Of a stretch of 64,000 nucleotides of DNA, positions 1 through 64,000 are shown piece after piece; positions within the stretch are counted from its first letter, which is position 1; every line of letters starts with the position of its first letter. The translations under genes and the position numbers were made by a program. Below the pieces are notes generated by a model. That model had not been told where the DNA came from. It worked only from the letters and a program-made list of their open reading frames with translations, and ran no database searches. This DNA is from Sabulibacter ruber (GTDB lineage: Bacteria; Bacteroidota; Bacteroidia; Cytophagales; Hymenobacteraceae): positions 1,736,001-1,800,000 of the forward strand of contig NZ_JAFFID010000001.1 of the NCBI RefSeq assembly GCF_017355955.1. Reading direction: 5' to 3'.

Positions 1-2205
1 GTTTTTCTCTGAGAAAGACACCCTGGAGCAATTTCTCACCGAGGCTTCTATCTCCGCCTTTGATTTGGAAATGATCTGCTCCAGGTCAAGCTTAACCTCA
101 TTTACCAGTTCCTCCAGATTGACCATTTTGGCCTCCTGGGCGTTCTCTTTCTGGAGTTTAGAAATCTCGGTGAGGTTGGCAATGGTTCTTTTGAACCGGT
201 CAACGGCCCCGCGCATCATGGCAATGATGGTTTCCACCTCTTGCTTCTGAAGGCTTTGGGTGGGTAACTCCACCAGGAGTTCTTCCATGAGCATTTCTAT
301 GTTAGAGATTGGCGCTTTCAGGTCATGGGAAGCCGTGTAGATAAAGTTATCCAGGTCTGAATTGGTGTGGATCAGTTGCTGGTTGGCAACCCGCAGCTCC
401 TCGTTGGTCACGGCCAGTTCTTCGGCCATGGTATTGGCTTCCTGCTCCCGCTTCTCCAACGCCCTACGGGCCTCCACCTGGTTCGTCACATCGGTCACCA
501 GGGCGTAGAAACCTTCCACGCTCCCGTTCCGGACATCGGGCACGTAACTGGTCTGGATATGTTTCTGGAACCCAATTCTATAGGGCATAGAAGCCTCAAA
601 GGACAGCCGTTCTCCGGCCAGGGCGCGCCGCACGTAACCTTCCACGTTCTGGTAGGCTTTCGGGCCGATCACATCTGCCAGTTGCTTGCCAAGGAAGCCT
701 TCTGCCTTGTGCGGGAACCAGTCTTCGTAGGCTTTGTTCACAAAGCCGTACTTCTCTTCCTTGTCTATATAACTGATGAGCACGGGCAATGAATCTGTGA
801 TGAGCTGCAACTGCCGGGCACTGGCTTCTACCGCCTTGCGGGCCTCCACTTGCTCAGTCACCTCAAAGGCCAGCACCAAAATGCCGTCTACCTGTCCCTG
901 TTCATTGAAACGGGCCTGTTGAATGTATTTGAAGTACCGCGGCTCCAGCTCTCCACCCTGTTTGCGAGCCAGCGGAATAAGCATCTCGTGCTCTTCGTGG
1001 GTTTTCCCGGTTTGGTAAACCTCCAGGAAGGTCTGGTAGACGCGGTTGTTCCTGATCTCAGGGAGCGCCTCCAGAATAGGTTTGCCCAGAAGCTGCCGCC
1101 CAGGAAACAACTCCTGGTAAATGGGGTTCACCAGCTCATACACCATGGTGGGCCCATCCAGAATACAGATAGCGGCCGGCGCGCGCATGAAGAGGCGTTC
1201 CAGGCGTTGTTTTTGCTTTTCGGCTTCAAACTGAGCGGCCTGGAGCTGCTTGGTTCTGCGCTCTACCCGTTCCTCTAACTCCTGGTTCAGGGCCTGCAAT
1301 ACCTGGGCATTTTTCTCTATCTGCCGGCGAGCATCTACAAAACCTGTCACATCCAGCGCGAAGATAAGGATGCCGTTCACCTGACCTCTGGCGTCATAAA
1401 GGGCCTGGTAGATGAAATTCCAATAGATGTCTTCGGGCTCCTGCCCTTCGTAGCGGGCCACCGGAATCAGGACTTCTTTCCCCTCAAAAGTTTCGCCGGT
1501 CTCGTAGACGTTCCGGATGATATCGGCCACGGGTTGGTTTTTGAGTTCGGGCAGGGCCTCAAACAAAGGAAGTCCAGACAAGGCCCGTCCGGGGAAGAGC
1601 TGCTGGTAGGACTTGTTCAGCACTTTGTACACCAGCTCCGGGCCTTCCAGCATTGCCAGGGCAGCGGGAGCCTGCTCAAACAAGCGCTCCAGCCTTATTC
1701 TTTGCAACTCGGCCTGAGCCAGGGCTTCTCTTTCCCTTTCCTGGCTTTCTCTCAGTTGCTGTTTGGCTTTTTCGCTCTCAGTGACGTTTACCGTCTCGTG
1801 GATGATGTGGCTGATGTTTCCCTGGCTGTCTAAAACCGGCGAGTTGATGGTGTTCCAGTACCGTTCAATGAAGCGGCTGGGATTGGTCGGATCCGGGATA
1901 TCGTACCGGAAGGTTTCCATCTTATGGGGCTTTCCCGTGGCCAGCACCTGCTCAATAGAATGGCGCAGGCTGCTGATGGCTCCTGCGGCTTCGGGGTTTT
2001 CGGGGAAAACCTCAAACACGTGTTTGCCTGCAATTTCATCGCGCACGGTGAGTGTATCCCGCAAATAGGCATCTGTGGCACCCATGATTATGTACTGGGG
2101 GGTCAGAATCAAGATCAATCCAGGCAAAGAGCCAAAGATCCTGTGAAAAGGCAGGTTCTCTTCCTTTGCTGTCTCACCAAGGGCGGCGGATGAAGTTATA
2201 CTCAT
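1..2205 (-). CDS. Multi-PAS sensor histidine kinase (3' end cut by window edge)
   Basis: Reading leftward from the ATG at 2205-2203, an open frame runs 735 codons to the window edge without a stop, so the C-terminus (most of the ATPase domain) is outside. It has four PAS-like modules of about 130 residues, each closed by a PAC-type end such as DVTGFVDARR. Two central modules are near-duplicates, both carrying the pattern APAA-x5-GP-x(1,2)-VYE/KLVN. A coiled coil (LNQELEERVERR) lies between modules. The DHp helix reads NFIYTASHDLKAPI with phospho-acceptor His627. The last visible residues (RVSFSEKN) match the start of the ATPase domain in the kinase at 38546. No transmembrane segment is seen, so it is probably a cytoplasmic sensor autophosphorylating on His627. 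Ligand and partner regulator are unknown. Confidence 0.93.
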   Translation of the reverse strand, partial: MSITSSAALGETAKEENLPFHRIFGSLPGLILILTPQYIIMGATDAYLRDTLTVRDEIAGKHVFEVFPENPEAAGAISSLRHSIEQVLATGKPHKMETFRYDIPDPTNPSRFIERYWNTINSPVLDSQGNISHIIHETVNVTESEKAKQQLRESQEREREALAQAELQRIRLERLFEQAPAALAMLEGPELVYKVLNKSYQQLFPGRALSGLPLFEALPELKNQPVADIIRNVYETGETFEGKEVLIPVARYEGQEPEDIYWNFIYQALYDARGQVNGILIFALDVTGFVDARRQIEKNAQVLQALNQELEERVERRTKQLQAAQFEAEKQKQRLERLFMRAPAAICILDGPTMVYELVNPIYQELFPGRQLLGKPILEALPEIRNNRVYQTFLEVYQTGKTHEEHEMLIPLARKQGGELEPRYFKYIQQARFNEQGQVDGILVLAFEVTEQVEARKAVEASARQLQLITDSLPVLISYIDKEEKYGFVNKAYEDWFPHKAEGFLGKQLADVIGPKAYQNVEGYVRRALAGERLSFEASMPYRIGFQKHIQTSYVPDVRNGSVEGFYALVTDVTNQVEARRALEKREQEANTMAEELAVTNEELRVANQQLIHTNSDLDNFIYTASHDLKAPISNIEMLMEELLVELPTQSLQKQEVETIIAMMRGAVDRFKRTIANLTEISKLQKENAQEAKMVNLEELVNEVKLDLEQIISKSKAEIEASVRNCSRVSFSEKN

Positions 2206-2338
2206 GTAATAAATCCGGGATAACGCGTCAGAATGCCCGCTATACGCGAAACTGGCCCTAAAAGATTACGTTACAACCAAAATGCAGAAAAATTTCAATT
2301 GTTTGAAAAACAGCCCAAAAATGCCTTTCCACCCTGCA

Positions 2339-2368
2339 CCACCTGTTCTTCTTTAAAGCAACAGGTGG
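2339..2368. other. Gap 2206-2516 with a short inverted repeat
   Basis: The 311-base gap between divergent genes holds no supported gene. It contains CCACCTGTT (2339-2347) and its exact complement AACAGGTGG (2360-2368) around a 12-base loop. This could be an operator or a weak hairpin; 9-base arms alone do not decide. Confidence 0.3.
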
Positions 2369-2516
2369 CACTGTACCTGGCCTTAAGTGCTTAGACCTTG
2401 AATTCTAATTTCTTAAATCTGTTCTCCCCAGCACAAGAACGCCCCCCAACGGTAACCATCCTGTGTTCAATCCGTTTTATAAGCTGCAATAGAGTAAGAA
2501 CTTAATACATACCCAT

Positions 2517-2819
2517 ATGAAAAAGGTAACATTTTTAGCGGCTTTGTTTCTGGCTGCCGGACTGCAGATGAACTCCGCGCAGGCCACTGACCTTCCGGTA
2601 AAGGCGGCTCAGGACACCACCCAGGCCATGACCAACAAGGAACGGGCTAAAACCGGAGCCAAACAAGTTGGGCACGGTGCCAAATCGGTGGGAAAAGGTA
2701 CCAAGAACCTGGCGGTGAGCGGCGCCAAAGCTACTGCCAAAGGTGCTAAAAAAGCCGGGAAAGCAGTAAAGAACACCGCCAAGAAAGGCGCTCAGAAAGT
2801 AGACCAGAAGGTTGACTAA
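2517..2819 (+). CDS. Small secreted Lys/Ala-rich basic protein
   Basis: Encodes 100 residues. Residues 1-23 form a clear Sec signal peptide (MKKVTFLAALFLAAGLQ then cleavage near AQA). The mature part is strongly basic and low-complexity: it repeats KxxGK/AKxxAKGAKKAGKAVK-type units and has no cysteines or aromatic residues. A strong hairpin terminator follows 21 bases after the stop, so it is probably monocistronic. A similar small secreted Lys/Ala-rich protein is encoded at 33417. Composition suggests a surface or periplasmic polycation binding anionic polymers (DNA, LPS, peptidoglycan), but this is inference from charge only. No named family is recognised. Confidence 0.8.
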   Translation: MKKVTFLAALFLAAGLQMNSAQATDLPVKAAQDTTQAMTNKERAKTGAKQVGHGAKSVGKGTKNLAVSGAKATAKGAKKAGKAVKNTAKKGAQKVDQKVD

Positions 2820-2840
2820 CCTTTTGGCCAGTACATAAGA

Positions 2841-2871
2841 AAAGCCTTGCCCTCACCGGCAAGGCTTTTTG
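2841..2871 (+). terminator. Rho-independent terminator of the small basic protein gene
   Basis: Perfect 11-bp stem: AAAGCCTTGCC (2841-2851) pairs with GGCAAGGCTTT (2858-2868), with a 6-base loop and a T-run that continues to 2870. Confidence 0.9.
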
Positions 2872-2879
2872 TTTGCCTG

Positions 2880-2917
2880 CGTTTTAGGGCTTCCTTTCTG
2901 AAATAAGCCTTAAAACG
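2880..2917. repeat. Intergenic palindrome family, copy 1
   Basis: Imperfect palindrome starting CGTTTTAGGGCTT and ending AAGCCTTAAAACG around a TTTCTGAAA centre. It lies 22 bases beyond the stop of the CDF transporter gene, between convergent genes. Confidence 0.75.
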
Positions 2918-2939
2918 TTCTTTTCCACCGTGTTCCTTA

Positions 2940-3914
2940 TTAGTTTGGTCTGCCTTCCTCGTTCCCGGTTTCGGGTAGTTTAGAGACGGGCATGATCACA
3001 AACTCCTGGATGCGCCAGTTCAGGCTTTCAATTTCCTCGGCCAGTCGCTCTAGGCGTGGCATCAGGTTTGTCTCTTCCTGCGGCACCACAAAGGCCTCAC
3101 CCAGGTAAATGTGGCCGTCTTCGCGCATCCTGAACGCGTGTTCCTTCACCCACGGTTGGGCCTGCAATTTCTGCCTGACCTGCTGAAAGAGAGGATCGGT
3201 TTTCTGGTCATCCACGTTTTTAGGAATCTGGTCCATCAGGTCACACACGGCCTGTTTCAGGTTGGTGTACCCATCTTTGATGATGTCCAGGGAAATGATG
3301 AGAGCCGCTACTGAATCGGCCCACCACCAGCCCAGTCCAATGCCCAGAATGCCGGGAATGGCCGCTGCTCCGGTCATCCAGTCGGCTTTGTTCATGTCGG
3401 CATCGGTATAGAGGTTCTTTTCGTGCAGTTTCTTGGCCAGGGGCAACTTCAGGCGGCCCAGAATCATGGCCGGTACCGTGCTGTAGACCATGGCGGCAAT
3501 CATGAGATAACCCAGCCATACTTCTTGCCCGAAGATGACTTTGATACCGATAGTGGGGTGTTCCTGTTTAAGGAGCGTGGAGGCGGAATCATAGATAAGG
3601 AAAGCGCCTACGCAAAACAAGGCCAGGGCACTGCACAGGTACGCAATATTCACTACGCGGTGGTAGCCGTAAGGGAAGTCTTTGTTAGGTTTTTTGTGAA
3701 AGACGCGGGAGGCGACCAGGAACGAAATGGAGGGTGTAAGACTCAGTAAGTCTTCAAACCAGGCGGTTTTCATGGCTTGGGAGTTGCCCATAGTCAGGTA
3801 CACCACCACCGCGGTGGAGACCAGATACGCCACCGTGATCCACTCCAGTTTCTTTGCTTTCCGGAAAACCGGCCGAAGTTCCTCCGGGTATTCAAATCTG
3901 TTGATTGGATTCAT
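2940..3914 (-). CDS. Cation diffusion facilitator (CDF) family transporter
   Basis: 324 residues, the usual CDF length. About six hydrophobic segments lie in residues 24-210 and a soluble C-terminal domain from about 215 to 310. Known CDF proteins are proton-coupled divalent-metal exporters (Zn, Fe, Mn, Co) of the inner membrane. The canonical D-xxx-D and H/D-xxx-D metal pairs of TM2 and TM5 are not intact here: TM2 reads WFEDLLSLTP (D55, then L59) and TM5 reads DADMNKADWM (M174, then D178). Substrate or mechanism may therefore differ. The ATG overlaps the stop of the upstream lipoprotein gene by 4 bases, implying translational coupling. The family call is firm; the metal cannot be named. Confidence 0.88.
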   Translation of the reverse strand: MNPINRFEYPEELRPVFRKAKKLEWITVAYLVSTAVVVYLTMGNSQAMKTAWFEDLLSLTPSISFLVASRVFHKKPNKDFPYGYHRVVNIAYLCSALALFCVGAFLIYDSASTLLKQEHPTIGIKVIFGQEVWLGYLMIAAMVYSTVPAMILGRLKLPLAKKLHEKNLYTDADMNKADWMTGAAAIPGILGIGLGWWWADSVAALIISLDIIKDGYTNLKQAVCDLMDQIPKNVDDQKTDPLFQQVRQKLQAQPWVKEHAFRMREDGHIYLGEAFVVPQEETNLMPRLERLAEEIESLNWRIQEFVIMPVSKLPETGNEEGRPN

Positions 3915-4390
3915 GGTCTGATTCTGTTTTCTAGGGCTGTTTTCTGTTGGTTCAGGAAAGTCTCCAGCTTTATAGTGAAAGCGTTCTCTCCCATGACAAT
4001 GGCCATGACGTGCTTCTTTTTCGCCACCTCGGCAAAGGGCCTGGTAAAGGAGATCTTACTTTTCCAGGGAGAATCATCTGTGATACCGGCAATGACCACG
4101 TGCAGCTTTCTCTTCTCCAGTTCTTCCAGCAGGTTCTGCTCTGTATCATTCTGCCACTGAATGCTGGCGTTAATGCTTTTGGCAAAGGCTTTTACCAGTT
4201 CTGGCTCTATGCCGGCAGGTTCTGCTGCTCCTTTCACTACCCAGGGCGGATTTTCTGAATACCCTACCACCAGAGTGCCATTGGTTACTTTTTCCAGCGT
4301 TTTCTCCGGGTCTTTGGGGTAGTTTTCGCACCCGGCTAAGAAGAGCAGGGTGTACAGGAGCAGAAAAATACTTTTTAAGCGTGTCTGCAT
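3911..4390 (-). CDS. Half-size family-3 solute-binding lipoprotein
   Basis: 159 residues. A lipoprotein signal (LLFLAGC, cysteine about residue 21) is followed by one lobe of a bacterial family-3 extracellular solute-binding protein: GTLVVGYSENPPWVV, then GIEPELVKAFAKSI, then a stretch like the usual 'D..i.g.t.t.eR...i.fT.P' region (ITDDSPWKSKISFTRPF). Full family members have about 230-260 residues in two lobes; the crossover and second lobe are mostly absent, with only a short basic helix after residue 130. It overlaps the CDF transporter gene by 4 bases, so the two are almost certainly co-expressed. It may sense or bind a ligand for that transporter. No ABC permease or ATPase gene is nearby. 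Confidence 0.8.
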   Translation of the reverse strand: MQTRLKSIFLLLYTLLFLAGCENYPKDPEKTLEKVTNGTLVVGYSENPPWVVKGAAEPAGIEPELVKAFAKSINASIQWQNDTEQNLLEELEKRKLHVVIAGITDDSPWKSKISFTRPFAEVAKKKHVMAIVMGENAFTIKLETFLNQQKTALENRIRP

Positions 4391-4692
4391 CAGTTATGTA
4401 AGTTTTATTGGAAAATACACCCAAGACGTAGGGCTTAGCTTGCCTAACCAAGCCTGTATTTAAAACATTTTATAGAAATTGCTGTTAGTACGCACTCCCC
4501 TGCCCAATGTTTAAAATGGTACCTGGCGCCTGGCTGGTCTTTTAAGCTTACTTCTGGCAAAGCACCCCTAAAACGTAGATACCAGAATAGCGCCTCTCAT
4601 TTTAACCGCTCTATTATTTATTACTAAAATAATATTAAATTAAACTCTGCAATGTACCTTATACCTGGCAAGCGATACGTCAACCCTTCTAT
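4391..4692. other. Intergenic gap between divergent genes
   Basis: 302 bases separate the start of the solute-binding lipoprotein gene from the methyltransferase ATG. The right third is AT-rich. No gene, strong hairpin or convincing -7 motif was seen; promoters for both genes must lie here. Confidence 0.5.
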
Positions 4693-5613
4693 ATGATAAA
4701 GAAATTCAAGAACACGGTAAGAACACGCATGGGCAACGCGGTGCAACCAATGGTAGAAGCAATGGTAAAACAGCGCCTGTTGCCCATGGACAGCAGAATT
4801 CTGGACAACTCCTTTATCACGGGTAAACTTCTGCCTTACAACACGGCCTCGGCGGACTATGTAGTGAAAGTGGAAAAAGACCAAAGGGCTTCCTCTACCC
4901 GCTTGCCAGTGCCTCCCATTGAATACTGGGAAGGATACGCCGATACAGAGGAGGATTACTTGGCCGGCGGCAAAAAAGACATGGACGTACTGCTTAGCAT
5001 CCTGGAAAAGGCCGAAGCTTCTCCAAAAACCTTCACCAGAGTACTGGACCTGGGGTGCGCTGCGGGCAGAATGCTCCGGCATTTTCCGGGCACCAAAGGG
5101 AAATCTGAGCTCTGGGGCAGTGACATCAATGCCAGGTACATCAATTGGTGCCAGCAGAACTTTGATGATCCGTTTTTTTTCCTCACCAACACCACGGCCC
5201 CGCACCTTCCATTTGAAGACAATTCGTTTGACCTGGTGTATTGCGGCTCGGTTTTCACCCACATCACCGATACCGCCGATGCCTGGTTCCTGGAACTCAG
5301 ACGGATTCTGCGCAAGGGTGGTTATGCGTACCTTACAATCCATGATGAGCATACCCTTGACCTGATGTTCACCAAATACAAAGATGATCCCCTGTTTTCT
5401 GATTTTGTGGAATCTGTGCGGCAGTTCTATGAGAAACAGTCGGTGCAAGGGCAGAACTATGTCTACTTCAACATCTGCTCAGATCCGGCCTCTCAGATCT
5501 TCTACAACAGAGAATACCTGGTAAAGAAATGGGCCCGCTTTGCCCGCGTGTTATCCGTCACCCCAGAAGCCCACGACCACCAGACCGCCATTTTGCTGCA
5601 GAAGCCTTTGTAG
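4693..5613 (+). CDS. Class I SAM-dependent methyltransferase
   Basis: 306 residues. The SAM-binding motif I is RVLDLGCAAGRMLRHF (about residues 117-132). It is followed by an acidic residue at the end of strand 2 (GSDINARYINWC), a motif near FEDNSFDLVYCGSVFTHI and LRRILRKGGYAYLTI, which is the methyltransferase type 11 layout. About 110 extra residues precede the core and may bind the acceptor. No membrane segment or signal is visible. It stands alone between a divergent gene and a downstream gene with its own promoter. The acceptor substrate cannot be inferred. Confidence 0.88.
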   Translation: MIKKFKNTVRTRMGNAVQPMVEAMVKQRLLPMDSRILDNSFITGKLLPYNTASADYVVKVEKDQRASSTRLPVPPIEYWEGYADTEEDYLAGGKKDMDVLLSILEKAEASPKTFTRVLDLGCAAGRMLRHFPGTKGKSELWGSDINARYINWCQQNFDDPFFFLTNTTAPHLPFEDNSFDLVYCGSVFTHITDTADAWFLELRRILRKGGYAYLTIHDEHTLDLMFTKYKDDPLFSDFVESVRQFYEKQSVQGQNYVYFNICSDPASQIFYNREYLVKKWARFARVLSVTPEAHDHQTAILLQKPL

Positions 5614-5679
5614 GGGGTAGCTACTTTTATACTGCCAACCAGCTTTGCCCGTTTTTCCTCCAGAAAGTCCCGCACTTCT

Positions 5680-5687
5680 TATCTTTG
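5680..5687 (+). promoter_or_regulatory. Candidate Bacteroidota -7 promoter element
   Basis: TATCTTTG followed by C matches the TAnnTTTG consensus. It lies 55 bases before the ATG at 5743, leaving a leader of about 50 bases. The upstream -33 element is poor (TTTTTCC around 5652-5658). Confidence 0.5.
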
Positions 5688-5742
5688 CAGAAATGGGAAC
5701 TGCTTCTGAGAGGAAGATTGGTTCTGTGTTGGCATCTCTTAT

Positions 5743-6342
5743 ATGAAAAGATTAGCATTCTCGTTCTTCCTGCTTCTGGCAGCATTACCCAGTTTTGCGC
5801 AGGTAAGCCAGACCTCTGGCTCTTTTACTCCCGGGCATTACTATACCCCAGAAGGAACCCGCGTGGAAGGTTTACTCAGACACACGTTTGGCAACTCCTG
5901 GGGCGACAGCCCTGACAACTTTATCACGTTTAAGCCCGCCCCGGAAGCAAAGGAACAGAAGCTGACGGTTCAGGACATCTCTGCCTTTGTGACGGGCCAG
6001 GATAGCTTTACCGTAAAGCAGAACTTTGACATTAATGACCATGACCATTATGCCAAAGACTTTGTGCGGGTGGTAAAATCTGGCGAGATCAGTTTGTACC
6101 TGCATTACAGCACTGTCTCCACCCAAACCAGAAAACTTGTCCTGACATACTTGCTGGAGAAAGATGGCGAACTGTACCGCATGGTTAGGCCGGCTAACTT
6201 CAATGATCAGCTTCCCATCCTTATCGCCGACAACAAAGAGCTCCTGAACAAGATCAAAACCAAGGAATACAAGTTTGCCGATCTGCAGAAAATCATTGAG
6301 GAATACAACCAATGGTACGCTCATAAAGGAGCGACTCCCTAA
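5743..6342 (+). CDS. Secreted protein of unknown function
   Basis: 199 residues. A Sec signal peptide (MKRLAFSFFLLLAALPSFAQ) has predicted cleavage after residue 19. The mature part begins with GSFTPGHYYTPEGTRVEGLL, which resembles the start of Bacteroidota secreted proteins that describe a surface 'open' barrel, but no domain is recognised. It contains a DINDHDHYAKDF segment and an amphipathic C-terminal helix. No lipobox or C-terminal sorting domain is present. A long bidirectional hairpin closes the unit. I do not assign a function. Confidence 0.78.
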   Translation: MKRLAFSFFLLLAALPSFAQVSQTSGSFTPGHYYTPEGTRVEGLLRHTFGNSWGDSPDNFITFKPAPEAKEQKLTVQDISAFVTGQDSFTVKQNFDINDHDHYAKDFVRVVKSGEISLYLHYSTVSTQTRKLVLTYLLEKDGELYRMVRPANFNDQLPILIADNKELLNKIKTKEYKFADLQKIIEEYNQWYAHKGATP

Positions 6343-6367
6343 CCACCTAAGAACATTCAAGACCATA

Positions 6368-6417
6368 AAAACAGCATCGGGCAATCTCTCCATGGGGAGA
6401 TTGCCCGATGCTGTTTT
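6368..6417. terminator. Bidirectional terminator, 21-bp stem
   Basis: Positions 6368-6388 pair perfectly with 6397-6417 around an 8-base loop. A-runs and T-runs on both sides make it functional in both directions. It sits between the convergent stops at 6342 and 6431. Confidence 0.92.
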
Positions 6418-6430
6418 AGACATCCATCCT

Positions 6431-8833
6431 CTACCGTAAACCTGCCCGTTTTGCGGCTAGTTTCACGGAAAGAACGGCAAACGAGATCACGCTCAGGGTA
6501 CTCACCGGCATGAGAATGGCGGAGACAATAGGCGTAAACTCACCCATCACGGCCATGGTCAACCCGATGATGTTGTAGACGAAGGACACCCCGAAGGCGG
6601 CCAGAATCAACCGGAGGCTGGTTTGGGAGAACCGGATGAAATGGGCCAGTCTGGCGAGTTTACCGGCATCCAGAATTCCGTCACAGGAGGGGGAGAAACC
6701 GGTTACGTTGTCGGTGAGGGCCAGGCCCACATCGCTCTGGCGCAGGGCTCCCGCATCGTTCAGCCCATCGCCCACCATGATGGGCGAACGCCCCTCCTCT
6801 TTCAGGCGCTGGATGTACTCCAGTTTCTGCATGGGCGACTGGTTGAACCGGAAATCGGCCTCCGGCCCGAACAGTTCGCGCAGACGCGGCGCCTCGCTGT
6901 CGTTGTCACCGGAAAGCACGGCCAGTTTTTTGGTTTTGCCCAGTTCCTGCACCAGTTCTTTCAGGCCTCTGCGGTACACGTTCTGGAACACGTAGTACCC
7001 GCGCACCTGGCCGTCCAGGGAGATAAATACCTTGGTCTGCTTCGTGTCCTGATCGGCCCCAAACTCGGCGCCTACCCAGGCCGCAGACCCGATGGAGATG
7101 TTCACATCGCCCACCAGGCCTTGTAGACCCGCGCCAGGTTTTTCGGTGAAGTTGAGCACCGGTTGCGGTTTTCCTTGCAGTTGGGCGTACAGACGTTGGC
7201 TTAGCGGGTGCGTAGAATGTTTTAGTACTGAGCGTACCAACTGCTCTTCCTGCGCGTTCAGGGCGTGGCCCACAAACGTAATCTGGGCGGCGCTGGGCTC
7301 GGTTAGGGTACCGGTTTTATCAAATACCACGGTATCGGCTTTGGCCAAGGCTTCCACCACGCCGCTGTTCTTGAGGTAGAATTTATGCCGCCCGAAGATG
7401 CGCAACGTAGCCCCCAGCGTAAAAGGCGTAGCCAGCGACAAGGCACACGGACAGGCAATCACCAGCACCGAGGTAAAGGCTTTGATTGCCATCTCGGTAT
7501 CTCGCGGCACCCAGTACACCAGAGACGCGGCGGCAATGATCAAGGTCGCAATCAGGAAGGGCTTGCCCACGGCGTTGGCGTAGTTTTCAATGGTCTGCTT
7601 TTCCTCTTTTTTGAAGTTGACGTGGTTCCAGAGTTGGGTCAGGTAACCTTGCGATACTTCTTTTACTACCTCCAACTCAATGCCCTCGCCTAGTTGCCGG
7701 CCCCCGGCATAGATCACCTCGCCGGCTACCCGCGCCACTGGCACAGATTCACCGGTCACAAAGCTGTAGTCAATGTTGGCGGTACCGCGCAGCAAGATGG
7801 AATCGGCGGGGATGAGTTCGTGGTTGCGCACCAGAATGCGTTGGCCTTTTTGCAGCTCTTTCACCGAGGTAGGCGTTTCCTGCCCGTTTTTCAGAACCGA
7901 CACCGAAATGGGGAAATATGAGGTGTATTCCCGGTCAAAGGCCAGCGAGTCATAGGTGCGGCGCTGCACCAATTTGCCGATCAGCATGAAGAACACCAGG
8001 CCGGTGAACGAATCCAGGAAGCCGGGGCCTTTGCCGGTGGCGATGTCATAGATACTCACGCTGAACAAAGACATGAGCCCAATGGCGATGGGCAGATCCA
8101 GGTTGATCATGCGCTGCTGCAATCCCTGCCAGGCGCTGGTGAAGAACCCGCGGGCACTGTACAGGAACACCGGCAAAGCCAGCAACACGTTCAGCCACCC
8201 AAAGAACCGCCCGAAGTGGTGCTGCAATCCGCCGAAGTACTCGGGGAAACTCAACAGCATCACATTCCCGAAGCAGAACCCGGCCAACCCCAGTTTGTAG
8301 TAGATGGAGCGGTCTTTCCTGGGCGCGGGCGCTTCCATGTCTGCCAGGGTGATCTGCGGCTCGTAACCGATGTGGGCCATCAGTTCCACTACCTGGGCCA
8401 GGGTGGTTACCCCCTGCTCAAAGGTCACGGCGGCTTCTTTGCGCAGGAAGTTTACGTGTACATCGGTGACGCCGGCGTTCAGACGGTTGAGGTTCTCCAG
8501 CAGCCAGATACAGGAACTGCAGTGCATCTGCGGAATATGGAACGTGATCTTGCTCACGGTGTCGTTCTGGAAATCCAGCAACTGCCGCTGGACTTTGGCA
8601 TCGTTGAGGTAGGCGAACCGCGCGGAGGCAATGGGGTCTTTCACCGAGATGCCGGGGCGGTTGTCCAGGGTATAATAGGTGCAGAGGTCGTTCTCGGCCA
8701 GGAGTTCATACACTACTTTGCAGCCTTCGCAGCAGAACTCTTTTTGGTCAAACCGGATGGGGGTGCCGGGGCATTCATCGCCGCAATGATAGCAGGTGTG
8801 GACATCAGTCTCTGGATGTGCGGTCTGGAGCAT
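6431..8833 (-). CDS. ccoI: CcoI/FixI-type copper P-type ATPase
   Basis: 800 residues, typical of the CcoI/CopA2 class that delivers copper for cytochrome oxidase assembly. The N-terminus holds a Cys-rich metal-binding region (C14, C17, C21, C34, C35, C38), followed by an HMA domain with MHCSSC (C105, C108). The membrane domain carries the CPC motif (461-463). The catalytic parts are TGES (360-363), DKTGT (phosphorylated Asp505) and GDGLNDAGAL. In many Bacteroidota ccoI is followed by ccoS and ccoNOP; here it stands alone and converges on a secreted-protein gene. It is read from a candidate promoter at 8856-8863. It likely transports Cu(I) across the inner membrane. Confidence 0.93.
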   Translation of the reverse strand: MLQTAHPETDVHTCYHCGDECPGTPIRFDQKEFCCEGCKVVYELLAENDLCTYYTLDNRPGISVKDPIASARFAYLNDAKVQRQLLDFQNDTVSKITFHIPQMHCSSCIWLLENLNRLNAGVTDVHVNFLRKEAAVTFEQGVTTLAQVVELMAHIGYEPQITLADMEAPAPRKDRSIYYKLGLAGFCFGNVMLLSFPEYFGGLQHHFGRFFGWLNVLLALPVFLYSARGFFTSAWQGLQQRMINLDLPIAIGLMSLFSVSIYDIATGKGPGFLDSFTGLVFFMLIGKLVQRRTYDSLAFDREYTSYFPISVSVLKNGQETPTSVKELQKGQRILVRNHELIPADSILLRGTANIDYSFVTGESVPVARVAGEVIYAGGRQLGEGIELEVVKEVSQGYLTQLWNHVNFKKEEKQTIENYANAVGKPFLIATLIIAAASLVYWVPRDTEMAIKAFTSVLVIACPCALSLATPFTLGATLRIFGRHKFYLKNSGVVEALAKADTVVFDKTGTLTEPSAAQITFVGHALNAQEEQLVRSVLKHSTHPLSQRLYAQLQGKPQPVLNFTEKPGAGLQGLVGDVNISIGSAAWVGAEFGADQDTKQTKVFISLDGQVRGYYVFQNVYRRGLKELVQELGKTKKLAVLSGDNDSEAPRLRELFGPEADFRFNQSPMQKLEYIQRLKEEGRSPIMVGDGLNDAGALRQSDVGLALTDNVTGFSPSCDGILDAGKLARLAHFIRFSQTSLRLILAAFGVSFVYNIIGLTMAVMGEFTPIVSAILMPVSTLSVISFAVLSVKLAAKRAGLR

Positions 8834-8855
8834 ACGTCTCGTTATTTAGGTAGTA

Positions 8856-8863
8856 CAAAAGTA
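8856..8863 (-). promoter_or_regulatory. Candidate -7 promoter element of the copper ATPase gene
   Basis: On the minus strand this reads TACTTTTG, matching TAnnTTTG, 22 bases before the ATG. No clear TTG -33 element is seen at the expected distance. Confidence 0.45.
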
Positions 8864-9031
8864 CCGCGCCCCCGCCCCGGAGAACATGACAAAGATCACC
8901 CGCGCTTATGATGCTGCTCATGAAGGTTCTTGGCTTAAATACCCGAAATTTGTCTCAGTGAAAGTACATTTGGGAAGCGGTCTGGCCCCATGCCCCGAAG
9001 TAGTGAGCGCGGCATGTAAGCTGCCCAGACC

Positions 9032-9079
9032 CGATCTGTTTTCAGTCCATTTCACAGGAAATAGATTGAAAACAGATCG
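9032..9079. repeat. Intergenic palindrome family, copy 2
   Basis: CGATCTGTTTTCA (9032-9044) pairs perfectly with TGAAAACAGATCG (9067-9079) around a centre like TTTC..GGAAA. It lies between divergent start codons (8833 and 9173), so it is not a 3'-end terminator of either neighbour. Confidence 0.7.
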
Positions 9080-9172
9080 CCCCCTTCCCAGGACTCGTTA
9101 GTACCTGTTGTAAGTGCAAGAGAAGAACACCTCATCTATAGAAAAAGCAATCAGCATTAAAACCCTACCCTT

Positions 9173-9664
9173 ATGCGCTCCCATACCCTCACCTTCGTTT
9201 CTGTGGCGGCCCTGTTTCTGTGGGCTGGCCTGATCATCGGGATCTCGTTCATTGAGGCGCCTGTCAAGTTTACTGCGCCGGGCATCACTTTGCCGCTGGG
9301 CTTAGGCATTGGTCGGTTGGTGTTTGGGGTGATGAACAAAGTGGAGATTGCCTTCTGCGCCATTGCGTTGCTGGCTTTCCTGTTCAACCATGCCTCTAAA
9401 CTTGAGTGGACGCTTATTGCCGGCACGGCTGCTATTTTGCTTCTGCAGACTTTCTGGCTTTTACCGGCGCTGGACGTGCGGGCGGTGGCCATCATCAACG
9501 GGCAAAACCCTCCGGCCAGTTCGCTGCACTTTGTGTACGTGGCGTTGGAGTTCCTCAAATTTGGGTTGCTGCTCTTTACCGCCGGCATGGTGCACAAAGT
9601 CACCGTTACGCTTAAACATAAAGAGCGCCTCCGCTACCACCGCATACAGGAAATGGTGGCCTAG
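9173..9664 (+). CDS. Four-helix integral membrane protein, unknown
   Basis: 163 residues with four hydrophobic segments (about 6-26, 60-76, 80-100 and 127-146). Conserved-looking polar residues sit next to them (FIEAPVKF, GIGRLVFGVMNKVE, NGQNPPASSLHFVYV). The overall shape resembles DUF4149/TMEM205-like membrane proteins, but I am not certain of the family. A cupin gene follows 33 bases later on the same strand, so the two probably form one transcript diverging from the copper ATPase gene. Confidence 0.8.
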   Translation: MRSHTLTFVSVAALFLWAGLIIGISFIEAPVKFTAPGITLPLGLGIGRLVFGVMNKVEIAFCAIALLAFLFNHASKLEWTLIAGTAAILLLQTFWLLPALDVRAVAIINGQNPPASSLHFVYVALEFLKFGLLLFTAGMVHKVTVTLKHKERLRYHRIQEMVA

Positions 9665-9697
9665 CCAACCCACCCGTAATCCTTTCTACCTACCATC

Positions 9698-10045
9698 ATG
9701 AACGACAACGCCACTACCGCCAATCCTCAGGCTGTACCGCAACGGCCACTGCCAGATCTTGCCAGCCAGATCAGCTACTCCCTGGAGAAGTTCCAGAGCA
9801 GGGTTCTGCTGGACCGGAACGGGCAGAAAACCATTCTCTTCGCGTTCACTCCCGGGCAAGAACTGAAAACCCATACCACCCCCGTGGACGCCCTGCTGAT
9901 CATGCTGGAAGGTGAATGCTCGTTTGTGTTTCCGGAGGAAGAAGTGGCGCAGACCTTACAGGCGGGTCAGATCATCCAGATTCCGGCGCAGGTACCCCAC
10001 TCGGTGAAAGCCCTCAGTCCTTGTAAGATGGCGCTCATCCGGTAA
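9698..10045 (+). CDS. Small single-domain cupin protein
   Basis: 115 residues. The cupin barrel spans about residues 35-115: motif 1 is degenerate (TPGQELKTHTTPVDALLIMLEGE), motif 2 is IPAQVPHSVKAL with one candidate metal ligand (His). The other cupin ligands (H-x-H...E) are partly preserved as KTHTTP and LEGE. It has no signal peptide. It lies 33 bases after the membrane protein gene and ends at a palindrome-family terminator. A role in metal or small-molecule binding is plausible but not shown. Confidence 0.82.
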   Translation: MNDNATTANPQAVPQRPLPDLASQISYSLEKFQSRVLLDRNGQKTILFAFTPGQELKTHTTPVDALLIMLEGECSFVFPEEEVAQTLQAGQIIQIPAQVPHSVKALSPCKMALIR

Positions 10046-10062
10046 GCAGAAGTAGTACTTTC

Positions 10063-10122
10063 AAAGCCCCGTCTTTTTTAGGCTGATTTTTCCAAAAACT
10101 CGCTTAAAACAGACGGGGCTTT
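10063..10122. repeat. Intergenic palindrome family, copy 3 (likely terminator)
   Basis: Outer arms AAAGCCCCGTCT (10063-10074) and AGACGGGGCTTT (10111-10122) are perfect complements. The inner core is TTAGGCTGATTTTTCC...CGCTTAAAAC. It starts 17 bases after the cupin stop and ends in a T-run. Confidence 0.82.
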
Positions 10123-10274
10123 TCGTGTAAGCAGCAGAATCTCCCAACTGGTGGCTCGCCCGCGCACCTTTCCCTTATCGGAATAAATACCTAATTATCA
10201 ATCGGTAACCAACACAATCCTTGTACATTCGTTAGCCAAAGAAGTGTCTTTTTAACTCTGAACCCAAAGGCGAC

Positions 10275-11243
10275 ATGAAGAGAGGATTGAAAATTTTCTT
10301 ACTGGTGATCTTAGGGCTGATCATAGTTGGCGGTGTGGTGCTGGCCACTACTCCTACCCGCAAGTTGCTGTCTTTGTTCGCGCCTAAGATTGACCGCCTC
10401 CGCATCACCGATACCCGCATCAACGAGGAAATGGTGACCATGAACGTGCTGGCCCATGTGCAGCCCTCCCTTGTGTCTGGGTTTGTAGACAGCATGTCTT
10501 ACCGGCTCAGCCTGTACGGTACCCAGATAGCCAAGGGAAACAAATCGTTTGAGCGGGACGACCGCAAAGGCGATGCCCAAACCCTCAAGATTCCCATGAC
10601 CATGAACCATAACGTCACCCGCGAGCTGGTCAGACGGCAGGCGAAAGAGGGAGACAAAGTACAAGCCTATCTCCAGATCTTCAGCGATGTTCCTCTGCTG
10701 GGCCGCAAAAAATTTATCATTGAGGAAGACCTGGACATGGTAATTCCGGCCCTGCCCGGCGCCACGGTCACAGATCTCAAGATCACTGATTTCGGGCTGG
10801 ACGAAATGGAAATGGTCATGACCATGCAGCTGGACAACCCCAATGAGTTTGACTTCTACATCCGGGACATGAAAATGACCCTGAACTTTCCAGAGAAAAT
10901 GACCTCTGTGGGCGGCAACGTGAAAGATTACCTGGTAAAGGCCCAGAGTGTCACTCCTATCCAGATTCAGGCGGTTTCAGACGTAAAGAAGCCTTTGAAA
11001 ACCACCTTCAAAACCCTCACCGGCGACCAGGTCTGGCCTTACTCCATGAAAACCCACATGGTGCTGGAACCCAAAAGCGATGTGGTAGGCACCGTAGAAA
11101 TGGATGCCGTGAAAACCGGCGAGATCAACGTGGTGCAGCAGGTGAAGAAGATTATCAAAAACAACAAAGAAGAGAAGAAGGCGGAAAAGGCAGAGAAGAA
11201 AGCCGAGAAAAAAGCCCAAAAACAGAAAGAGGAAACCAAATAG
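10275..11243 (+). CDS. LEA14-like (WHy domain) membrane-anchored protein
   Basis: 322 residues. An N-terminal hydrophobic anchor (about residues 6-26) is followed by two beta-rich LEA type 2/WHy-like repeats (about 40-150 and 165-285). Typical signatures are ITDTRINEEMVTMNVLAHVQ in the first and ITDFGLDEMEMVMTMQLDNP, then NPNEFDFYIRDM, in the second. The last 35 residues are almost only Lys, Glu and Ala. Known family members bind other proteins or protect against desiccation. It is a single-gene unit followed by a palindrome copy 12 bases after the stop. Confidence 0.83.
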   Translation: MKRGLKIFLLVILGLIIVGGVVLATTPTRKLLSLFAPKIDRLRITDTRINEEMVTMNVLAHVQPSLVSGFVDSMSYRLSLYGTQIAKGNKSFERDDRKGDAQTLKIPMTMNHNVTRELVRRQAKEGDKVQAYLQIFSDVPLLGRKKFIIEEDLDMVIPALPGATVTDLKITDFGLDEMEMVMTMQLDNPNEFDFYIRDMKMTLNFPEKMTSVGGNVKDYLVKAQSVTPIQIQAVSDVKKPLKTTFKTLTGDQVWPYSMKTHMVLEPKSDVVGTVEMDAVKTGEINVVQQVKKIIKNNKEEKKAEKAEKKAEKKAQKQKEETK

Positions 11244-11255
11244 CGGCAAAGTGAA

Positions 11256-11287
11256 TTTCAGGCCTGTTTCTCCGAAATCAGGCCTGA
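11256..11287. repeat. Intergenic palindrome family, copy 4
   Basis: TTTCAGGCCTGTTTC followed by TCCGAAATCAGGCCTGA; the arms TCAGGCCTG and CAGGCCTGA are exact complements. Located 12 bases after the stop of the LEA-like gene. It lacks a T-run. Confidence 0.72.
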
Positions 11288-11359
11288 CCAGGTAGGCGGC
11301 ATGCTCTCTTATTGAACAAGAATTAGTAATTTTATATACTTCTTGTGTCTAAGACGCCT

Positions 11360-13993
11360 ATGCCAAACACTCTACTTCCCGGTTTTCGCAGGAAAGCTTT
11401 TCTTTCTGCGGTTCTACTTTCGCTCTCCCTTCCGGCTATCACAGAAGCCCGGCAGTCGTCTTTTCCTACTGCATCAGATTCCTTACAAATAGGCTACGGA
11501 AACCAAAAAAGGTACCAGGCAACCGGTGCGGTGCAAACCGTACAGGCAACCCAGTTTAACAGAGGTTTGATCACAACCCCGGAGCAACTGCTGGTGGGCC
11601 AGCTTGCCGGCGTACAGATCACAGCATTGAACGGAGCACCCGGCACCAACTCCCTCATTCAACTGCAACGGACAGCCACCTTATCCGGAGAAACGGTTCC
11701 TTTGATAGTGCTGGACGGGGTGCTGCTGGAGCCGGGAAGTGATCCCTCGGTTATTTCGCCGCTGAGTCTGCTGAATCCTTATGACATTGCCTCGGTTACT
11801 TTTCTGAAAGATGCGGCCGCAACGGGTATTTACGGGTCCAGAGGGGTTAACGGCGTGCTGCTCATCAACACCAAAACAGGTACCCCAGACCGGAAACTGC
11901 AGGTAGAGTTCCAAAGCCAGTTTGCGCTTGCCACCCTGCCTAGAAAAGTAGAGGTCTTGTCGGCCAACCAGTTCCGGCAGGTGATCAACCTGCGCGGTAC
12001 CCAGGAGCAAAAGGACCGATTAGGCTCTGCTAATACAGACTGGCAGGAGGAAATCTATGAAAATGCCGTGAGTTATGACCAGAACTTGAGTCTGGGCGGT
12101 ACCGTGGGGTTTCTGCCCTACCGTATTTCATTGGGCCACCTGAAGCAGAATGGCATCGTCTCCAACACCAACTTCACCCGAAAATCGGCTGCCATTCACC
12201 TGACTCCTTCCTTGTTTGATGATCACCTGCAGATCCAGCTGAGTTTAAAAGGAAACGAAGGAGAGGCACGCATAGCCAACGCCAACCTTATTAATGCGGC
12301 CGTTCGGTTTGATCCTACCCAGCCCGTTTACACCAGCAACGGCTCCTTCTTTGAGTGGCGAAACCCTAACGGGGAGCAACTGGAATATGCACCGCTCAAC
12401 CCGGTAGGCTTGCTAAACAGGGCCTTGGTGGAAGATGATTCCAAAAGAGGATTCGGGAATGCCCACCTGGCATACCGGTTCCACTTTCTGCCCGCTCTTA
12501 CGGCGCATGTCAACCTGGGGTATGACCGTTTTCAGACCGACAGAGCAGGCAACCCAAGGCTATTTTCCACACCGCGCGGTTCCAGTGAAGTTTTAAATCA
12601 ATCTGGCCAAACCAGAAAAAGCAGGCTGCAAGAGTATTACCTCACCTTCTCTGAGACCCTGGAACGGTTAAAGAGCCAGTTAGACATTACGGCCGGGTAC
12701 TCTTTCCAGAAAACCAAAGAAGAAGGTTACTTTAACACCGTTACGGTCCCCCAGGCAGAATTGCAGAGTGCATATTGGTACCGCCAGGAAAACAGGCATA
12801 AGGCGTACTTCGGCCGGGTGCAATACGGTTTCAAAAACCGTTATTTCCTGTCTTTCTCCGCCCGCCAGGACGAGAGCCCGGTGTTTGCCGAAGAGAACCG
12901 CCGCTTCAATTCCAAAGCCGTGGGCCTTGCCTGGCAGCTCTCGCAGGAATCGTTTATGAAGAACCAGGAATTCGTTTCTGACCTGAAGATCAGGGCCAGT
13001 TATGGCGTGCAGGGAAACACGCCCGTCTTCCCCAACTTAACCCAAAACAACACGGGCGGCTCACTTTATCCCAACCCGTCCCTCACCTGGGAAAGCACCA
13101 AAACGTTAAATCTAGGCGCAGACTTCGGTTTGCTGAACAACCGCTTGACCGGAAGCCTGGACCTTTTTCACCGCACCACCAAGGACCTGCTGGCGTACAA
13201 TATGCTTCCCTTCAATGGTATACAATATGTGATCACCAACGGCGGAGAAGTGCAATCCAAGGGTGCTGAGCTTGTGCTGCAGTACAAGGCTTTGGAAACA
13301 GAAAAAGCAGTTTGGCTTTTGGGCTTGAATGCTTCCTACTCCACTAATGAACTCAAATCTGTTACTCAAAACTTTCATGGAGGCTCCCTGTCTAATCCGC
13401 AGTGGTACATCAACAGGTCAGGCAGCGCCATCAATTCCTATTATGTGTACCAACAGAAATACACCAACGGGGTACCGGTGGAAGGCCAGTACGAAGACCT
13501 CAACAAAGACGGCCAGTTGACTCCCGAGGATCAGAAACCATTCCACAGCGCCCGGCCCAAAAGCCTGATCGGGTTGAGTTCACAGCTGAGATACCAGAAA
13601 TGGAGCTTGGGCTGGCTGGCCAGAGCTGAGTTAGGCGCTTTCAATTACAACCGGGAAGCGGCCCAACATGGGTTCTATAATATCATCCTGCAACCCACCT
13701 GGTCACAAAACCTGTCTTCTGATGTGCTGAATACCAACTTTGCCGCACCACAGTACAACTCAAGCTACTACGTTCAGAACGCCTCATTTCTGCGGATGGA
13801 GTACATCAGTGTGGGGTATGATTTTGGGACCTTGCTGCAGGACAAACTAACGCTCAAGCTAAGCGCCACCGTGCAGAATGCCTTTGTGCTCACGGGCTAT
13901 GACGGCCAGGACCCCGAAGTAGCCTATGGGGTTGACTTTGTCCAATATCCCAGACCGCGCACGTTCTCGCTTAACCTGAACCTTGGTCTTTGA
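11360..13993 (+). CDS. SusC/RagA-like TonB-dependent outer-membrane receptor
   Basis: About 877 residues from the ATG at 11360; an in-frame GTG at 11345 is possible but less usual here. A signal peptide ends near residue 30. The plug domain has the SusC hallmarks LVGQLAGVQ, VPLIVLDGVLL and NPYDIASVTFLKDAAATGIYGSRGVNGVLLI (shown in parts: SVTFLKDAAATGIYG). The barrel ends in an aromatic-poor NLNLGL. The usual N-terminal carboxypeptidase-regulatory-like domain is missing, and no SusD lipoprotein gene follows, so it is not part of a glycan-uptake pair. The substrate is unknown. A hairpin terminator follows the stop. Confidence 0.88.
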   Translation: MPNTLLPGFRRKAFLSAVLLSLSLPAITEARQSSFPTASDSLQIGYGNQKRYQATGAVQTVQATQFNRGLITTPEQLLVGQLAGVQITALNGAPGTNSLIQLQRTATLSGETVPLIVLDGVLLEPGSDPSVISPLSLLNPYDIASVTFLKDAAATGIYGSRGVNGVLLINTKTGTPDRKLQVEFQSQFALATLPRKVEVLSANQFRQVINLRGTQEQKDRLGSANTDWQEEIYENAVSYDQNLSLGGTVGFLPYRISLGHLKQNGIVSNTNFTRKSAAIHLTPSLFDDHLQIQLSLKGNEGEARIANANLINAAVRFDPTQPVYTSNGSFFEWRNPNGEQLEYAPLNPVGLLNRALVEDDSKRGFGNAHLAYRFHFLPALTAHVNLGYDRFQTDRAGNPRLFSTPRGSSEVLNQSGQTRKSRLQEYYLTFSETLERLKSQLDITAGYSFQKTKEEGYFNTVTVPQAELQSAYWYRQENRHKAYFGRVQYGFKNRYFLSFSARQDESPVFAEENRRFNSKAVGLAWQLSQESFMKNQEFVSDLKIRASYGVQGNTPVFPNLTQNNTGGSLYPNPSLTWESTKTLNLGADFGLLNNRLTGSLDLFHRTTKDLLAYNMLPFNGIQYVITNGGEVQSKGAELVLQYKALETEKAVWLLGLNASYSTNELKSVTQNFHGGSLSNPQWYINRSGSAINSYYVYQQKYTNGVPVEGQYEDLNKDGQLTPEDQKPFHSARPKSLIGLSSQLRYQKWSLGWLARAELGAFNYNREAAQHGFYNIILQPTWSQNLSSDVLNTNFAAPQYNSSYYVQNASFLRMEYISVGYDFGTLLQDKLTLKLSATVQNAFVLTGYDGQDPEVAYGVDFVQYPRPRTFSLNLNLGL

Positions 13994-14009
13994 TTGATAG
14001 CGTCAACTG

Positions 14010-14056
14010 CAAAGCCCTGGAAGCACTTCACAGCTATTACCGGGGCTTTGTAGTTT
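14010..14056 (+). terminator. Terminator of the SusC-like receptor gene
   Basis: CAAAGCCCTGG (14010-14020) pairs with CCGGGGCTTTG (14040-14050) with one G-T wobble, then TAGTTTT. It is 16 bases past the stop. Confidence 0.7.
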
Positions 14057-14088
14057 TAGGGCCGTTTTCAGGAAAACAAGCCAGAAAC
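14053..14088. repeat. Intergenic palindrome family, copy 5
   Basis: GTTTTAGGGCCG then TTTTCAGGAAAA then AAGCCAGAAAC. It lies 4 bases from the stop of the response-regulator gene (minus strand) and directly abuts the terminator at 14010. Confidence 0.75.
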
Positions 14089-14092
14089 GGGT

Positions 14093-14800
14093 CTATTCCG
14101 CCACCTCAAATTTGTAGCCGCGCCCGTGTACGGTGGTGATTTTAAGCGACGAATCGGGTTGCAGGTACTTGCGGAGGCGGGAGATGAACACGTCCAGGCT
14201 GCGGCCCACAAAGTAGCCATCGTCTTGCCAGAGGCGTTGCAGAATCTCTTCGCGGCGCAGGAGCTGGTGCGGGTGTTGGGCAAACAAGCGCAACAACTCG
14301 GCCTCCCGATCAGTGAGGGTGTGGGTCTGGCCCGCCACATGCAGCAACAGGTTCCTGAACTCGAGCGAAGAAGCGCCAAACTGGAGAATATCAGACACCG
14401 AAGTTGATGCTTCTGCCGGCTTGGTCTCAGGCTGGCGGGCAGTGCGGCGCAGGATGGCTCTGACGCGGTACACCAGTTCTTCCAACCCGAAGGGCTTGGT
14501 GAGGTAATCATCGCAGCCCAGTTCAAAGCCTTGCAGCCGATCGGCTTTCATCGCTTTGGCGGTCAGGAACATGAACGGCACTTCCACCTGGCGTTTGCGC
14601 ATTTCCTGGGCCAGCGTGAAGCCATCTAGTTTGGGCAGCATCACATCCAGCACGCACAAATCAAAGGCGTTTGCCCCCAGCGCCGCCAAGCCCTGTTCCC
14701 CATCGGTACAGAGCGTCACGGTATAGCCCGCGCTCTCCAGGCTGTCTTGCAGCAGGAACCCCAGGCTGGGGTCGTCTTCTACGATCAGGATATGCGCCAT
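14093..14800 (-). CDS. OmpR-family response regulator
   Basis: 235 residues. The receiver domain (1-118) has the acidic pair D9/D10, phospho-acceptor D52 (VLDVMLPK), T80 and K102 (YLTKPF). The winged-helix DNA-binding domain (about 135-233) shows LTDREAELLRLFAQHP, RSLDVFISRLRKYL and the wing VHGRGYKFEV. The stop of the alkC-like gene ends 3 bases before this ATG, so it is cotranscribed downstream of it. The best partner kinase in the window is the same-strand gene at 18377-19654, separated by 3.6 kb of unrelated genes. The TTAAC direct repeats upstream of that kinase are a candidate binding site. Confidence 0.95.
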   Translation of the reverse strand: MAHILIVEDDPSLGFLLQDSLESAGYTVTLCTDGEQGLAALGANAFDLCVLDVMLPKLDGFTLAQEMRKRQVEVPFMFLTAKAMKADRLQGFELGCDDYLTKPFGLEELVYRVRAILRRTARQPETKPAEASTSVSDILQFGASSLEFRNLLLHVAGQTHTLTDREAELLRLFAQHPHQLLRREEILQRLWQDDGYFVGRSLDVFISRLRKYLQPDSSLKITTVHGRGYKFEVAE

Positions 14801-14803
14801 ACC

Positions 14804-15910
14804 TCAGTTAACTACTAGAAAATCTGCGATCTCCCGTTCCTGCCCGTTCACAATCAACGACACGCGGTGCGCGCCCGGGTAATATCTGCGGGTGGTGATG
14901 TACTTGAAACTCTGTTTGCGGGTAACGGAGGCCACCTCTACCGGGGCAAACTCCCGCTCGCTGATCTTGAACACCTTGCGAGCCAGGGAGTTGTTCGCTT
15001 TTTTGTAATACACGCCGTACTCCAGCCGTACTTTCTGCGGCGTTTCGGCGGTGTTTTTCACAGAAAAGGCGAAAAGCAGGTCTTTGCCCAAAGCCACCTC
15101 GGGGGTTAACACCTTGAAATCAGAGACCTCCAACTGCGCCTCACCGTCAAACCCGAAGTACTGCAACACCTCGGTGTGGCCTTGCTTCAACAGAGTGCGG
15201 CAGCCGTGTTTTACCACCCAATCGGTTTCCTTGGTTTGGCCTTTCCATTGGGCCAGCAGGTTCAACACCAGCTCGGGATTGTCTTTGGAGATGTCGTTGA
15301 GGTTGTTGGCCACACTGCGGCGCACAAACTCAGAAGGGTCGGCTTTGAGGTTTTCCAGGATGGGCAGAATTGGCGATGGATCGCGTTTGAGGAAGGGCAG
15401 CGCCATGGACCAGGGTAACCGCGGACGGCAGCCTTCACTGGCAAATCTGCGCACATGATGGTGTTCATGCGTGGACCAGGCCAGCATCTGCGCCATCATC
15501 TGCTCTGGGTACTTCAGAAGGAACGGACGCACGGCAAACTCACAGCTGATGAACTGGGTGATGTGCTCCATGGCCTTGGTAGAGGTTTCCAGGTCTTCCA
15601 GCCCGTACAGCTCCACATAATCCGGGAAGAACATGAACTCCACGTGCTGCACCGGAAACCGCATTTCCCGCAACTGCTGAATCGTTTGCCGGATCACCGC
15701 TACCGCCTCAGGGAAGTGGTGCGGCAGAAAGTGGTGCAACACCCGGGCCGTATGCCGCATGCGCTCCTTCAGTTCCCTGGCCTCCCAGCCTTCGGCGAAG
15801 ATCAACTGCCTGAACTTTTCCTGGTCAAAGGTGGGCAATACCATCTGCAGAACCTGACCAAATTGGTCATAGAACCGGGGAGAATAGACTTCTTTCAGCG
15901 GGGTAGGCAT
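14804..15910 (-). CDS. alkC: AlkC-type DNA alkylation repair glycosylase
   Basis: About 368 residues from the ATG at 15910 (MPTPLKEVYS). A longer frame starting at 15958 exists, but its extra 16 residues come from a repeat-family palindrome, so I reject that start. The N-terminal two thirds are HEAT-like helical repeats with the AlkC signatures HEHHHVRRFASEGCRPRLPW and SVANNLNDISKD and a WVVKHGCRTLLKQG repeat. The C-terminal part (about 265-368) is an Ig-like domain, as in known AlkC proteins that excise 3-methyladenine-type lesions without base flipping. The regulator gene follows 3 bases later. Confidence 0.88.
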   Translation of the reverse strand: MPTPLKEVYSPRFYDQFGQVLQMVLPTFDQEKFRQLIFAEGWEARELKERMRHTARVLHHFLPHHFPEAVAVIRQTIQQLREMRFPVQHVEFMFFPDYVELYGLEDLETSTKAMEHITQFISCEFAVRPFLLKYPEQMMAQMLAWSTHEHHHVRRFASEGCRPRLPWSMALPFLKRDPSPILPILENLKADPSEFVRRSVANNLNDISKDNPELVLNLLAQWKGQTKETDWVVKHGCRTLLKQGHTEVLQYFGFDGEAQLEVSDFKVLTPEVALGKDLLFAFSVKNTAETPQKVRLEYGVYYKKANNSLARKVFKISEREFAPVEVASVTRKQSFKYITTRRYYPGAHRVSLIVNGQEREIADFLVVN

Positions 15911-15924
15911 AGCAGGTTCTCTGT

Positions 15925-15964
15925 GCGTTTGGGGGCTAATTTCAGGAAAAGCCTTCAAAAACGC
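15925..15964. repeat. Intergenic palindrome family, copy 6
   Basis: GCGTTTGGGGGCT...AAAGCCTTCAAAAACGC around TTTCAGGAAA. It lies 14 bases upstream of the AlkC ATG and would be translated if the longer AlkC start were used. Confidence 0.7.
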
Positions 15965-16019
15965 TACGCTATCTGCTTGCCTTTATACCCGCAGAACGCT
16001 CCTGCCGCCAACGGCTGCC

Positions 16020-17222
16020 TTACTGGTTCAGAGATTCAAACCAGGGGAGCACTTCCAGCATCATGGGTTCAATGCTGGTGCGGTGCATGCCTCCTTCAAT
16101 TGGGTGAAGCGTAACCTTGGTGGCCCCCTGTGACACAAACTGGTTGTAGGTGGTCACTGTGGTCTGGTAGAAAACGGCTTCGTCTTCAGTACCATGGTAC
16201 AGGCGGGTGGGCGTTTGGGGTACCCAATCCAGAAGACTGTTCTGGGTGAGGGCTTGCTTTAGAACGGGCTCGCCGGAAGGATTGCTCAGGTTGGCGTAAA
16301 AGGTAGGGTTGAACAGCTCCGCGGTGGAAGTAGTGAGTTCACTGTTGATCTCTTCCCGGTCGCGGGTGCCGTCCAACAAACCGGGGATTTTACCGGCGTA
16401 CGGCTGCTGGAAGAAATCGGTGTAGGGGCGGTTCCAGCCGTAAGTTACGTTATAGCCGTGCAGGATGAGGGGTAGAAACGAGGGTTCTGCATAGGTAGGC
16501 ACGGTGGCAATGGTGTTCATCATGCCCTGCAGGTCATACCCGCCAGCCCCGGCGGCTACAGCCGTTAATTCCAGGTCATGGTCATCCTCGGCCTCTATTT
16601 CCTTTTGGGCCGCCAACGTCACGTAGCCTCCCTCTGAGTAGCCCACCAGAAACAGGTTGTCATTGGTGGCAATCTGCTGTTGCCCTAGGTAGAATTTAGC
16701 CGCTTTGAGCATGTCTATGACCGCGGCCGCAGAATGCTCCTCGTCATAGTAAGGGTGCACAATGTCTTTGGAAACGCCGTAGCCAATGAAATCTGGGATC
16801 ACGGTCACGTACCCCACCGATCCGAAAAGTTCAAAGCCCGAGAAACCCGCGGGAAAGTTAGAAGGCGCGTCAGCTTCGGTAAAGATGGTTCCGTGCTGGG
16901 CACTCACAATGGCCGTGGCACCGGAGATCCCCTTCGGGATACAGAGCAACCCCGAGGCCTGCACCCGGTTTCCTTTGTAGGTGGTGTTATAGACAAACTC
17001 AAAGAACTCTACGTCATAGTCTAGATAGGACACAAAATTGGTGAACCCGGCAGCAGTGGCATAGACTTGCAGAGCCTCATTGGGGATAGTACCCAACGAC
17101 TTGGCCGACACGAAATACTCGTCCTCGTCTGGCTTCGGATCTTCATCGTCTGAGAAATCACAGCTACTGAATACAAACAGCGCCAGCATCACCCAGCGCA
17201 ACTTCATAAGATTCTCTTTCAT
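16020..17222 (-). CDS. Secretory-lipase-like alpha/beta hydrolase lipoprotein
   Basis: About 400 residues from the ATG at 17222; the frame extends to 17276, but the signal sequence fits the later start (MKENLMKLRWVMLALFVFSS then Cys). The Cys after VFSS is a lipobox, followed by an acidic DFSDDEDPKPDEDE spacer. The hydrolase core has a GYSEGG nucleophile elbow, an oxyanion region QHGTIF, a GYGVSKDIVHPY loop and a final GGMHRTS with the likely catalytic His. This matches the secretory lipase (LIP) family. It is probably anchored to the outer membrane. The substrate is unknown. Confidence 0.85.
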   Translation of the reverse strand: MKENLMKLRWVMLALFVFSSCDFSDDEDPKPDEDEYFVSAKSLGTIPNEALQVYATAAGFTNFVSYLDYDVEFFEFVYNTTYKGNRVQASGLLCIPKGISGATAIVSAQHGTIFTEADAPSNFPAGFSGFELFGSVGYVTVIPDFIGYGVSKDIVHPYYDEEHSAAAVIDMLKAAKFYLGQQQIATNDNLFLVGYSEGGYVTLAAQKEIEAEDDHDLELTAVAAGAGGYDLQGMMNTIATVPTYAEPSFLPLILHGYNVTYGWNRPYTDFFQQPYAGKIPGLLDGTRDREEINSELTTSTAELFNPTFYANLSNPSGEPVLKQALTQNSLLDWVPQTPTRLYHGTEDEAVFYQTTVTTYNQFVSQGATKVTLHPIEGGMHRTSIEPMMLEVLPWFESLNQ

Positions 17223-17611
17223 AGTTGTCTTGTTTAGCCAGTGTCTTACCTGATTCAATTGAGTACTGATAGTCAAGGTATTAAATAATTACCCCACTAG
17301 AAAATACAACCACAACTATTTATAGGATAAAGCACCGCCTAAAGGGCAAGTAAGGTTGGCGGGGGTTGCCCTGGTTTGAGAAAAGAAAAGCAAAAACAAG
17401 GGATGAGGATAAGACTTGTTCCCTTTATGGAAGCTTCTGTACCGTGCATAGGACAACAACAGATAGATGTCCCAGAGCAAGCAACCACCTATAACCTATT
17501 CACAATCAACCACAAGCACTTAACAATTACATAATCTTGGGCAGTAGATTGGTAACAATTCCTTTACACACAGCTCAACAGGAAAAGGTAACTTGACTTT
17601 CTAATTCCAAG
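17223..17611. other. Intergenic gap between divergent genes
   Basis: 389 bases between the lipase start and the next ATG. The sequence is AT-rich next to both genes. No gene, hairpin or clear TAnnTTTG element was seen. Confidence 0.45.
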
Positions 17612-17926
17612 GTGATGAAAGTAGTTAAGGTACATACATTATTGACTGATCTGAAGCCTTTGATGGTGGAGGTGGAAGTCATTACCGGCGGTTACCTCAC
17701 CGAAGAACAAACCATTTTCTGCCAGCGCCTGGAACTGGTGGGCGTGCCTTCCGGGGAGCAGCCGGTGGAATTCTACGCAAATGAAAACGACCACATCTTC
17801 GCTTTTCATTACGCCCGTAGATTAGACCTTCAAAAGGCCATCTGCGGCATTGATTACTTTCCAGAGCACAGCCAGCAGGAAGTTAACAAAGTCTCTGACC
17901 TCATACAGGAGGCCCAGCGAAAATAG
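17612..17926 (+). CDS. Small protein of unknown function
   Basis: 104 residues, cytoplasmic by composition, starting MMKVVKVHTLLTDLKPLM; the second ATG (17615) is an equally good start. An alternating beta pattern (VEVEVITGGYLTEEQTIFCQ) is followed by ICGIDYFPEHSQQEV and an amphipathic C-terminal helix. It reads as a genuine coding frame with usual codon choice. It is the only plus-strand gene within a run of minus-strand genes. No family is recognised. Confidence 0.65.
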   Translation: MMKVVKVHTLLTDLKPLMVEVEVITGGYLTEEQTIFCQRLELVGVPSGEQPVEFYANENDHIFAFHYARRLDLQKAICGIDYFPEHSQQEVNKVSDLIQEAQRK

Positions 17927-17953
17927 CCTTCTTTTCAGAAATCAGCGACTTTC

Positions 17954-18349
17954 TTACCAGAGAACATTTTCTATGTATTCCTTTCCGCGGTAAACGTTGA
18001 AGTCTTTGGCCTTTCCATAAGTGAAGGTATTCGTACTTAATTCCCAAATAGAGGATTTATCTCCCCAAGGATCAACCAACAATTCTATGGTCTCCTTGCC
18101 TTTACATCTAAGCGCGTGTACCCAGGATAAATCTTTGTCATCTATCTTTTCAACCCATCCCGGAGTCCAAATTGAAAGTGTCTCTCCTGCTATAATCGCC
18201 CATTTACTTTCATTGTCAATTAATCCACAAACAGGGTCTCCGTAGAACTCTTCTTGTAAAAGTATTTGTCCTGTTCTTTTGTCAGTCAGAACTGCAACCT
18301 CATATTGATTTTCTAACAGAAGCAAATCCGTTTGATATAGAATGCTCAT
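17954..18349 (-). CDS. AT-rich small protein of unknown function
   Basis: 131 residues without a signal peptide. It is beta-rich with many Trp residues (SKWAIIAGETLSIWTPGWVE, LSWVHALR, VDPWGDKSSIWEL), a WD40-blade-like or immunity-protein-like look. By eye it has clearly lower GC than its neighbours, which fits recent acquisition. It lies 27 bases downstream of the histidine kinase gene on the same strand. I cannot name a family; an immunity-protein-like role is a guess. Confidence 0.6.
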   Translation of the reverse strand: MSILYQTDLLLLENQYEVAVLTDKRTGQILLQEEFYGDPVCGLIDNESKWAIIAGETLSIWTPGWVEKIDDKDLSWVHALRCKGKETIELLVDPWGDKSSIWELSTNTFTYGKAKDFNVYRGKEYIENVLW

Positions 18350-18376
18350 ATAGCTTTCAAGAAGTTCATTACAGGT

Positions 18377-19654
18377 TTAATTAACCGGCAGCACCAGCCG
18401 GAAACAGGTGCCCTGCTGCTCGGCGCTTTCCACGCTCACGTGTCCGTGATGGGCTTCCATGATGGCCTTCACGTAACTTAACCCCAGCCCGAAGCCTTTC
18501 ACGTTGTGCACGTTGCCGGTGGGCACGCGGTAAAACTTATCAAAGAGGAACTTCTGGAACTCCTGCTTTATCCCGATGCCTTTGTCCCGGATGCTGATCA
18601 GGATTCCCTGCTCCACATCGCGGGTACTCACTTCAATTTCGGGGGCCTGCGGCGAGTATTTTTCGGCGTTGTCCAGCAAGCTGTAGAGGGCGTTGGCTAC
18701 GTGCAGCCCATCGGCATGGATGAGGGTATGGGTGGCTTGCAGATCCAGGCGCAACTGGCCGGCCCGTTGCTGCAGACGCGGGGTAAGGTTTTGCCCGGTT
18801 TGTTGCAACAGGGCGTGAAGATCCACGGTTTCTTTCCTGAGCACCAGTTCCCGGCTTTCCATAGTAGCCATCTGCAGCACGCGCTCTACCTGGGCGCGCA
18901 GCCGCTCGTTCTCAGAATGGATAAGATCATGGTAGCGCGAAAGCCGGTCGGCGGGCAGCGTTTCGGCGCGTTTGCGGAGCACCTCAGAAGCTAGCCCTAT
19001 GTTGGTGATGGGCGTCTGCAGCTCGTGGGTGAGATTGTTGATGAAATCAGTCTTGAGCTCAGAAAGGCGTTTCTCCCGCAGAATCTGGATCATGGTGTAC
19101 CCGAAGAACAGTACCACCAGCAACACCGCACCCGTGCTGTACCACCAGAACTCCATCTCCTTCAGGATAAACGAGGTCTTGCCCGGAAACACCACCGCCA
19201 GGTTATACACGGGCACTGCCCCCACCTGCTCATGCCTGATCACCGGGGCCTTCCCGCCCACAACTGATTTCTGCGGAGCCGCTATGTACTGCCCAAACAT
19301 GAGCGTATCATCCAGGCTATTGTAGAGCCCAAATTCATAGCGCTCCTGCAACTGCCGTTTGGCAAATTCCTGCTGCAGCAGTTTACTGGCCTCGGTGGGG
19401 TCTACCGGGGCGTTCAGTTCCGCTACAAAGAAGTTGGATGCCACCTGCTGCACCGGCCTGGCCGAGGTAACCGGTTTCTGCGCTTTGGAAAGCAACTGGT
19501 CAGACACCTGGGTAAGGGCCACCTGTACACTGTGGTTGAACGCCCGTTCCTGGGCATTGTAGGCTTTGTTCAGCCACACCAACTGTACGCTCAGCAGCGC
19601 CACCAGCGCCACGCACGCCAATACCAGAATAACTTGGATCTTACGACGGCTCAT
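18377..19654 (-). CDS. Transmembrane sensor histidine kinase
   Basis: 425 residues. Two membrane segments (about 7-28 and 170-192) bracket a periplasmic sensor region of about 140 residues with no known fold. The DHp helix reads NNLTHELQTPITNIG with His210. The ATPase domain has N-box SLLDNAEKYS, G1 IRDKGIGI, F-box FLFDKFYRV and G2 GFGLGLSYV. Partner: probably the OmpR-type regulator at 14093, now separated by four or five genes. Three TTAAC half-sites upstream (19694-19730) fit autoregulation by an OmpR-type protein. Confidence 0.94.
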   Translation of the reverse strand: MSRRKIQVILVLACVALVALLSVQLVWLNKAYNAQERAFNHSVQVALTQVSDQLLSKAQKPVTSARPVQQVASNFFVAELNAPVDPTEASKLLQQEFAKRQLQERYEFGLYNSLDDTLMFGQYIAAPQKSVVGGKAPVIRHEQVGAVPVYNLAVVFPGKTSFILKEMEFWWYSTGAVLLVVLFFGYTMIQILREKRLSELKTDFINNLTHELQTPITNIGLASEVLRKRAETLPADRLSRYHDLIHSENERLRAQVERVLQMATMESRELVLRKETVDLHALLQQTGQNLTPRLQQRAGQLRLDLQATHTLIHADGLHVANALYSLLDNAEKYSPQAPEIEVSTRDVEQGILISIRDKGIGIKQEFQKFLFDKFYRVPTGNVHNVKGFGLGLSYVKAIMEAHHGHVSVESAEQQGTCFRLVLPVN

Positions 19655-19693
19655 GCCCCGAAAGTACTGAATTTCTGCGGCTCTTCTACCTCG

Positions 19694-19730
19694 TTAACAT
19701 CTCATTAACATCTTTTTACAATCCATTAAC
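19694..19730. promoter_or_regulatory. Candidate OmpR-type operator (TTAAC repeats)
   Basis: TTAACATCT occurs at 19694 and again at 19705 (11-base step). A third TTAAC is at 19726 (21 bases on), so all three lie on one face of the helix. The site is 40-75 bases upstream of the kinase ATG. Spaced direct repeats of this kind are typical of OmpR/PhoB-family sites. Confidence 0.45.
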
Positions 19731-19752
19731 CTGGGTGCGTTTCAGGAGCCAG

Positions 19753-19818
19753 TATGTTTGCAACGAAGCAGATTTCACCCGGAAATGGCCGGTCATGCCC
19801 TTAGAAGGGGTACGTTTG
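19753..19818 (+). promoter_or_regulatory. Two candidate -7 elements ahead of the DUF2723 gene
   Basis: TATGTTTG (19753-19760, followed by C) and TACGTTTG (19811-19818) both match TAnnTTTG. Neither has a clear TTG at the right distance. The second lies just before the compound palindrome, which would then be in the mRNA leader. Confidence 0.35.
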
Positions 19819-19839
19819 TTTCAGGATTGCGTCACCACC

Positions 19840-19965
19840 CCCTCGCTCGCCTCTGGCGAGTGTGAGCTATCAGGCGGCGTCTCGCCGCTATGCGGGATTT
19901 TACCCATATACCCATAGCGGCCAGAGGCCGCAACATAACGCACACTCGCCAGAGGCGAGCGAGGG
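19840..19965. repeat. Compound nested palindrome (REP/MITE-like)
   Basis: A 126-base element. The outer arms 19840-19864 and 19941-19965 are perfect 25-bp inverted repeats. Each arm is itself a hairpin: CTCGCCTCTGGCGAG on the left and CTCGCCAGAGGCGAG on the right. Inside are two more hairpins, GCGGCGTCTCGCCGC and GCGGCCAGAGGCCGC, and complementary CCGCTATG/CATAGCGG. All four small hairpins have TCT or AGA triloops, in mirrored order. It contains no gene. Confidence 0.85.
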
Positions 19966-20034
19966 AAAATGCAGCAGTCCTGCGCGAGGGATCGAAATCG
20001 GAGAAGTGGCATCAGAACACAAACACGAAAAACT

Positions 20035-23000
20035 ATGAGCACCATCACCAAAGCACCTGCCAGGGTAACAGTACAGGCAACTTTTCTCTTCACCAAACGG
20101 CAATTCATCCCGCTGTTTCTGGGCATTGCAGTCATGGCAACAGGCTTCGTTTTGATGTCCTTAGACAATACGCCGCACGGCTACGGGTTTCTGGGCCTCA
20201 CGCTTGGCCCTCTGCTGGTGGTACTGGGACTAGCGCTGCCGTTTTTTGGAATTTTACGGAAAAACAGCCCTGAAACAACTGAGCCTGCTTCTACTGCCTG
20301 GCGTGCTTTTCAGCGCTGGGACCTGGGACTGGGCATACTAGTTGGCTTGATTGCTTTGACCGTGTACGTGCTCACGCTGGAGCCCACCACCAGTTTCTGG
20401 GATACCGGGGAATTCATTGCGGCAGCGTACAAACTGCAGGTACCCCATCCGCCGGGGGCGCCGCTGTTTCTGCTCATCGGGCGGGTGTTTACCTTGCTGA
20501 GCTTCGGTGATGTGACCCGGGTTGCCTGGTGGATGAATTTCCTGTCGGCGTTGAGCAGCGCGGCCACCATCATGTTTCTGTTCTGGAGCATCACCCTGCT
20601 GGCTCAAAGGTTATTGTCCATTCCTGCGGATGGTCCCACCTCAACCCAACGCCTGCTCCTGCTGGCCAGCGGAACGGTGGGGGCTCTGGCTTTTGCCTTC
20701 ACCGATTCTTTCTGGTTCAGTGCGGTAGAGGCCGAGGTCTATGGCATGTCTTCGTTCTTCACGGCCATTGTGGTTTGGGCCGCCCTCAAATGGCAAGCCG
20801 AGGCTGACTCGCCGGAGGCGGACCGGTGGCTGTTGTTCCTGGCTTATCTGGTGGGCCTTTCCATTGGCGTGCATTTGCTCAATCTGGTGGCTTTGCCCGC
20901 TATTGCACTGCTGGTGTATTTCAGGAAGTACAGGCCTACCAAGTGGGGCGTTCTGGCGGCATTGTTTTTGGGCGGAGTGTTGGTGCTGGCGGTGATGGAA
21001 GGCGTGATCACGGGTTTGCCCTCGGTGGCGGGGGCGCTGGAGATTTTCGTTGTGAACAGCCTGGGTCTGCCGTATGGCGCGGGCGCAATTCTTTTTCTGC
21101 TGGGGCTCACCGGGGCCATTGTGTACGGTTTACGCTGGGCCAAAAGAACCAACAAAGTGCTGTGGCATAATGCCATCATTGCCTTTGTGCTGGTGCTGGT
21201 GGGCTATTCGTCTTACCTCATGGTGCCCATCCGGTCTGGTTACAACCCGCCCATTGATGAGAACAACCCAGAGAACCTGCTTTCTTTTGTAAGCTATCTT
21301 AAACGCGAGCAGTACGGCAGCCGGCCTTTGCTGTTCGGGCCGCAGTTCAACGCGCAGGCAGAGAACTTTGAGAAAACCGGCCCTGTTTACGCGCCCAAAA
21401 ACGGCCAATACGCCGTGGTAGATCACAAATATGAACCCATATATGCCGATCAGGAGAAAACGTTACTCCCCCGCCTCTACTCAGACCAACCCCTGCACCT
21501 GCGGGCCTATCAGTATTGGGGAGACGTGCAACAGGGCCAGAAACCTAGTTTCGGACAGAACCTGCGTTTTTTGTGGGATTACCAGCTGAACCATATGTAC
21601 TGGCGGTATTTCGGGTGGAACTTCATTGGCCGAGAGAGCGATGTACAGCACGCTGGGGTGCTCTGGCCCTGGGAAAAGAAAACCGATGTCCCCGCGCCTC
21701 TCTCCGAGAGCAAGTCCCGGAACCAGTTCTTCCTCCTGCCGCTGCTGCTGGGTGTTTTGGGGCTGTTTCTCCAATTCCGGCGCAGATTCACCGACGGTTG
21801 GGTTGTCCTGCTCCTGTTTTTCTTCACCGGCATTGCCATTGTGTTGTACCTGAACCAGCCGCCCGTAGAGCCGCGGGAGCGCGATTACACCTTTGCCGGT
21901 TCTTACTACGCCTTCAGTATCTGGATTGGATTAGGCGTGCTGGCCTTACACGAATTCCTCCGGAAATTCATCAAAGCCGAAATGACCTCAGTAGCGGCGG
22001 CAACGGTCCTCTCCCTCACGGTTCCTACCCTCCTCCTGGCCGAAGGCTACGATGACCACAACCGCTCTAACCGCTACCACGCCCTGGACTCGGCCAAGAA
22101 CCTGCTCAGCTCCGTAGCCCCCAACGCCATCCTGTTCACCAACGGCGATAATGACACGTTCCCGCTTTGGTACGCCCAGGAAGTAGAAGGCTTCCGGCCC
22201 GATGTGCGTGTGCTGGTGATGACCTACCTCAACACCGATTGGTACCTTGAACAGGCCCGCCGACAAATGAACACCTCGGCTCCGCTGCCGGCCACTATCC
22301 CCATGGAGCAATACGCGTTCAGCAGCAACAATTACCTGCCGTACGTGCCCAACCCCAGCGTGCAGGACAGCGGCATGGACCTGAACCAGTATCTGCAACT
22401 GCTCAGGCAAAACCACCCGGCGCTGCAGGTACAAACCCAGGACGGCCGCACCCTTACCACACTCCCTACCAAACGCCTCAGCTTGGTGGTGAACAAACAA
22501 GTTGTACTGACCAACGGAACCGTCTCGCCGGAGCGGGCAAGCCAAGTGACAGACGTAATGGCGTGGGAACTGAAAGCGGGTGCCCTGGAGAAAAAGCACT
22601 TGTTTATGCTGGACGTGATTGCCTCTAACCAATGGCAGCGACCTATTTACTTCTCCAGCACCGGCGCTGAAACTGCCGAACTGGGTTTACAGCCGTTCTT
22701 ACAACTGGAAGGCCAAGCCCTGCGGCTGGTGCCCGCCCGTAACCCCGATGCGCAGTCCGAGGCCTACGTTGACCGCCAGCGTACCCAGGAAAGCCTGCTG
22801 CAGAAGTTCCGATACACAGGGTTAACCAATCCAGACCAGCCTTACGAGGAGAACTTCGTGAACCAGACGGTACCCGTGTACCGCCGGAACTTCGCGGAGT
22901 TGGCTCTGGCTCATTTACAGGCCGGTGACACTGCCCAGGCCCGCAAAGCTTTGCAAACTTGTCTAAACCTGATGCCCGACAAAGGCTCACCGCACAATTA

Positions 23001-23268
23001 TGAAAGCGCGGCCCTGGTGTTGCCGCTGGCGCAGGCGGGACTTACCAAAGAAGCCCGGGAACTAACCAACCTTTTGAGAGCCCGCTTTGACACGCAACTC
23101 ACCTATTACGCAAGCCAGCCCCCCTACTTTGAGCGGGAACGGCAGGTAAATCTCTTCGGGCTGCAGAACCTGGTACAAGCCGCTCACGCCGCCCGCTTGC
23201 CAGAAGCCAGGCAACTGGAGGAGCTGTTTCTGCGGCACTATGGAATGGCCAATGGAATGAGTGATTGA
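20035..23268 (+). CDS. DUF2723 (GT-C fold, GT117-type) membrane protein
   Basis: 1077 residues from the ATG at 20035. An in-frame ATG at 19969 would translate the end of the compound palindrome region and lacks support. The N-terminal half has about 12 membrane helices with the DUF2723 signatures TLEPTTSFWDTGEFIAAAYK and VPHPPGAPLFLL; the Asp-Glu in FWDTGEF is the likely catalytic pair of GT-C glycosyltransferases. A conserved NQPPVEPRERDYTFAGSYYA loop and FTNGDNDTFPLWYAQE follow. The C-terminal third is periplasmic with TPR-like helices (LAHLQAGDTAQARKALQTCL). Family members are linked to protein O-glycosylation in Bacteroidota. A hairpin terminator lies at 23405. Confidence 0.9.
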   Translation: MSTITKAPARVTVQATFLFTKRQFIPLFLGIAVMATGFVLMSLDNTPHGYGFLGLTLGPLLVVLGLALPFFGILRKNSPETTEPASTAWRAFQRWDLGLGILVGLIALTVYVLTLEPTTSFWDTGEFIAAAYKLQVPHPPGAPLFLLIGRVFTLLSFGDVTRVAWWMNFLSALSSAATIMFLFWSITLLAQRLLSIPADGPTSTQRLLLLASGTVGALAFAFTDSFWFSAVEAEVYGMSSFFTAIVVWAALKWQAEADSPEADRWLLFLAYLVGLSIGVHLLNLVALPAIALLVYFRKYRPTKWGVLAALFLGGVLVLAVMEGVITGLPSVAGALEIFVVNSLGLPYGAGAILFLLGLTGAIVYGLRWAKRTNKVLWHNAIIAFVLVLVGYSSYLMVPIRSGYNPPIDENNPENLLSFVSYLKREQYGSRPLLFGPQFNAQAENFEKTGPVYAPKNGQYAVVDHKYEPIYADQEKTLLPRLYSDQPLHLRAYQYWGDVQQGQKPSFGQNLRFLWDYQLNHMYWRYFGWNFIGRESDVQHAGVLWPWEKKTDVPAPLSESKSRNQFFLLPLLLGVLGLFLQFRRRFTDGWVVLLLFFFTGIAIVLYLNQPPVEPRERDYTFAGSYYAFSIWIGLGVLALHEFLRKFIKAEMTSVAAATVLSLTVPTLLLAEGYDDHNRSNRYHALDSAKNLLSSVAPNAILFTNGDNDTFPLWYAQEVEGFRPDVRVLVMTYLNTDWYLEQARRQMNTSAPLPATIPMEQYAFSSNNYLPYVPNPSVQDSGMDLNQYLQLLRQNHPALQVQTQDGRTLTTLPTKRLSLVVNKQVVLTNGTVSPERASQVTDVMAWELKAGALEKKHLFMLDVIASNQWQRPIYFSSTGAETAELGLQPFLQLEGQALRLVPARNPDAQSEAYVDRQRTQESLLQKFRYTGLTNPDQPYEENFVNQTVPVYRRNFAELALAHLQAGDTAQARKALQTCLNLMPDKGSPHNYESAALVLPLAQAGLTKEARELTNLLRARFDTQLTYYASQPPYFERERQVNLFGLQNLVQAAHAARLPEARQLEELFLRHYGMANGMSD

Positions 23269-23311
23269 GTAAATGAGTGATTGAATGAATGAGTGATTGA
23301 TTGAATGAATG
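23256..23311. repeat. 16-base tandem repeat over a stop codon
   Basis: Three near-identical units starting AATGAGTGATTGA occupy 23256-23271, 23272-23287 and 23288-23303, plus a partial AATGAATG. The first unit contains the TGA stop (23266-23268) of the DUF2723 gene. Confidence 0.75.
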
Positions 23312-23358
23312 GGAGTAGGAAGGATTGCTCTAATCGAATATCAGATGAAGGAATAACT

Positions 23359-23394
23359 GTTTTCAAGCCGATTTCTGGAAAAGAAGCCTGAAAT
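23359..23394. repeat. Intergenic palindrome family, copy 7
   Basis: GTTTTCAAGCCG then ATTTCTGGAAAAG then AAGCCTGAAAT, 90 bases after the DUF2723 stop. Confidence 0.7.
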
Positions 23395-23404
23395 GGTGTA
23401 AAGC

Positions 23405-23443
23405 AAAAAGCTCAGACTGGGAAGTTTTCCCGCTGAGCTTTTT
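23405..23443. terminator. Bidirectional hairpin terminator
   Basis: AAAAAGCTCAG (23405-23415) pairs with CTGAGCTTTTT (23433-23443), with an inner GGGAA/TTCCC stem. A- and T-runs allow use by the DUF2723 gene and by the convergent stress-protein gene. Confidence 0.85.
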
Positions 23444-23535
23444 CGTTTTACAACTGTTTATCAGAAATCAGACAGAAACCAAAACCAGCTTAAGTTCTCA
23501 CCGGCTAACCTTTGTGCCTGTAGTTCCTGTCCTCA

Positions 23536-24453
23536 TTAGGCTACGGCACTTGAGAAGAAGTTCGTTTGGGTGACTTTCTTCTCATCCAGAGCGGGCAGGG
23601 AGAGCACGGGCAGCACGTTGTCAAACACCAATCTGTCTGAGGGGCTGCTGCTGAACAGACCGTCCAGGAAAGAGCGGTTCTGCTTGGCTACTACCAGCAG
23701 GTCTGCCTGCTTGGTCTGGGCATACTCCTCAATACTGACGGCCATTTTATCCCCAAATACCCGGGCAAAGGTAAGGGCGGGTACTTCCAGTTCCCATTTG
23801 GAGGTAAACGCCGTCCAGCGGTCCAGGCTTTGCTGGGAATCTGGGTCTTCCTGAACGTATAGTACGGTTACCTCGGCCCGCAACGTGGTGGCCAAGGCTT
23901 GTAATTCCCGCAGGTGCCAATCGGCTTCGTGGTAGGGGTCTGTGGCGTACACAATTTTGTTGAACCCCCTGAACACACTGTTCCTGGGCACGGCCAGCAC
24001 AGGGCAAGACGCATGGTTCATCACGTAAGACGCACTGGTGCCCGCCCATCGGTCCAGGGCTGAGTCTGCGCCTTTGGTGCCCATCACAATCAGGTCTATG
24101 GCGTGGGCTTTCACAAAATCAAGGGCGGTGTCCATGCCTACTCCCCGCAGCAACTCGCTTTGGACCTCCAGGTCTGGATTGATCCGGCGCACGTTCTCTA
24201 CCAAGTCCCAGAGTTTCTCATTGGAGATCCGCTCGCGGTCATGGTCTACTTCTACATCATTCGGGGTGTACAGCGTTGGATCGGCCCAATTCAAGCCGCT
24301 GACCGAGGAAGTGGTTCCGGGTAATTGGCTTGAAAAGTGAAAAACGTGCAGAAAAATCAATCTGCCTTGCAGATGCCGGCACAGGGCTACCGCGAACTCT
24401 ATCGCATTGAGCGCCTCGTCAGAGAAATCGGTAAGTATGGCGATTGTTTTCAT
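23536..24453 (-). CDS. Tandem universal stress protein (UspA family)
   Basis: 305 residues with two USP domains (about 1-150 and 158-285). The first opens KTIAILTDFSDEALNAIEFA and carries the ATP-binding-type loop VMGTKGADSALDRWAGTSAS, then SCPVLAVP. The second opens FNKIVYATDPYHEADWHL, but its glycine loop is replaced by VVAKQNRSFLDGLFSSSPSD, so nucleotide binding may be confined to the first domain. Cytoplasmic. It is a single-gene unit. Confidence 0.92.
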   Translation of the reverse strand: MKTIAILTDFSDEALNAIEFAVALCRHLQGRLIFLHVFHFSSQLPGTTSSVSGLNWADPTLYTPNDVEVDHDRERISNEKLWDLVENVRRINPDLEVQSELLRGVGMDTALDFVKAHAIDLIVMGTKGADSALDRWAGTSASYVMNHASCPVLAVPRNSVFRGFNKIVYATDPYHEADWHLRELQALATTLRAEVTVLYVQEDPDSQQSLDRWTAFTSKWELEVPALTFARVFGDKMAVSIEEYAQTKQADLLVVAKQNRSFLDGLFSSSPSDRLVFDNVLPVLSLPALDEKKVTQTNFFSSAVA

Positions 24454-24550
24454 AGGGCAGCAAGATTGGAAGATGGAACATCTGGTAATATGTACTCCTT
24501 CCGCCAGATATAGTTTCTTTTGAATATACGTGACTTGCTCCTGCTCCAGT

Positions 24551-24590
24551 TATTCTTTCAATCTCTCATTCACTCCATCAATCCTTAATA
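24551..24590. repeat. Degenerate inverted copy of the GAATGAGTGATTG repeat
   Basis: The minus strand reads GATTGATGGAGTGAATGAG and then AGATTGAAAGAATAACTG, resembling the tandem repeat at 23256 and the GAATAACTG at 23351. The stress-protein gene lies between the two in inverted arrangement. Confidence 0.4.
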
Positions 24591-25226
24591 AGGAATCTGC
24601 AGGGCCTGCAACAGGCGGTCTTCCAGGTCATCCAGTTCACAGAAACCGCGGGAGATAAGGCGAGGCCCGTTGGGGTGGTCCAGGTAGACGCTGGGCAAGG
24701 TGGTAACCCCCATTTGCTCTACCCTACTGAATTCTTCCTGGGTCTGCCGGTAGATTTCCTCGGTCTCAAACACCGCCAGGAACAGGTTCTCGTCAATCCC
24801 GAAGGGGCGCACCACGTCTACCAGCACCTGCGGATCGCTGATGTCCAAGCCATCGGCATAAAAGGCAGAATGGAGCGCCCGCAGCACCTCCAGCACCAAA
24901 CCCGGCCGCAGATGGCGCACCGTCAGCAGGGCCCGGCAGGCGGGTTCTGTGTCATAAACGGTTTCTTTCTGAAGAAAAAAGCTATAGTCAAAGGGCAGCA
25001 TAGACTTTCTCTGGGCTCTGTGCCAGCTCACCGCCAGTTTGTCTTTGTCTGTAGAGGCTAAAGGTTCCTGGGCATACGGCCGCAACCCGCCCACCATCAC
25101 CTGCACCGACAACCGTCCGGACCAAAGTGCTTTCAGCCGCCTGATCACGGGGGTAAACCCATAGCACCAGGCACACATTGGATCAGTGACGTACAACAAA
25201 ACCGGGTTATCTGGGGGCATTTGCAT
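24585..25226 (-). CDS. DsbA-family thioredoxin-fold protein
   Basis: 213 residues without a signal peptide. The thioredoxin-fold start VLLYVTDPMCAWCYGFTPVI holds a CAWC active-site pair (C18, C21). A helical insertion and the cis-Pro loop GVTTLPSVYL follow, the layout of FrnE/2-hydroxychromene-isomerase-like DsbA proteins. Being cytoplasmic, it is more likely an oxidoreductase or isomerase than a periplasmic disulfide donor. The second Met (25220) is an alternative start. Confidence 0.88.
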   Translation of the reverse strand: MQMPPDNPVLLYVTDPMCAWCYGFTPVIRRLKALWSGRLSVQVMVGGLRPYAQEPLASTDKDKLAVSWHRAQRKSMLPFDYSFFLQKETVYDTEPACRALLTVRHLRPGLVLEVLRALHSAFYADGLDISDPQVLVDVVRPFGIDENLFLAVFETEEIYRQTQEEFSRVEQMGVTTLPSVYLDHPNGPRLISRGFCELDDLEDRLLQALQIPY

Positions 25227-25328
25227 AAGCGTATTTTACTTTGTTTCTCTCTTTTTACCGAGAACTGGGGTCCAAAGGTTCGGAACCCGCTATTCCGGGG
25301 AAGAGCATTATTCCTTTTCCAAGCCCGC

Positions 25329-25366
25329 TATTTTAAGTTGATTTTCTGTAAAACAGCCCTAAAACG
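25329..25366. repeat. Intergenic palindrome family, copy 8
   Basis: TATTTTAAGTTG, ATTTTCTGTAAAA, then CAGCCCTAAAACG. It ends 1 base before the stop codon of the dehydrogenase gene (minus strand). Confidence 0.7.
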
Positions 25367-25367
25367 G

Positions 25368-26147
25368 CTATTCATGGTAGATCATTTTCACGGTCATGCC
25401 GCCGTCAATGACCAGGCTCTGCCCCGTAATGAAGCCTGCTTTGTCTGAACAGAGAAAAAGAGCGGCCTCGGCGATGTCTTCCGGCGTTCCCACGCGCCCC
25501 ACCGGATGCTGGTCCTTGTCTTCCTGGCTGTGGTGCGGCTCGGTTTTCCGGCCTTCTTTCTGCCAGAGGCCTGTTTCTATCCACCCCGGGCTAATGGCGT
25601 TTACCCTTACTTTGGGTCCTAGGCTTACGGCCAAAGAATGTGTAAGGGCCTCCAGGCCACCTTTTGAGGCCGAGTACCCAAACGTATCTGGTTCAGACAT
25701 AAAGGCGCGGGTAGATGTGATGTTGAGAATTGCCGGGTGCAGGGTTTTCTCCAGCAGCGGCAAGGCATATTTCGCACACAGGAAGGGTCCACGCAGGTTA
25801 ACGCTCAGCACTTGGTCAAACTCCGCCACCGGCAACTCGGCTAATGGTTTTCTGGCCGGTGAGGCAATGCCGGCATTGTTTATGAGCACGTCTAACTGGC
25901 CATATTTCTGTTCAATTTGCTGCATTATGCCTTTCACCTGTTCTTTCTTGCTTACATCGCAGGGCAAAAAATCGGCTTTCAGGTACTGGGAATCTAACCA
26001 GGTTAATGCATCTTCGCCAGCCTCGGGGTCAAGGTCTGTGAGGATGACTTGGGCTCCCACCCTGGAAAATGCCTGTGCCATGCCGCGCCCAATGCCCTGC
26101 GCCCCGCCTGTTATGAGGATCACTTTTGAAGTATAATAGTTCTGCAT
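25368..26147 (-). CDS. Short-chain dehydrogenase/reductase (SDR)
   Basis: About 259 residues from the ATG at 26147 (MQNYYTSKVILITGG). The frame extends to 26201, but the added 18 residues are not SDR-like. The cofactor loop is TGGAQGIG, followed by an acidic residue after strand 2 (LTDLDPE) that favours NAD(H). NNAG, catalytic Ser in NITSTRAFM, YSASK (Tyr/Lys pair) and the ending GQSLVIDGGMTVKMIYHE complete a classical SDR. The substrate is unknown. Confidence 0.93.
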   Translation of the reverse strand: MQNYYTSKVILITGGAQGIGRGMAQAFSRVGAQVILTDLDPEAGEDALTWLDSQYLKADFLPCDVSKKEQVKGIMQQIEQKYGQLDVLINNAGIASPARKPLAELPVAEFDQVLSVNLRGPFLCAKYALPLLEKTLHPAILNITSTRAFMSEPDTFGYSASKGGLEALTHSLAVSLGPKVRVNAISPGWIETGLWQKEGRKTEPHHSQEDKDQHPVGRVGTPEDIAEAALFLCSDKAGFITGQSLVIDGGMTVKMIYHE

Positions 26148-26432
26148 GTCTTCTGTCTTTTGCCTTTGTATTCGGGGAAACCACCAGGGAAGTTCACTCA
26201 AAAGTTAACTCCGCTACCTGTGCAGGGTTGTGGCACATCAGCAGTGTAAAGGGGAAGAAAGCAATGGAGCAATTCCGTTTTGCCCCGATGCATGGAAAGG
26301 CCAGCAGAAGCCACACCGGCAGCAAGGTCCACAACTCTCCTCTAAACAACCTACTTTTTCCCCTCTATCCCGTATCCCGATAAAGAGAAACATCACCACA
26401 GAAACTTCCTATCCACAGAAAAATATAAGGCT

Positions 26433-28076
26433 ATGAAAACCACATCCCTCTGGCGGCAAGATGCCCAGGCAACCAATTATCCCACCTTAAAAGGAGATCT
26501 GGAAGCAGATGTCGCCATTATCGGCGGCGGCATTACCGGAATCACAACGGCGCATCTACTGGCCTCGGCCGGAAAACGGGTAATTGTGTTGGAAGCCCTG
26601 AAGGTAGGAGAAAGTACCACGGGTTACTCCACCGGTAACCTGTACGCGCCCGTGGGATCATACCTGAACGTGCTGGAAAAGAAGTATGACCAGGAAACCG
26701 TAAGGGCCTTAACAGCCTCCAGAAGTTCGGCTATTGATTTAATTGAAAGCCTTACCCAGCAGTTTAACATAGATTGTCATTTCAAGCGGGTGCCCTGGTA
26801 TTTGTTTACCGAGTACGAGCCGCAGAACGCCTTTATCCAGGCCGAGCTGGAAACCGCGCAGGCAGTAGGATTGCCCGCCTATAACGATGAACCCAGAACC
26901 TCGCTCCCGTTTCCTATCACCGCCGCCCTGCGCATAGAGAACCAGGCACAGTTTAACCCGATGGCCTACGTCAAAGGACTGGCCGACAGCATCTCGGGGC
27001 CTAACTGCCAGATTTTTGAGAACACCCAGGTCACGTACGTGGAGGAAGGCCAAGCGCATGTGGTGCATACCGAGGGCGGCACCGTGCGGGCCCAACAGGT
27101 AGTACACGCCACGCACACACCCAAAGGCATCTGGTTCCTGCACACGCTTCTGGGTCCGTACCGCGAGTACGCACTGGCGGTGTCACTGAACTCAGCGTAT
27201 CCGGAGGGCACGTTCTGGGACTTCAACGCCATGCACCACCACTCCATGCGTACCTACGTTTCTGACCAGGGAGAACCGTATCTGCTAATCCTGGGCGAAC
27301 CGCACAAAGTGGGCCACAAAGAAGACAACGAAGAATCCTTCCAGAAACTGGAGCAGTTTGTGCGTGAGCGGTTTGATGTAAAAAATGTGGAGTACCGCTG
27401 GGCCGCGCAGCACTACAAACCCGCCGACAGTTTGCCTTACATCGGTCGGCGCGACAATGACACTGAGATTTACGTGGGCACCGGGTACGAAGCCGATGGC
27501 CTCACCTTTGGCACGTTGGCGGGCATGATCATCAGTGACCTGATCCTGGGCCGAGAAAATCCCTACGCCGAGATGTACTCTCCTACCCGCCACAATCCGA
27601 AGAAAGCGGCCGGTAAGTTCATCAAAGAGAACGTGGACGTGATGGCGCAGTACATCAAAGACCTGCCCTACCGCAGCCAGGTAGAAGATCTGGCCGACAT
27701 TGCATTGGGCGAGGGCAAAAACATTGAGATGGACGGCAAGAACTACGGTGCCTACCGCGACGAATCAGGGAAACTGCACGTGGTGTCGGCGGTGTGTACC
27801 CACATGGCCTGCCTGGTGCATTTCAACAAAGCCGAGAAAAGTTGGGACTGCCCCTGCCACGGCAGCCGCTTTGGCGTAGACGGGAAAGTGCTGGAAGGCC
27901 CTGCGTACTTAGATCTTTCCAGAATGCAGGACAAACCCAGCTCCACCAACCGGTATAAAAAGATTACCTCGGCCTTTTTCTTTACCGCCTCTGCCCTGGC
28001 CAGCGCCTATTTTTTCAGAAAAGCCATGAAAGAAAAGGGTTACTCCAAATCTAAGAAAGGTGGCAAACGGTTTTAG
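26433..28076 (+). CDS. FAD-dependent oxidoreductase fused to a Rieske domain
   Basis: 547 residues. The N-terminal DAO-type FAD domain starts with VAIIGGGITGITTAHLL and ends with YVGTGYEADGLTFGTLAG. From about residue 425 comes a Rieske [2Fe-2S] domain with C455-x-H457 (VCTHMAC) and C473-x-x-H476 (CPCHGS). After the Rieske domain a hydrophobic stretch (ITSAFFFTASALASAYFF, about 511-528) and a basic tail look like a C-terminal membrane anchor. The protein probably passes electrons between FAD and the cluster in oxidising an unknown amine- or hydroxy-acid-like substrate. A long palindrome terminator follows. Confidence 0.92.
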   Translation: MKTTSLWRQDAQATNYPTLKGDLEADVAIIGGGITGITTAHLLASAGKRVIVLEALKVGESTTGYSTGNLYAPVGSYLNVLEKKYDQETVRALTASRSSAIDLIESLTQQFNIDCHFKRVPWYLFTEYEPQNAFIQAELETAQAVGLPAYNDEPRTSLPFPITAALRIENQAQFNPMAYVKGLADSISGPNCQIFENTQVTYVEEGQAHVVHTEGGTVRAQQVVHATHTPKGIWFLHTLLGPYREYALAVSLNSAYPEGTFWDFNAMHHHSMRTYVSDQGEPYLLILGEPHKVGHKEDNEESFQKLEQFVRERFDVKNVEYRWAAQHYKPADSLPYIGRRDNDTEIYVGTGYEADGLTFGTLAGMIISDLILGRENPYAEMYSPTRHNPKKAAGKFIKENVDVMAQYIKDLPYRSQVEDLADIALGEGKNIEMDGKNYGAYRDESGKLHVVSAVCTHMACLVHFNKAEKSWDCPCHGSRFGVDGKVLEGPAYLDLSRMQDKPSSTNRYKKITSAFFFTASALASAYFFRKAMKEKGYSKSKKGGKRF

Positions 28077-28111
28077 TTGCCCGCCATTCTAAAAGAGCGA
28101 TTGCTGAACAC

Positions 28112-28171
28112 AAGGCAGCGTCTGAATTGGGCCTGATTTCCTGAAAACAGGCCCAATTCAGACGCTGCCTT
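28112..28171. repeat. Intergenic palindrome family, copy 9 (bidirectional terminator)
   Basis: Perfect 24-bp arms (28112-28135 and 28148-28171) around ATTTCCTGAAAA. The core GGGCCTG/CAGGCCC matches the family. The outer part (AAGGCAGCGTCTGAATT and complement) is unrelated to other copies. It sits between convergent stops at 28076 and 28192. Confidence 0.9.
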
Positions 28172-28191
28172 ATTTTATTACCTGCCACCAT

Positions 28192-30459
28192 TTACTTGAA
28201 CAGATTATAGCGTACCCCTACAAACCCTCTCCTGCCCTGCAGTGACGCATAGTTGTAACTGGGGTCAAAGGTGTAGCCATGCGGGTTGGTGACGGGATCG
28301 TTTACGGTGCGGTCAAACGGATCAAAGGGACGCATGATGGGGTCCTGGGGCACAAAGTTGAACAGGTTCTTCAGGCCGCCAAACACCTCCAGCCCGTTCT
28401 GCCATTTTTTGGTGAGTTGCACGTTTACCAGGCTAAACCAAGGCGAATACTCGGGGCGGTAGTCATGGGGTAAAATAGGCAGGCGCATGGGGCCGTAGAA
28501 CGTACCGGTAAGGTCAACGGTGAGATTGCCCGCAAACGTATAGCCCGCCAGAAAATTCCCCGACCACTCCGGGGCGTGCAGTTGTACCCGCCTCACCAGC
28601 GGTCCCTCTCCTTCGGCTTCTTTCTGGTACACCTGCATATAGGTTACTCCCGCAGAAAGCTTCAATGGGCTGTAGAACGAGAACTCAGTGTTGAGGGTGA
28701 TGCCTTTGGAAACCGCGTGGCCCTTTAGGTTAGAATAGATGATTTTCTGCGGATCGGTGTCAAAATCGCCGATGATTTTATTGCTGAAGCGCGAGTAGAA
28801 ACCGGTCACATCTACGGTTACCAGAAATGCCTCCAGAGGGGCCTGCCAGATGTAATTCAGGTTGCTGTTGACAGACTTTTCGGACTCCAGGGCCTCGGTA
28901 ATCACTACCTCGCGTGCTCCGGTGAGGGCGGCGTGGTCTTCGGTGAACAAACTCACCACCCGGTAGCCCGTCCCGAAACTCGCCCTTAGCGTATGCTGCT
29001 GCCCCGGCGACCATTTGTACGCCACCCGCGGTGACTGAATGTGCCCATGCCGTTTGTCATAGTCATAGCGGTAGCCCAGCAGGAGTTTGTGTTTCTCTGA
29101 GAGAATCCATTCATCCTGCACAAATATGCCCGGCAAGGGGGTGGTTACCGGTTGGTTCTGGGGGTTCATTTCATCGGCTGAGGCCGTGGCAGGCGTATTG
29201 TCGTCATAGTGGGTGTACCGGAAGGAGGTGCCCAGCAGCAGGTTGTGACGCGGGGTGATGGATTTATCCCAGTACAACTGCCCGAAGGCCACGGTCTGGT
29301 CGGCGTGGAAAGGTGTGGTGCCGTAGAACGAATTCTGCTGGTGCCGGTTCAGAGACAATTGCGCCATGATCTTCTCCTGCACGGGCAACTGGTACTGGCC
29401 AATGAGTTCCCAGCGCTTGGTGTAAATGCTTTCGCCGTAAAGCTGGTCTGAGCCGCGGTGTTCTTTGGTCCAGTCCATCTGCCCGCCCCAGCGGTCTTCG
29501 TACACGTACCGGGCCGCCACGCTGGCTAACCGGTTCTGATCCCGCTCAAAGTCCCACTTATTGAACACAGACACGCGCTGCTGCAGGGTGACATCGGTGA
29601 AACCGTCCTGGTTTTTATCCAGCGGGTTCTGGTAGTTGAAGTAATTGATGCCCAGCAACCCGTGCGCCTTGCCCGCCTTGAACTTCAGGCCCACATCTGC
29701 GCTTACCTCCCCCCAGGTGGTACCAAACACCTCAGCACTCACCCGCGGTGCCTTAAGCGGACTTTGGGTGATCACGTTGATGATGCCGCCCATGGCCTCC
29801 GAGCCGTACAGAGAAGCCGCCGGACCTTTCACCACCTCCAGCCGCTCCACCAGGCTGTTGGGGATACCGTTGAGGCCGTACACCGTGGAGAGGCTGCTCA
29901 CCAGGGGCATGCCGTCAATGAGAATGAGCGTGTAAGGTCCTTCCATGCCGTTGATATGGATGTCGCCGGTGTTGCAGACGTTGCAGTTGAGCTGCGGCTG
30001 CACCCCATTGATCATGCCCACGGCCTCAAACAAACTGGGCGTGGGATTCTTCTTGAAGTACGTAGGCGTGTACACCTCCACCGGCACCGGGCTCTCTAAC
30101 CTACTCACCTCTTTCATGGTGCCCGTAACCACCACCTCGTCCAGCTTTCCGGCCGTGGGCCTAAGGTTCACCTGGTAACTGGTTTTCCCTGCCTGCACCG
30201 CAAGCGTATCGTTCTGGTAGCCCAGAAAGGAAACTACCAGCTGCGCACGGGTCTGGTTCTGGGGAACGGAGAGCTTGAACCTACCCTTCTCATCGGCCAT
30301 GGTACCAAGCGTTGTATGCAGCACGCTGATGTTGCAGAACCCCAACGGCTCCCGCGTCTGCGCATCTTTCACACTCCCCGTAATGGTGATTTGTTGGGCA
30401 AAGGCAGTTAAGGGCAATATGAATCCAAGTAAGGCGAGTAATTGTTGCCGCATATTCAA
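28192..30459 (-). CDS. TonB-dependent receptor with a CxxC plug motif
   Basis: 755 residues. A signal peptide (1-21) is followed by a carboxypeptidase-regulatory-like domain (ITITGSVKDAQTREPLGFCN onwards, to about 100). The plug has KLDEVVVTGT and an unusual QLNCNVCNTGDIHINGMEG (C159, C162), then LILIDGMPL. The barrel ends GVRYNLFK. The CNVC-type plug is common in Bacteroidota receptors placed in metal loci. A DtxR-like palindrome lies just upstream (30481-30500), so expression is probably controlled by Fe or Mn. A metal or metal-chelate substrate is inferred. Confidence 0.9.
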   Translation of the reverse strand: MNMRQQLLALLGFILPLTAFAQQITITGSVKDAQTREPLGFCNISVLHTTLGTMADEKGRFKLSVPQNQTRAQLVVSFLGYQNDTLAVQAGKTSYQVNLRPTAGKLDEVVVTGTMKEVSRLESPVPVEVYTPTYFKKNPTPSLFEAVGMINGVQPQLNCNVCNTGDIHINGMEGPYTLILIDGMPLVSSLSTVYGLNGIPNSLVERLEVVKGPAASLYGSEAMGGIINVITQSPLKAPRVSAEVFGTTWGEVSADVGLKFKAGKAHGLLGINYFNYQNPLDKNQDGFTDVTLQQRVSVFNKWDFERDQNRLASVAARYVYEDRWGGQMDWTKEHRGSDQLYGESIYTKRWELIGQYQLPVQEKIMAQLSLNRHQQNSFYGTTPFHADQTVAFGQLYWDKSITPRHNLLLGTSFRYTHYDDNTPATASADEMNPQNQPVTTPLPGIFVQDEWILSEKHKLLLGYRYDYDKRHGHIQSPRVAYKWSPGQQHTLRASFGTGYRVVSLFTEDHAALTGAREVVITEALESEKSVNSNLNYIWQAPLEAFLVTVDVTGFYSRFSNKIIGDFDTDPQKIIYSNLKGHAVSKGITLNTEFSFYSPLKLSAGVTYMQVYQKEAEGEGPLVRRVQLHAPEWSGNFLAGYTFAGNLTVDLTGTFYGPMRLPILPHDYRPEYSPWFSLVNVQLTKKWQNGLEVFGGLKNLFNFVPQDPIMRPFDPFDRTVNDPVTNPHGYTFDPSYNYASLQGRRGFVGVRYNLFK

Positions 30460-30480
30460 GATTAAACTAGCTAAAACATA

Positions 30481-30500
30481 TTTTTAGACTAACCTAAAAA
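30481..30500 (-). promoter_or_regulatory. DtxR/MntR/IdeR-like operator
   Basis: TTTTTAGACTAACCTAAAAA: outer seven bases are perfect inverted repeats and the middle resembles the TTAGGTTAG half-site of DtxR-family iron or manganese repressors. It begins 21 bases upstream of the TonB receptor ATG, overlapping the likely promoter. Confidence 0.6.
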
Positions 30501-31110
30501 TAAAATACGAACAACTTACACTATAGTTTAGATATATTTTATCATGTTCTGCTTTAACAACTTGCTGTAAGAGAAAAAGAGTAAAAGGAGGTGGATGCAG
30601 GATTGGTTGGCACCTTGTAGGGATTTGCATATCCATTTATAAGGGCGTATCTATGAACCGATGTTTAAAAATAAGCGCACCTCCACTGACGGAAGTTACT
30701 AAGCCTTTTGCCTGGCGCTGGATGTGTTAAGAAAGTTTGTTAGGAAGACAAAAAGTCCGGAACAGAGGCTATACCTACCGATAGTGGCTACTTACAAGCC
30801 TGTGCTGGGCCAGTCTCAAAAATTATTTCACATAGGAGAGCTATCCAAAGGCCGCAATGGGTAACAGAGCCACCAAGGAACCAACTAGTTAACTAGGCCT
30901 GTGAAGCACTCTTCATAAAGTTGGCAAGGTTATGGCACTATTCCTATCAGTATTGTCGTTAGTAAAGAAGACAATCTATTGTCTATATTTAAGGGAATTG
31001 CAGCTGAATCATTCGCTATACTGCAATCCTGTTATTCATTTCTGATCTGTGTTTTTGCAGCGCTTTCGGCCTGGGATTACTAAATCAAGAAGTTAATCCT
31101 AAGTCATTAA
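30501..31110. other. Gene-free gap upstream of the desaturase
   Basis: About 610 bases with no supported gene on either strand, no hairpin terminator and no palindrome copy. It must contain the desaturase promoter, but no clear TAnnTTTG was seen. Confidence 0.45.
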
Positions 31111-31116
31111 GTGTTC

Positions 31117-32232
31117 ATGTCACAAAAACTAAAATTCGTTAATACTAACCAGTCTGCTTTTTTCTCTACCGCCCGCAAAAAGGTGGAAGCCTATTTTCAA
31201 GAGCAAGGGATCTCTAAAAATGCCAACTGGTTAATGTGGGTCAAAACCGTTTTCTACCTGGTTGGTTTCTTTTCCCTTTACTTTCTGATTCTTTCCGGCT
31301 GGTTCAGTATGGGGACCACCATCGGCATGACCCTGGTTCTAGGAGCTTTTGGGGCCTTTATTGGGTTCAATATCTGCCACGATGCCATCCATGGATCATT
31401 CTCCAAAAGCAGCAAGGTTAACAAAGGCCTCAGCTATCTTTTTTACCTCATTGGGGCTAATCCTTACCTCTGGAACATCTCCCACAACGTGGTGCACCAC
31501 ACCTATACCAATATACCCGGTCATGACGAGGACATAGAAGTAGCCCCCGGCCTGATCAGGCTAGACGAAAGCGAAAAGGTGAACAAGATCCAGCGTTTCC
31601 AGCACCTGTACGCCTTCTGGCTGTACGGCCTGGCTTCGCTCTCCTGGGCGCTCCGGAAAGATTACATAAAGTTCTTCCAGAAACAGATTGGGCAACACCA
31701 GAACAATCACCCCAAACGCGAGTACTTCAACCTGTTCTTTTTCAAGTTTGTCCATTACTTCCTGTTCATTGGCGTGCCATTTCTGGCCTTGGACCTGACC
31801 TGGTGGCAGGCAGGGCTTGGTTTCCTGATCATGCACCTGGCAGAAGGAACCGTAATGGGATTGGTATTCCAGTTGGCCCACGTAGTGGAGGGCACTGATT
31901 TTCCGGTACCCAACGAGCAGGGCAACATGGAGGAAGCCTGGGCCAACCACCAGATGCGCACCACAGCCAACTTCGCTCCTAAAAGCGCGGTAGCCAGCTT
32001 TTTCCTGGGTGGCCTGAACCGGCAGATTGAGCACCACCTTTTCCCCAAGGTTTGCCACGTCCATTACCCCGCCATTTCTAAGATTGTAAAAGAGACGGCA
32101 GCAGAGCATGACCTGCCTTATCTGGAGATTGAAAGCTTTAAAGCAGCTTTATTGTCGCACTACAGAATGCTAAGAAAACTGGGGAAAGAGGCATATGCAA
32201 CCCAAGGTCATAGCCCTCAACTTGTGAGCTAA
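31117..32232 (+). CDS. Membrane fatty acid desaturase (acyl-lipid type)
   Basis: 371 residues from the ATG at 31117 (an in-frame GTG at 31111 adds two residues). Four hydrophobic helices carry the three di-iron histidine boxes: HDAIH (88-92), HNVVHH (123-128) and QIEHH (303-307). The Gln in the third box is typical of front-end or delta-6-like desaturases, but no cytochrome b5 domain is fused. It introduces a double bond into membrane lipid acyl chains, probably for cold adaptation. A perfect hairpin terminator lies 30 bases downstream. Confidence 0.93.
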   Translation: MSQKLKFVNTNQSAFFSTARKKVEAYFQEQGISKNANWLMWVKTVFYLVGFFSLYFLILSGWFSMGTTIGMTLVLGAFGAFIGFNICHDAIHGSFSKSSKVNKGLSYLFYLIGANPYLWNISHNVVHHTYTNIPGHDEDIEVAPGLIRLDESEKVNKIQRFQHLYAFWLYGLASLSWALRKDYIKFFQKQIGQHQNNHPKREYFNLFFFKFVHYFLFIGVPFLALDLTWWQAGLGFLIMHLAEGTVMGLVFQLAHVVEGTDFPVPNEQGNMEEAWANHQMRTTANFAPKSAVASFFLGGLNRQIEHHLFPKVCHVHYPAISKIVKETAAEHDLPYLEIESFKAALLSHYRMLRKLGKEAYATQGHSPQLVS

Positions 32233-32262
32233 GCTGAAAGATAATAGAATATGAAATCTGAT

Positions 32263-32309
32263 AAAACGAGAAAGCCGCAGGGGATTGATCCTGCGGCTTT
32301 CTCGTTTTT
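32263..32309 (+). terminator. Terminator of the desaturase gene
   Basis: Perfect 19-bp stem, 32263-32281 with 32290-32308, 8-base loop and T-run. Core AAAGCCGCAGG/CCTGCGGCTTT. It is unrelated to the palindrome family. Confidence 0.93.
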
Positions 32310-32320
32310 ACAAGTACAGC

Positions 32321-32506
32321 TTAATGGCTCGGTTTGTCTGGGCCAAAACTTAACTCTCGTCCATAATAGACCAACTCTTTTTGAGAAGGACTATCTGGAG
32401 CGGTGCAATAATAAACGCGTTTCGCAAATCTCCTTACCACTAATTTTTGAGTAGGGTTGGCATTGGCGTACACGGTTGCTCCTACAGGATATTGAAAGTC
32501 CATCAT
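32321..32506 (-). CDS. Conserved-looking small protein
   Basis: 61 residues: MMDFQYPVGATVYANANP, then KLVVRRFAKRVYYC and KELVYYGRELSFG. The VVRR-x5-YYC-x(8-10)-KELVYYxREL layout resembles small proteins I know from many Bacteroidota genomes, so I take it as real. It has no signal peptide and no named domain. It converges on the desaturase terminator, which is symmetric enough to serve both. Confidence 0.6.
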   Translation of the reverse strand: MMDFQYPVGATVYANANPTQKLVVRRFAKRVYYCTAPDSPSQKELVYYGRELSFGPDKPSH

Positions 32507-32622
32507 GCCTTAATATACGTAATAAAGCAGCATTAAAATGGATTTTCTCCATCTAATTCACTTATTGGATAAAAACCTGCTTTAGGTTTTCAAACAAGTT
32601 ACAAGTTAGTTAAACCTACCCG

Positions 32623-32868
32623 TTACTGCAGATTTCCTTCCCGTACCAGAAGGTAAGTAGTGACCAGAATAGCGTTCTGCCGGGTACCTTCCTCTATACC
32701 GGTCCTTAATTGGGTAGACACACTTTGAATATAAAAGCCGTTATTCAGAAACTGGGCTATCTGGTAGGTGGTATCATTTGATGACATTTGGTTATTGCCG
32801 GGTTTGGGGTATTCCACCCTGCTTAGTACCGTTATTACACGCTGCTCCATATCTATCTGTAAAGTCAA
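32623..32868 (-). CDS. Small protein of unknown function
   Basis: 81 residues (or 75 from the second Met at 32850): MEQRVITVLSRVEYPKPG, then AQFLNNGFYIQSVSTQL, then AILVTTYLLVREGN. The pattern of a beta strand, a helix, 'GF.I.S.ST' and a final hydrophobic strand looks like a small alpha/beta domain. No family is recognised. The region is AT-rich. Confidence 0.5.
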   Translation of the reverse strand: MTLQIDMEQRVITVLSRVEYPKPGNNQMSSNDTTYQIAQFLNNGFYIQSVSTQLRTGIEEGTRQNAILVTTYLLVREGNLQ

Positions 32869-33054
32869 TCAATTTAACTTCTTGTCCAACGCATTTGATA
32901 AAACAGAGGTTAGGAAGCGGAGATGCAAATCAGCCTATGGGAATCCCATTTCAAGCCTTATTTGGGGAAATTACACCTAAAATACTGAGCATCCGTTTAA
33001 GATGAGAGACGACAATTCCGCCGACATCTATTTCGCCCTTTCTTCATTTTAACC

Positions 33055-33288
33055 ATGTACATCAAAATACCCGCAATAGGAAGTATTCAGGAATTAGTAC
33101 TCAACACAGACTTCATTGTTTCAGTGACACTTGACACCACCAAGAGCACCGATGTGTTGGAAATTGAACTTGTATAGGGAGACCGGACCCAAGTACTGGA
33201 ATATTATTTTGAAGATGAGGGCGAGATGCAGCAGATGTATCAGCGCCTGAACACACTTCTTAACGCAGTAGAACTGTCAGCTTCTTGA
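33055..33288 (+). pseudogene. Small gene interrupted by an in-frame amber codon
   Basis: From ATG 33055 the frame reads MYIKIPAIGSIQELVLNT and on to VLEIELV, then TAG (33175-33177, codon 41). The same frame then continues GDRTQVLEYYFEDEGEMQQM to a TGA at 33286 (77 sense or interrupted codons). The downstream half keeps normal amino-acid usage, and DGRxLxxxF-type small beta proteins continue this way. It is either a recent nonsense mutation, a sequencing error or, less likely, a truncated product. Confidence 0.6.
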
Positions 33289-33416
33289 AGCCAACGATTA
33301 TTTTAAATAAGACTCTGATTTACAATTATATAACAATATAAATCTCGGTTACTTCTCTGGGTTTGCCGTATACCTTAGAGTATACACTAACTAGGTAATT
33401 CCATACTCCAAACATC

Positions 33417-33788
33417 ATGAAAGCCAAGAACATTATAATTGTATTGTTAATGGGGGTATTCACCTCTTTCTATACCCAGGTTTCTGCGCAGGCTACTCAG
33501 AATGAACAGGAACTCGCAATAGAGCAGGACTCTATTAAACAAAAGGCGCAAGCAGATAAAAAACGCCTGAATGATGCCGCCATTTTAAGAAGCACTACTA
33601 AATCTGAGGCCAAAGCCGCCAAAGCGAACGCCAAAGAAGCAGACCGGATAGAAGACGATGCCTCCGCTGCAGCCAAACAAGCCAAGCAAGCTTCCAAATT
33701 GGAGGCAAAAGCACAGCGTAACCGCATTAAAGCCGATAGGCAAGCTAAAAAAGCTGCCAAAGCGGTAGAGAAATCTAGCTACAACTAA
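33417..33788 (+). CDS. Small secreted Ala/Lys-rich coiled protein
   Basis: 123 residues. The Sec signal peptide (to about residue 25, ending VSAQA) is followed by an almost uninterrupted charged helix rich in Ala, Lys, Asp and Glu: KKRLNDAAILRSTTKSEAK, then ASAAAKQAKQASKLEAKAQR and RQAKKAAKAVEKS. It resembles the smaller secreted basic protein at 2517 in composition rather than sequence. A hairpin terminator lies 16 bases past the stop. Function unknown; binding to an anionic surface polymer is a guess. Confidence 0.75.
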   Translation: MKAKNIIIVLLMGVFTSFYTQVSAQATQNEQELAIEQDSIKQKAQADKKRLNDAAILRSTTKSEAKAAKANAKEADRIEDDASAAAKQAKQASKLEAKAQRNRIKADRQAKKAAKAVEKSSYN

Positions 33789-33804
33789 CCGGAGACTTCG
33801 TGTT

Positions 33805-33833
33805 AAAAGCCTTTCCTTATGGAGGGCTTTTTT
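33805..33833 (+). terminator. Terminator of the Ala/Lys-rich protein gene
   Basis: AAAAGCCTTTCC (33805-33816) pairs with GGAGGGCTTTT (33821-33831) with one bulge or wobble, TTAT loop, then a T-run. Confidence 0.75.
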
Positions 33834-33900
33834 GTTCAGGAAGTTCAGGAAAGTTCCACTTGTGCCATCTCAGAGGACTTGAAATTGATTAAAGCCTTCA

Positions 33901-33967
33901 AACCATGAATCCCCTGTTTTTAAGCCAATTTTATGGAAAAGAGCTTAAAAACAGGGGATTCATGGTT
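33901..33967. repeat. Intergenic palindrome family, copy 10 (25-bp perfect arms)
   Basis: 33901-33925 pairs perfectly with 33943-33967; loop of 17 bases resembling the ATTTT-TGGAAAA centre. Outer arm AACCATGAATCCCCTG is unique, inner part GTTTTTAAGC fits the family. Located between a plus-strand terminator and the stop of the helicase gene (34009). Confidence 0.88.
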
Positions 33968-34008
33968 AACGTTTGAAAGTCCCTTTTGCAGGGAATCACT
34001 GCATAAAC

Positions 34009-35250
34009 TTACTTCTTAGGTCTTTTCTTGCCTTTCTTCTGGTTTTCAAACTCCTCTACTTCTTTGAGCAGGGATTTCAGGTCGGGCTTTACTTCCGCCG
34101 AGAAATCGATGGTGGCGGTGTAGTCTTCTTTATTTATTTCCAGCACTTTGATGGGCTTGCCCAGGTAAGACTCAATTTCATCCAGGATAGGTTTCTCTTC
34201 GGGGCTGCAGAAAGACACCGATTTCCCCTTCTGGGTACCCCGGCCGGTCCGGCCTACGCGGTGCACGTAATTCTCGGGCACATCGGGCAAGTCATAGTTC
34301 ACCACGTACTCCACGCTGGGGATGTCAATGCCGCGCGAACTCACATCGGTGGCAATCAAGACTTTCACCTCGCCTCTTTTAAAGCGGTTGAGGGCGGCCA
34401 GGCGGTCTTTCTGCTCTTTGTCTCCGTGCAGGGTCTCGGTTTTAATGCCCACGCGTTCCATTGCTTTGTGCACGCGCTCGGCCCGTACTTTGGTGCGCAC
34501 AAACACCAGGATCTTGCTGCCTTCGTTTTCCTTTATCACGCGCTCCAGGAAGAAGCGCTTGTCGTCCATGCCTACGTAGGCAACAGAGTGGTCCACGTTT
34601 TTGGAAACTGGATCTTTAGGCGATACCTGAATACGGATAGGCTTGGTCACCAGCGAGTACGCCAGTTCTTTGATTTTCTCATTGATGGTGGCCGAGAAGA
34701 AAAGCGTTTGCCGTTTGCGGGGCAAGTGCCGCATCACATCCCTGATGTCTTTGATAAAGCCCAGGTCCAGCATGTGGTCGGCCTCGTCCAGGATCAGGAT
34801 TTCCACGCGCTCCAGCCTGATGTAGCCTTGGCTTACCAGGTCAAACATGCGGCCCGGGGTGGCCACCAGCACATCAATGCCGTCTTCCAGTTGCTGGATC
34901 TGCGGCCCCTGCTCCACGCCCCCGAACACCGAGAACGTATTCACCCGCGTGTGCTTGCCCAGCGTCTGGAACACCTCGGTTATCTGGATGGCCAGCTCGC
35001 GGGTAGGCACCATTACCAAACACTTGATGCCGTCTCTGCGGCCGTGCTGCTTGCGTTCATGCAACATGTGCAGCACCGGAATGGCAAAAGCAGCCGTTTT
35101 CCCGGTACCCGTCTGCGCAATGGCCAGCACATCCTCCCCTTTCAGGATAGGCGGAATGGCTTTGAACTGGATATCGGTGGGTTTCTTGAAGTCCAGTTTC
35201 TCCAGACTTTTCTTAATGGCAGGGTTGATATGGTAATCTTCGAATCTCAT
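34009..35250 (-). CDS. DEAD-box RNA helicase (RhlE-like)
   Basis: About 413 residues from the ATG at 35250 (MRFEDYHINPAIKKSL); the frame extends to 35328, but that part is upstream sequence. All core motifs are present: Q-motif (KPTDIQFKAIP), AQTGTGKT, PTRELAIQ, GG, TPGR, DEAD, SAT, VFVRT, TDVSSRGID and HRVGRTGR. The C-terminal tail is short and basic (NQKKGKKRPKK). It unwinds RNA duplexes, probably in ribosome biogenesis or cold-stress RNA turnover. A decayed partial copy of this gene and its upstream sequence lies at 36640-36908. Confidence 0.96.
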   Translation of the reverse strand: MRFEDYHINPAIKKSLEKLDFKKPTDIQFKAIPPILKGEDVLAIAQTGTGKTAAFAIPVLHMLHERKQHGRRDGIKCLVMVPTRELAIQITEVFQTLGKHTRVNTFSVFGGVEQGPQIQQLEDGIDVLVATPGRMFDLVSQGYIRLERVEILILDEADHMLDLGFIKDIRDVMRHLPRKRQTLFFSATINEKIKELAYSLVTKPIRIQVSPKDPVSKNVDHSVAYVGMDDKRFFLERVIKENEGSKILVFVRTKVRAERVHKAMERVGIKTETLHGDKEQKDRLAALNRFKRGEVKVLIATDVSSRGIDIPSVEYVVNYDLPDVPENYVHRVGRTGRGTQKGKSVSFCSPEEKPILDEIESYLGKPIKVLEINKEDYTATIDFSAEVKPDLKSLLKEVEEFENQKKGKKRPKK

Positions 35251-35414
35251 GGTAAGTGTTCCGGCGTGCGCCGATCTAGTCATCAGTTTCTCCTTTGTAC
35301 GAGAAGCACCAGCAGAAACATTCTGCAAAGGTGCGATTTCTTTCTGGGTTTTGCAGAGCCCGCCAGAAGATAGAATTCTGATGAGTCAAAGAGGACCAGC
35401 CCATTGCTCTTATC

Positions 35415-35449
35415 GTTTCAGGCCTGCTTCCTGAAAAGAGGTCCAAAAC
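35415..35449. repeat. Intergenic palindrome family, copy 11
   Basis: GTTTCAGGCCTG, CTTCCTGAAAAG, then AGGTCCAAAAC, about 165 bases upstream of the helicase ATG. Confidence 0.68.
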
Positions 35450-35505
35450 AGACAAAGGCACGCCTTGGTGGAATAACAGTTCTGCCGCACTTTACCAGTG
35501 CGAGT

Positions 35506-35542
35506 CATTTCTGGCCTGGTTTTCTTATTTAAGCCGAAAAAC
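35506..35542. repeat. Intergenic palindrome family, copy 12
   Basis: CATTTCTGGCCTGG, TTTTCTTATTT, then AAGCCGAAAAAC, immediately beside the terminator at 35544. Confidence 0.62.
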
Positions 35543-35543
35543 A

Positions 35544-35577
35544 AAAAAGCGGTCAGTTACTTAACTGACCGCTTTAG
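35544..35577 (-). terminator. Terminator of the DUF3575-like gene
   Basis: AAAGCGGTCAGTTA (35546-35559) pairs perfectly with TAACTGACCGCTTT (35562-35575). On the minus strand the stem is followed by a T-run, and the DUF3575-like gene ends 58 bases away. Confidence 0.82.
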
Positions 35578-35632
35578 GATTTCTGATCTCCGGAAAAATC
35601 AAGCAGAAGGAGGCAAAAGAAAAGCTTTTTTA

Positions 35633-36484
35633 TTAGAACGCAATGCCTAAGCTAAAGCCCAACCCTCTGATGCCCGCAAAAGGTGAATTCCCCTTCACCG
35701 TTACGCCTTGTTCTGTCACGGTGGCGTCTATTTTGGGGCTGCCGGGTAATTCATCGTTGATAGATTCAATGTCTTCCTCCAGATCTCTTCTCTCCTGCGC
35801 ACTCATGGCGCTCAGATCGGCTTTCCCGTCCAGGTTCAGCTTCATTTTGCCGTAGTGTCCTCCCAGAATGTACCAGTCAAAGGTTATTCTGCGGGCAATC
35901 AGCCATTGGGAACCTATCATCAAACCGCCTCCAAAGCCGTTAATATTGCCGTCTATGGGAATGTCGTACGTTCTCAGGTCGGTGTCGTACTCATGGGTGT
36001 AGGCGGCATCCAGGTTCATGTACCGGCCATACAAAGACAGGTAGAAGCCCCGGGCACCTGGTTTCTTACCGGCATAGAACCGAAGTTCCCCGGTATAGGA
36101 TTTATAGGCCACGTTGGATTCCTTGATCTGCTCTACAATGTCCTCTTCGTCCTTCATGTATCTGTCAACTACCTTCTCTACCAGCGGCATAGAGGCCACG
36201 TTGGTTTTAGGCATAAAACCGTACCCCGCCACCAGCGAGATCTTGCGGGTAAGGGAGCGCTCATAGCTGAAGCTGTAGTTGTTAAGGGCAAGGGAAGAAA
36301 GGTTGATTTTGACAATGTTCTTTCTGAACACCTCTTCTTTTTCTTGACGTGGAGCCAAGGTTTGTTCACCCAGCCCAAAGTAGGTTGGCTTGTACCCAGT
36401 GGGAGCATCGCCGGGAGTGGCTGCGGTTTGGGCAACACTTTGAAATACCAGCAGGGAGAGAATGCACGTAAAAATTTTCCTCAT
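35633..36484 (-). CDS. DUF3575-like outer-membrane beta-barrel protein
   Basis: 283 residues. The signal peptide (MRKIFTCILSLLVFQSVAQ) is followed by NIVKINLSSLALNNYSFSYE, the typical start of DUF3575 outer-membrane proteins. Alternating strands follow (SLVAGYGFMP, TGELRFYAGKKP, GFYLSLYGRYMN, GGGLMIGSQWLI) and the protein ends FSLGIAF with a C-terminal Phe, as in outer-membrane barrels. Known members often accompany fimbrial genes, but none is nearby. It is a single-gene unit with its own terminator. Confidence 0.82.
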   Translation of the reverse strand: MRKIFTCILSLLVFQSVAQTAATPGDAPTGYKPTYFGLGEQTLAPRQEKEEVFRKNIVKINLSSLALNNYSFSYERSLTRKISLVAGYGFMPKTNVASMPLVEKVVDRYMKDEEDIVEQIKESNVAYKSYTGELRFYAGKKPGARGFYLSLYGRYMNLDAAYTHEYDTDLRTYDIPIDGNINGFGGGLMIGSQWLIARRITFDWYILGGHYGKMKLNLDGKADLSAMSAQERRDLEEDIESINDELPGSPKIDATVTEQGVTVKGNSPFAGIRGLGFSLGIAF

Positions 36485-36531
36485 ATCTTGTCTATATTAT
36501 ATTTAACATAAGCAAGATTCAATTATGACTT

Positions 36532-36539
36532 TACCTTTG
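36532..36539 (+). promoter_or_regulatory. Isolated -7-like element
   Basis: TACCTTTG followed by C matches TAnnTTTG on the plus strand, but no plus-strand gene follows for 740 bases. It may be a remnant or chance. Confidence 0.25.
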
Positions 36540-36639
36540 CAATACTGTAAAGTAGGTATAATACACGAAGCCTCTCCTCTACTTCCCATTTGAAGCTGCT
36601 TGCTGGCATCATAGCATCCCGGAACTTCCCCTAAGAACT

Positions 36640-36842
36640 TGTCCAGTATCTGGAATACCTCCGTTATCTGAATGGCCAATTCGCGGGTAGGCACCATCAC
36701 CAGGCACTTGATGCCGTCTCTGCGGCCGTGTTGCTTGCGTCAAATCCCAGGGTTCGGTTTTTTGGGGAAGCTGATGAAAAAGCAACTTCTCCTTTGTAGG
36801 AAAAAGCTTCTGCAAAAGGGGTGACTTCCTTCTGGGTTTTCA
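36640..36842 (-). pseudogene. Decayed partial duplicate of the DEAD-box helicase gene
   Basis: Bases 36640-36742 closely match helicase positions about 34960-35050 and still encode MVPTRELAIQITEVFQ (motif Ia region). They then jump to 36783-36842, which matches the helicase upstream region around 35285-35350 (the TTCTCCTTTGTA and CTTCTGGGTTTT blocks). The whole N-terminal part of the helicase, including AQTGTGKT, is missing, so this is an internally deleted remnant. A palindrome-family copy follows in both loci. Confidence 0.75.
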
Positions 36843-36872
36843 GTGAGAGGCGGGGTTTACTAACGGTTTTGC

Positions 36873-36908
36873 GTTTTGGGCCTCTTTTGGAGAAAACCGG
36901 CCCAAAAC
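36873..36908. repeat. Intergenic palindrome family, copy 13
   Basis: GTTTTGGGCCTC, TTTTGGAGAAAA, then CCGGCCCAAAAC. It occupies the place equivalent to copy 11 relative to the helicase sequence. Confidence 0.75.
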
Positions 36909-37278
36909 CTTTCCATCTTTCTTCTGAAATAACTAACTTGAGTAAGCGGTCACAAAACGCCGTTCCCCCTGGATTCCTACAGGAGACAGCCTGCCGGGCG
37001 TTTCCTTCCAGCCCCTGCCGGTCGCCTTCCCCCTTGTGGCCCTTCTCGTGGACCTTGCGCAGCGCTCCCTCCTCTTGCTGCGGCACCTACCTCCACGGAC
37101 CTCTTCTGTACCCCAGATTTCTTTTTAAACCGCTTAACGGAGAAGGACAGCCCAGGAAAAGCACGACCATGGACATACTCCAGGTTTCTAACCCTTACCC
37201 AAAGGCAATCCTTTTGATTTGGCAGCGGGGACATAGCAGGCCCCTTTATGAGATGTAGTACACCAAACCATCATTGCC
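36909..37278. other. Gap after the helicase remnant
   Basis: About 370 bases of GC-rich sequence with several short open frames, none with convincing composition or a recognisable domain. It may be further decayed sequence. Confidence 0.4.
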
Positions 37279-38118
37279 ATGAAAAAGTACCTTTACCTAC
37301 TGGTTTTGCTTTGCAGTGCCTGTGCAAGGCCCATGAGCTCAGAAAACCACCAAACCACCATCACCAAACTCATTGATGACGAAACCTACTTTATTGCCGC
37401 CGCAGATACGTTGAACTGGGCCAAATGCTGGGTCCAGACAGAGGAGGCCCAGTTTACCATGGCCTCGGCCAGAGGTTGCTGGCAACTCAACGGATGGGAC
37501 AGCATCAGAACCAATTTCAGGGGGGCCAGACCATTTAAGCTTGACCTCAAACGCGACAACTACCATTACACCATTGGAGAAAACGTGGCTTATGTCAGTT
37601 TTGACCAGTATGATAACTGGGGAGGATCAGGAAGCTACAGGAAGAAGGAATCGCGCACGCTCAGGAAAGTGGATGACCAATGGAAAATAGTGCAAACAAA
37701 TGTAATTGTGACCTCTTCCTATGACAAACCCAAAGCCCTTTCTTACCACAGCCCGAAAGAAAACCTTCCGGTAGACGAGAAAACCTCTTTCCGCACCAAG
37801 GGTGGCTTGGGTGGCATGTACGCTGGTTTTGTGGAAGTACCGGCCGGCACTGACTTCAGTACCCTGTTTGCGGGCTTGCCGCATGACATGTGTACGTCAC
37901 CGCACTGGGGCTATTTATTTGAAGGCTCCATGAAACTCAGGTACGCCGATGGCCGCGAAGAAATTGTGAACCAGGGAGAAGTCTTTTACTGGCCCGCGCC
38001 GCATACGGGAGTAGTCTTGAAAAATGCCAAATTCATAGACTTCAGCCCCGAGAACGAACACCGGCAAGTCATGAACCACATCGGTAACAAGATGGCCCAG
38101 CAACAGGAAAAGAAATAA
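37279..38118 (+). CDS. Lipoprotein with NTF2-like and cupin domains
   Basis: 279 residues. A lipoprotein signal (LYLLVLLCSAC) is followed by an NTF2/SnoaL-like domain (about 28-145: LIDDETYFIAAADTLNWAKC to LRKVDDQWKIVQTNVIV). A cupin barrel (about 165-265) has AGFVEVPAGTD, HWGYLFEGSMKLRYADG and VFYWPAPHTGVVL. The second His (PHTG) and the HWG His are candidate metal ligands. The two-domain order in one surface lipoprotein is uncommon. Function unknown; binding of a small molecule is the most that can be said. Confidence 0.78.
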   Translation: MKKYLYLLVLLCSACARPMSSENHQTTITKLIDDETYFIAAADTLNWAKCWVQTEEAQFTMASARGCWQLNGWDSIRTNFRGARPFKLDLKRDNYHYTIGENVAYVSFDQYDNWGGSGSYRKKESRTLRKVDDQWKIVQTNVIVTSSYDKPKALSYHSPKENLPVDEKTSFRTKGGLGGMYAGFVEVPAGTDFSTLFAGLPHDMCTSPHWGYLFEGSMKLRYADGREEIVNQGEVFYWPAPHTGVVLKNAKFIDFSPENEHRQVMNHIGNKMAQQQEKK

Positions 38119-38183
38119 ACTGGTGCAGACCAGAGCCTCCCCGGCCAGAGTTCTGCACGTAATCAGCTTCCCTGAAGTGGTTT

Positions 38184-38238
38184 GTTTTAAGGCCTCTTTT
38201 CAGAAATCAAGCCTTTTTATGAAAAGAGGCCTTAAAAC
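38184..38238. repeat. Intergenic palindrome family, copy 14 (18-bp perfect arms)
   Basis: GTTTTAAGGCCTCTTTTC (38184-38201) pairs perfectly with 38221-38238. The 19-base loop contains a second CAGAAATCAAGCCTTTTTAT right arm, as if two copies overlapped. Located 65 bases after the lipoprotein stop. Confidence 0.88.
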
Positions 38239-38446
38239 AGAGTATGCCCTAACCTTAGCATTACAAAGGCTTTGTCTGCCGAAGTCTACTTTTCTATATA
38301 ACTTTTCTGCACCCTGCCTGTTAGGCTGCCAGAAGTCAGAAACACCGGGTTAGAGGCAAATTTTCTGCTTTTCAAAACTTAAATCCTAAGAAACCGTTAT
38401 TCGCGCAGACTCGCGTTCTTCTCATGCCTTAGAAGCAGAAAAAAAC

Positions 38447-38454
38447 TAGATTTG
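38447..38454 (+). promoter_or_regulatory. Candidate -7 element of the five-PAS kinase gene
   Basis: TAGATTTG followed by C matches TAnnTTTG, 91 bases before the ATG at 38546. No good TTG -33 element is visible. Confidence 0.45.
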
Positions 38455-38545
38455 CCTTGGCGTAGGCTTCCCCCCAGACTACCTCAAGAAGTACCTTGGC
38501 CAAGTGCCGGTCAAGTGCTTTTTTACTGTGTTTTCATCAACTTAC

Positions 38546-41281
38546 ATGACAGATATTCTACACCCCATTCAGGATGTTCCCGAAATCACGCTCCAGCCCA
38601 TTGTGGGGGGCGGGGAATTAGGAGACCTCATCCGGAATTATGATTGGGCTTCTACCGCCTTGGGGCCAATTCCAGACTGGAGTTTAGGCCTGCGCGCGGC
38701 GGTAAACCTCATGCTGCAATCCCCTGCCCCCATGGTCATACTTTGGGGCGAGGGAGGAACATTGCTTTACAACGATGCCTACAGCGTGCTGGCCGGTCAA
38801 CGGCATCCGGGCATGCTGGGGGCTCAGTATTCTGAAAGCTGGCCCGAAACGGCCCGGTTTATAGGAGACGTGCTTTCCCAGACCCTGCAAGGCAAGGCGC
38901 TTTCTTACCGCAGGCTGCCTTTTACGGTGTACCGAAACAACACTGCCGAAGACATCTGGCTGGACCTGGATTGCAGCCCGCTCCTGGGCGACAACGGCCT
39001 TCCGGCGGGCACTCTCATCATCACCAACGAGACCACCGAGAAAGTACAGGCAGACCTGTCCCTGAAAGAACACCAGGAACGGCTGAACGGGGTTTTCAAC
39101 CAGAAAATGGTGGGCATAGCGGAGTGCGACTTCACCGGCAGATTTGTGTTGGTGAACGACCGGTTCTGTGAGATGGTTGGGCGGTCCAGAGAGGAGCTTT
39201 ACCAGATGAGCATGCAGGAGATCAGCCATCCGGAAGACCTGCCCCAAAACGTAGTTCTGTTCAAGGAGGCCATTAAGAACGGAACGCCCTTTGATATTGA
39301 GAAGCGGTACATCAGGCCAGATGGCTCAGAGGTCTGGGTGCAAAACAACGTTTCGGTTGTAAAGTCTCCTAACGGAGAGGCTTCTTTCATGGTAGCCGTT
39401 TGCCACGAGATCACCCAAAGGAAAAAAGCCGAGAAGCACCAGAAGCTGTTCCTGGCCATGAGCGAGAACTCCCCCAATTTCATAGGCATCGCGGATACCA
39501 AAGGAAAGGTTCTCTATGTGAACCCCACCGGCCGGAAGATGGTGGGGTTAGACAGCCTGCAGGAGGCCCTGAACACCACCGTGATGGATTATTTCCTGGA
39601 GGAAGACAAGCCATTTGTACAGGAGGTCATCTTGCCTGCCCAGGAAAAAGAAGGCTTCTGGAAAGGCGAATTCCGTTTCCGGAACTTCAAAACGGGTGCC
39701 CCTTTAGAGGTAGATTACAACCAGTTTGCGGTAAAAGACACCAAAACCGGCGAGGTCCTGGGAATAGCCACCGTAAGCCCCGATATCACGGCCCGTAAGC
39801 GGGCGGAAGAAGCCATTAAGGAGAGCGAAGAGCGTTTCCGGACCATGGCCGAAGCCTCTGGCCTTCTCATTGCCCAGACCGACCTGGAAGGCAACGCCAT
39901 CTACTTCAACAGAGAATGGATACACCTGACGGGGAGCTCCATGGAAGACCTGCTCAATTTTGGCTGGGCAGAGTACTTCCACCCGGAAGACCGCGAGAGC
40001 TTTGTGCAGGACTACCAGAATGCCTTTGCCAACCGGGAGGTTCTGCGCCGCGAGTTCAGGTTACGGAGCAAGACGGGAGAGTACCGCTGGCAACTGGCGG
40101 TGGTATCGCCCAGGTATGGGCCAAACGGTACCTTTGCCGGGTTCATCAGTTCCTGCGTGGATGTCACTGAAAGCAAATTAGCCGAAGAAGCCCTGGCCGA
40201 AAGCGAAGACCGGTTCAGGACCTTCGCCAATAATATCCAGAACCTGGCCTGGATGGCAGACCCCGAAGGAAACATCACCTGGTACAACCAGCGCTGGTAC
40301 GATTTCACCGGCACCACCTTTGAAGAAGTGCAGGGCTGGGGCTGGCAAAAGCTCCATCACCCAGACCACGTGGAGCTGGTGCTGGCCTATGTAAAAGAAG
40401 CCTGGACCAAGCAGGAAACCTGGGAACTGGTCTTCCCCCTGAGACGCGCCGACGGAGAATACCGCTGGTTTCTGACTCGTGCCTACGCCGTGAAAAACGC
40501 CCAGGGCAAAGTAGTCCGCTGGATTGGCACCAACACCGATATCACGAAGCAGAAAAATGCCGAGGAAGAATTGCAGCGCAGAAACGAGGAACTCCAGCGC
40601 ACCAATAATGACCTGGACAACTTCATCTACACCGCCTCGCATGACCTGAAAGCGCCCATCACCAACATTGAAGGGCTGGTGAACACCCTTATTGAGGATC
40701 TACCGATTGAAATCCTGCGGGTGCCAGAAGTAAACCGGGTCATTTCTCTGATAAGCAGCTCTATTACCAGGTTCAGAACCACCATCAATGACCTGACCGA
40801 GCTTACCAAACTGCAACGGCAGATGGAGGAGGACGTGAGCGTGATTCAGTTGCAGGAGATTTTTGAGGAAATCTGCCAGGATTTATCGGGAACGATCCAG
40901 GAGTCTGCGGCTAAGGTAGAAGCAGACTTCAGCCAGCATCCTTCGCTGCGGTTTTCCAAAAAGAACCTGAGAAGCGTTGTGTATAACCTGGTGTCTAACG
41001 CCATTAAGTACAGATCACCGGAACGGGCACCGCAGATCAGGATTGCCTCCCGGCAGGAACAAGGCTATTGCATCCTGACCATTGAAGACAACGGGTTGGG
41101 CATTGACCAAGCCCAGAAAGACAAGGTCTTCTCCATGTTCAAGCGCCTGCATGACCATGTGGAGGGCACCGGCATTGGGCTGTACATTGTGAAAAAGATC
41201 ATGGAGAACAGTGGCGGCAACATAGAGGTACTGAGCGAAGTAGGGAAAGGAAGCACTTTCACAATCCGCTTTAAGCTATGA
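38546..41281 (+). CDS. Five-PAS sensor histidine kinase
   Basis: 911 residues from the ATG at 38546; the frame extends to a GTG at 38504, which I reject. Five PAS domains of about 125 residues follow one another; the last four open with NGVFNQKMVGIAE, LFLAMSENSPNFIGIA, FRTMAEASGLLIAQ and FRTFANNIQNLAWM. A short coiled coil leads to the DHp helix NFIYTASHDLKAPI with His699. The ATPase domain has N-box LVSNAIKYR, IEDNGLGI and GTGIGLYIVKK. No membrane segment is present, so it is cytoplasmic. It shares its DHp sequence with the kinase at 1-2205. No regulator gene is adjacent. A terminator follows. Confidence 0.95.
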   Translation: MTDILHPIQDVPEITLQPIVGGGELGDLIRNYDWASTALGPIPDWSLGLRAAVNLMLQSPAPMVILWGEGGTLLYNDAYSVLAGQRHPGMLGAQYSESWPETARFIGDVLSQTLQGKALSYRRLPFTVYRNNTAEDIWLDLDCSPLLGDNGLPAGTLIITNETTEKVQADLSLKEHQERLNGVFNQKMVGIAECDFTGRFVLVNDRFCEMVGRSREELYQMSMQEISHPEDLPQNVVLFKEAIKNGTPFDIEKRYIRPDGSEVWVQNNVSVVKSPNGEASFMVAVCHEITQRKKAEKHQKLFLAMSENSPNFIGIADTKGKVLYVNPTGRKMVGLDSLQEALNTTVMDYFLEEDKPFVQEVILPAQEKEGFWKGEFRFRNFKTGAPLEVDYNQFAVKDTKTGEVLGIATVSPDITARKRAEEAIKESEERFRTMAEASGLLIAQTDLEGNAIYFNREWIHLTGSSMEDLLNFGWAEYFHPEDRESFVQDYQNAFANREVLRREFRLRSKTGEYRWQLAVVSPRYGPNGTFAGFISSCVDVTESKLAEEALAESEDRFRTFANNIQNLAWMADPEGNITWYNQRWYDFTGTTFEEVQGWGWQKLHHPDHVELVLAYVKEAWTKQETWELVFPLRRADGEYRWFLTRAYAVKNAQGKVVRWIGTNTDITKQKNAEEELQRRNEELQRTNNDLDNFIYTASHDLKAPITNIEGLVNTLIEDLPIEILRVPEVNRVISLISSSITRFRTTINDLTELTKLQRQMEEDVSVIQLQEIFEEICQDLSGTIQESAAKVEADFSQHPSLRFSKKNLRSVVYNLVSNAIKYRSPERAPQIRIASRQEQGYCILTIEDNGLGIDQAQKDKVFSMFKRLHDHVEGTGIGLYIVKKIMENSGGNIEVLSEVGKGSTFTIRFKL

Positions 41282-41294
41282 TTTAACCCATTGA

Positions 41295-41354
41295 AAAGGT
41301 CTCGCTGGTTTGTGGCTTTTCAGCCGAACGCAAACTGGCGAGACCTTTCTTTTT
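41295..41354 (+). terminator. Terminator of the five-PAS kinase gene
   Basis: AAAGGTCTCGC (41295-41305) pairs perfectly with GCGAGACCTTT (41338-41348), with further inner pairing, and is followed by CTTTTT. Confidence 0.85.
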
Positions 41355-41477
41355 GGCTCCCAAGCCTCTGGAGAACAGAACAGGCTCCCGCTTTATATAG
41401 AACTTTGCTAATGTTCCAGATATTCGTAATTTAGGTTCCGTTTTCCGGCTGCTACTCCTAAAATTCCTTGAAACCAT

Positions 41478-41873
41478 ATGAAAAGCATTGCATCTAAGGG
41501 CATGGTCCTCATCTTCGGCCTTACCATTGTTTTCCATCTTCTGGTTTTAGCCTCGGTTGTTCCGTTCACCATAGTGGGTGGCGGGCGCATCACAACGCAG
41601 GAAGAGATGTACCAGCTTGAAACGTCGGCCTTGCTCCTGAATGTGCTTTTCTTTTTCATCGCCTTGCTGCAGGCGGGCTATCTGCGCCTGAACGTTTCTC
41701 CCAGGCTGCTCACAGGTGCCATGTGGATCATGTTTGGGATCTTCTTGCTGAACACGGTAGGCAACCTGTTTTCCAATAGCCCTCTAGAGAAACTCATCTT
41801 CACACCGGTAACGCTTCTTCTGGCGGTATTCTCAGTAACCCTTGCCGTGAGCCGCAGCAACAAAACGGCATAA
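41478..41873 (+). CDS. Four-helix membrane protein, unknown
   Basis: 131 residues with four hydrophobic segments (about 9-31, 47-66, 78-97, 105-123). A short periplasmic-type loop GGGRITTQEEMYQLE follows the first. No recognised family; the layout resembles small DUF-type inner-membrane proteins. It is probably its own unit, with a palindrome copy 70 bases after the stop. Confidence 0.78.
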   Translation: MKSIASKGMVLIFGLTIVFHLLVLASVVPFTIVGGGRITTQEEMYQLETSALLLNVLFFFIALLQAGYLRLNVSPRLLTGAMWIMFGIFLLNTVGNLFSNSPLEKLIFTPVTLLLAVFSVTLAVSRSNKTA

Positions 41874-41943
41874 GTTCATCCACCATAAAGCAAGAGCCGC
41901 TCCTGCCCTTTTCTGGCGTCTTCTAGTCCCCAAGCCTTCGTTT

Positions 41944-41979
41944 GTTTTGAAGCTGTTTTCCTGAAAACAGAGGTAAAAC
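41944..41979. repeat. Intergenic palindrome family, copy 15
   Basis: GTTTTGAAGCTG, TTTTCCTGAAAA, then CAGAGGTAAAAC. The core CTGTTTTC/GAAAACAG pairs perfectly. Located 70 bases after the membrane-protein stop, in a 411-base gap otherwise without features. Confidence 0.75.
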
Positions 41980-42284
41980 GGTTGATGTTGCTTTACCTGA
42001 CAGGGGTACAATCTAGCTTTATCATAGATTTATTTGTACTTTCATCTTGCCACTCGGGCTGCCGTCATTGGCAGATTATGTAAGCAGACCCTTCTCTCCT
42101 TGAGCGAGATACGAACCTTCACCTCTCCTAATTACCTCTCCCCTATACCCCACCGAAAGCAGGAGCCTTCTCCTCTTTCTTCATGCATTGTTCTAACAAG
42201 TGAGTGGAGTTCAGAAACCACTGCAAAAACGAGGCGTACCCGAAAAGCCACACGAGTAGGTCAAACCTTTTACTTCCATATAAG

Positions 42285-42557
42285 ATGCCCAAGTTTGTAA
42301 TTGAACGGGAAATACCGGGTGCCGGCACTCTCACTCCCGACCAACTGAAAAGCATTTCACAGACTTCCTGCGGAGTGCTCAGCAATATGGGGCCGCAGAT
42401 TCAGTGGCTGCAGAGTTATGTTACCGGCGACAAAATCTATTGCGTCTACATTGCCCCTGATGAGGAGATGATTCGGGAACATGCCCGGCAAGGCGGTTTT
42501 CCAGCTAACTCCGTTAAGCAGGTTTCCACGGTCATTGATCCAACCACCGCTGAATAA
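42285..42557 (+). CDS. DUF4242 (SCO4226-like) small protein
   Basis: 90 residues from the ATG at 42285. Starts MPKFVIEREIPGAGTLT and contains QWLQSYVTGDKIYCVYIAPDE, EEMIREHARQGGFPAN and a final V(S/T)xVIDPTT. This is the DUF4242 ferredoxin-like fold; one member (SCO4226) was described as nickel-binding. The frame extends upstream to 42204, but without typical sequence. An NmrA-family gene follows 162 bases later. Confidence 0.85.
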   Translation: MPKFVIEREIPGAGTLTPDQLKSISQTSCGVLSNMGPQIQWLQSYVTGDKIYCVYIAPDEEMIREHARQGGFPANSVKQVSTVIDPTTAE

Positions 42558-42653
42558 GAAGAAAAAACAGCAACGTAATCGGCCATAATGGTCTGAGGCT
42601 TTCCAATTATTTCCTCCAATGCCAAACAGTGCCATCCTCTGTATGGAGGGATC

Positions 42654-42692
42654 GTTTTTGGCCTGTTATTTTTAAAAAGGCCAATTTCTAAA
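42654..42692. repeat. Intergenic palindrome family, copy 16
   Basis: GTTTTTGGCCTG, TTATTTTTAAAAA, then GGCCAATTTCTAAAC. It lies 28 bases before the NmrA gene ATG, in the leader or spacer, not at a 3' end. Confidence 0.65.
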
Positions 42693-42719
42693 CCCCGTTC
42701 ATAAATCCACCTTACGACT

Positions 42720-43583
42720 ATGGACTCTTCTAGAACTATTTTTGTGACGGGTGCCACCGGCAAACAAGGTGGGGCAGTTACAAGGCATTTGCTTACAAAT
42801 GGTTTTAGGGTGAAGGCACTAACCCGAAAGCCCAACTCCCCTGCCGCCCAACAGTTGAAGCAGCTGGGGGCCGAAATAGTCCAGGGCGATTTAGACAAAC
42901 CAGAAACCATTGGTCATCATCTGGCTGGGGTGGCTGGGGTATTCAGTGTACAGGCTTTTGAGCAGGGCACCCAAAAGGAAATACAGCAGGGCATTGCCTT
43001 AATTGACCTGGCTGTTCAGAACAAAGTACCTCATTTCATTTACTCCTCCGTTACCGGTGCCGATCACCCGACGGGCATTCCGCATTGGGAGAGCAAAGGG
43101 AAAATTGAGCAGTACCTCAAAGAAACGGACCTTTCTTACACCATTCTGCGGCCTTCATCCCTGTATGAGAACTTTCTGATTCCGCAGGTGGCCAAGGGCA
43201 TCAGGCAAGGCAAGCTTGTTTCTCCGGTGAACAAAGAGGTACTGCAGCAATTTATCAGCACCCAGGATATTGGAGCCATCAGTGCTCAAATCTTTACAGA
43301 TCCCGGGCGTTACCAGGGTCAAACCCTTACCCTGGCCGCCGAACAGCTAACCCTTGCTCAGGTGGCCGCCATCTTCTCAGAAGTACTGGGCAAAGAAATC
43401 AGGTACCAGAAGCTGCCCATGTTCATTACCCGGCTGTTCATGGGTCGGGATTTGTACAAGATGTTCAAATGGGTGAATGAGCACGATGCCGTATTTTTAA
43501 AAGATCTCCCGACTTTCAGACAAGAACACCCCCACCTGAAAAGCCTTCGGGATTGGATACGGGAACAGTTTCCCACCGCCTGA
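42720..43583 (+). CDS. NmrA-family NAD(P)-binding protein
   Basis: 287 residues. The Rossmann start is IFVTGATGKQGGAVTRHLL, followed by VKALTRKP (a Arg after strand 2, suggesting NADPH) and GDLDKPETI. HFIYSSVTGADHPTGIPHWE, SKGKIEQYLKE and YTILRPSSLYENF are typical of NmrA/HSCARG redox sensors; the classical SDR Tyr-x-x-x-Lys is absent, so it may sense NADP(H) rather than catalyse. Terminator shared with the convergent glycosidase gene. Confidence 0.9.
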   Translation: MDSSRTIFVTGATGKQGGAVTRHLLTNGFRVKALTRKPNSPAAQQLKQLGAEIVQGDLDKPETIGHHLAGVAGVFSVQAFEQGTQKEIQQGIALIDLAVQNKVPHFIYSSVTGADHPTGIPHWESKGKIEQYLKETDLSYTILRPSSLYENFLIPQVAKGIRQGKLVSPVNKEVLQQFISTQDIGAISAQIFTDPGRYQGQTLTLAAEQLTLAQVAAIFSEVLGKEIRYQKLPMFITRLFMGRDLYKMFKWVNEHDAVFLKDLPTFRQEHPHLKSLRDWIREQFPTA

Positions 43584-43591
43584 AAACAGCA

Positions 43592-43628
43592 AGGCCTCGT
43601 TCTTTCCATGGTGGAGAAAACGAGGCCT
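43592..43628. terminator. Bidirectional terminator
   Basis: AGGCCTCGTT (43592-43601) pairs with AACGAGGCCT (43619-43628) with further inner pairing through CCATGG. It lies between convergent stops at 43583 and 43650. Confidence 0.8.
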
Positions 43629-43649
43629 CGCGGTAGAAGAAGGCAGTAC

Positions 43650-45194
43650 CTAGATACCAGCTTGGGGAACGGTTATTTCCTTGCGTTCACTTTCATTCCC
43701 TACGCGGTCTACCGTAGAGACGGCCACTTTCAGGAGCGGTTGCGGGGCGCCGGCTTTTGCCTGCAGGGCACGGGTTAAGGTGAAGGAACGGTCTTTCCGG
43801 TTCAGGACTTTGTAGTTCCAGGCAGTACCGTACTGGTAGTACAGCACAGAACGGAAGGCATCTTTCTCATCCTTCGGAACCCAAACCACCCGCACAGAAT
43901 CTCCCTGCACCTCGGTGCTCACAGATGGGGTATCGGGCTTCTGATCGTCCAGCCATAAACTGGCCGGCACCAGGGCATCGTTTTTATAAGGTCCCGCTAC
44001 CAAGGCCTTGGCCATGGGCGGATTCTTGGTCACCGAGGAAATGCTCCAGTGCACTACTCCTTTGCTGTTGGGCAGCATACCGCGGGAAATCATGATCTGG
44101 CTCATGATCTCCTGCACGTTCACGGCACTGCTGTCTCGGCCCACGCTGATGCCGGGCCACAAATGCCGGCGCAGGCGGTTTTCCTGGTCCCACCAGCCCA
44201 ACAGCACCGGGAAGCTTTGCGGAATCTGGTTTATTTTCCAGTACAGTTGAGGCGAGAAATAGTCTATCCACCCTTTGTTGAGCCACAGGCGGGCATCGGC
44301 GTAGAGTTTGTTATGCTGGTCAAATCCCTGCACTGAGGCGGGGTAGCCCGGCCGCCAGATCCCAAACGGACTCAACCCGAATTTCACGTGCGGTTTCTCG
44401 GTTTTAATGCCTTTGTACAGTCGCTCAATGAACTGGTTCACGGCCTGCCGTCGCCAGTCTCCTCTTGCCAGCGTGCCGCCAGCCGCTTGGTAGGCTTTCC
44501 AGCTCACGTCATCGGGGAAATCTTCCTCGCCGTTGTAAGAAGGGTACGGATAGAAGTAATCATCAAAGTGTACGCCGTCAATGTCATAGCGCTTCACCAG
44601 GTCCATGACCACCGCGTAGGAATGATCCTGCGTTCCTTTTTGGGCGGGGTCTAGCCAATGATACCCTTCTTTCAGGTGCACCACCAGCTCGGGCCGCTTC
44701 TTCACGATGGATTGCTCACTGATGGGGCCGCCGGCGGTATGGTGCGCCCGGTACGGGTTCAGCCACACGTGCAGCTCCAGGCCCCGGTCATGGGCGGCCT
44801 CGGTCCAGAATTCCAGCGGATCATAGTACGGATCAGGGGCTTTGCCTTGCTCCCCGGTGAGGTAATAAGACCAGGGCTCCAGGTCGCTTTTGTAGAGGGC
44901 ATCGGCCTGGGGCCGAACCTGGAAGATCACCGCATTGTAGTGGTGTTGCTGCAAAAAGTCCAGGAGCTGAAGGGCCTCCTTTTGCTGTTCTTCGGTACTC
45001 AGACCCGGCTTGCTGGGCCAGTTGATATTGGCAACAGTAGCCACCCAGGCGGCCCTGAACTCCTTCTCAACATTGTAATTGGGCGGAGCGGGACTTTGGC
45101 TGGATGCTTCTTCCTTAGCAGGAATCTTTGTGGTAGAACAGGATTGTAGCAGAATAAGAAGACAGGCACTGGCAAACAGAAAGCTTCTGTACAT
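43650..45194 (-). CDS. YngK/GHL10-type glycosidase lipoprotein
   Basis: 514 residues. A lipoprotein signal (LLILLQSC) precedes a TIM-barrel of the glycosyl-hydrolase-like 10 (DUF187) family: FRAAWVATVANINWPS, NAVIFQVRPQADALY, ELHVWLNPYRAHH and DIDGVHFDDYFYPYPS, whose adjacent Asp residues are candidate catalytic acids. A C-terminal fibronectin-like domain (about 425-510) follows. Related proteins are thought to cut cell-wall or envelope glycans. It is probably outer-membrane anchored. Confidence 0.9.
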   Translation of the reverse strand: MYRSFLFASACLLILLQSCSTTKIPAKEEASSQSPAPPNYNVEKEFRAAWVATVANINWPSKPGLSTEEQQKEALQLLDFLQQHHYNAVIFQVRPQADALYKSDLEPWSYYLTGEQGKAPDPYYDPLEFWTEAAHDRGLELHVWLNPYRAHHTAGGPISEQSIVKKRPELVVHLKEGYHWLDPAQKGTQDHSYAVVMDLVKRYDIDGVHFDDYFYPYPSYNGEEDFPDDVSWKAYQAAGGTLARGDWRRQAVNQFIERLYKGIKTEKPHVKFGLSPFGIWRPGYPASVQGFDQHNKLYADARLWLNKGWIDYFSPQLYWKINQIPQSFPVLLGWWDQENRLRRHLWPGISVGRDSSAVNVQEIMSQIMISRGMLPNSKGVVHWSISSVTKNPPMAKALVAGPYKNDALVPASLWLDDQKPDTPSVSTEVQGDSVRVVWVPKDEKDAFRSVLYYQYGTAWNYKVLNRKDRSFTLTRALQAKAGAPQPLLKVAVSTVDRVGNESERKEITVPQAGI

Positions 45195-45370
45195 GGGGGT
45201 TAGGGTTTAGAAGATAGCCGTTGAATTCAAAGTTCCGGCGAAAATATGCAACAAATCATATGTAATGCAAACCTTTGCCAAGTAAGTGAATTTCAAATGG
45301 AACCGCGGTTCACTGGAGGTCTCATAATGCCTTACCAAACGGCTTTTTTTGCTCCACCCACGGGCTTCGC

Positions 45371-45406
45371 GTTTTAGGTGTGTTTTGCCCTAAATGGCCC
45401 TAAAAC
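45371..45406. repeat. Intergenic palindrome family, copy 17
   Basis: GTTTTAGGTGTG, TTTTGCCCTAAA, then TGGCCCTAAAAC, in a gap between divergent genes (start codons at 45194 and 46080). Confidence 0.7.
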
Positions 45407-46079
45407 AGATACAAGAAAAAGAAGCAGGTTTGCACAGGCAAGATTATGCGATCAAAGGTAGATCTCTCCGAAAAGGTCAATAATCAAGAGCACACCTACC
45501 CTGTTAACTACAAATTATAATTTAATCATCTCAAAGCATCTAAACCCACCAAGCCAATCGGCATCATACAAGCATTAACCTGATCCAACATTTTAACTAA
45601 ACCCACACCAACAAAACTCTAAACTAGGATTAAACAATAAAATCCTTTATAACTTATTCACTACACCCCACAAACAATCTCCTCCTCAGCCCTACCTGAT
45701 TGCTAACTCAACTAAGTTATTAAAGCAGTATTTGCCAGCCTGCACACTTGCTCTAACCTAGCTTTTCAGCATTCTTAAATAATTTTACAACCCAGTTGCA
45801 TTACCCTTTTTCTCTCTATTTGAAAGAAACCCATCTAACCAACAAAGTACCTAAATCAGCATATATATGGCAAAATCAAGAAAATAGCCAAATTACGCTC
45901 ATTACTCAACTTTATAATTTTTTTTACCAAACAAAAATCTATTATTGAAACAGTAATCAGCTTCTGGAGCAACTCCCCCTTGCATTAAATAGGATTCATC
46001 GCATCTGAAACTCCGGATAAATAATCCCTTTTCCGCTGAAGATTACTAGAAAAATCACCATATCGCACAAAGAGCATTT
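45407..46079. other. Long AT-rich gap upstream of the propeller sensor
   Basis: About 670 bases with no gene on either strand, no hairpin and no tRNA-like fold. AT content is clearly above the window average. It is likely a long regulatory region or an mRNA leader. Confidence 0.5.
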
Positions 46080-49000
46080 ATGCGTTTAATTAGGTTTACT
46101 GGTGTTGGAACACTTTTAGTTGTATTGCTCTTTTCAAGCATTTGCCTCACCATGGCCCAGTCTACCCCGGCTACCTGGTACAGACCTACTTATGTCTCTA
46201 AAGTTTGGGATAACAAGAATGGCCTGCCCCAGAACACGGTGTTCGATCTCAAAAAAGATGACCGGGGCTTTCTGTGGCTGGCAACGGAAGAAGGGGTAAG
46301 CTGCTTTGACGGCAACACCTTTGAAGTCTTCAATGAGACCAATGTACCGGGCTTAACCTCCAGTGCATTCTACAGCATTGCGCCCGCCCTAGGCGGGGGA
46401 ATCTGGGCTGCCTCTGACTATGCCGTAGTACGGGTTAACCGGAACAAGGCCCAGGCCATTGAACTGAAGAACTACATCAAAAACTCCAGAATCACCTGTA
46501 TCAACCAGGACCAGCAAGGCAGACTTTGGATAGGAACGCAAGCCGGTGATTTACTTTACCTGCAAAACAACACCGTATTTTCAGCGAAAGCATGGACGTA
46601 CAAAGGAAAGAGGTCTGTGCAGGTTCTGGCGCTAACCAGAGAAGGACTTCTTGTTGGTACTGAGAAAGGCTTGTTCCAGATCAGCCAGGACCAGAGGAGT
46701 GTAAAAGCCATCCCAGGATACGAAAACCAGGACATCCGGGCGTTGGCAGTGGCCCCAGACCACTCTATCTGGATTGGCACCAAAGAGCATGGCGTGTTTC
46801 ACCAAACCCAGAATCAGGCGGTGAACTTTACCCAAAAAGACGGCTTGGGCGAGTCTTTCATCACTGCTCTCTCCCTAGCTCCGGACGGTAGCCTGTGGGC
46901 CGGCACACTCACCACAGGTGTATATAGACTGCAAAACGGGAAATTCACTTCTATTAACCCCAAGGGAATGCCCGAAGATGGGGTAAGAACTATTTTGTTT
47001 GACCAACCAAATCTGGTGTGGTTGGGCACCGCCGCATCTGGCGTGGTACAGTTCAAACCCGCTGAGGTTCATATGCTGTCGGCAGAATACCAAGCACCCG
47101 ACAAAGCCATTCTGCCCATCTACCAGCACCCCAACGGCGATGTCTGGTTTGGCGCTAATGGTGCCGGGGTAAGCAGAATCTCAGAAGGCAAAGTCGTGAC
47201 CTACACTTCAAGGCAGGGCTTGTCGGCCGATGTGGTGCTGAGTTTGGCTGGCACCAGAAAGAATATTTTCATTGGCACTCCCAACGGTTTAAACCGTTTC
47301 AACCTGAGCACAGGCAAAATAGAAGAAACCTACACGGAGCAGCATGGCTTAGCCAGTGACATCATACAGGCACTGTATGCAGACCAACAAGAAAGACTGT
47401 GGATTGCGACCCGTTCCGGCGGGATTCACACCGTAGGACCTGATGGCAAGGTGAAAAAGGTGCAAGTCCCACCTGGCTTAGCGAAAGCTGATTTTGTGAG
47501 CATTTTTGAAGACCGGACCCAAAACAAGTGGATAGGAAGCAGGGGAGCCGGAATGGTGCGGCTTTCACCAGCGGGTCAGCTCACCCACTTCTACGCTAAA
47601 CAAGGTTTGCCCGCCGGAATCATCGATTGCTTCTACCAGGATGCCGAGGGAGACCTGTGGTTGGGCACTGACAAAGGCCTGGTGTGCTACACGAACAATC
47701 GGTTTTTCTTACTTAATAAAACCAATGGTCTGCATTTCAACGGCATTTACCAAATCCTGGAGGATGGGAAAGGATACTTATGGCTTAGCGGCAGCTTTGG
47801 CTTGCAACGCATTTCTCTTCAGGAACTGCTAAAAGCCAAGAAATCCCAAAACAGGAAGATCCAGGTGACTGCCCGGTTGTATGACACCTCAGACGGCCTG
47901 GCTAACGCAGAGATGAACGGCGGTATTTTTCCGGCGGGCTACAAACTACAGGATGGCACCTTGTGGTTTCCTACGGTAGAAGGAGTGGCCATTGTTGACC
48001 CGGCCACCACCCAGTTGAAAAAAGGCCCGGTGAACGTGTCCATCCTGGAGTTTCGCATGGGCAACACAGCCCTTGATCTCTCCCAACCTATTGTGCTGCC
48101 CCCGGGCGTTAACACCCTGGAGATTGACTACACCAGCATTCAGTTCGCGAAACCCTCGGCCGTAAATTTCTACTACCGGCTGAAAGGGATAAACAATGCC
48201 TGGGAATTTGCAGACCAACGGAGAACCGCCTACTTCACCACCCTGAAACCCGGCACCTACACCTTTGAGGTGAAAGCAGAACTGAACGGGGTATGGTCCC
48301 AACCGGTGCAGCTTACGTTCAAGGTGAAGCCTTTCTTTTACCAAAGCAGCTGGTTTACGTTTTTGATGGTGCTCCTTCTGTTCCTGGCCGGGTACTTCCT
48401 GAAGAAATTTCTTTCCAAGCATCAGCAGGAGAGATGGCTTAAAGAGTTGGTGGAGGCCCGTACGCAGGACCTGAAAGACAGCAATGACCGTTTTCAGTTA
48501 GTCAACAAAGCTACTTTTCTGGTGGTCTGGGAATATGACCCGGTACGCCAGGATGTGTACTGGGGCGAGAGCCTGGAAAGTCTGTTTGGCCACAAACCTG
48601 CGGATAAGGCAGAAAATTACAACCTCTGGTTTGAGAACATCCATCCGGCTGATTCTGACAGAATCCTTTCCACCTTCAACAGTTCCCTTGTCGGGGATAC
48701 CTTGACCTGGAACGAGGAGTACCGCTTCCGGAAGGGGGATGGCCACTACGCCAATGTCGTTGACCGGGGGTATATCTTACGGGACAGCCAGGGCAAAGCC
48801 ATCCGGATGCTGGGCGCCATGCAGGACATCACCAAAGTAAAGGAAGAAGAGCAACGCCTGAAACTGCTGGAGTCTGTGATCACCAACGCCACGGATGCTG
48901 TCATCATCACCGATGCCCGGCTAGAAGAACCTGGCCCCAGAATACTCTACGTAAACGAGGCGTTCACCAGAATGACGGGATATCTTCCGGAAGAAGCCAT

Positions 49001-49478
49001 AGGCCAATCGCCGCGCTTTCTGCAGGGGCCAAACTCTGACCGGGCCGAGCTGGACAAGCTTAAACAATCGCTCCAGCAAGGCGAAGCCTGTGAGATTGGC
49101 ATCCTGAATTACCGCAAGAACGGCGATGAGTTCTTCGTGAGCATGAACATTTCCCCGGTAACCGATCAGCAGGGCCGCTTAACCCATTTCATCTCTATTG
49201 AAAGAGATGTGACTGAACGCCGCGAATACCTGAAAGCCATCGAAAGCCAGAACGCCAAACTGCGTGAAATCGCCTGGATTCAGTCGCACGTGGTAAGGGC
49301 CCCCCTGGCCCGCATCCTCGGGTTGATCAACCTGCTGGAAGGAAACCACTCCCAGAAATTTGATCAGCAAACCCTTTACGGCTACATCAAAACCTCAGGA
49401 GTGGAACTGGACACCATCATCCGGGACATTGTGCAGAAAGCCGAAAACGTGGAGAACGAGATTGAAGTGAATGCTTAA
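46080..49478 (+). CDS. Propeller/PAS sensor with DHp but no ATPase domain
   Basis: 1132 residues. A signal peptide is followed by about 14 two-component-regulator propeller repeats (residues 35-660; blades such as GLPQNTVFDLKKDDRGFLWLA). A Y_Y_Y domain lies at about 690-733 and a transmembrane helix at 756-775. Two PAS domains follow (about 795-915 and 925-1055), then a DHp-like helix IAWIQSHVVRAPLARILG (His1070). The protein ends about 60 residues later; no N-box, G1 or G2 motif follows, so the HATPase domain is absent. It may sense polysaccharide breakdown products as propeller hybrids do and signal by partner phosphorylation or protein contact. Confidence 0.92.
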   Translation: MRLIRFTGVGTLLVVLLFSSICLTMAQSTPATWYRPTYVSKVWDNKNGLPQNTVFDLKKDDRGFLWLATEEGVSCFDGNTFEVFNETNVPGLTSSAFYSIAPALGGGIWAASDYAVVRVNRNKAQAIELKNYIKNSRITCINQDQQGRLWIGTQAGDLLYLQNNTVFSAKAWTYKGKRSVQVLALTREGLLVGTEKGLFQISQDQRSVKAIPGYENQDIRALAVAPDHSIWIGTKEHGVFHQTQNQAVNFTQKDGLGESFITALSLAPDGSLWAGTLTTGVYRLQNGKFTSINPKGMPEDGVRTILFDQPNLVWLGTAASGVVQFKPAEVHMLSAEYQAPDKAILPIYQHPNGDVWFGANGAGVSRISEGKVVTYTSRQGLSADVVLSLAGTRKNIFIGTPNGLNRFNLSTGKIEETYTEQHGLASDIIQALYADQQERLWIATRSGGIHTVGPDGKVKKVQVPPGLAKADFVSIFEDRTQNKWIGSRGAGMVRLSPAGQLTHFYAKQGLPAGIIDCFYQDAEGDLWLGTDKGLVCYTNNRFFLLNKTNGLHFNGIYQILEDGKGYLWLSGSFGLQRISLQELLKAKKSQNRKIQVTARLYDTSDGLANAEMNGGIFPAGYKLQDGTLWFPTVEGVAIVDPATTQLKKGPVNVSILEFRMGNTALDLSQPIVLPPGVNTLEIDYTSIQFAKPSAVNFYYRLKGINNAWEFADQRRTAYFTTLKPGTYTFEVKAELNGVWSQPVQLTFKVKPFFYQSSWFTFLMVLLLFLAGYFLKKFLSKHQQERWLKELVEARTQDLKDSNDRFQLVNKATFLVVWEYDPVRQDVYWGESLESLFGHKPADKAENYNLWFENIHPADSDRILSTFNSSLVGDTLTWNEEYRFRKGDGHYANVVDRGYILRDSQGKAIRMLGAMQDITKVKEEEQRLKLLESVITNATDAVIITDARLEEPGPRILYVNEAFTRMTGYLPEEAIGQSPRFLQGPNSDRAELDKLKQSLQQGEACEIGILNYRKNGDEFFVSMNISPVTDQQGRLTHFISIERDVTERREYLKAIESQNAKLREIAWIQSHVVRAPLARILGLINLLEGNHSQKFDQQTLYGYIKTSGVELDTIIRDIVQKAENVENEIEVNA

Positions 49479-49505
49479 AGCAGCAATGATTGCTTCCTAA
49501 AAACT

Positions 49506-49541
49506 GTTTTAGCTCTTCTTTCTGCAAAACAGCGCCAAAAC
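49506..49541. repeat. Intergenic palindrome family, copy 18
   Basis: GTTTTAGCTCTT, CTTTCTGCAAAAC, then AGCGCCAAAAC, between the convergent stops at 49478 and 49546. Confidence 0.7.
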
Positions 49542-49545
49542 GAAG

Positions 49546-50553
49546 TTACCGTTTGACAGGGACATAAAACTCTCTGGCTCTTAGAGCTTCCTGAGCGGCT
49601 TCTTCTTTCCTGCCCAAGCGTTTCAATAAATAGGCCCGGCGCTGGTGGCAAAGGGCTGCTACGTAAGAGTCTGGGAACGATCTGGCGGAGCGGGTAAAGA
49701 GGTCATAGGCCTGCCGCACCGATGCCGTGTCTTTGGCCTGCTTTAACAGCTCCACTCCCTCCTGGTAATCCTGCAGCCAGCGCTTAGCGGTTTCGCTCAT
49801 GCGCTCCGCCTCCTGAAAAGCCCTGAACGGAGGCAGGGTGACTTTTGAGTTCTTGGGCAGAATGGCCGGCGGTTCCTTTGTGAAGAAATCCTCCAGCGCT
49901 TCTAGGTATGCCTGCGCCTCCTGTTGGTTGTATTCTGGCCTTTTCAGGCGCGCCTCCTCCGGAGCATGGGTGAAGAAGGAAGCCTCCGCAATTACGGCCG
50001 GAATGCCATAGGTGTCCCGCAACACCTTGGCTCCGGCGGTAGGGAAAATAGCATGGTCAGAGGCAATACTCACGGGCACATCGGCTTTGTAGTGGCTTTT
50101 GAGCAGGGCACTGGCTATTTTCTTGGCCAACTTCACGCTGGCTTTGTTTTCTCTGGCGTACCCGTGGTAGTAAATGATAGGGAAGTTTACCAGCGGGTCT
50201 GCCGTTGCGTTATGGTGAATGGAAAGAAAAACCTGCGCTTTGTTCTGGACGGCCAGTTTCACCCGATCCTCGAAAGGCACATTGGTATCCTGGGTGCGGG
50301 TCATGAGTACGGTGGCGCCTCTTTCTTCCAGTAGTTTCTGCAGGAGCAGCGCTACCCGAAGGTTGATCCACTCCTCGCGCTCGCCGGTTGGCCCTACCCG
50401 GTACTTATCTGTCTGGGCAGTTCCGCCGTGGCCGGCATCCACGCAAATAATTTTACCGGCTAAGGAGTTTTTGGTTTTCTGCGCGTTTCCGCCAAAAGAC
50501 ACCAGAAATAGAAAAGCAATCAGGATGGGGGCTACTTTGAGGAAGCGTATCAT
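49546..50553 (-). CDS. N-acetylmuramoyl-L-alanine amidase
   Basis: 335 residues. A signal peptide (1-24) precedes an Amidase_3 domain with zinc ligands H42 (VDAGHGG), a Glu in GEREEWINL (E60 or E61) and H113 (SIHHNA), and catalytic E190 (VIAEASFF). The C-terminal 90 residues hold TPR-like helices (SVRQAYDLFTRSARSFPDS). It cleaves the stem peptide from MurNAc in the periplasm. A serine-hydrolase gene lies 9 bases upstream on the same strand, so both are in one operon. Confidence 0.94.
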   Translation of the reverse strand: MIRFLKVAPILIAFLFLVSFGGNAQKTKNSLAGKIICVDAGHGGTAQTDKYRVGPTGEREEWINLRVALLLQKLLEERGATVLMTRTQDTNVPFEDRVKLAVQNKAQVFLSIHHNATADPLVNFPIIYYHGYARENKASVKLAKKIASALLKSHYKADVPVSIASDHAIFPTAGAKVLRDTYGIPAVIAEASFFTHAPEEARLKRPEYNQQEAQAYLEALEDFFTKEPPAILPKNSKVTLPPFRAFQEAERMSETAKRWLQDYQEGVELLKQAKDTASVRQAYDLFTRSARSFPDSYVAALCHQRRAYLLKRLGRKEEAAQEALRAREFYVPVKR

Positions 50554-50562
50554 GGGGGAAAA

Positions 50563-51483
50563 TCACTTTATTAGTTTAGGGTCCACGTAGGTGCCGTAAC
50601 GGGTAGCATTGCCCAGCCGCCAGAAGTACTGGTACAGAACCTCAGAAACATCTTCTATCACCCGCTCTGCTTTTCCCGGTTGTTTATAGCTTTCCATGAT
50701 GGCGACGGCATAAGGTCGTTCGGGGAGCAGCACCAAGGCCCACTCAGTGGAAACCCCGTTCAAAATACCCGGCTTAAAGGCCAGAGGCACGTTGCCCGGA
50801 ATACCAGGCGCCAACCTGCTGGTTTCCCGGTTTGTCTTTTGCAGAATGGAGACAATCTCCGCCGAGGCTGCCTTGTTCAGGAACTCGCCTTTGTAGAGCA
50901 TCTGCAGTATTTTGGCAGCCTCGGCGGGCGTAGAGATGTTCTCCTCTCCCCTGCCCGAAGCCGCCGCCTGAATCATCTTGCGCTGTACCCGGGTTTGTTT
51001 CAAGCCCATCTGCTGCAATGACGCGTTGATGTTGGCCATGCCCACCAGATCAATCAAGGAATTGGTGGCGGTGTTGTCGCTTAAGGAAATCATGAGCACG
51101 GCCAGGTTCCGGATGCTGAAGGAAGTGCTGTCTGGCAGGTCTTTGATAATCCCGGTGCCGCCCACCACGTTGGCGGGCAGAACAGGCCGGGCATCGGTTA
51201 ACCTGAACTTTCCGTTTTGGGCCTGTTTGTATACTTCCAGCAGAATAGGTACTTTAATGGCGCTGGCCTGCGGAAACACCACCTCCTGGTTAAAAGAAAA
51301 CGTCTCCCCGGAAATCAAATCTATGGCTACCAGCCCCGTAAGCGCGGGAGAGGCATCAATGATCGCTTTCAATTGTTGTTGGGTTTTCTGCCGCAGCAAT
51401 TCCCTGGTTTGGCTCTGGGCCTGGACTTTCATTGCACCAAACAGAAAACTAAGAGTAAAGAGCAGGCAGGTAACATATCTCAT
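50563..51483 (-). CDS. Class A beta-lactamase-like serine hydrolase
   Basis: 306 residues from the ATG at 51483. A signal peptide is followed by the class-A fold: SxxK is SAIK (S74-K77), SDN is S135-N137, and the KTG box is changed to KPG (237-239). The omega-loop Glu-x-x-Leu-Asn is replaced by GRGEENIST. Loss of KTG and ExxLN suggests it is a related peptidase or hydrolase rather than a true beta-lactamase. It is co-transcribed with the amidase gene, 9 bases apart, which points to cell-wall metabolism. Confidence 0.88.
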   Translation of the reverse strand: MRYVTCLLFTLSFLFGAMKVQAQSQTRELLRQKTQQQLKAIIDASPALTGLVAIDLISGETFSFNQEVVFPQASAIKVPILLEVYKQAQNGKFRLTDARPVLPANVVGGTGIIKDLPDSTSFSIRNLAVLMISLSDNTATNSLIDLVGMANINASLQQMGLKQTRVQRKMIQAAASGRGEENISTPAEAAKILQMLYKGEFLNKAASAEIVSILQKTNRETSRLAPGIPGNVPLAFKPGILNGVSTEWALVLLPERPYAVAIMESYKQPGKAERVIEDVSEVLYQYFWRLGNATRYGTYVDPKLIK

Positions 51484-51609
51484 AAGCAATGCCACTGGGG
51501 AGCAAGTATCGGTTGAAAGCCTTAAGGTAGGACTTACCGCCTCTACTTCAAAAATCCAGTGCTACCCTTCTGCGCATCTTTGCACCTAAACAGGCTCTTG
51601 CCTGCCCGT

Positions 51610-53277
51610 TTACATGGGAGCACCAATCACCGAGAGCACTCCGTTGGCCAAGCAGTCTTTCCAGTAGGTCAGAAAAGAGCGCTCTGCCCTGCGTTTCACT
51701 TTGATGTCACCTTCGCGGGGAGCTTTTCCGTCTTTCTCGCTTTCTGATTTCAGCACCAATTTGTTCGCCGCTAAAGACTTGATCTTATTGCCCAGAGACT
51801 GTTTACGGTCTTCTGATTTGTTCAGTAAGTCCACCTTGAAGTCATCGTACTGCAGTTGCATGGAACCGCTGGCCGAGGCTTTGGTTAGCTCCAACCTGAA
51901 TGACCCTTTCTGCAGATACCCACTCTTTACGCGCACAAACATGCTGGGCTCAATAATGGGGTTCAGGATGGCCGGGTTGCCTTTGCCAATGGTGCCCTCT
52001 ATGGAATGGTAGCCGCTGGGGTCCAGCAGTGCCAGCCGCACGGTAGCTTCCATCACGGCTTTGCCCATTACCAAACCCCGGGCTTTCAACACCGCGGGGT
52101 TCTTGTGGGAGACCAAGGTTCTGTCATTGGTAAGATTGGTGAGGGTCAGGTCAATGTTGCTGCCGGTAACGTAGCCTGTCCTGAACGCCTTTTCGGCTAG
52201 CTGCTCATAATGCACGTACATGTCTGTCACCTGTGCCCGGCGCACATTCAACCCGAAAGACACCTGCCGGATGAGGTCATGGGGCAAATACCCATTTCCT
52301 TTGGCGGGGAAGTTTTTGCCATCTTTAAAAGCACTCACCCGTGGTTTCTGCAGCACGAGGGTGCTCATATACAAGGCGGAGTTCCTGAAAGCGTTGGAGA
52401 AGTCAATATTTTTCATGGTGATAGCCGGCACCTGCACCTTAAATCTGGTCACCGCCATCTTTGCTTTTCTGGACATTTCACTGGCGCTGCGCAAAGGTAT
52501 CAACCTGACGTTTTCCAATACTGCCTCTTTCTCTTGGGTGGATACCTTTGCTACCTTCCCCTTGAGCTGATAATTGCCATCGGGGAAATGGAAGGTGCCT
52601 TCTTTAGCGGTGAAGGTGATGGCCTTACTGTAGTAAGCCCGGGACTTGTCTTCATAAGAAGCGCTGTCCAGTTTCACTCCGTTAGCCTGTATGTCAACAC
52701 CCGCAAGAGTAAACAGGTCCGCCTTGTGGTTGTTCTTGGGTCTGTACCTGAACCCGCCATTTCTGATCTTGATTTCTTGTACAGCCAACCCCTTGAACTG
52801 CTCTCCTACCTTTTTGTGTAAGGGCTGCGAGGAGGTGTCTTGTTTCATCTGCCGCAGGAGCACCTCAGGTTCATCAAGTTGTAGGGTATGTACACTCAGC
52901 GGACCACCGAACAGCAATTTCATAAAACTGATCCCCTGCACCTTTACGCGCCCGGCTTTCACCTGAAAGGTATTAGCCGGTGCCTGTCCTGGAGATTTCC
53001 TTTGCAGCTGCTGCCACACTGAATCATTGGGTATCAGTTCAACCGCCTCCAAAGCAGCCGAGCCTGCCAGCAGGGTTATATCCAGTTCTTTCATCTGAAG
53101 CGAATACACCCCTTTAGACTTGGTACTCACCTGCTCCGTGAGCTTTTTCTCAGCCCAAGCATCCAGATTGCTGGCTGCTACCCAGAACAGCACCAGTATT
53201 GTTGCTACAACAGCACCACCGGTTAGCCAGTACTTTTTTCTTCGTGAGCTCTTTTTGGGTGCCTGTTCCACTATCAT
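51610..53277 (-). CDS. AsmA/DUF748-like membrane-anchored protein
   Basis: 555 residues. A basic N-terminus and one helix (about 18-36) are followed by long beta-rich repeats, each with 'hxhxxhxhxxhxh' strands (GVYSLQMKELDITLLAG, FQVKAGRVKVQGISFMKLL, SVHTLQLDEPEVLL, DMYVHYEQLAEKAF). This is the AsmA/DUF748-type pattern of inner-membrane-anchored periplasmic proteins that bridge towards the outer membrane. AsmA proteins are linked to lipid transport. No C-terminal AsmA_2 domain is clear. Confidence 0.78.
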   Translation of the reverse strand: MIVEQAPKKSSRRKKYWLTGGAVVATILVLFWVAASNLDAWAEKKLTEQVSTKSKGVYSLQMKELDITLLAGSAALEAVELIPNDSVWQQLQRKSPGQAPANTFQVKAGRVKVQGISFMKLLFGGPLSVHTLQLDEPEVLLRQMKQDTSSQPLHKKVGEQFKGLAVQEIKIRNGGFRYRPKNNHKADLFTLAGVDIQANGVKLDSASYEDKSRAYYSKAITFTAKEGTFHFPDGNYQLKGKVAKVSTQEKEAVLENVRLIPLRSASEMSRKAKMAVTRFKVQVPAITMKNIDFSNAFRNSALYMSTLVLQKPRVSAFKDGKNFPAKGNGYLPHDLIRQVSFGLNVRRAQVTDMYVHYEQLAEKAFRTGYVTGSNIDLTLTNLTNDRTLVSHKNPAVLKARGLVMGKAVMEATVRLALLDPSGYHSIEGTIGKGNPAILNPIIEPSMFVRVKSGYLQKGSFRLELTKASASGSMQLQYDDFKVDLLNKSEDRKQSLGNKIKSLAANKLVLKSESEKDGKAPREGDIKVKRRAERSFLTYWKDCLANGVLSVIGAPM

Positions 53278-53423
53278 AAGAATTACCAGACCCCTTGTAC
53301 GGGCGAGGAGTAGAATATACCATGCTTCTGCACGAAAATCTGAGGGCCTTTTCCGGGATAATGACTTTTATCTATGAGAAATCTTAGGTATTGCCACAGG
53401 TCATAACTCAGAACACCACTCCT

Positions 53424-53459
53424 GTTTTAAAGCTGGATTTCCCAAAACAGGTTCAAAAC
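53424..53459. repeat. Intergenic palindrome family, copy 19
   Basis: GTTTTAAAGCTG, GATTTCCCAAAAC, then AGGTTCAAAAC. It lies between divergent start codons (53277 and 53545), 25 bases from a good -33 element, so it is not a terminator. Confidence 0.68.
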
Positions 53460-53483
53460 AAAGAATTCACCTGAAGGACCTAC

Positions 53484-53510
53484 TTGCAATAAGAATGACT
53501 AGTATCTTTG
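53484..53510 (+). promoter_or_regulatory. Promoter of the DUF2628-like gene
   Basis: TTG (53484-53486) and TATCTTTG (53503-53510) separated by 16 bases match both parts of the Bacteroidota consensus. The ATG at 53545 is 34 bases further, leaving a leader of about 28 bases. This is the clearest promoter in the window. Confidence 0.65.
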
Positions 53511-53544
53511 GGCATTACCAATTCTCTTACCGAGTACCCTTTTT

Positions 53545-54048
53545 ATGCCCCCTGAAGTCCTGGACCCCGAGAATGAAGACCTGGAAGATTACTACCGAGC
53601 CTACTTTGGAAGTGACGCCGACTATTATTTACAGAAACTGACCCAGTATGAAGCAGGAGTCAAGATCACGTTTAACCTTGGGGCTTTCTTCTTCGGGATT
53701 TTCTGGATGCTGTACCGGAAACTGTACATAGAAGCCCTGGTTGCTCTTCTAGTAATTTCCGGGCTTCCTTTCCTCACAAAAGCGCTGGTACAATCGCAGA
53801 GCCTGCCTACCGGTTCAGACATTCTGATTAATAACATATTTACCATTGTCTGGAGTTTACTGCTGGGGTTTGGGGGCAACTGGCTGTACATACTGAATGC
53901 TAAAAGGAAGGTAGCCAAAGGGCTTCGGCAAGAAACAAATGACACGTATGTTATTGCCAAACTGCAAAGGCAGGGAGGCATCACCCTCATCCCCCACATT
54001 ATTCTGGCCGCAATAGTTCTTCTAAGCCTCTTGATGTACCGGTTCTAG
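53545..54048 (+). CDS. DUF2628-like inner-membrane protein
   Basis: 167 residues. A charged N-terminus (about 45 residues: DLEDYYRAYFGSDADYYLQK) is followed by FNLGAFFFGIFWMLYRKLY, the DUF2628 signature. Three to four hydrophobic segments follow (about 47-58, 63-80, 95-112, 150-166) with GGNWLYILNAKRKV between. Function unknown. A palindrome-family terminator starts 12 bases after the stop. Confidence 0.82.
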   Translation: MPPEVLDPENEDLEDYYRAYFGSDADYYLQKLTQYEAGVKITFNLGAFFFGIFWMLYRKLYIEALVALLVISGLPFLTKALVQSQSLPTGSDILINNIFTIVWSLLLGFGGNWLYILNAKRKVAKGLRQETNDTYVIAKLQRQGGITLIPHIILAAIVLLSLLMYRF

Positions 54049-54059
54049 CGTTTATAAAA

Positions 54060-54112
54060 TTCTACTTCGTTTCGGGGCTGTTTTGCGTAAAAAGCCCTGA
54101 AACGAAGTAGAA
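54060..54112. repeat. Intergenic palindrome family, copy 20 (terminator)
   Basis: 20-bp arms (54060-54079 and 54093-54112) pair with one G-T wobble. The core GTTTCGGGGCTG-TTTT...AAAA-AGCCCTGAAAC matches the family and the outer TTCTACTTC is unique. It begins 11 bases after the stop. Confidence 0.88.
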
Positions 54113-54683
54113 ACATGGCCTGGCTATCTCTCATCGCATAGCCTCTTACAGCCTTTCCAACAGAGCTACCAATCAGCGCTCAGGAGCAGAGCATCTCTCA
54201 CAGAAGCTTCTTCGCTCCTGTGACCTTTAAGCTCAGTCTCACTCATCTTAGGCACCAGATCTATGCTTTTGGCTTGATAATGAGAGAAAGTACTTAACGA
54301 TCAATTAATTGACTTTATTTTATTTTGATTTTAATTTTATTGCTTAATAAGTTTTAAATTATAATTTATATTAGAATAAATTATGCTTAACTTTGAACCA
54401 TATACTTAAAATCCCCTCTAAGGCTCTAACGAAACCAAAATTCCAGAGTAAGAAATGAAACATTCAGTTCTTCAGATGAAACGAAGGTGTTATTGTAAAA
54501 TTGAATACAGCAAGCGCATTACAGAGCATTGGATCTAACTACTCGTCCAAAAACTCAGACCTTACGCCTATTGTCTACACATGTCGTCTGCAAAAGCAGG
54601 TACCCGTTACAGGTGCTTGCCAACGTTTGAACAAATAGGCCTTGACTCAGATTGAATTACTTATACCGTTGAATCCGGCACTC
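54113..54683. other. AT-rich gap upstream of the response regulator
   Basis: About 570 bases. The middle (54300-54420) is extremely AT-rich. No gene, tRNA or strong hairpin; a 7-base CAGGAGC/GCTCCTG repeat around 54180-54227 is too short to interpret. Confidence 0.45.
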
Positions 54684-55244
54684 ATGCAGAACACTACGAA
54701 TCAATCCGCCACGCCTACACCTGAGGGGCAAGAAAAGCCGAGCATCCTCTATATTGATGACCAGGAAGATAACAACGTTGTTTTCAAATCCACTTTCAGA
54801 CGCTACTTCAAAGTCTTTACCGCCATGTCTGGCGAAGAAGGCCTGAGGATTATCAACTCAGAGGACATATACATAGTAATTGTAGACCAGCGGATGCCCA
54901 AAATGTCTGGGGTACAGTTTCTCAAGAACCTGCCCGAGAACAAGGACATTGTCAGGATCATCATTACTGGCTACAGCGATACAGATGCCATCCTGGATGC
55001 GATTAACAACGCCAAAGTTTACAGGTACATCATGAAGCCCTGGGACAAGGAGGAGCTGGTAAGAACCATGCAGAATGCCGTAAAAGAAGTACAGGCCCGC
55101 CGCGAAAACGCCAACCTGATCTCGTCTTTGAAGGCTAAGATTGAAGAACTAGAACAAAAGATAAATGAACTAAGCCTAGACGGTTGTCTTCTGAAAAACG
55201 ACTCAAAGGATCAGGAATCATCTTCCAACCATAAAAATCAGTAA
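54684..55244 (+). CDS. Single-domain response regulator with C-terminal coiled coil
   Basis: 186 residues from the ATG at 54684; a TTG 42 bases upstream is in frame but less likely. The receiver has acidic pair D25/D26 (ILYIDDQEDN), phospho-acceptor D68 (VDQRMPK), T95 (ITGYSD) and K118 (YIMKPWD). Instead of a DNA-binding or enzyme domain, the last 45 residues are a coiled coil (SLKAKIEELEQKINEL) and a polar tail. It may dimerise or bind a kinase as a phosphate relay. The YIMKPWDKEEL end resembles RpfG/HD-GYP-type receivers. No kinase gene is adjacent. Confidence 0.9.
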   Translation: MQNTTNQSATPTPEGQEKPSILYIDDQEDNNVVFKSTFRRYFKVFTAMSGEEGLRIINSEDIYIVIVDQRMPKMSGVQFLKNLPENKDIVRIIITGYSDTDAILDAINNAKVYRYIMKPWDKEELVRTMQNAVKEVQARRENANLISSLKAKIEELEQKINELSLDGCLLKNDSKDQESSSNHKNQ

Positions 55245-56046
55245 GCTATTCAGTATATATAGGCACAGGGTATTTATATAAAACATACATGAAACTACAT
55301 ATACGCAATCAGAGGGGATGCTTTAATAGAATATAGCAGGCAAGGCAAACGGGTACACTATTTTCAGACTAAACTATACACACATACTATTAAGAGCACA
55401 TTATTTTTTTTTAAACACATGTAAGTAGTTATAAAACTCTGTCAAGCCCTCCTCCATACTTGCAGAAGCCTTTATAGTTGATCACGAACCCCAGAATACA
55501 AACTCGCTCACCACACCCGCACAGATGCGTCTGCCAGCCATTCAAAGACCCTCAGGCTATCAGTTGGCTTGTCTCATAAAGAGATAACCGTTTCTGCTTT
55601 CAAATTGGGAACAATGTCCCAATTTGAAAGCAGAACTGGGTTTAGCATCAGCTCCCCCGTCACTCAGCTTTCAGGAACGGTATAGGCACCTTTAACTTTT
55701 AAACTGGATAAATCTTCTTAAAACAGATTGGTCTACAAGAATTGACTTGCCTATTTGGGTTCTCAGAAGCTTAAACCCAAAATTTTAACGGTATTATCTT
55801 ATTAAGTTATTCTTAGGCATGATTCTTTATACAAGGCTCATAATTTTAAGAAAGCTCAGATTTTAATTCAAATTTTTATAACTTAAGGTAAATTTTATCA
55901 TTAAATACCCAATACTGTTCTTGGTTTACTTTGGTAAAACCAGGTTAAAAACAGGCTTTTTACAGGATAGAAGTAAACCAGAGCCTTATAAAACAACAGG
56001 CTTTTAGGAGTAGCAGATCACCACAATACCATAGTTAGTTTAAGAA
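55245..56046. other. 802-base gap ahead of the polysaccharide operon
   Basis: No gene on either strand. The left third and the last 270 bases are very AT-rich. It contains one perfect 19-bp hairpin (55592-55635). It presumably carries the promoter and leader of the polysaccharide operon; no JUMPstart-type or TAnnTTTG element was recognised. Confidence 0.5.
55592..55635. repeat. Isolated perfect 19-bp hairpin
   Basis: 55592-55610 (TTCTGCTTTCAAATTGGGA) pairs perfectly with 55617-55635 around the 6-base loop ACAATG. It has no T-run and no adjacent gene end. Confidence 0.75.
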
Positions 56047-56892
56047 ATGCAGGAGAATCATTGGGAAATAAGTAGCAAAACCAGCTACTGGGGGTGGAAT
56101 ATAAAGGAAGTATGGAGTTACAGGCATCTGGTTGCCAGTTTGATCAGACGTGAATTCCTCCTTAATTACCAGCAAACACTACTTGGCCCTATCTGGATCT
56201 TGATACAGCCTGTCATGACCTTGGTCACGTATGTGCTGGTGTTTGGCGTAGTGGTGGGGGTACCTACCGGTAAAATCCCGCCGGTCTTATTTTACTTTTC
56301 TGGCATTATCCTATGGAACCTGTTCAATGATTGTTTTACGGGTACGGCATATACCTTCAAAGAGAATGATCATCTATTCAGCAAGGTCTACTTTCCGCGG
56401 TTAGTAATGCCTATTTCGGTGGTCAGCACCCACTTCCTACGCTTTCTGATGCAACTGGCCCTCCTGGTCCTTATCATGCTGTATTACTGGCTGTTCAGGC
56501 AGACGCCCTTCCTGTCTACTCCCTGGCTGCTGGTGGTGGTACCGGCCGTGATCTTGGTCATAGGTGCAATTGGGCTCGCGCTGGGGCTCTTCTGTTCTGT
56601 TTTAACCGCTAAATACCGGGACCTGGCAAACTTTGTAAGCCTGGGAATCCGGTTATTTATGTTCGTAACCCCTGTGATCTATCCCCTCGGCTCCGTGCCA
56701 GAAAATGCCCGCTGGATGGTAGAAGTGAATCCGCTCACCCCTCTTTTTGAGATCTTTCGCTATGCTTTACTTGGTGAAGGTACCTTCACCACTTATGGGT
56801 TGATGTATAGTGTCGGCTTTGCGGCGATAAGCCTCTTGCTGTCTACCTTGGTTTTCAATAAGCAAGGGGATAAACTCATTGACATAGTATAA
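56047..56892 (+). CDS. wzm: ABC-2 polysaccharide export permease (Wzm)
   Basis: 281 residues with six membrane helices. An amphipathic N-terminal part (SYRHLVASLIRREFLLNYQQ) precedes LLGPIWILIQPVMTLVTYVL and FYFSGIILWNLFNDC. The conserved VSLGIRLFMFVTPVIYPL and VNPLTPLFEIFRYALLG identify the ABC-2 exporter of O-antigen, teichoic-acid or capsule type. The ATPase gene starts 9 bases later. Together they flip or export a finished lipid-linked polysaccharide across the inner membrane. Confidence 0.94.
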   Translation: MQENHWEISSKTSYWGWNIKEVWSYRHLVASLIRREFLLNYQQTLLGPIWILIQPVMTLVTYVLVFGVVVGVPTGKIPPVLFYFSGIILWNLFNDCFTGTAYTFKENDHLFSKVYFPRLVMPISVVSTHFLRFLMQLALLVLIMLYYWLFRQTPFLSTPWLLVVVPAVILVIGAIGLALGLFCSVLTAKYRDLANFVSLGIRLFMFVTPVIYPLGSVPENARWMVEVNPLTPLFEIFRYALLGEGTFTTYGLMYSVGFAAISLLLSTLVFNKQGDKLIDIV

Positions 56893-56901
56893 CTGTTTTG
56901 T

Positions 56902-58179
56902 ATGGCTAACACCATCATAGAAGTCGAAAACTTATCTAAGCTATACCGGTTGGGTACCATTGGTACCGGCTCGTTTCGGCAAGACCTCCAGCGTTGGTGG
57001 AACTCCTCTGTCTTAAAAAAGCAGGATCCTTTTTTTGACTTGCAAGCCGAGGACGCTCCTGCCAACAACCAATATCTTTGGGCTTTACGCGACATCAACT
57101 TTGAGGTAAACAGAGGCGATGTCTTGGGGATCATCGGGAGCAATGGCTCCGGGAAATCTACGCTTCTTAAAATCATCTCCCGCATTGTCCGCCCTACCCA
57201 CGGCTCTGTAAGGGGGCATGGCAAAGTAAGCAGCTTGTTGGAAGTGGGCACAGGATTCCACCAGGAACTCACCGGCCGGGAAAACATCTTCATCAGCGGG
57301 TACATCCTGGGCATGAGTAAGAATGAGATCAGGAGAAAGTTTGATGAAATAGTGGAATTCTCTGGAATTGAGCAGTTCATTGACACACCTGTAAAGCGGT
57401 ACTCCTCGGGCATGTATGTACGGCTGGCCTTTGCGGTAGCCGCTCACCTGGAGCCTGACATCTTGATTGTTGATGAGGTATTAGCCGTGGGCGATAGCGA
57501 GTTCCAGAAGAAATGCCTGGGTAAAATGAGAGAAGTCTCCAACAGTGACGGCAGAACCATCCTGTTTGTAAGCCACTCCATGCAAGCGGTAAAAAACCTA
57601 TGCAACACGGCGTTGTGGTTAAACAAAGGCCGGATGCAGGAAATTGGAGAGGTGTCCACTATTGTGAATAAATACATCTCCAAAGTACAGCAGAAAAGGC
57701 TGTTGCAGGAATGGGAAACGCCGGAAGCTGCGCCGGGAAATAACCTGGTCAGATTTAGTAGACTGGAGTTGATTCCGCAACTGGAACACCCAGAGGCTCC
57801 TATGGACATTCGCACTCCCATCACTGTCAAATTCCGCTTCTGGAACATGGCTGACAACCAGGAGCTAAGCGTAGGGCTGCACCTTTTCTCCTATGGAGGA
57901 GATTGCATTTTTGATGTTTCCTCCCCTTCCGTTCTTTTCCAGAAGGGGTTTGTGGAGGGAGAGTGTAGTATCCCGGGCAACTTCCTGAATGATGGCTCTT
58001 ATTATATCTCTTTGATCATTGTGAAAGACACCTCGGTGGACCTTTTTTACTTTGAGGAATGCCTGTCTTTTGAGTTAGAAGATTACCGGGGAGATATCAA
58101 ATGGTTTGGTAAGTGGATGGGAGCGGTTCGTCCCAAGCTTCCCTTCAAATTAGAGCAGACCGAAATGGAGCTTGTTTAG
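56902..58179 (+). CDS. wzt: ABC polysaccharide export ATPase with C-terminal binding domain (Wzt)
   Basis: 425 residues. The ATPase domain (1-260) has Walker A GSNGSGKST (79-87), signature YSSGMYVRLAFAVAA and Walker B PDILIVDEVLAVGD. After a linker comes a beta-sandwich of about 140 residues (VRFSRLELIPQLEHPEAPMD to the end, with FVEGECSIPGNFLNDGSYYI), the Wzt C-terminal domain that recognises the non-reducing-end cap of the glycan. This predicts a terminally modified polymer, consistent with methyltransferase activity later in the operon. Confidence 0.95.
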   Translation: MANTIIEVENLSKLYRLGTIGTGSFRQDLQRWWNSSVLKKQDPFFDLQAEDAPANNQYLWALRDINFEVNRGDVLGIIGSNGSGKSTLLKIISRIVRPTHGSVRGHGKVSSLLEVGTGFHQELTGRENIFISGYILGMSKNEIRRKFDEIVEFSGIEQFIDTPVKRYSSGMYVRLAFAVAAHLEPDILIVDEVLAVGDSEFQKKCLGKMREVSNSDGRTILFVSHSMQAVKNLCNTALWLNKGRMQEIGEVSTIVNKYISKVQQKRLLQEWETPEAAPGNNLVRFSRLELIPQLEHPEAPMDIRTPITVKFRFWNMADNQELSVGLHLFSYGGDCIFDVSSPSVLFQKGFVEGECSIPGNFLNDGSYYISLIIVKDTSVDLFYFEECLSFELEDYRGDIKWFGKWMGAVRPKLPFKLEQTEMELV

Positions 58180-58200
58180 CCAATAACCTGCCCAAGCAAC

Positions 58201-59520
58201 ATGAAAAAGAATTGGCCCTACACCATTACCCACCACTCTTTGGATGCATCTATCCTGATGCCTGAACTGGCCGGAAAGGACAGAGGGAACTACTTTGTCT
58301 TTTGGTGGAGGAGCGTGGCGTTGGGTCAACTGTTTCTGGAACCAAACGAAGTTATATCGGAAGAAAAGTTTTACCACCAGCTTATTCAGGCGATTGCCCC
58401 TACAATTGATTTCTATACGAGTGGAACACCATCTTACCAATGGGAACAGGCATTGAAGACAAAAGACTTTAATGCCTGGAAGAACTGGATGGATTCTGTC
58501 TTCACTTCCCATACTTCCTCCGCTGTTCCTGCCCAGGTACCTGTATCTGTTGTCATTTGTACCCGCAATAGAGCCAAGCATTTGCACCTATGCCTTGAAA
58601 GGCTGCAAATGCTAACATGCTTTCCCACAGAAATCATTGTGGTAGACAATGCCCCAACAGATGAAAGCAGCAAAGAAGTAACCATGGGGTTCAAAGAGGT
58701 TACCTACGTTAGGGAGCCACGAGCAGGGTTGGATATTGCCAGAAATACCGGAATCAGGAAGGCCAATTGCCCCATCGTTGCTTATTTGGATGATGATGTA
58801 GTCGTGCATCCACTTTGGGTATACCGGGTCTGGGAAACCTTTCAGGAGGAGAACACGGCGGCCATGACCGGCTTGGTGATCGCCTCTGAACTGGAAACAG
58901 AAGCGCAGCAAATTTTTGAAAGACACTGGAGCTTCAACCGAGGCTACCTTGACAAGGTGTATGACACCCACTTTTTCAACAGTGGGCTCTCGCAAGGTCC
59001 TCCTGTTTGGGACATTGGCGCTGGGGCAAACATGGCATTCCGGAAATCAGTTTTTGCCAAAGTGGGCTATTTTGACGAGATCCTGGATGTTGGCGCAGCT
59101 GGTTGCAACGGTGACTCAGAAATGTGGTACCGCATTCTTGCCCACGGCTACACCATTCGGTACAACCCCAGAGCGGTGGCCTATCACGAGCACCGAAGAG
59201 ATCTGAAGGGCTTGAGAAAGCAGATTTTCTACTATATGCGGGGGTTTACCACTGCCGCCTTGCTTCAGCAACAGCAGTACCCCTTAGCTGATTATAAAAA
59301 GTTATTGTTCCATGTGATTCCCAAACATTACTATCTACTGGTTATCAGGGGATTTCCCAGATACAGAGACCGGAACAGAACCTTGTGGTCAGAAATGACA
59401 GGTATTCTCTCTGGTTTTGCTTTTTACCGCAAAAACCGGGAGAAATCAACCGTTGATCGCGCTGAGTTAAGCAGTATCAAACCTGTTCCCGACTTGGATT
59501 TGCACCCCACACTTCAGTAA
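58201..59520 (+). CDS. Family 2 glycosyltransferase
   Basis: 439 residues. The GT2 domain starts at about residue 115 (VSVVICTRNRAKHL) with VVDNAPTD and the metal-binding YLDDDVVVHPLWV; a preceding 110-residue part is of unknown fold. The acceptor region has GAGANMAFRKSVF and GDSEMWYRIL. It starts 21 bases after wzt. It transfers a sugar to the growing lipid-linked glycan on the cytoplasmic side; the sugar cannot be told. Confidence 0.92.
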   Translation: MKKNWPYTITHHSLDASILMPELAGKDRGNYFVFWWRSVALGQLFLEPNEVISEEKFYHQLIQAIAPTIDFYTSGTPSYQWEQALKTKDFNAWKNWMDSVFTSHTSSAVPAQVPVSVVICTRNRAKHLHLCLERLQMLTCFPTEIIVVDNAPTDESSKEVTMGFKEVTYVREPRAGLDIARNTGIRKANCPIVAYLDDDVVVHPLWVYRVWETFQEENTAAMTGLVIASELETEAQQIFERHWSFNRGYLDKVYDTHFFNSGLSQGPPVWDIGAGANMAFRKSVFAKVGYFDEILDVGAAGCNGDSEMWYRILAHGYTIRYNPRAVAYHEHRRDLKGLRKQIFYYMRGFTTAALLQQQQYPLADYKKLLFHVIPKHYYLLVIRGFPRYRDRNRTLWSEMTGILSGFAFYRKNREKSTVDRAELSSIKPVPDLDLHPTLQ

Positions 59521-59545
59521 ACCCTAAAAGTTTAAATTGTCTGTA

Positions 59546-61201
59546 ATGGTATACATGGTACAACCCGAAACAAAAAAGAACAGCCAGCCAGAAAAGGCCA
59601 CCCAGCCTGAACTGCCCCTGGTTTCGGTGGTGATACCCTGTTATAACCACGGCCAATATCTGCGGGAGGCGTTTGAAAGCATCTGGCAACAGGACTATCC
59701 GGCAATTGAGGTACTGGTGGTGGATGATGGCTCCACTGACAACACCCGGCAGGTAACCCAGAGTGTAGAAGGCGTCAGGTACATCTATCAGGCAAACCAG
59801 GGATTGTCCGCCGCCAGGAACACCGGCATACTGCATGCCAGAGGAGAGTTCCTGGTGTTTCTGGATGCTGATGACTGGTTGCTTCCAGGGGCCATTTCCA
59901 GTAACATCCAGTACCTGATACAGAACCCAAAACTTGCTTTTGTATCTGGTGCCCATGACAAGGTCTTTGAGAAAGAAGGCTATACCCAGGAAGAAGTCTG
60001 GGAGGTAGGATCAAACCATTATCTTCAACTGCTTCAGGGCAACTACATAGGCATGCATGCCACTGTCATGTACCAGCGCTGGGTGTTCAATGAATTTCTT
60101 TACGACACCTCCCTACCCAGGTGTGAAGACTATGACCTGTACCTGAAAGTAGCCCGGAAACACCCGGTCGCTCACCACACCAGAAAAATTGCAGCTTACC
60201 GGTTGCATAGCTCCAATATGTCTGGCAACATTCCCAAGATGCTGGAAACGGTTTTGGAGGTATTAGGCAGGCAACAAGGTCTGTTGACTTCTCCTACTGA
60301 GCAAGCCGCTTTTACCAAGGGGAACAAGATCTGGAAAGAATATTACTGCGACCTGTTATACAAGAAAGTAACCCGGGAAAAAACATCCTCTTCTTCTGAA
60401 GCGCTTACCTTTCTACAGCACAGGCCATTTCTATTAGTTAAATTCTATTTAAAAAAAGCCGCTATGATCAAGTCACTAATAAGAAAATCTACGCCTGCTT
60501 TTGGTTTAAGATTGCTTCACAAAGTTGGATTGTACAGAAGAGAAGCACCTGTGGTGGGAAAAGTAGATATGGGAGACTTTGGCCGCACTACTCCGTTCAG
60601 CAACCAATTTGGGTATGACCGAGGCGGTCCCGTGGACAGATACTACATAGAGAACTTTCTTGAGAAAGAAGCCTCCACAATCAAAGGCAGGGTTTTGGAG
60701 ATTGGCGACAATGAATACACCCTGCATTATGGTGGCAAACGGGTAACCAAAAGCGATATTTTACATGTGAATGACAGCAATCCTATAGCCACCATTATTG
60801 GAGACATCAGCTCTGCCCCTCACATTCCAGACAACACCTTTGACTGTATCATCCTTACGCAAACGCTGCACCTGATCTATGACTTCAAAGGAGCTTTGGC
60901 TACCTGCCACCGTATCCTGAAGCCGGGGGGAGCCTTACTCCTGACAGTCCCTTATATCACCTCCATTGACCGCGATGAATGGGGCGAAACCTGGTACTGG
61001 TCTTTCACAGACAAAGTACTACGGAAACTGATGGCCGAGACTTTCCTTGGCGGAAAGACAGAAGTGGGATCATTTGGCAACGTTTTGGCGGCTACGGCTT
61101 TCCTGTACGGCATGGGACGTTCAGAGATTGCCACCCGGGAATTAGATCAATATGACCCCCAATACCAGGTAATCAATACAGTGAAAGCAGTAAAGGCCTA
61201 A
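59546..61201 (+). CDS. Glycosyltransferase-methyltransferase fusion
   Basis: 551 residues from the ATG at 59546. Residues about 25-240 are a GT2 domain: VSVVIPCYNHGQYL, VVDDGSTDN and VFLDADDWLLPGA. Residues about 370-510 are a class I methyltransferase: RVLEIGDNEYTLHYGG (a changed glycine loop), DNTFDCIILTQTLHLIYD and CHRILKPGGALLLTVPYI. A TTG at 59537 is in frame but not needed. The fusion could add a sugar and methylate it or the chain end. In ABC-exported glycans, terminal methylation ends the chain and is what Wzt reads. Confidence 0.9.
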   Translation: MVYMVQPETKKNSQPEKATQPELPLVSVVIPCYNHGQYLREAFESIWQQDYPAIEVLVVDDGSTDNTRQVTQSVEGVRYIYQANQGLSAARNTGILHARGEFLVFLDADDWLLPGAISSNIQYLIQNPKLAFVSGAHDKVFEKEGYTQEEVWEVGSNHYLQLLQGNYIGMHATVMYQRWVFNEFLYDTSLPRCEDYDLYLKVARKHPVAHHTRKIAAYRLHSSNMSGNIPKMLETVLEVLGRQQGLLTSPTEQAAFTKGNKIWKEYYCDLLYKKVTREKTSSSSEALTFLQHRPFLLVKFYLKKAAMIKSLIRKSTPAFGLRLLHKVGLYRREAPVVGKVDMGDFGRTTPFSNQFGYDRGGPVDRYYIENFLEKEASTIKGRVLEIGDNEYTLHYGGKRVTKSDILHVNDSNPIATIIGDISSAPHIPDNTFDCIILTQTLHLIYDFKGALATCHRILKPGGALLLTVPYITSIDRDEWGETWYWSFTDKVLRKLMAETFLGGKTEVGSFGNVLAATAFLYGMGRSEIATRELDQYDPQYQVINTVKAVKA

Positions 61202-61205
61202 CCAC

Positions 61206-62231
61206 TTGAAAACACAGTTACGGTACATCTACAGAAGGTTATTTGAGAACAAGGCAATGGTGCTTATGTACCACCGTATAGCTGAACCAACATCAGATAT
61301 ATGGGAGATTGCCGTTAGCCCCGCTCATTTTGAAGCCCAACTGCAGATACTGAAAAGGGTAGGTACCGTGGTTCCTTTGCGGGAGTTAGCGGAAGGAGTT
61401 AAAAACAAGCGGCTGAAAAACAACCACATCGCCATCACCTTTGATGATGGTTACGCGGATAATTATTTAACGGCTAAACCAATCCTGGAGAAGCATGGGC
61501 TGCCCGCCACATTTTTTGTTTCTACCGGCAATATTGGCAAGGAAAAAGAATTCTGGTGGGATGAGTTAGAGCGCTTGCTTCTCTACTCCGCTGTTTTGCC
61601 CGCAAAATTGGAAATCAAGGTAGGAAACACCCTTGTCTCTGGTGCATTGGAAGAAGAAGTGGAATTATCGGGAGATTCTGAAAAAACGCACCAAAAATGG
61701 AATGCCTGTCTGGAAACACCTCCAACCGGACGCGCGCACTTATTTTTCCAGCTTTGGCAAGCCCTCAAGCCCCTGCCCTACCCCCAACAGGAGGCAAGTC
61801 TGCAAATCATAAGGGAGTGGGCCGGGAATACAGCCCCTTACTCCCGACCAGATTTCATCAGCATGTCCACCCAGCAGCTGAGAGAACTGGCCAGCCATGA
61901 GCTTTTTGACATTGGGGCCCATACGGTTAACCATCCTGCGCTGGCATACCATCCTAAAACCCACCAGGAACAGGAGATTGCCCAAAACAAAAAGGACCTG
62001 CAAAAATTAACAGGCCAGACCATTGATTTATTGGCTTACCCCTACGGCAACTTCAATGAAGGAACAGTAAAAGTAGCCGAGGGGCTGGAATTCAAAGCCG
62101 CGGTAACCACTGAAACCCAGGTAATAACCAAAGATTCAGACCCTTACCGGTTAGGCAGAGTTCAGGTACCAAACTGGGCTCCTGAACAATTTAAATTCCA
62201 ACTCAAAAAAGCTTGGGGATTAGTAAATTGA
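61206..62231 (+). CDS. Polysaccharide deacetylase (CE4), TTG start
   Basis: 341 residues. I choose the TTG at 61206, 4 bases after the previous stop, because the residues before the first ATG (61257) read like the family's N-terminus (LRYIYRRLFENKAMVLMYHR). The CE4 core has ITFDDGYADNYLTA (catalytic Asp pair), PATFFVSTGNIG, FDIGAHTVNHPALA (zinc His pair) and LAYPYGNF. An insertion of about 90 residues (140-230) splits the core. It removes N-acetyl groups from sugars of the polymer. Confidence 0.9.
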   Translation: MKTQLRYIYRRLFENKAMVLMYHRIAEPTSDIWEIAVSPAHFEAQLQILKRVGTVVPLRELAEGVKNKRLKNNHIAITFDDGYADNYLTAKPILEKHGLPATFFVSTGNIGKEKEFWWDELERLLLYSAVLPAKLEIKVGNTLVSGALEEEVELSGDSEKTHQKWNACLETPPTGRAHLFFQLWQALKPLPYPQQEASLQIIREWAGNTAPYSRPDFISMSTQQLRELASHELFDIGAHTVNHPALAYHPKTHQEQEIAQNKKDLQKLTGQTIDLLAYPYGNFNEGTVKVAEGLEFKAAVTTETQVITKDSDPYRLGRVQVPNWAPEQFKFQLKKAWGLVN

Positions 62232-62238
62232 TTGCATC

Positions 62239-63153
62239 ATGAGGAGTACCATGCCAGGCGAAATACTTGTTTCAGTTATCATCCCTTTCCTGAACGAAGA
62301 GCGCTTTCTGCAAGAGGCAATAGAAAGCGTGTTAAAGCAGGATTATACCTCTTGGGAGATACTGTTAATAGATGACGGCTCTACTGACCGTAGTACCCAG
62401 ATAGCCCAAGAATTTGCCCAGCGGTTTCCTGATAAGATCTTCTACCTTGAACATGAGGGCCATGTAAACAAAGGGTTGAGCGCCAGCAGAAACTTCGCGA
62501 TAAGCCATGCCAGGGGCAAATACATTGCCCTGCTGGATGCTGACGATGTCTGGCTCCCGGGCAAACTTTCCAATCAGGTAACTATTTTCCAGGAAAATCC
62601 CTCAGTTGCCATGATTGCAGAAAGCTCGGCTTACTGGTATAACTGGGAAGATCCTGGTAAGAGTAACGTTGTTATCCCGGTAGGCGCTCCGCAAGATACC
62701 ACCTACCCTCCACCTCAGTTGATGAAGCTTCTGTACCCGCTGGGAGAAGGAGCCGCTCCATGCCCCTCTGGGTTGATATTTACCAAAGCTGCCTTTGACA
62801 GATCTGGTGGATTTGAGGAGTCTTTCAGAAAAGAATACGGGTTGTATGAAGACCAGGCCTTATTAAGCAAGATCTATCTGTCAGAAACGGTTTACGTATC
62901 CTCAGCCTGCAATAATCTGTATCGGCAACGGGCCGAATCCATTGTTTACAGCGTGCATGCAGACGGCAAATACCACACCGTCAGGCTGTTTTACCTGAAA
63001 TGGCTGAGCGCTTATCTTCATAAGATGAACATTCAGGACAAAACCATTCACGATCTTCTTAGAAAGGCGTTTTTTCGTTATCGTTATCCAATTCTGCACC
63101 TACTTACCAATACTCTTCCTGAAAAGGTCTTACATTTTGTAAAACAGAACTAA
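62239..63153 (+). CDS. Family 2 glycosyltransferase
   Basis: 304 residues, starting 7 bases after the deacetylase gene; the second ATG (62251) is also possible. GT2 motifs: VSVIIPFLNEERFLQEAI, LIDDGSTDRS, GLSASRNFAISHARG and the metal-binding LLDADDVWLPG. SGLIFTKAAFDRSGGF and YEDQALLSKI form the acceptor side. Typical of chain-building enzymes in O-antigen or capsule operons. The sugar is unknown. Confidence 0.93.
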   Translation: MRSTMPGEILVSVIIPFLNEERFLQEAIESVLKQDYTSWEILLIDDGSTDRSTQIAQEFAQRFPDKIFYLEHEGHVNKGLSASRNFAISHARGKYIALLDADDVWLPGKLSNQVTIFQENPSVAMIAESSAYWYNWEDPGKSNVVIPVGAPQDTTYPPPQLMKLLYPLGEGAAPCPSGLIFTKAAFDRSGGFEESFRKEYGLYEDQALLSKIYLSETVYVSSACNNLYRQRAESIVYSVHADGKYHTVRLFYLKWLSAYLHKMNIQDKTIHDLLRKAFFRYRYPILHLLTNTLPEKVLHFVKQN

Positions 63154-63165
63154 AACACAAGCACA

Positions 63166-64000
63166 ATGCCTGCAATATCCGTCTTAATGCCGGTCTATAA
63201 TGCTGAGAGATTCCTGAAAGAGGCAATAGACAGTATTTTGCAGCAGACCTTCCAGGACTTTGAGTTTATCGTTATTGACGATGAATCAAAGGACAATAGT
63301 GTAGCCATTATCAATTCCTATACAGATCAACGCATCAGGTTCATTCAAAACGAGCGAAACTTAGGGATTTCGGCCACATTGAACAAAGGCATTCAGTTAG
63401 CCAAAGCCCCCATTATTGCCCGCATGGATGCCGATGATATCAGTACTCCGGACCGGTTGCAGAAGCAGTTTGACTACTTGCAGGCGAATCCAGAGTGTGT
63501 GATGGTTTCTAGTTTGGTGAAAGTAGTAACAGAAGATGGACAATTTATCAGGGTAGACAAATTCAAAAGTAAGTTCTTTTACTACAATCTCACTTTTAGT
63601 TGCTGGATCTACCACCCTACTGTCATGTACAGGAAGCATGCTGTGGAGGAGGTAGGAATGTATACCGTTCCTTATGCCGAAGATTTTGAGTTGTTCTGGC
63701 AGCTTACCCGCAAATACAAGTTCTACAACTTATCAGAAATTTTACTTTATTACAGAGTCACAGACCAGAGCCTGCACCAGGTACTCAAAAAGAAGGAGTA
63801 TGAAGAAGCCTTACAGGAGCAGTTGCTCAGAAATTTTCGCTACTACGCCGGGCCTGATTTTACCCTCCCTCTTTCTCACATAGAATGTCTCCAGCATAAT
63901 TTCCAACCCTTACTGGAGATGGGCAGCGTTAAAGAAGTGATTCAATGTCTACATAATCTAGATGTTATAACTGAAGGAATTCTAAAAAAAGAAAATATCA
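63166..64000 (+). CDS. Family 2 glycosyltransferase (3' end cut by window edge)
   Basis: From the ATG at 63166 the frame is open to the edge (278 codons). GT2 motifs: ISVLMPVYNAERFLKEAI, VIDDESKDNSV, ISATLNKGIQLAKAPIIA and the metal-binding RMDADDIS. YAEDFELFWQL carries the catalytic-base ED. The C-terminus lies outside the window. It starts 12 bases after the preceding glycosyltransferase gene, in the same operon. Confidence 0.92.
   Translation, partial: MPAISVLMPVYNAERFLKEAIDSILQQTFQDFEFIVIDDESKDNSVAIINSYTDQRIRFIQNERNLGISATLNKGIQLAKAPIIARMDADDISTPDRLQKQFDYLQANPECVMVSSLVKVVTEDGQFIRVDKFKSKFFYYNLTFSCWIYHPTVMYRKHAVEEVGMYTVPYAEDFELFWQLTRKYKFYNLSEILLYYRVTDQSLHQVLKKKEYEEALQEQLLRNFRYYAGPDFTLPLSHIECLQHNFQPLLEMGSVKEVIQCLHNLDVITEGILKKENI

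What the first reader, a model, noticed from the sequence alone, without database searches (positions are those of the whole stretch)
19840..19965. 126-base compound palindrome built of four triloop hairpins
Perfect 25-bp outer arms enclose two more hairpins; every small hairpin has a TCT or AGA triloop in mirrored order. This architecture is like a REPIN/BIME or a small MITE. It sits just upstream of a large membrane-protein gene, possibly inside its mRNA leader.
Basis: seen in the sequence. Interest (0 to 1): 0.65.

Follow-up and report, generated by a model that had tools for sequence, protein, structure and literature searches.

The report
Double-hairpin REPIN family with its transposase
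The palindrome is one of about fifty scattered copies of a small repeat whose two arms each carry a pair of tiny hairpins, probably spread by a matching transposase gene in the same bacterial genome; it is a worked-out example of a known kind of element (REPIN) whose form in this phylum is barely described.

Summary
In detail: window 19840-19965 is a 126-bp compound palindrome with perfect 25-bp outer arms and four triloop hairpins. In the same genome I read 44 two-armed and 5 one-armed copies. A REP-associated tyrosine transposase (RAYT) gene lies between two inverted copies; it passes the NCBIfam RAYT cut-off, has the motifs of subclass 2.6 (group 5), and a 73% relative is modelled with solved RAYT-REP complex 4er8 as best match. 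New details: each arm holds two hairpins. Outer hairpins match between the arms of a copy; inner ones come in two kinds, usually one of each (37 of 44; 20 of 24 and 14 of 19 in two relatives). At 10 sites shared with a sister species the outer arm, loop apart, differs at 6 of 440 bases, the centre at 59 of 318, although the sister has no RAYT above 49% identity. Movement was not seen, and a predicted link of orientation with replication strand was not found. The window copy probably lies in the mRNA leader of a TMEM260-like gene.

The parts
19840..19965 (.). whole REPIN copy (G arm left, C arm right)
19840..19864 (+). left outer arm CCCTCGCTCGCCTCTGGCGAGTGTG, perfect inverted repeat of 19941-19965
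19846..19860 (+). outer hairpin HP1, left (loop TCT)
19865..19873 (+). 9-nt linker, left
   Evidence: linker is 9 nt in 82 of 88 arms of the 44 copies
19874..19888 (+). inner hairpin HP2, left, G type (GCGGCG-TCT-CGCCGC)
19889..19916 (.). variable centre
19917..19931 (-). inner hairpin HP2, right, C type (GCGGCC-TCT-GGCCGC read on the - strand)
19932..19940 (-). 9-nt linker, right
19941..19965 (-). right outer arm
19945..19959 (-). outer hairpin HP1, right (loop TCT read on the - strand)
19753..19760 (+). TATGTTTG, promoter-like TANNTTTG motif at the same offset in 8 of 8 aligned genomes; would put the element in the leader of the next gene (inference)
   Evidence: meaning of the motif recalled
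20035..23268 (+). TMEM260-like membrane protein gene (PF11028; DUF3098 match at the N end) downstream of the element; start codon at 20035 chosen by me within the ORF that begins at 19969
18377..19654 (-). histidine kinase gene, divergent neighbour

Best explanation
It is one copy of a REPIN family: a non-autonomous, RAYT-associated palindromic mobile element of the Bacteroidota type (TnpA_REP subclass 2.6 = RAYT group 5). Each copy is two inverted arms around a variable centre; each arm is a short tag, an outer hairpin, a 9-nt linker and an inner hairpin. Most likely mechanism: when the site is single-stranded the arm hairpins fold; the RAYT, an HUH endonuclease with one catalytic tyrosine, recognises them, cuts beside the arms and moves or copies the arm-centre-arm unit to another intergenic site. 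Shown: the anatomy, the family, the RAYT between copies, conservation of both hairpin stems as opposed to linker and centre, and presence or absence among relatives at the window site. Inferred: the chemistry, that this RAYT acts on these arms, and that there was movement in this lineage. In the window the copy sits in the probable 5' leader of a TMEM260-like gene, where it would form a strong mRNA hairpin; an effect on expression is possible but untested.
For: 44 two-armed and 5 one-armed copies at different sites; 45 forward and 43 reverse exact matches of an 18-base arm pattern in the genome, 0 in the reversed-pattern control. RAYT gene L049:2162-2692(-) between two 180-bp copies in inverted order; NCBIfam NF047646 REP-associated tyrosine transposase 100.8 bits, cut-off 80; H59, H61 and Y143 invariant in the 19 sequences aligned; NHLH, WQ and YIHQNP as tabled for subclass 2.6 in PMC6006769. 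Model of the 73% Pontibacter relative, pLDDT 92.5; top PDB match 4er8, a RAYT bound to a REP hairpin, E 2.2e-7, TM 0.64/0.68. Two genomes with 69% RAYT orthologues, G013 and G034, have element matches on both sides of the gene (sequence of G013). Of 39 non-consensus inner-stem pairs in 44 copies, 21 are compensated locally and 0 mirrored in the other arm. Window site: a copy with its left outer hairpin gone in the sister G002, no arm found in 6 other relatives with the same gene pair.
Against: No movement was seen, no empty site with exact junctions was found, and no target duplication could be judged. Four copy-rich relatives (G002, G005, G010, G030) have no RAYT above 51% identity to this one, yet outer arms stay conserved in G002. 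Replication-strand bias, expected if insertion follows IS200/IS605 rules, was not found. No GTRG tag at the hairpin feet. The single-strand folds favour one long stem, not the four small hairpins.
Confidence: 0.88

Rival explanations
1. The copies are now host-used structural elements (3' mRNA stabilisers, terminators or chromosome sites) kept by host selection; the RAYT is only their historical source. This is compatible with the REPIN identity and concerns present function.
For: At 10 shared sites the outer arm (loop apart) differs at 6 of 440 bases, the centre at 59 of 318, although G002 has no RAYT above 49% identity. By a rough ORF choice 16 of 44 copies lie between convergent genes and 21 between co-directional ones, 4 between divergent ones.
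Against: Six relatives with the same gene pair have no copy at the window site. The RAYT may have left G002 recently. The third base of the HP1 loop changed in 9 of 20 arms, so the arms are not simply frozen.
Confidence: 0.3
2. A DDE-transposase MITE whose 25-bp outer arms are ordinary terminal inverted repeats.
For: Terminal inverted repeats, small size, many copies.
Against: A RAYT lies between copies. The hairpins inside the arms are kept by local compensation, which ends bound as duplex do not need. No shared flanking bases beyond the C/G run at the arm ends appear in position tallies, though no formal duplication test was run and no search for DDE transposases was made.
Confidence: 0.03
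3. A regulatory RNA leader (riboswitch or attenuator) special to the TMEM260-like gene.
For: Probable leader position and a very stable fold.
Against: The same sequence lies at dozens of other places; no Rfam match at the site at gathering thresholds; no copy at the orthologous place in 6 relatives.
Confidence: 0.03

Closest known systems
REPINs of Pseudomonas fluorescens (Bertels and Rainey 2011, PMC3116915; abstract and passages seen)
   Same: Two inverted conserved ends around a less conserved spacer, associated with a RAYT, extragenic, the doublet as unit.
   Different: There each end overlaps one REP; here each arm holds two hairpins, has no GTRG tag, and the inner hairpins of the two arms usually differ.
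TnpA_REP subclass 2.6 / RAYT group 5 systems of Bacteroidetes (Quentin et al. 2018, PMC6006769; section 12 and passages seen; supplements not seen)
   Same: Same transposase motifs, same phylum, no GT[AG]G, repeat copies beside the gene and elsewhere in the genome. This is the kind to which I assign the finding.
   Different: The text read gives only 'atypical secondary structures' and 'a weaker secondary structure'; here the predicted structure is strong and the anatomy is worked out.
TIRtrons with double palindromic TIRs, and heterodimer REPs (Di Nocera et al. 2013, PMC3733652; abstract, sections 14 and 16 and one passage seen)
   Same: Double palindromic inverted repeats beside Y1 transposases; many REP dimers are heterodimers, for which the paper has 'no obvious explanation'.
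   Different: There the two REPs of a dimer differ; here only the inner hairpin differs while the outer one is matched.
E. coli REPtron (Y and Z2 REPs, as described in PMC6006769 section 12)
   Same: Paired inverted REPs of two kinds around a RAYT gene.
   Different: GTAG tag, another RAYT subclass (2.2).

Membership tests
REPIN / RAYT system, subclass 2.6 type | two inverted REP-like arms forming one unit | tested here: met
   44 two-armed copies; in the arm list each is a + arm followed by a - arm
REPIN / RAYT system, subclass 2.6 type | dispersed, multicopy, extragenic | tested here: met
   41 of 44 lie between two ORFs picked by a simple rule, 1 inside a picked ORF, 2 with one neighbour missing
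REPIN / RAYT system, subclass 2.6 type | RAYT gene flanked by copies | tested here: met
   again in G013
REPIN / RAYT system, subclass 2.6 type | RAYT motifs NH[LIV]H, WQ, YIH[QN]NP | tested here: met
   NHLH, FWQY, YIHQNP against the table in PMC6006769
REPIN / RAYT system, subclass 2.6 type | place of this RAYT in a tree with subclass 2.6 reference sequences | not tested
   reference set not held; no tree was built
REPIN / RAYT system, subclass 2.6 type | RAYT binds and cuts the repeat | not testable with these tools
   needs biochemistry
canonical GTAG REP | GT[AG]G at the foot of the hairpin | tested here: not met
   CTCG before HP1, mixed bases before HP2; CACA before HP1 on the other strand
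E. coli BIME/REPtron | GTAG-tagged Y/Z REPs with a subclass 2.2 RAYT | tested here: not met
   no GTAG; RAYT motifs differ from the 2.2 row (DHLH, WE, YIHYNP)
IS200/IS605-like insertion | orientation tied to replication strand | tested here: not met
   37 C/G copies: negative GC skew GC 13, CG 9; positive or near-zero start of C111 and other positive regions GC 5, CG 10; counted by hand, no formal test; no trend in G013
DDE-type MITE | target-site duplication | tested here: inconclusive
   no shared bases beyond the arm ends in position tallies of flanks, but no exact empty site

The most novel reading that the evidence does not exclude
The element is a built-in heterodimer. The outer hairpins of the two arms must match each other, because they anneal into a 25-bp stem or are copied from one another. 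The inner hairpins must differ, one C type and one G type, so that they stay two separate hairpins and give the unit a left and a right end for the RAYT. The arm-RAYT-arm unit is the autonomous form, which moves as a whole; the REPINs are its internal derivatives, and the host goes on keeping them after the RAYT is gone.
Probability: 0.22. Interest if true: 0.7.

Novelty: new variant of a known kind. Interest (0 to 1): 0.5.

Why it matters
How RAYTs that lack GTAG recognition read their repeats is open, and the repeats of the Bacteroidota subclass are named only as atypical in the texts read. The matched-outer, unlike-inner rule, seen in three genomes of one genus, gives a concrete substrate for binding and cleavage tests and bears on the published puzzle of why REP dimers are often heterodimers (PMC3733652). 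Conservation of arms in a species without a close RAYT makes 'selfish or useful' testable within one genus.

Tried and rejected
Replication-strand hypothesis: the orientation of the 37 C/G copies looked clustered by contig, so GC skew was sampled in 40 stretches of 20 kb and the test repeated in a one-contig relative, G013 (types). It failed: negative-skew regions GC 13, CG 9; the rest GC 5, CG 10 (counted by hand, no formal test). In G013 negative GC 5, CG 2; positive GC 2, CG 2; copies that are C/C, unclassified or in regions of near-zero or uncertain skew were left out. The clustering by contig stays unexplained. Polarity relative to co-directional genes: C arm upstream 10, G arm upstream 7.

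A plasmid search and one exact-pattern scan of viral contigs found nothing. Five literature searches listed no paper that I recognised as describing this family; of the three papers, one (PMC4511580, Pontibacter roseus) was searched for terms and names palindromic repeats only in a CRISPR reference, the other two were seen as listings. The supplements of PMC6006769, which hold its repeat table, could not be read, so absence from print is not shown.

Sequence search of the RAYT against the PDB was weak (4er8 E 0.46); the fold search of a relative settled the fold.

Direction of the RAYT change between G000 and G002 stays open: at the RAYT locus G002 has one C/C copy with what I read as an inner-hairpin remnant, and no significant RAYT match. 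The remnant favours a loss, but the RAYT stands in unrelated neighbourhoods in the other genomes compared, so a gain in G000 is possible; my notebook entry 5 puts it as a loss, which is too firm. An earlier count gave 7 wobble and 11 broken inner pairs; recounted they are 8 and 10. Entry 4 gives G013 positive as GC 3; by the types it is GC 2. Entry 6 cites for the promoter-like motif; it is.

Full report
What is there. Window 19840-19965 reads as the finding says: perfect 25-bp outer arms and four hairpins of 6 bp with 3-nt loops. It folds far better than shuffles as RNA (z -12.33) and as DNA (z -11.19), in both cases as one long stem. The hairpins are of two sorts: the outer pair (HP1, CTCGCC-TCT-GGCGAG) is the same on both sides; the inner pair (HP2) has a G-C closing pair on the left (G type) and C-G on the right (C type), each arm read inward. 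The names C type and G type are mine.

A family. The window is C111:1736001-1800000 of a 6.16-Mb draft genome in 222 contigs. BLAST with the element gave 90 matching pieces there; 40 of 54 first-look candidates were scored, so this is a lower bound. An exact 18-base arm pattern gave 45 forward and 43 reverse matches and none for the reversed pattern. I scanned 48 fetched stretches and the window; 45 of the stretches and the window hold arms, the other three are the loci of the other RAYT genes. They give 44 two-armed copies and 5 one-armed ones. In L018 the first pairing began at a decayed extra arm, and I trimmed it to the inner, intact copy before counting. Diverged copies that the patterns miss are not counted. 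For the five one-armed loci a loose search found no convincing partner (L055 has a possible decayed one).

Anatomy of an arm. Reading inward: CCTCG, HP1, TGTG, a linker (9 nt in 82 of 88 arms), HP2, then a loose centre; from CTCG to CGAG the copies measure 118 to 303 bp. HP1 pairs in 527 of 528 stem positions. HP2 pairs in 96.4% of stem positions within an arm and in 75.6% between arms. Of 39 non-consensus HP2 pairs (closing pair not counted), 21 are compensated inside the arm, 8 are G-T wobbles, 10 are broken, and 0 are mirrored in the other arm (wobbles and breaks counted by hand). Most compensations are at two stem positions, so events are fewer than copies; and HP2 was located as the best local hairpin, which favours pairing, though its position is nearly fixed. 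So at the inner level it is the small hairpins that are kept, not one long cruciform.

Matched outside, unlike inside. 37 of 44 copies hold one C-type and one G-type inner hairpin, 6 are C/C and 1 is G/G; shuffling gives 21.9 mixed on average, at most 35 in 20,000 shuffles. In G002, 20 of 24 classified copies are mixed (expected 11.9; 10 of 20,000 shuffles reach it; 2 of 26 dropped as unclassified; these are about half of the copies there). In G013, 14 of 19 are mixed (expected 9.1; 407 of 20,000; 3 of 22 dropped). This typing was automatic, and in a few copies (L213:8496, L186) the inner hairpin was visibly mislocated. The outer hairpins do the reverse: the third loop base of HP1, unpaired in a local hairpin, agrees between the arms in 31 of 38 copies (expected 19.9; 0 of 4,000 shuffles; 6 copies with another linker length dropped), while none of seven variable linker columns is significantly concordant, and the two HP2 closing columns agree in 7 of 38 (expected 19.1 and 18.5). 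The HP1 loop agrees in 19 of 22 copies of G013 (expected 9.9) and 19 of 26 of G002 (expected 12.6, P 0.0074); the HP1 closing base in 22 of 22 in G013 (expected 12.3); in G002 that base does not vary. Two readings remain for the outer match: the arms anneal into a stem that is selected, or one arm is copied onto the other. Shared descent from a heterotypic ancestor may explain part of the inner rule, since some positions inside HP2 also tend to differ between arms.

The transposase. PF01797 finds four Y1 genes in the genome. One, L049:2162-2692(-), lies between two 180-bp copies of this element in inverted order. It passes the NCBIfam RAYT model (100.8 bits, cut-off 80) and Pfam Y1_Tnp (29.6 bits, cut-off 23). 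H59, H61 and Y143 are invariant in the 19 homologues aligned. A model of the 73% Pontibacter relative (pLDDT 92.5) has 4er8, a RAYT bound to a REP hairpin, as its top PDB match (E 2.2e-7). The motifs fit subclass 2.6 of Quentin et al., to which Bertels group 5 is assigned. That paper says the repeats of this subclass lack GT[AG]G, are atypical secondary structures with copies elsewhere in the genome, and that the region of the protein that binds the GTAG tag is not conserved in this subclass (section 12).

Wider view. Of 59 genomes (own included), 10 match the element and 38 match some RAYT homologue. RAYTs at 69% identity occur in G034 and G013, with element matches on both sides of the gene. 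G002, G005, G010 and G030 have many element matches but no RAYT above 51%. Around 51 RAYT loci, 44 have inverted repeats on the two sides of the gene that beat 200 approximate dinucleotide shuffles (p <= 0.01), 7 do not; in 17 of the 44 both repeats contain at least two strict hairpins. Two of the 51, L072 and L092, appear to be the same gene, and the set probably includes other subclasses. In two Pontibacter loci (L091, L092) the gene stands between single arms; in a third (L093) one side is a single arm and the other a full copy. No shared neighbour gene was found in any of 66 pairs of 12 RAYT loci (tblastx); most are distant relatives, so this is weak evidence that the RAYT unit moves.

Age and conservation. 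Of 26 copies read in G002, 15 have the flanks of a G000 copy on both sides (one of them the RAYT locus), 1 on one side, and 10 have none or only weak matches. I aligned 15 pairs: the 14 two-sided ones other than the RAYT locus and the one-sided one. Ten, picked by eye because they align through the centre, show changes at 6 of 440 outer-arm bases without loop, 9 of 60 HP1 loop bases, 12 of 300 in HP2, 29 of 180 in the linker, 59 of 318 in the centre and 254 of 1,344 in flanks (parts of some flanks are not homologous, which inflates the last figure). The other five share neighbours but not the centre, and 3 of these 5 have the C/G order reversed, as separate insertions would. At the RAYT locus G002 has one 226-bp C/C copy, with what I read as an inner-hairpin remnant, and no significant RAYT match.

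The window site. In the spacer between the histidine kinase and the TMEM260-like gene G002 has a copy whose left outer hairpin is gone; six other relatives with the same gene pair show no arm (one further relative, L126, was dropped because its contig ends there). Three of the six have very short spacers; two others (L127, L132) carry different palindromic repeats there, seen by eye. TANNTTTG, which I recall as the Bacteroidota -7 promoter motif, stands at the same offset in 8 of 8 genomes; a partner -33 box was not established. So the element probably lies in the leader of the TMEM260-like mRNA. By the rough ORF choice this is one of 4 of 44 copies between divergent genes, so it is not typical of the family.

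What failed. A link of orientation with replication strand was looked for and not found. No exact empty site or target duplication could be shown.

Place among known things. REPIN-like in build, and by motifs and arrangement a member of the RAYT-associated repeats of subclass 2.6; not a canonical GTAG REP and not an E. coli BIME. Heterodimer REPs and double palindromic TIRs are described in PMC3733652 (sections 14 and 16). What I have not seen in the parts of papers read is the two-hairpin arm with matched outer and unlike inner hairpins.

Host. G034 agrees with Pontibacter arcticus in the contig position of the RAYT and is in the same family as the window genome, so the host probably belongs to the family of Pontibacter, Hymenobacteraceae in the NCBI taxonomy; its genus is not known to me.

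Noticed in passing
own genome; L050; centres of L047 and L054: A second palindrome family, GGCGCGGAAGTNACTTCCGNGCC, with 69 forward and 69 reverse matches (up to 1 mismatch; one place can match on both strands), two of them beside a second RAYT gene (C111:1719023), and copies nested inside the centres of two REPINs.
   Followed up: partly
L051 and L052: The other two RAYT genes of the genome have their own, different inverted repeats nearby, suggesting one repeat family per RAYT.
   Followed up: partly
10 sites shared by G000 and G002: The third base of the HP1 loop differs in 9 of 20 arms between the two species; at the 3 sites with unlike loops in both species the T and C forms are on opposite arms. 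Unexplained.
   Followed up: no
contigs of the own genome: The C/G order of mixed copies is clustered by contig (C145 GC 4 of 4, C178 CG 5 of 5, C156 CG 6 of 7), but not by GC skew. Unexplained.
   Followed up: partly
L127 and L132 (relatives), histidine kinase/TMEM260 spacer: The same spacer carries different palindromic repeats in two other relatives, as if it were an insertion hot spot (by eye).
   Followed up: no
window 42199-42266 +: Rfam DUF805 RNA (RF03081), 70.8 bits, gathering score 51.1.
   Followed up: no
L059 1058-1232: One REPIN centre holds a CAACA tandem repeat that the orthologous copy in G002 (L206) lacks.
   Followed up: no
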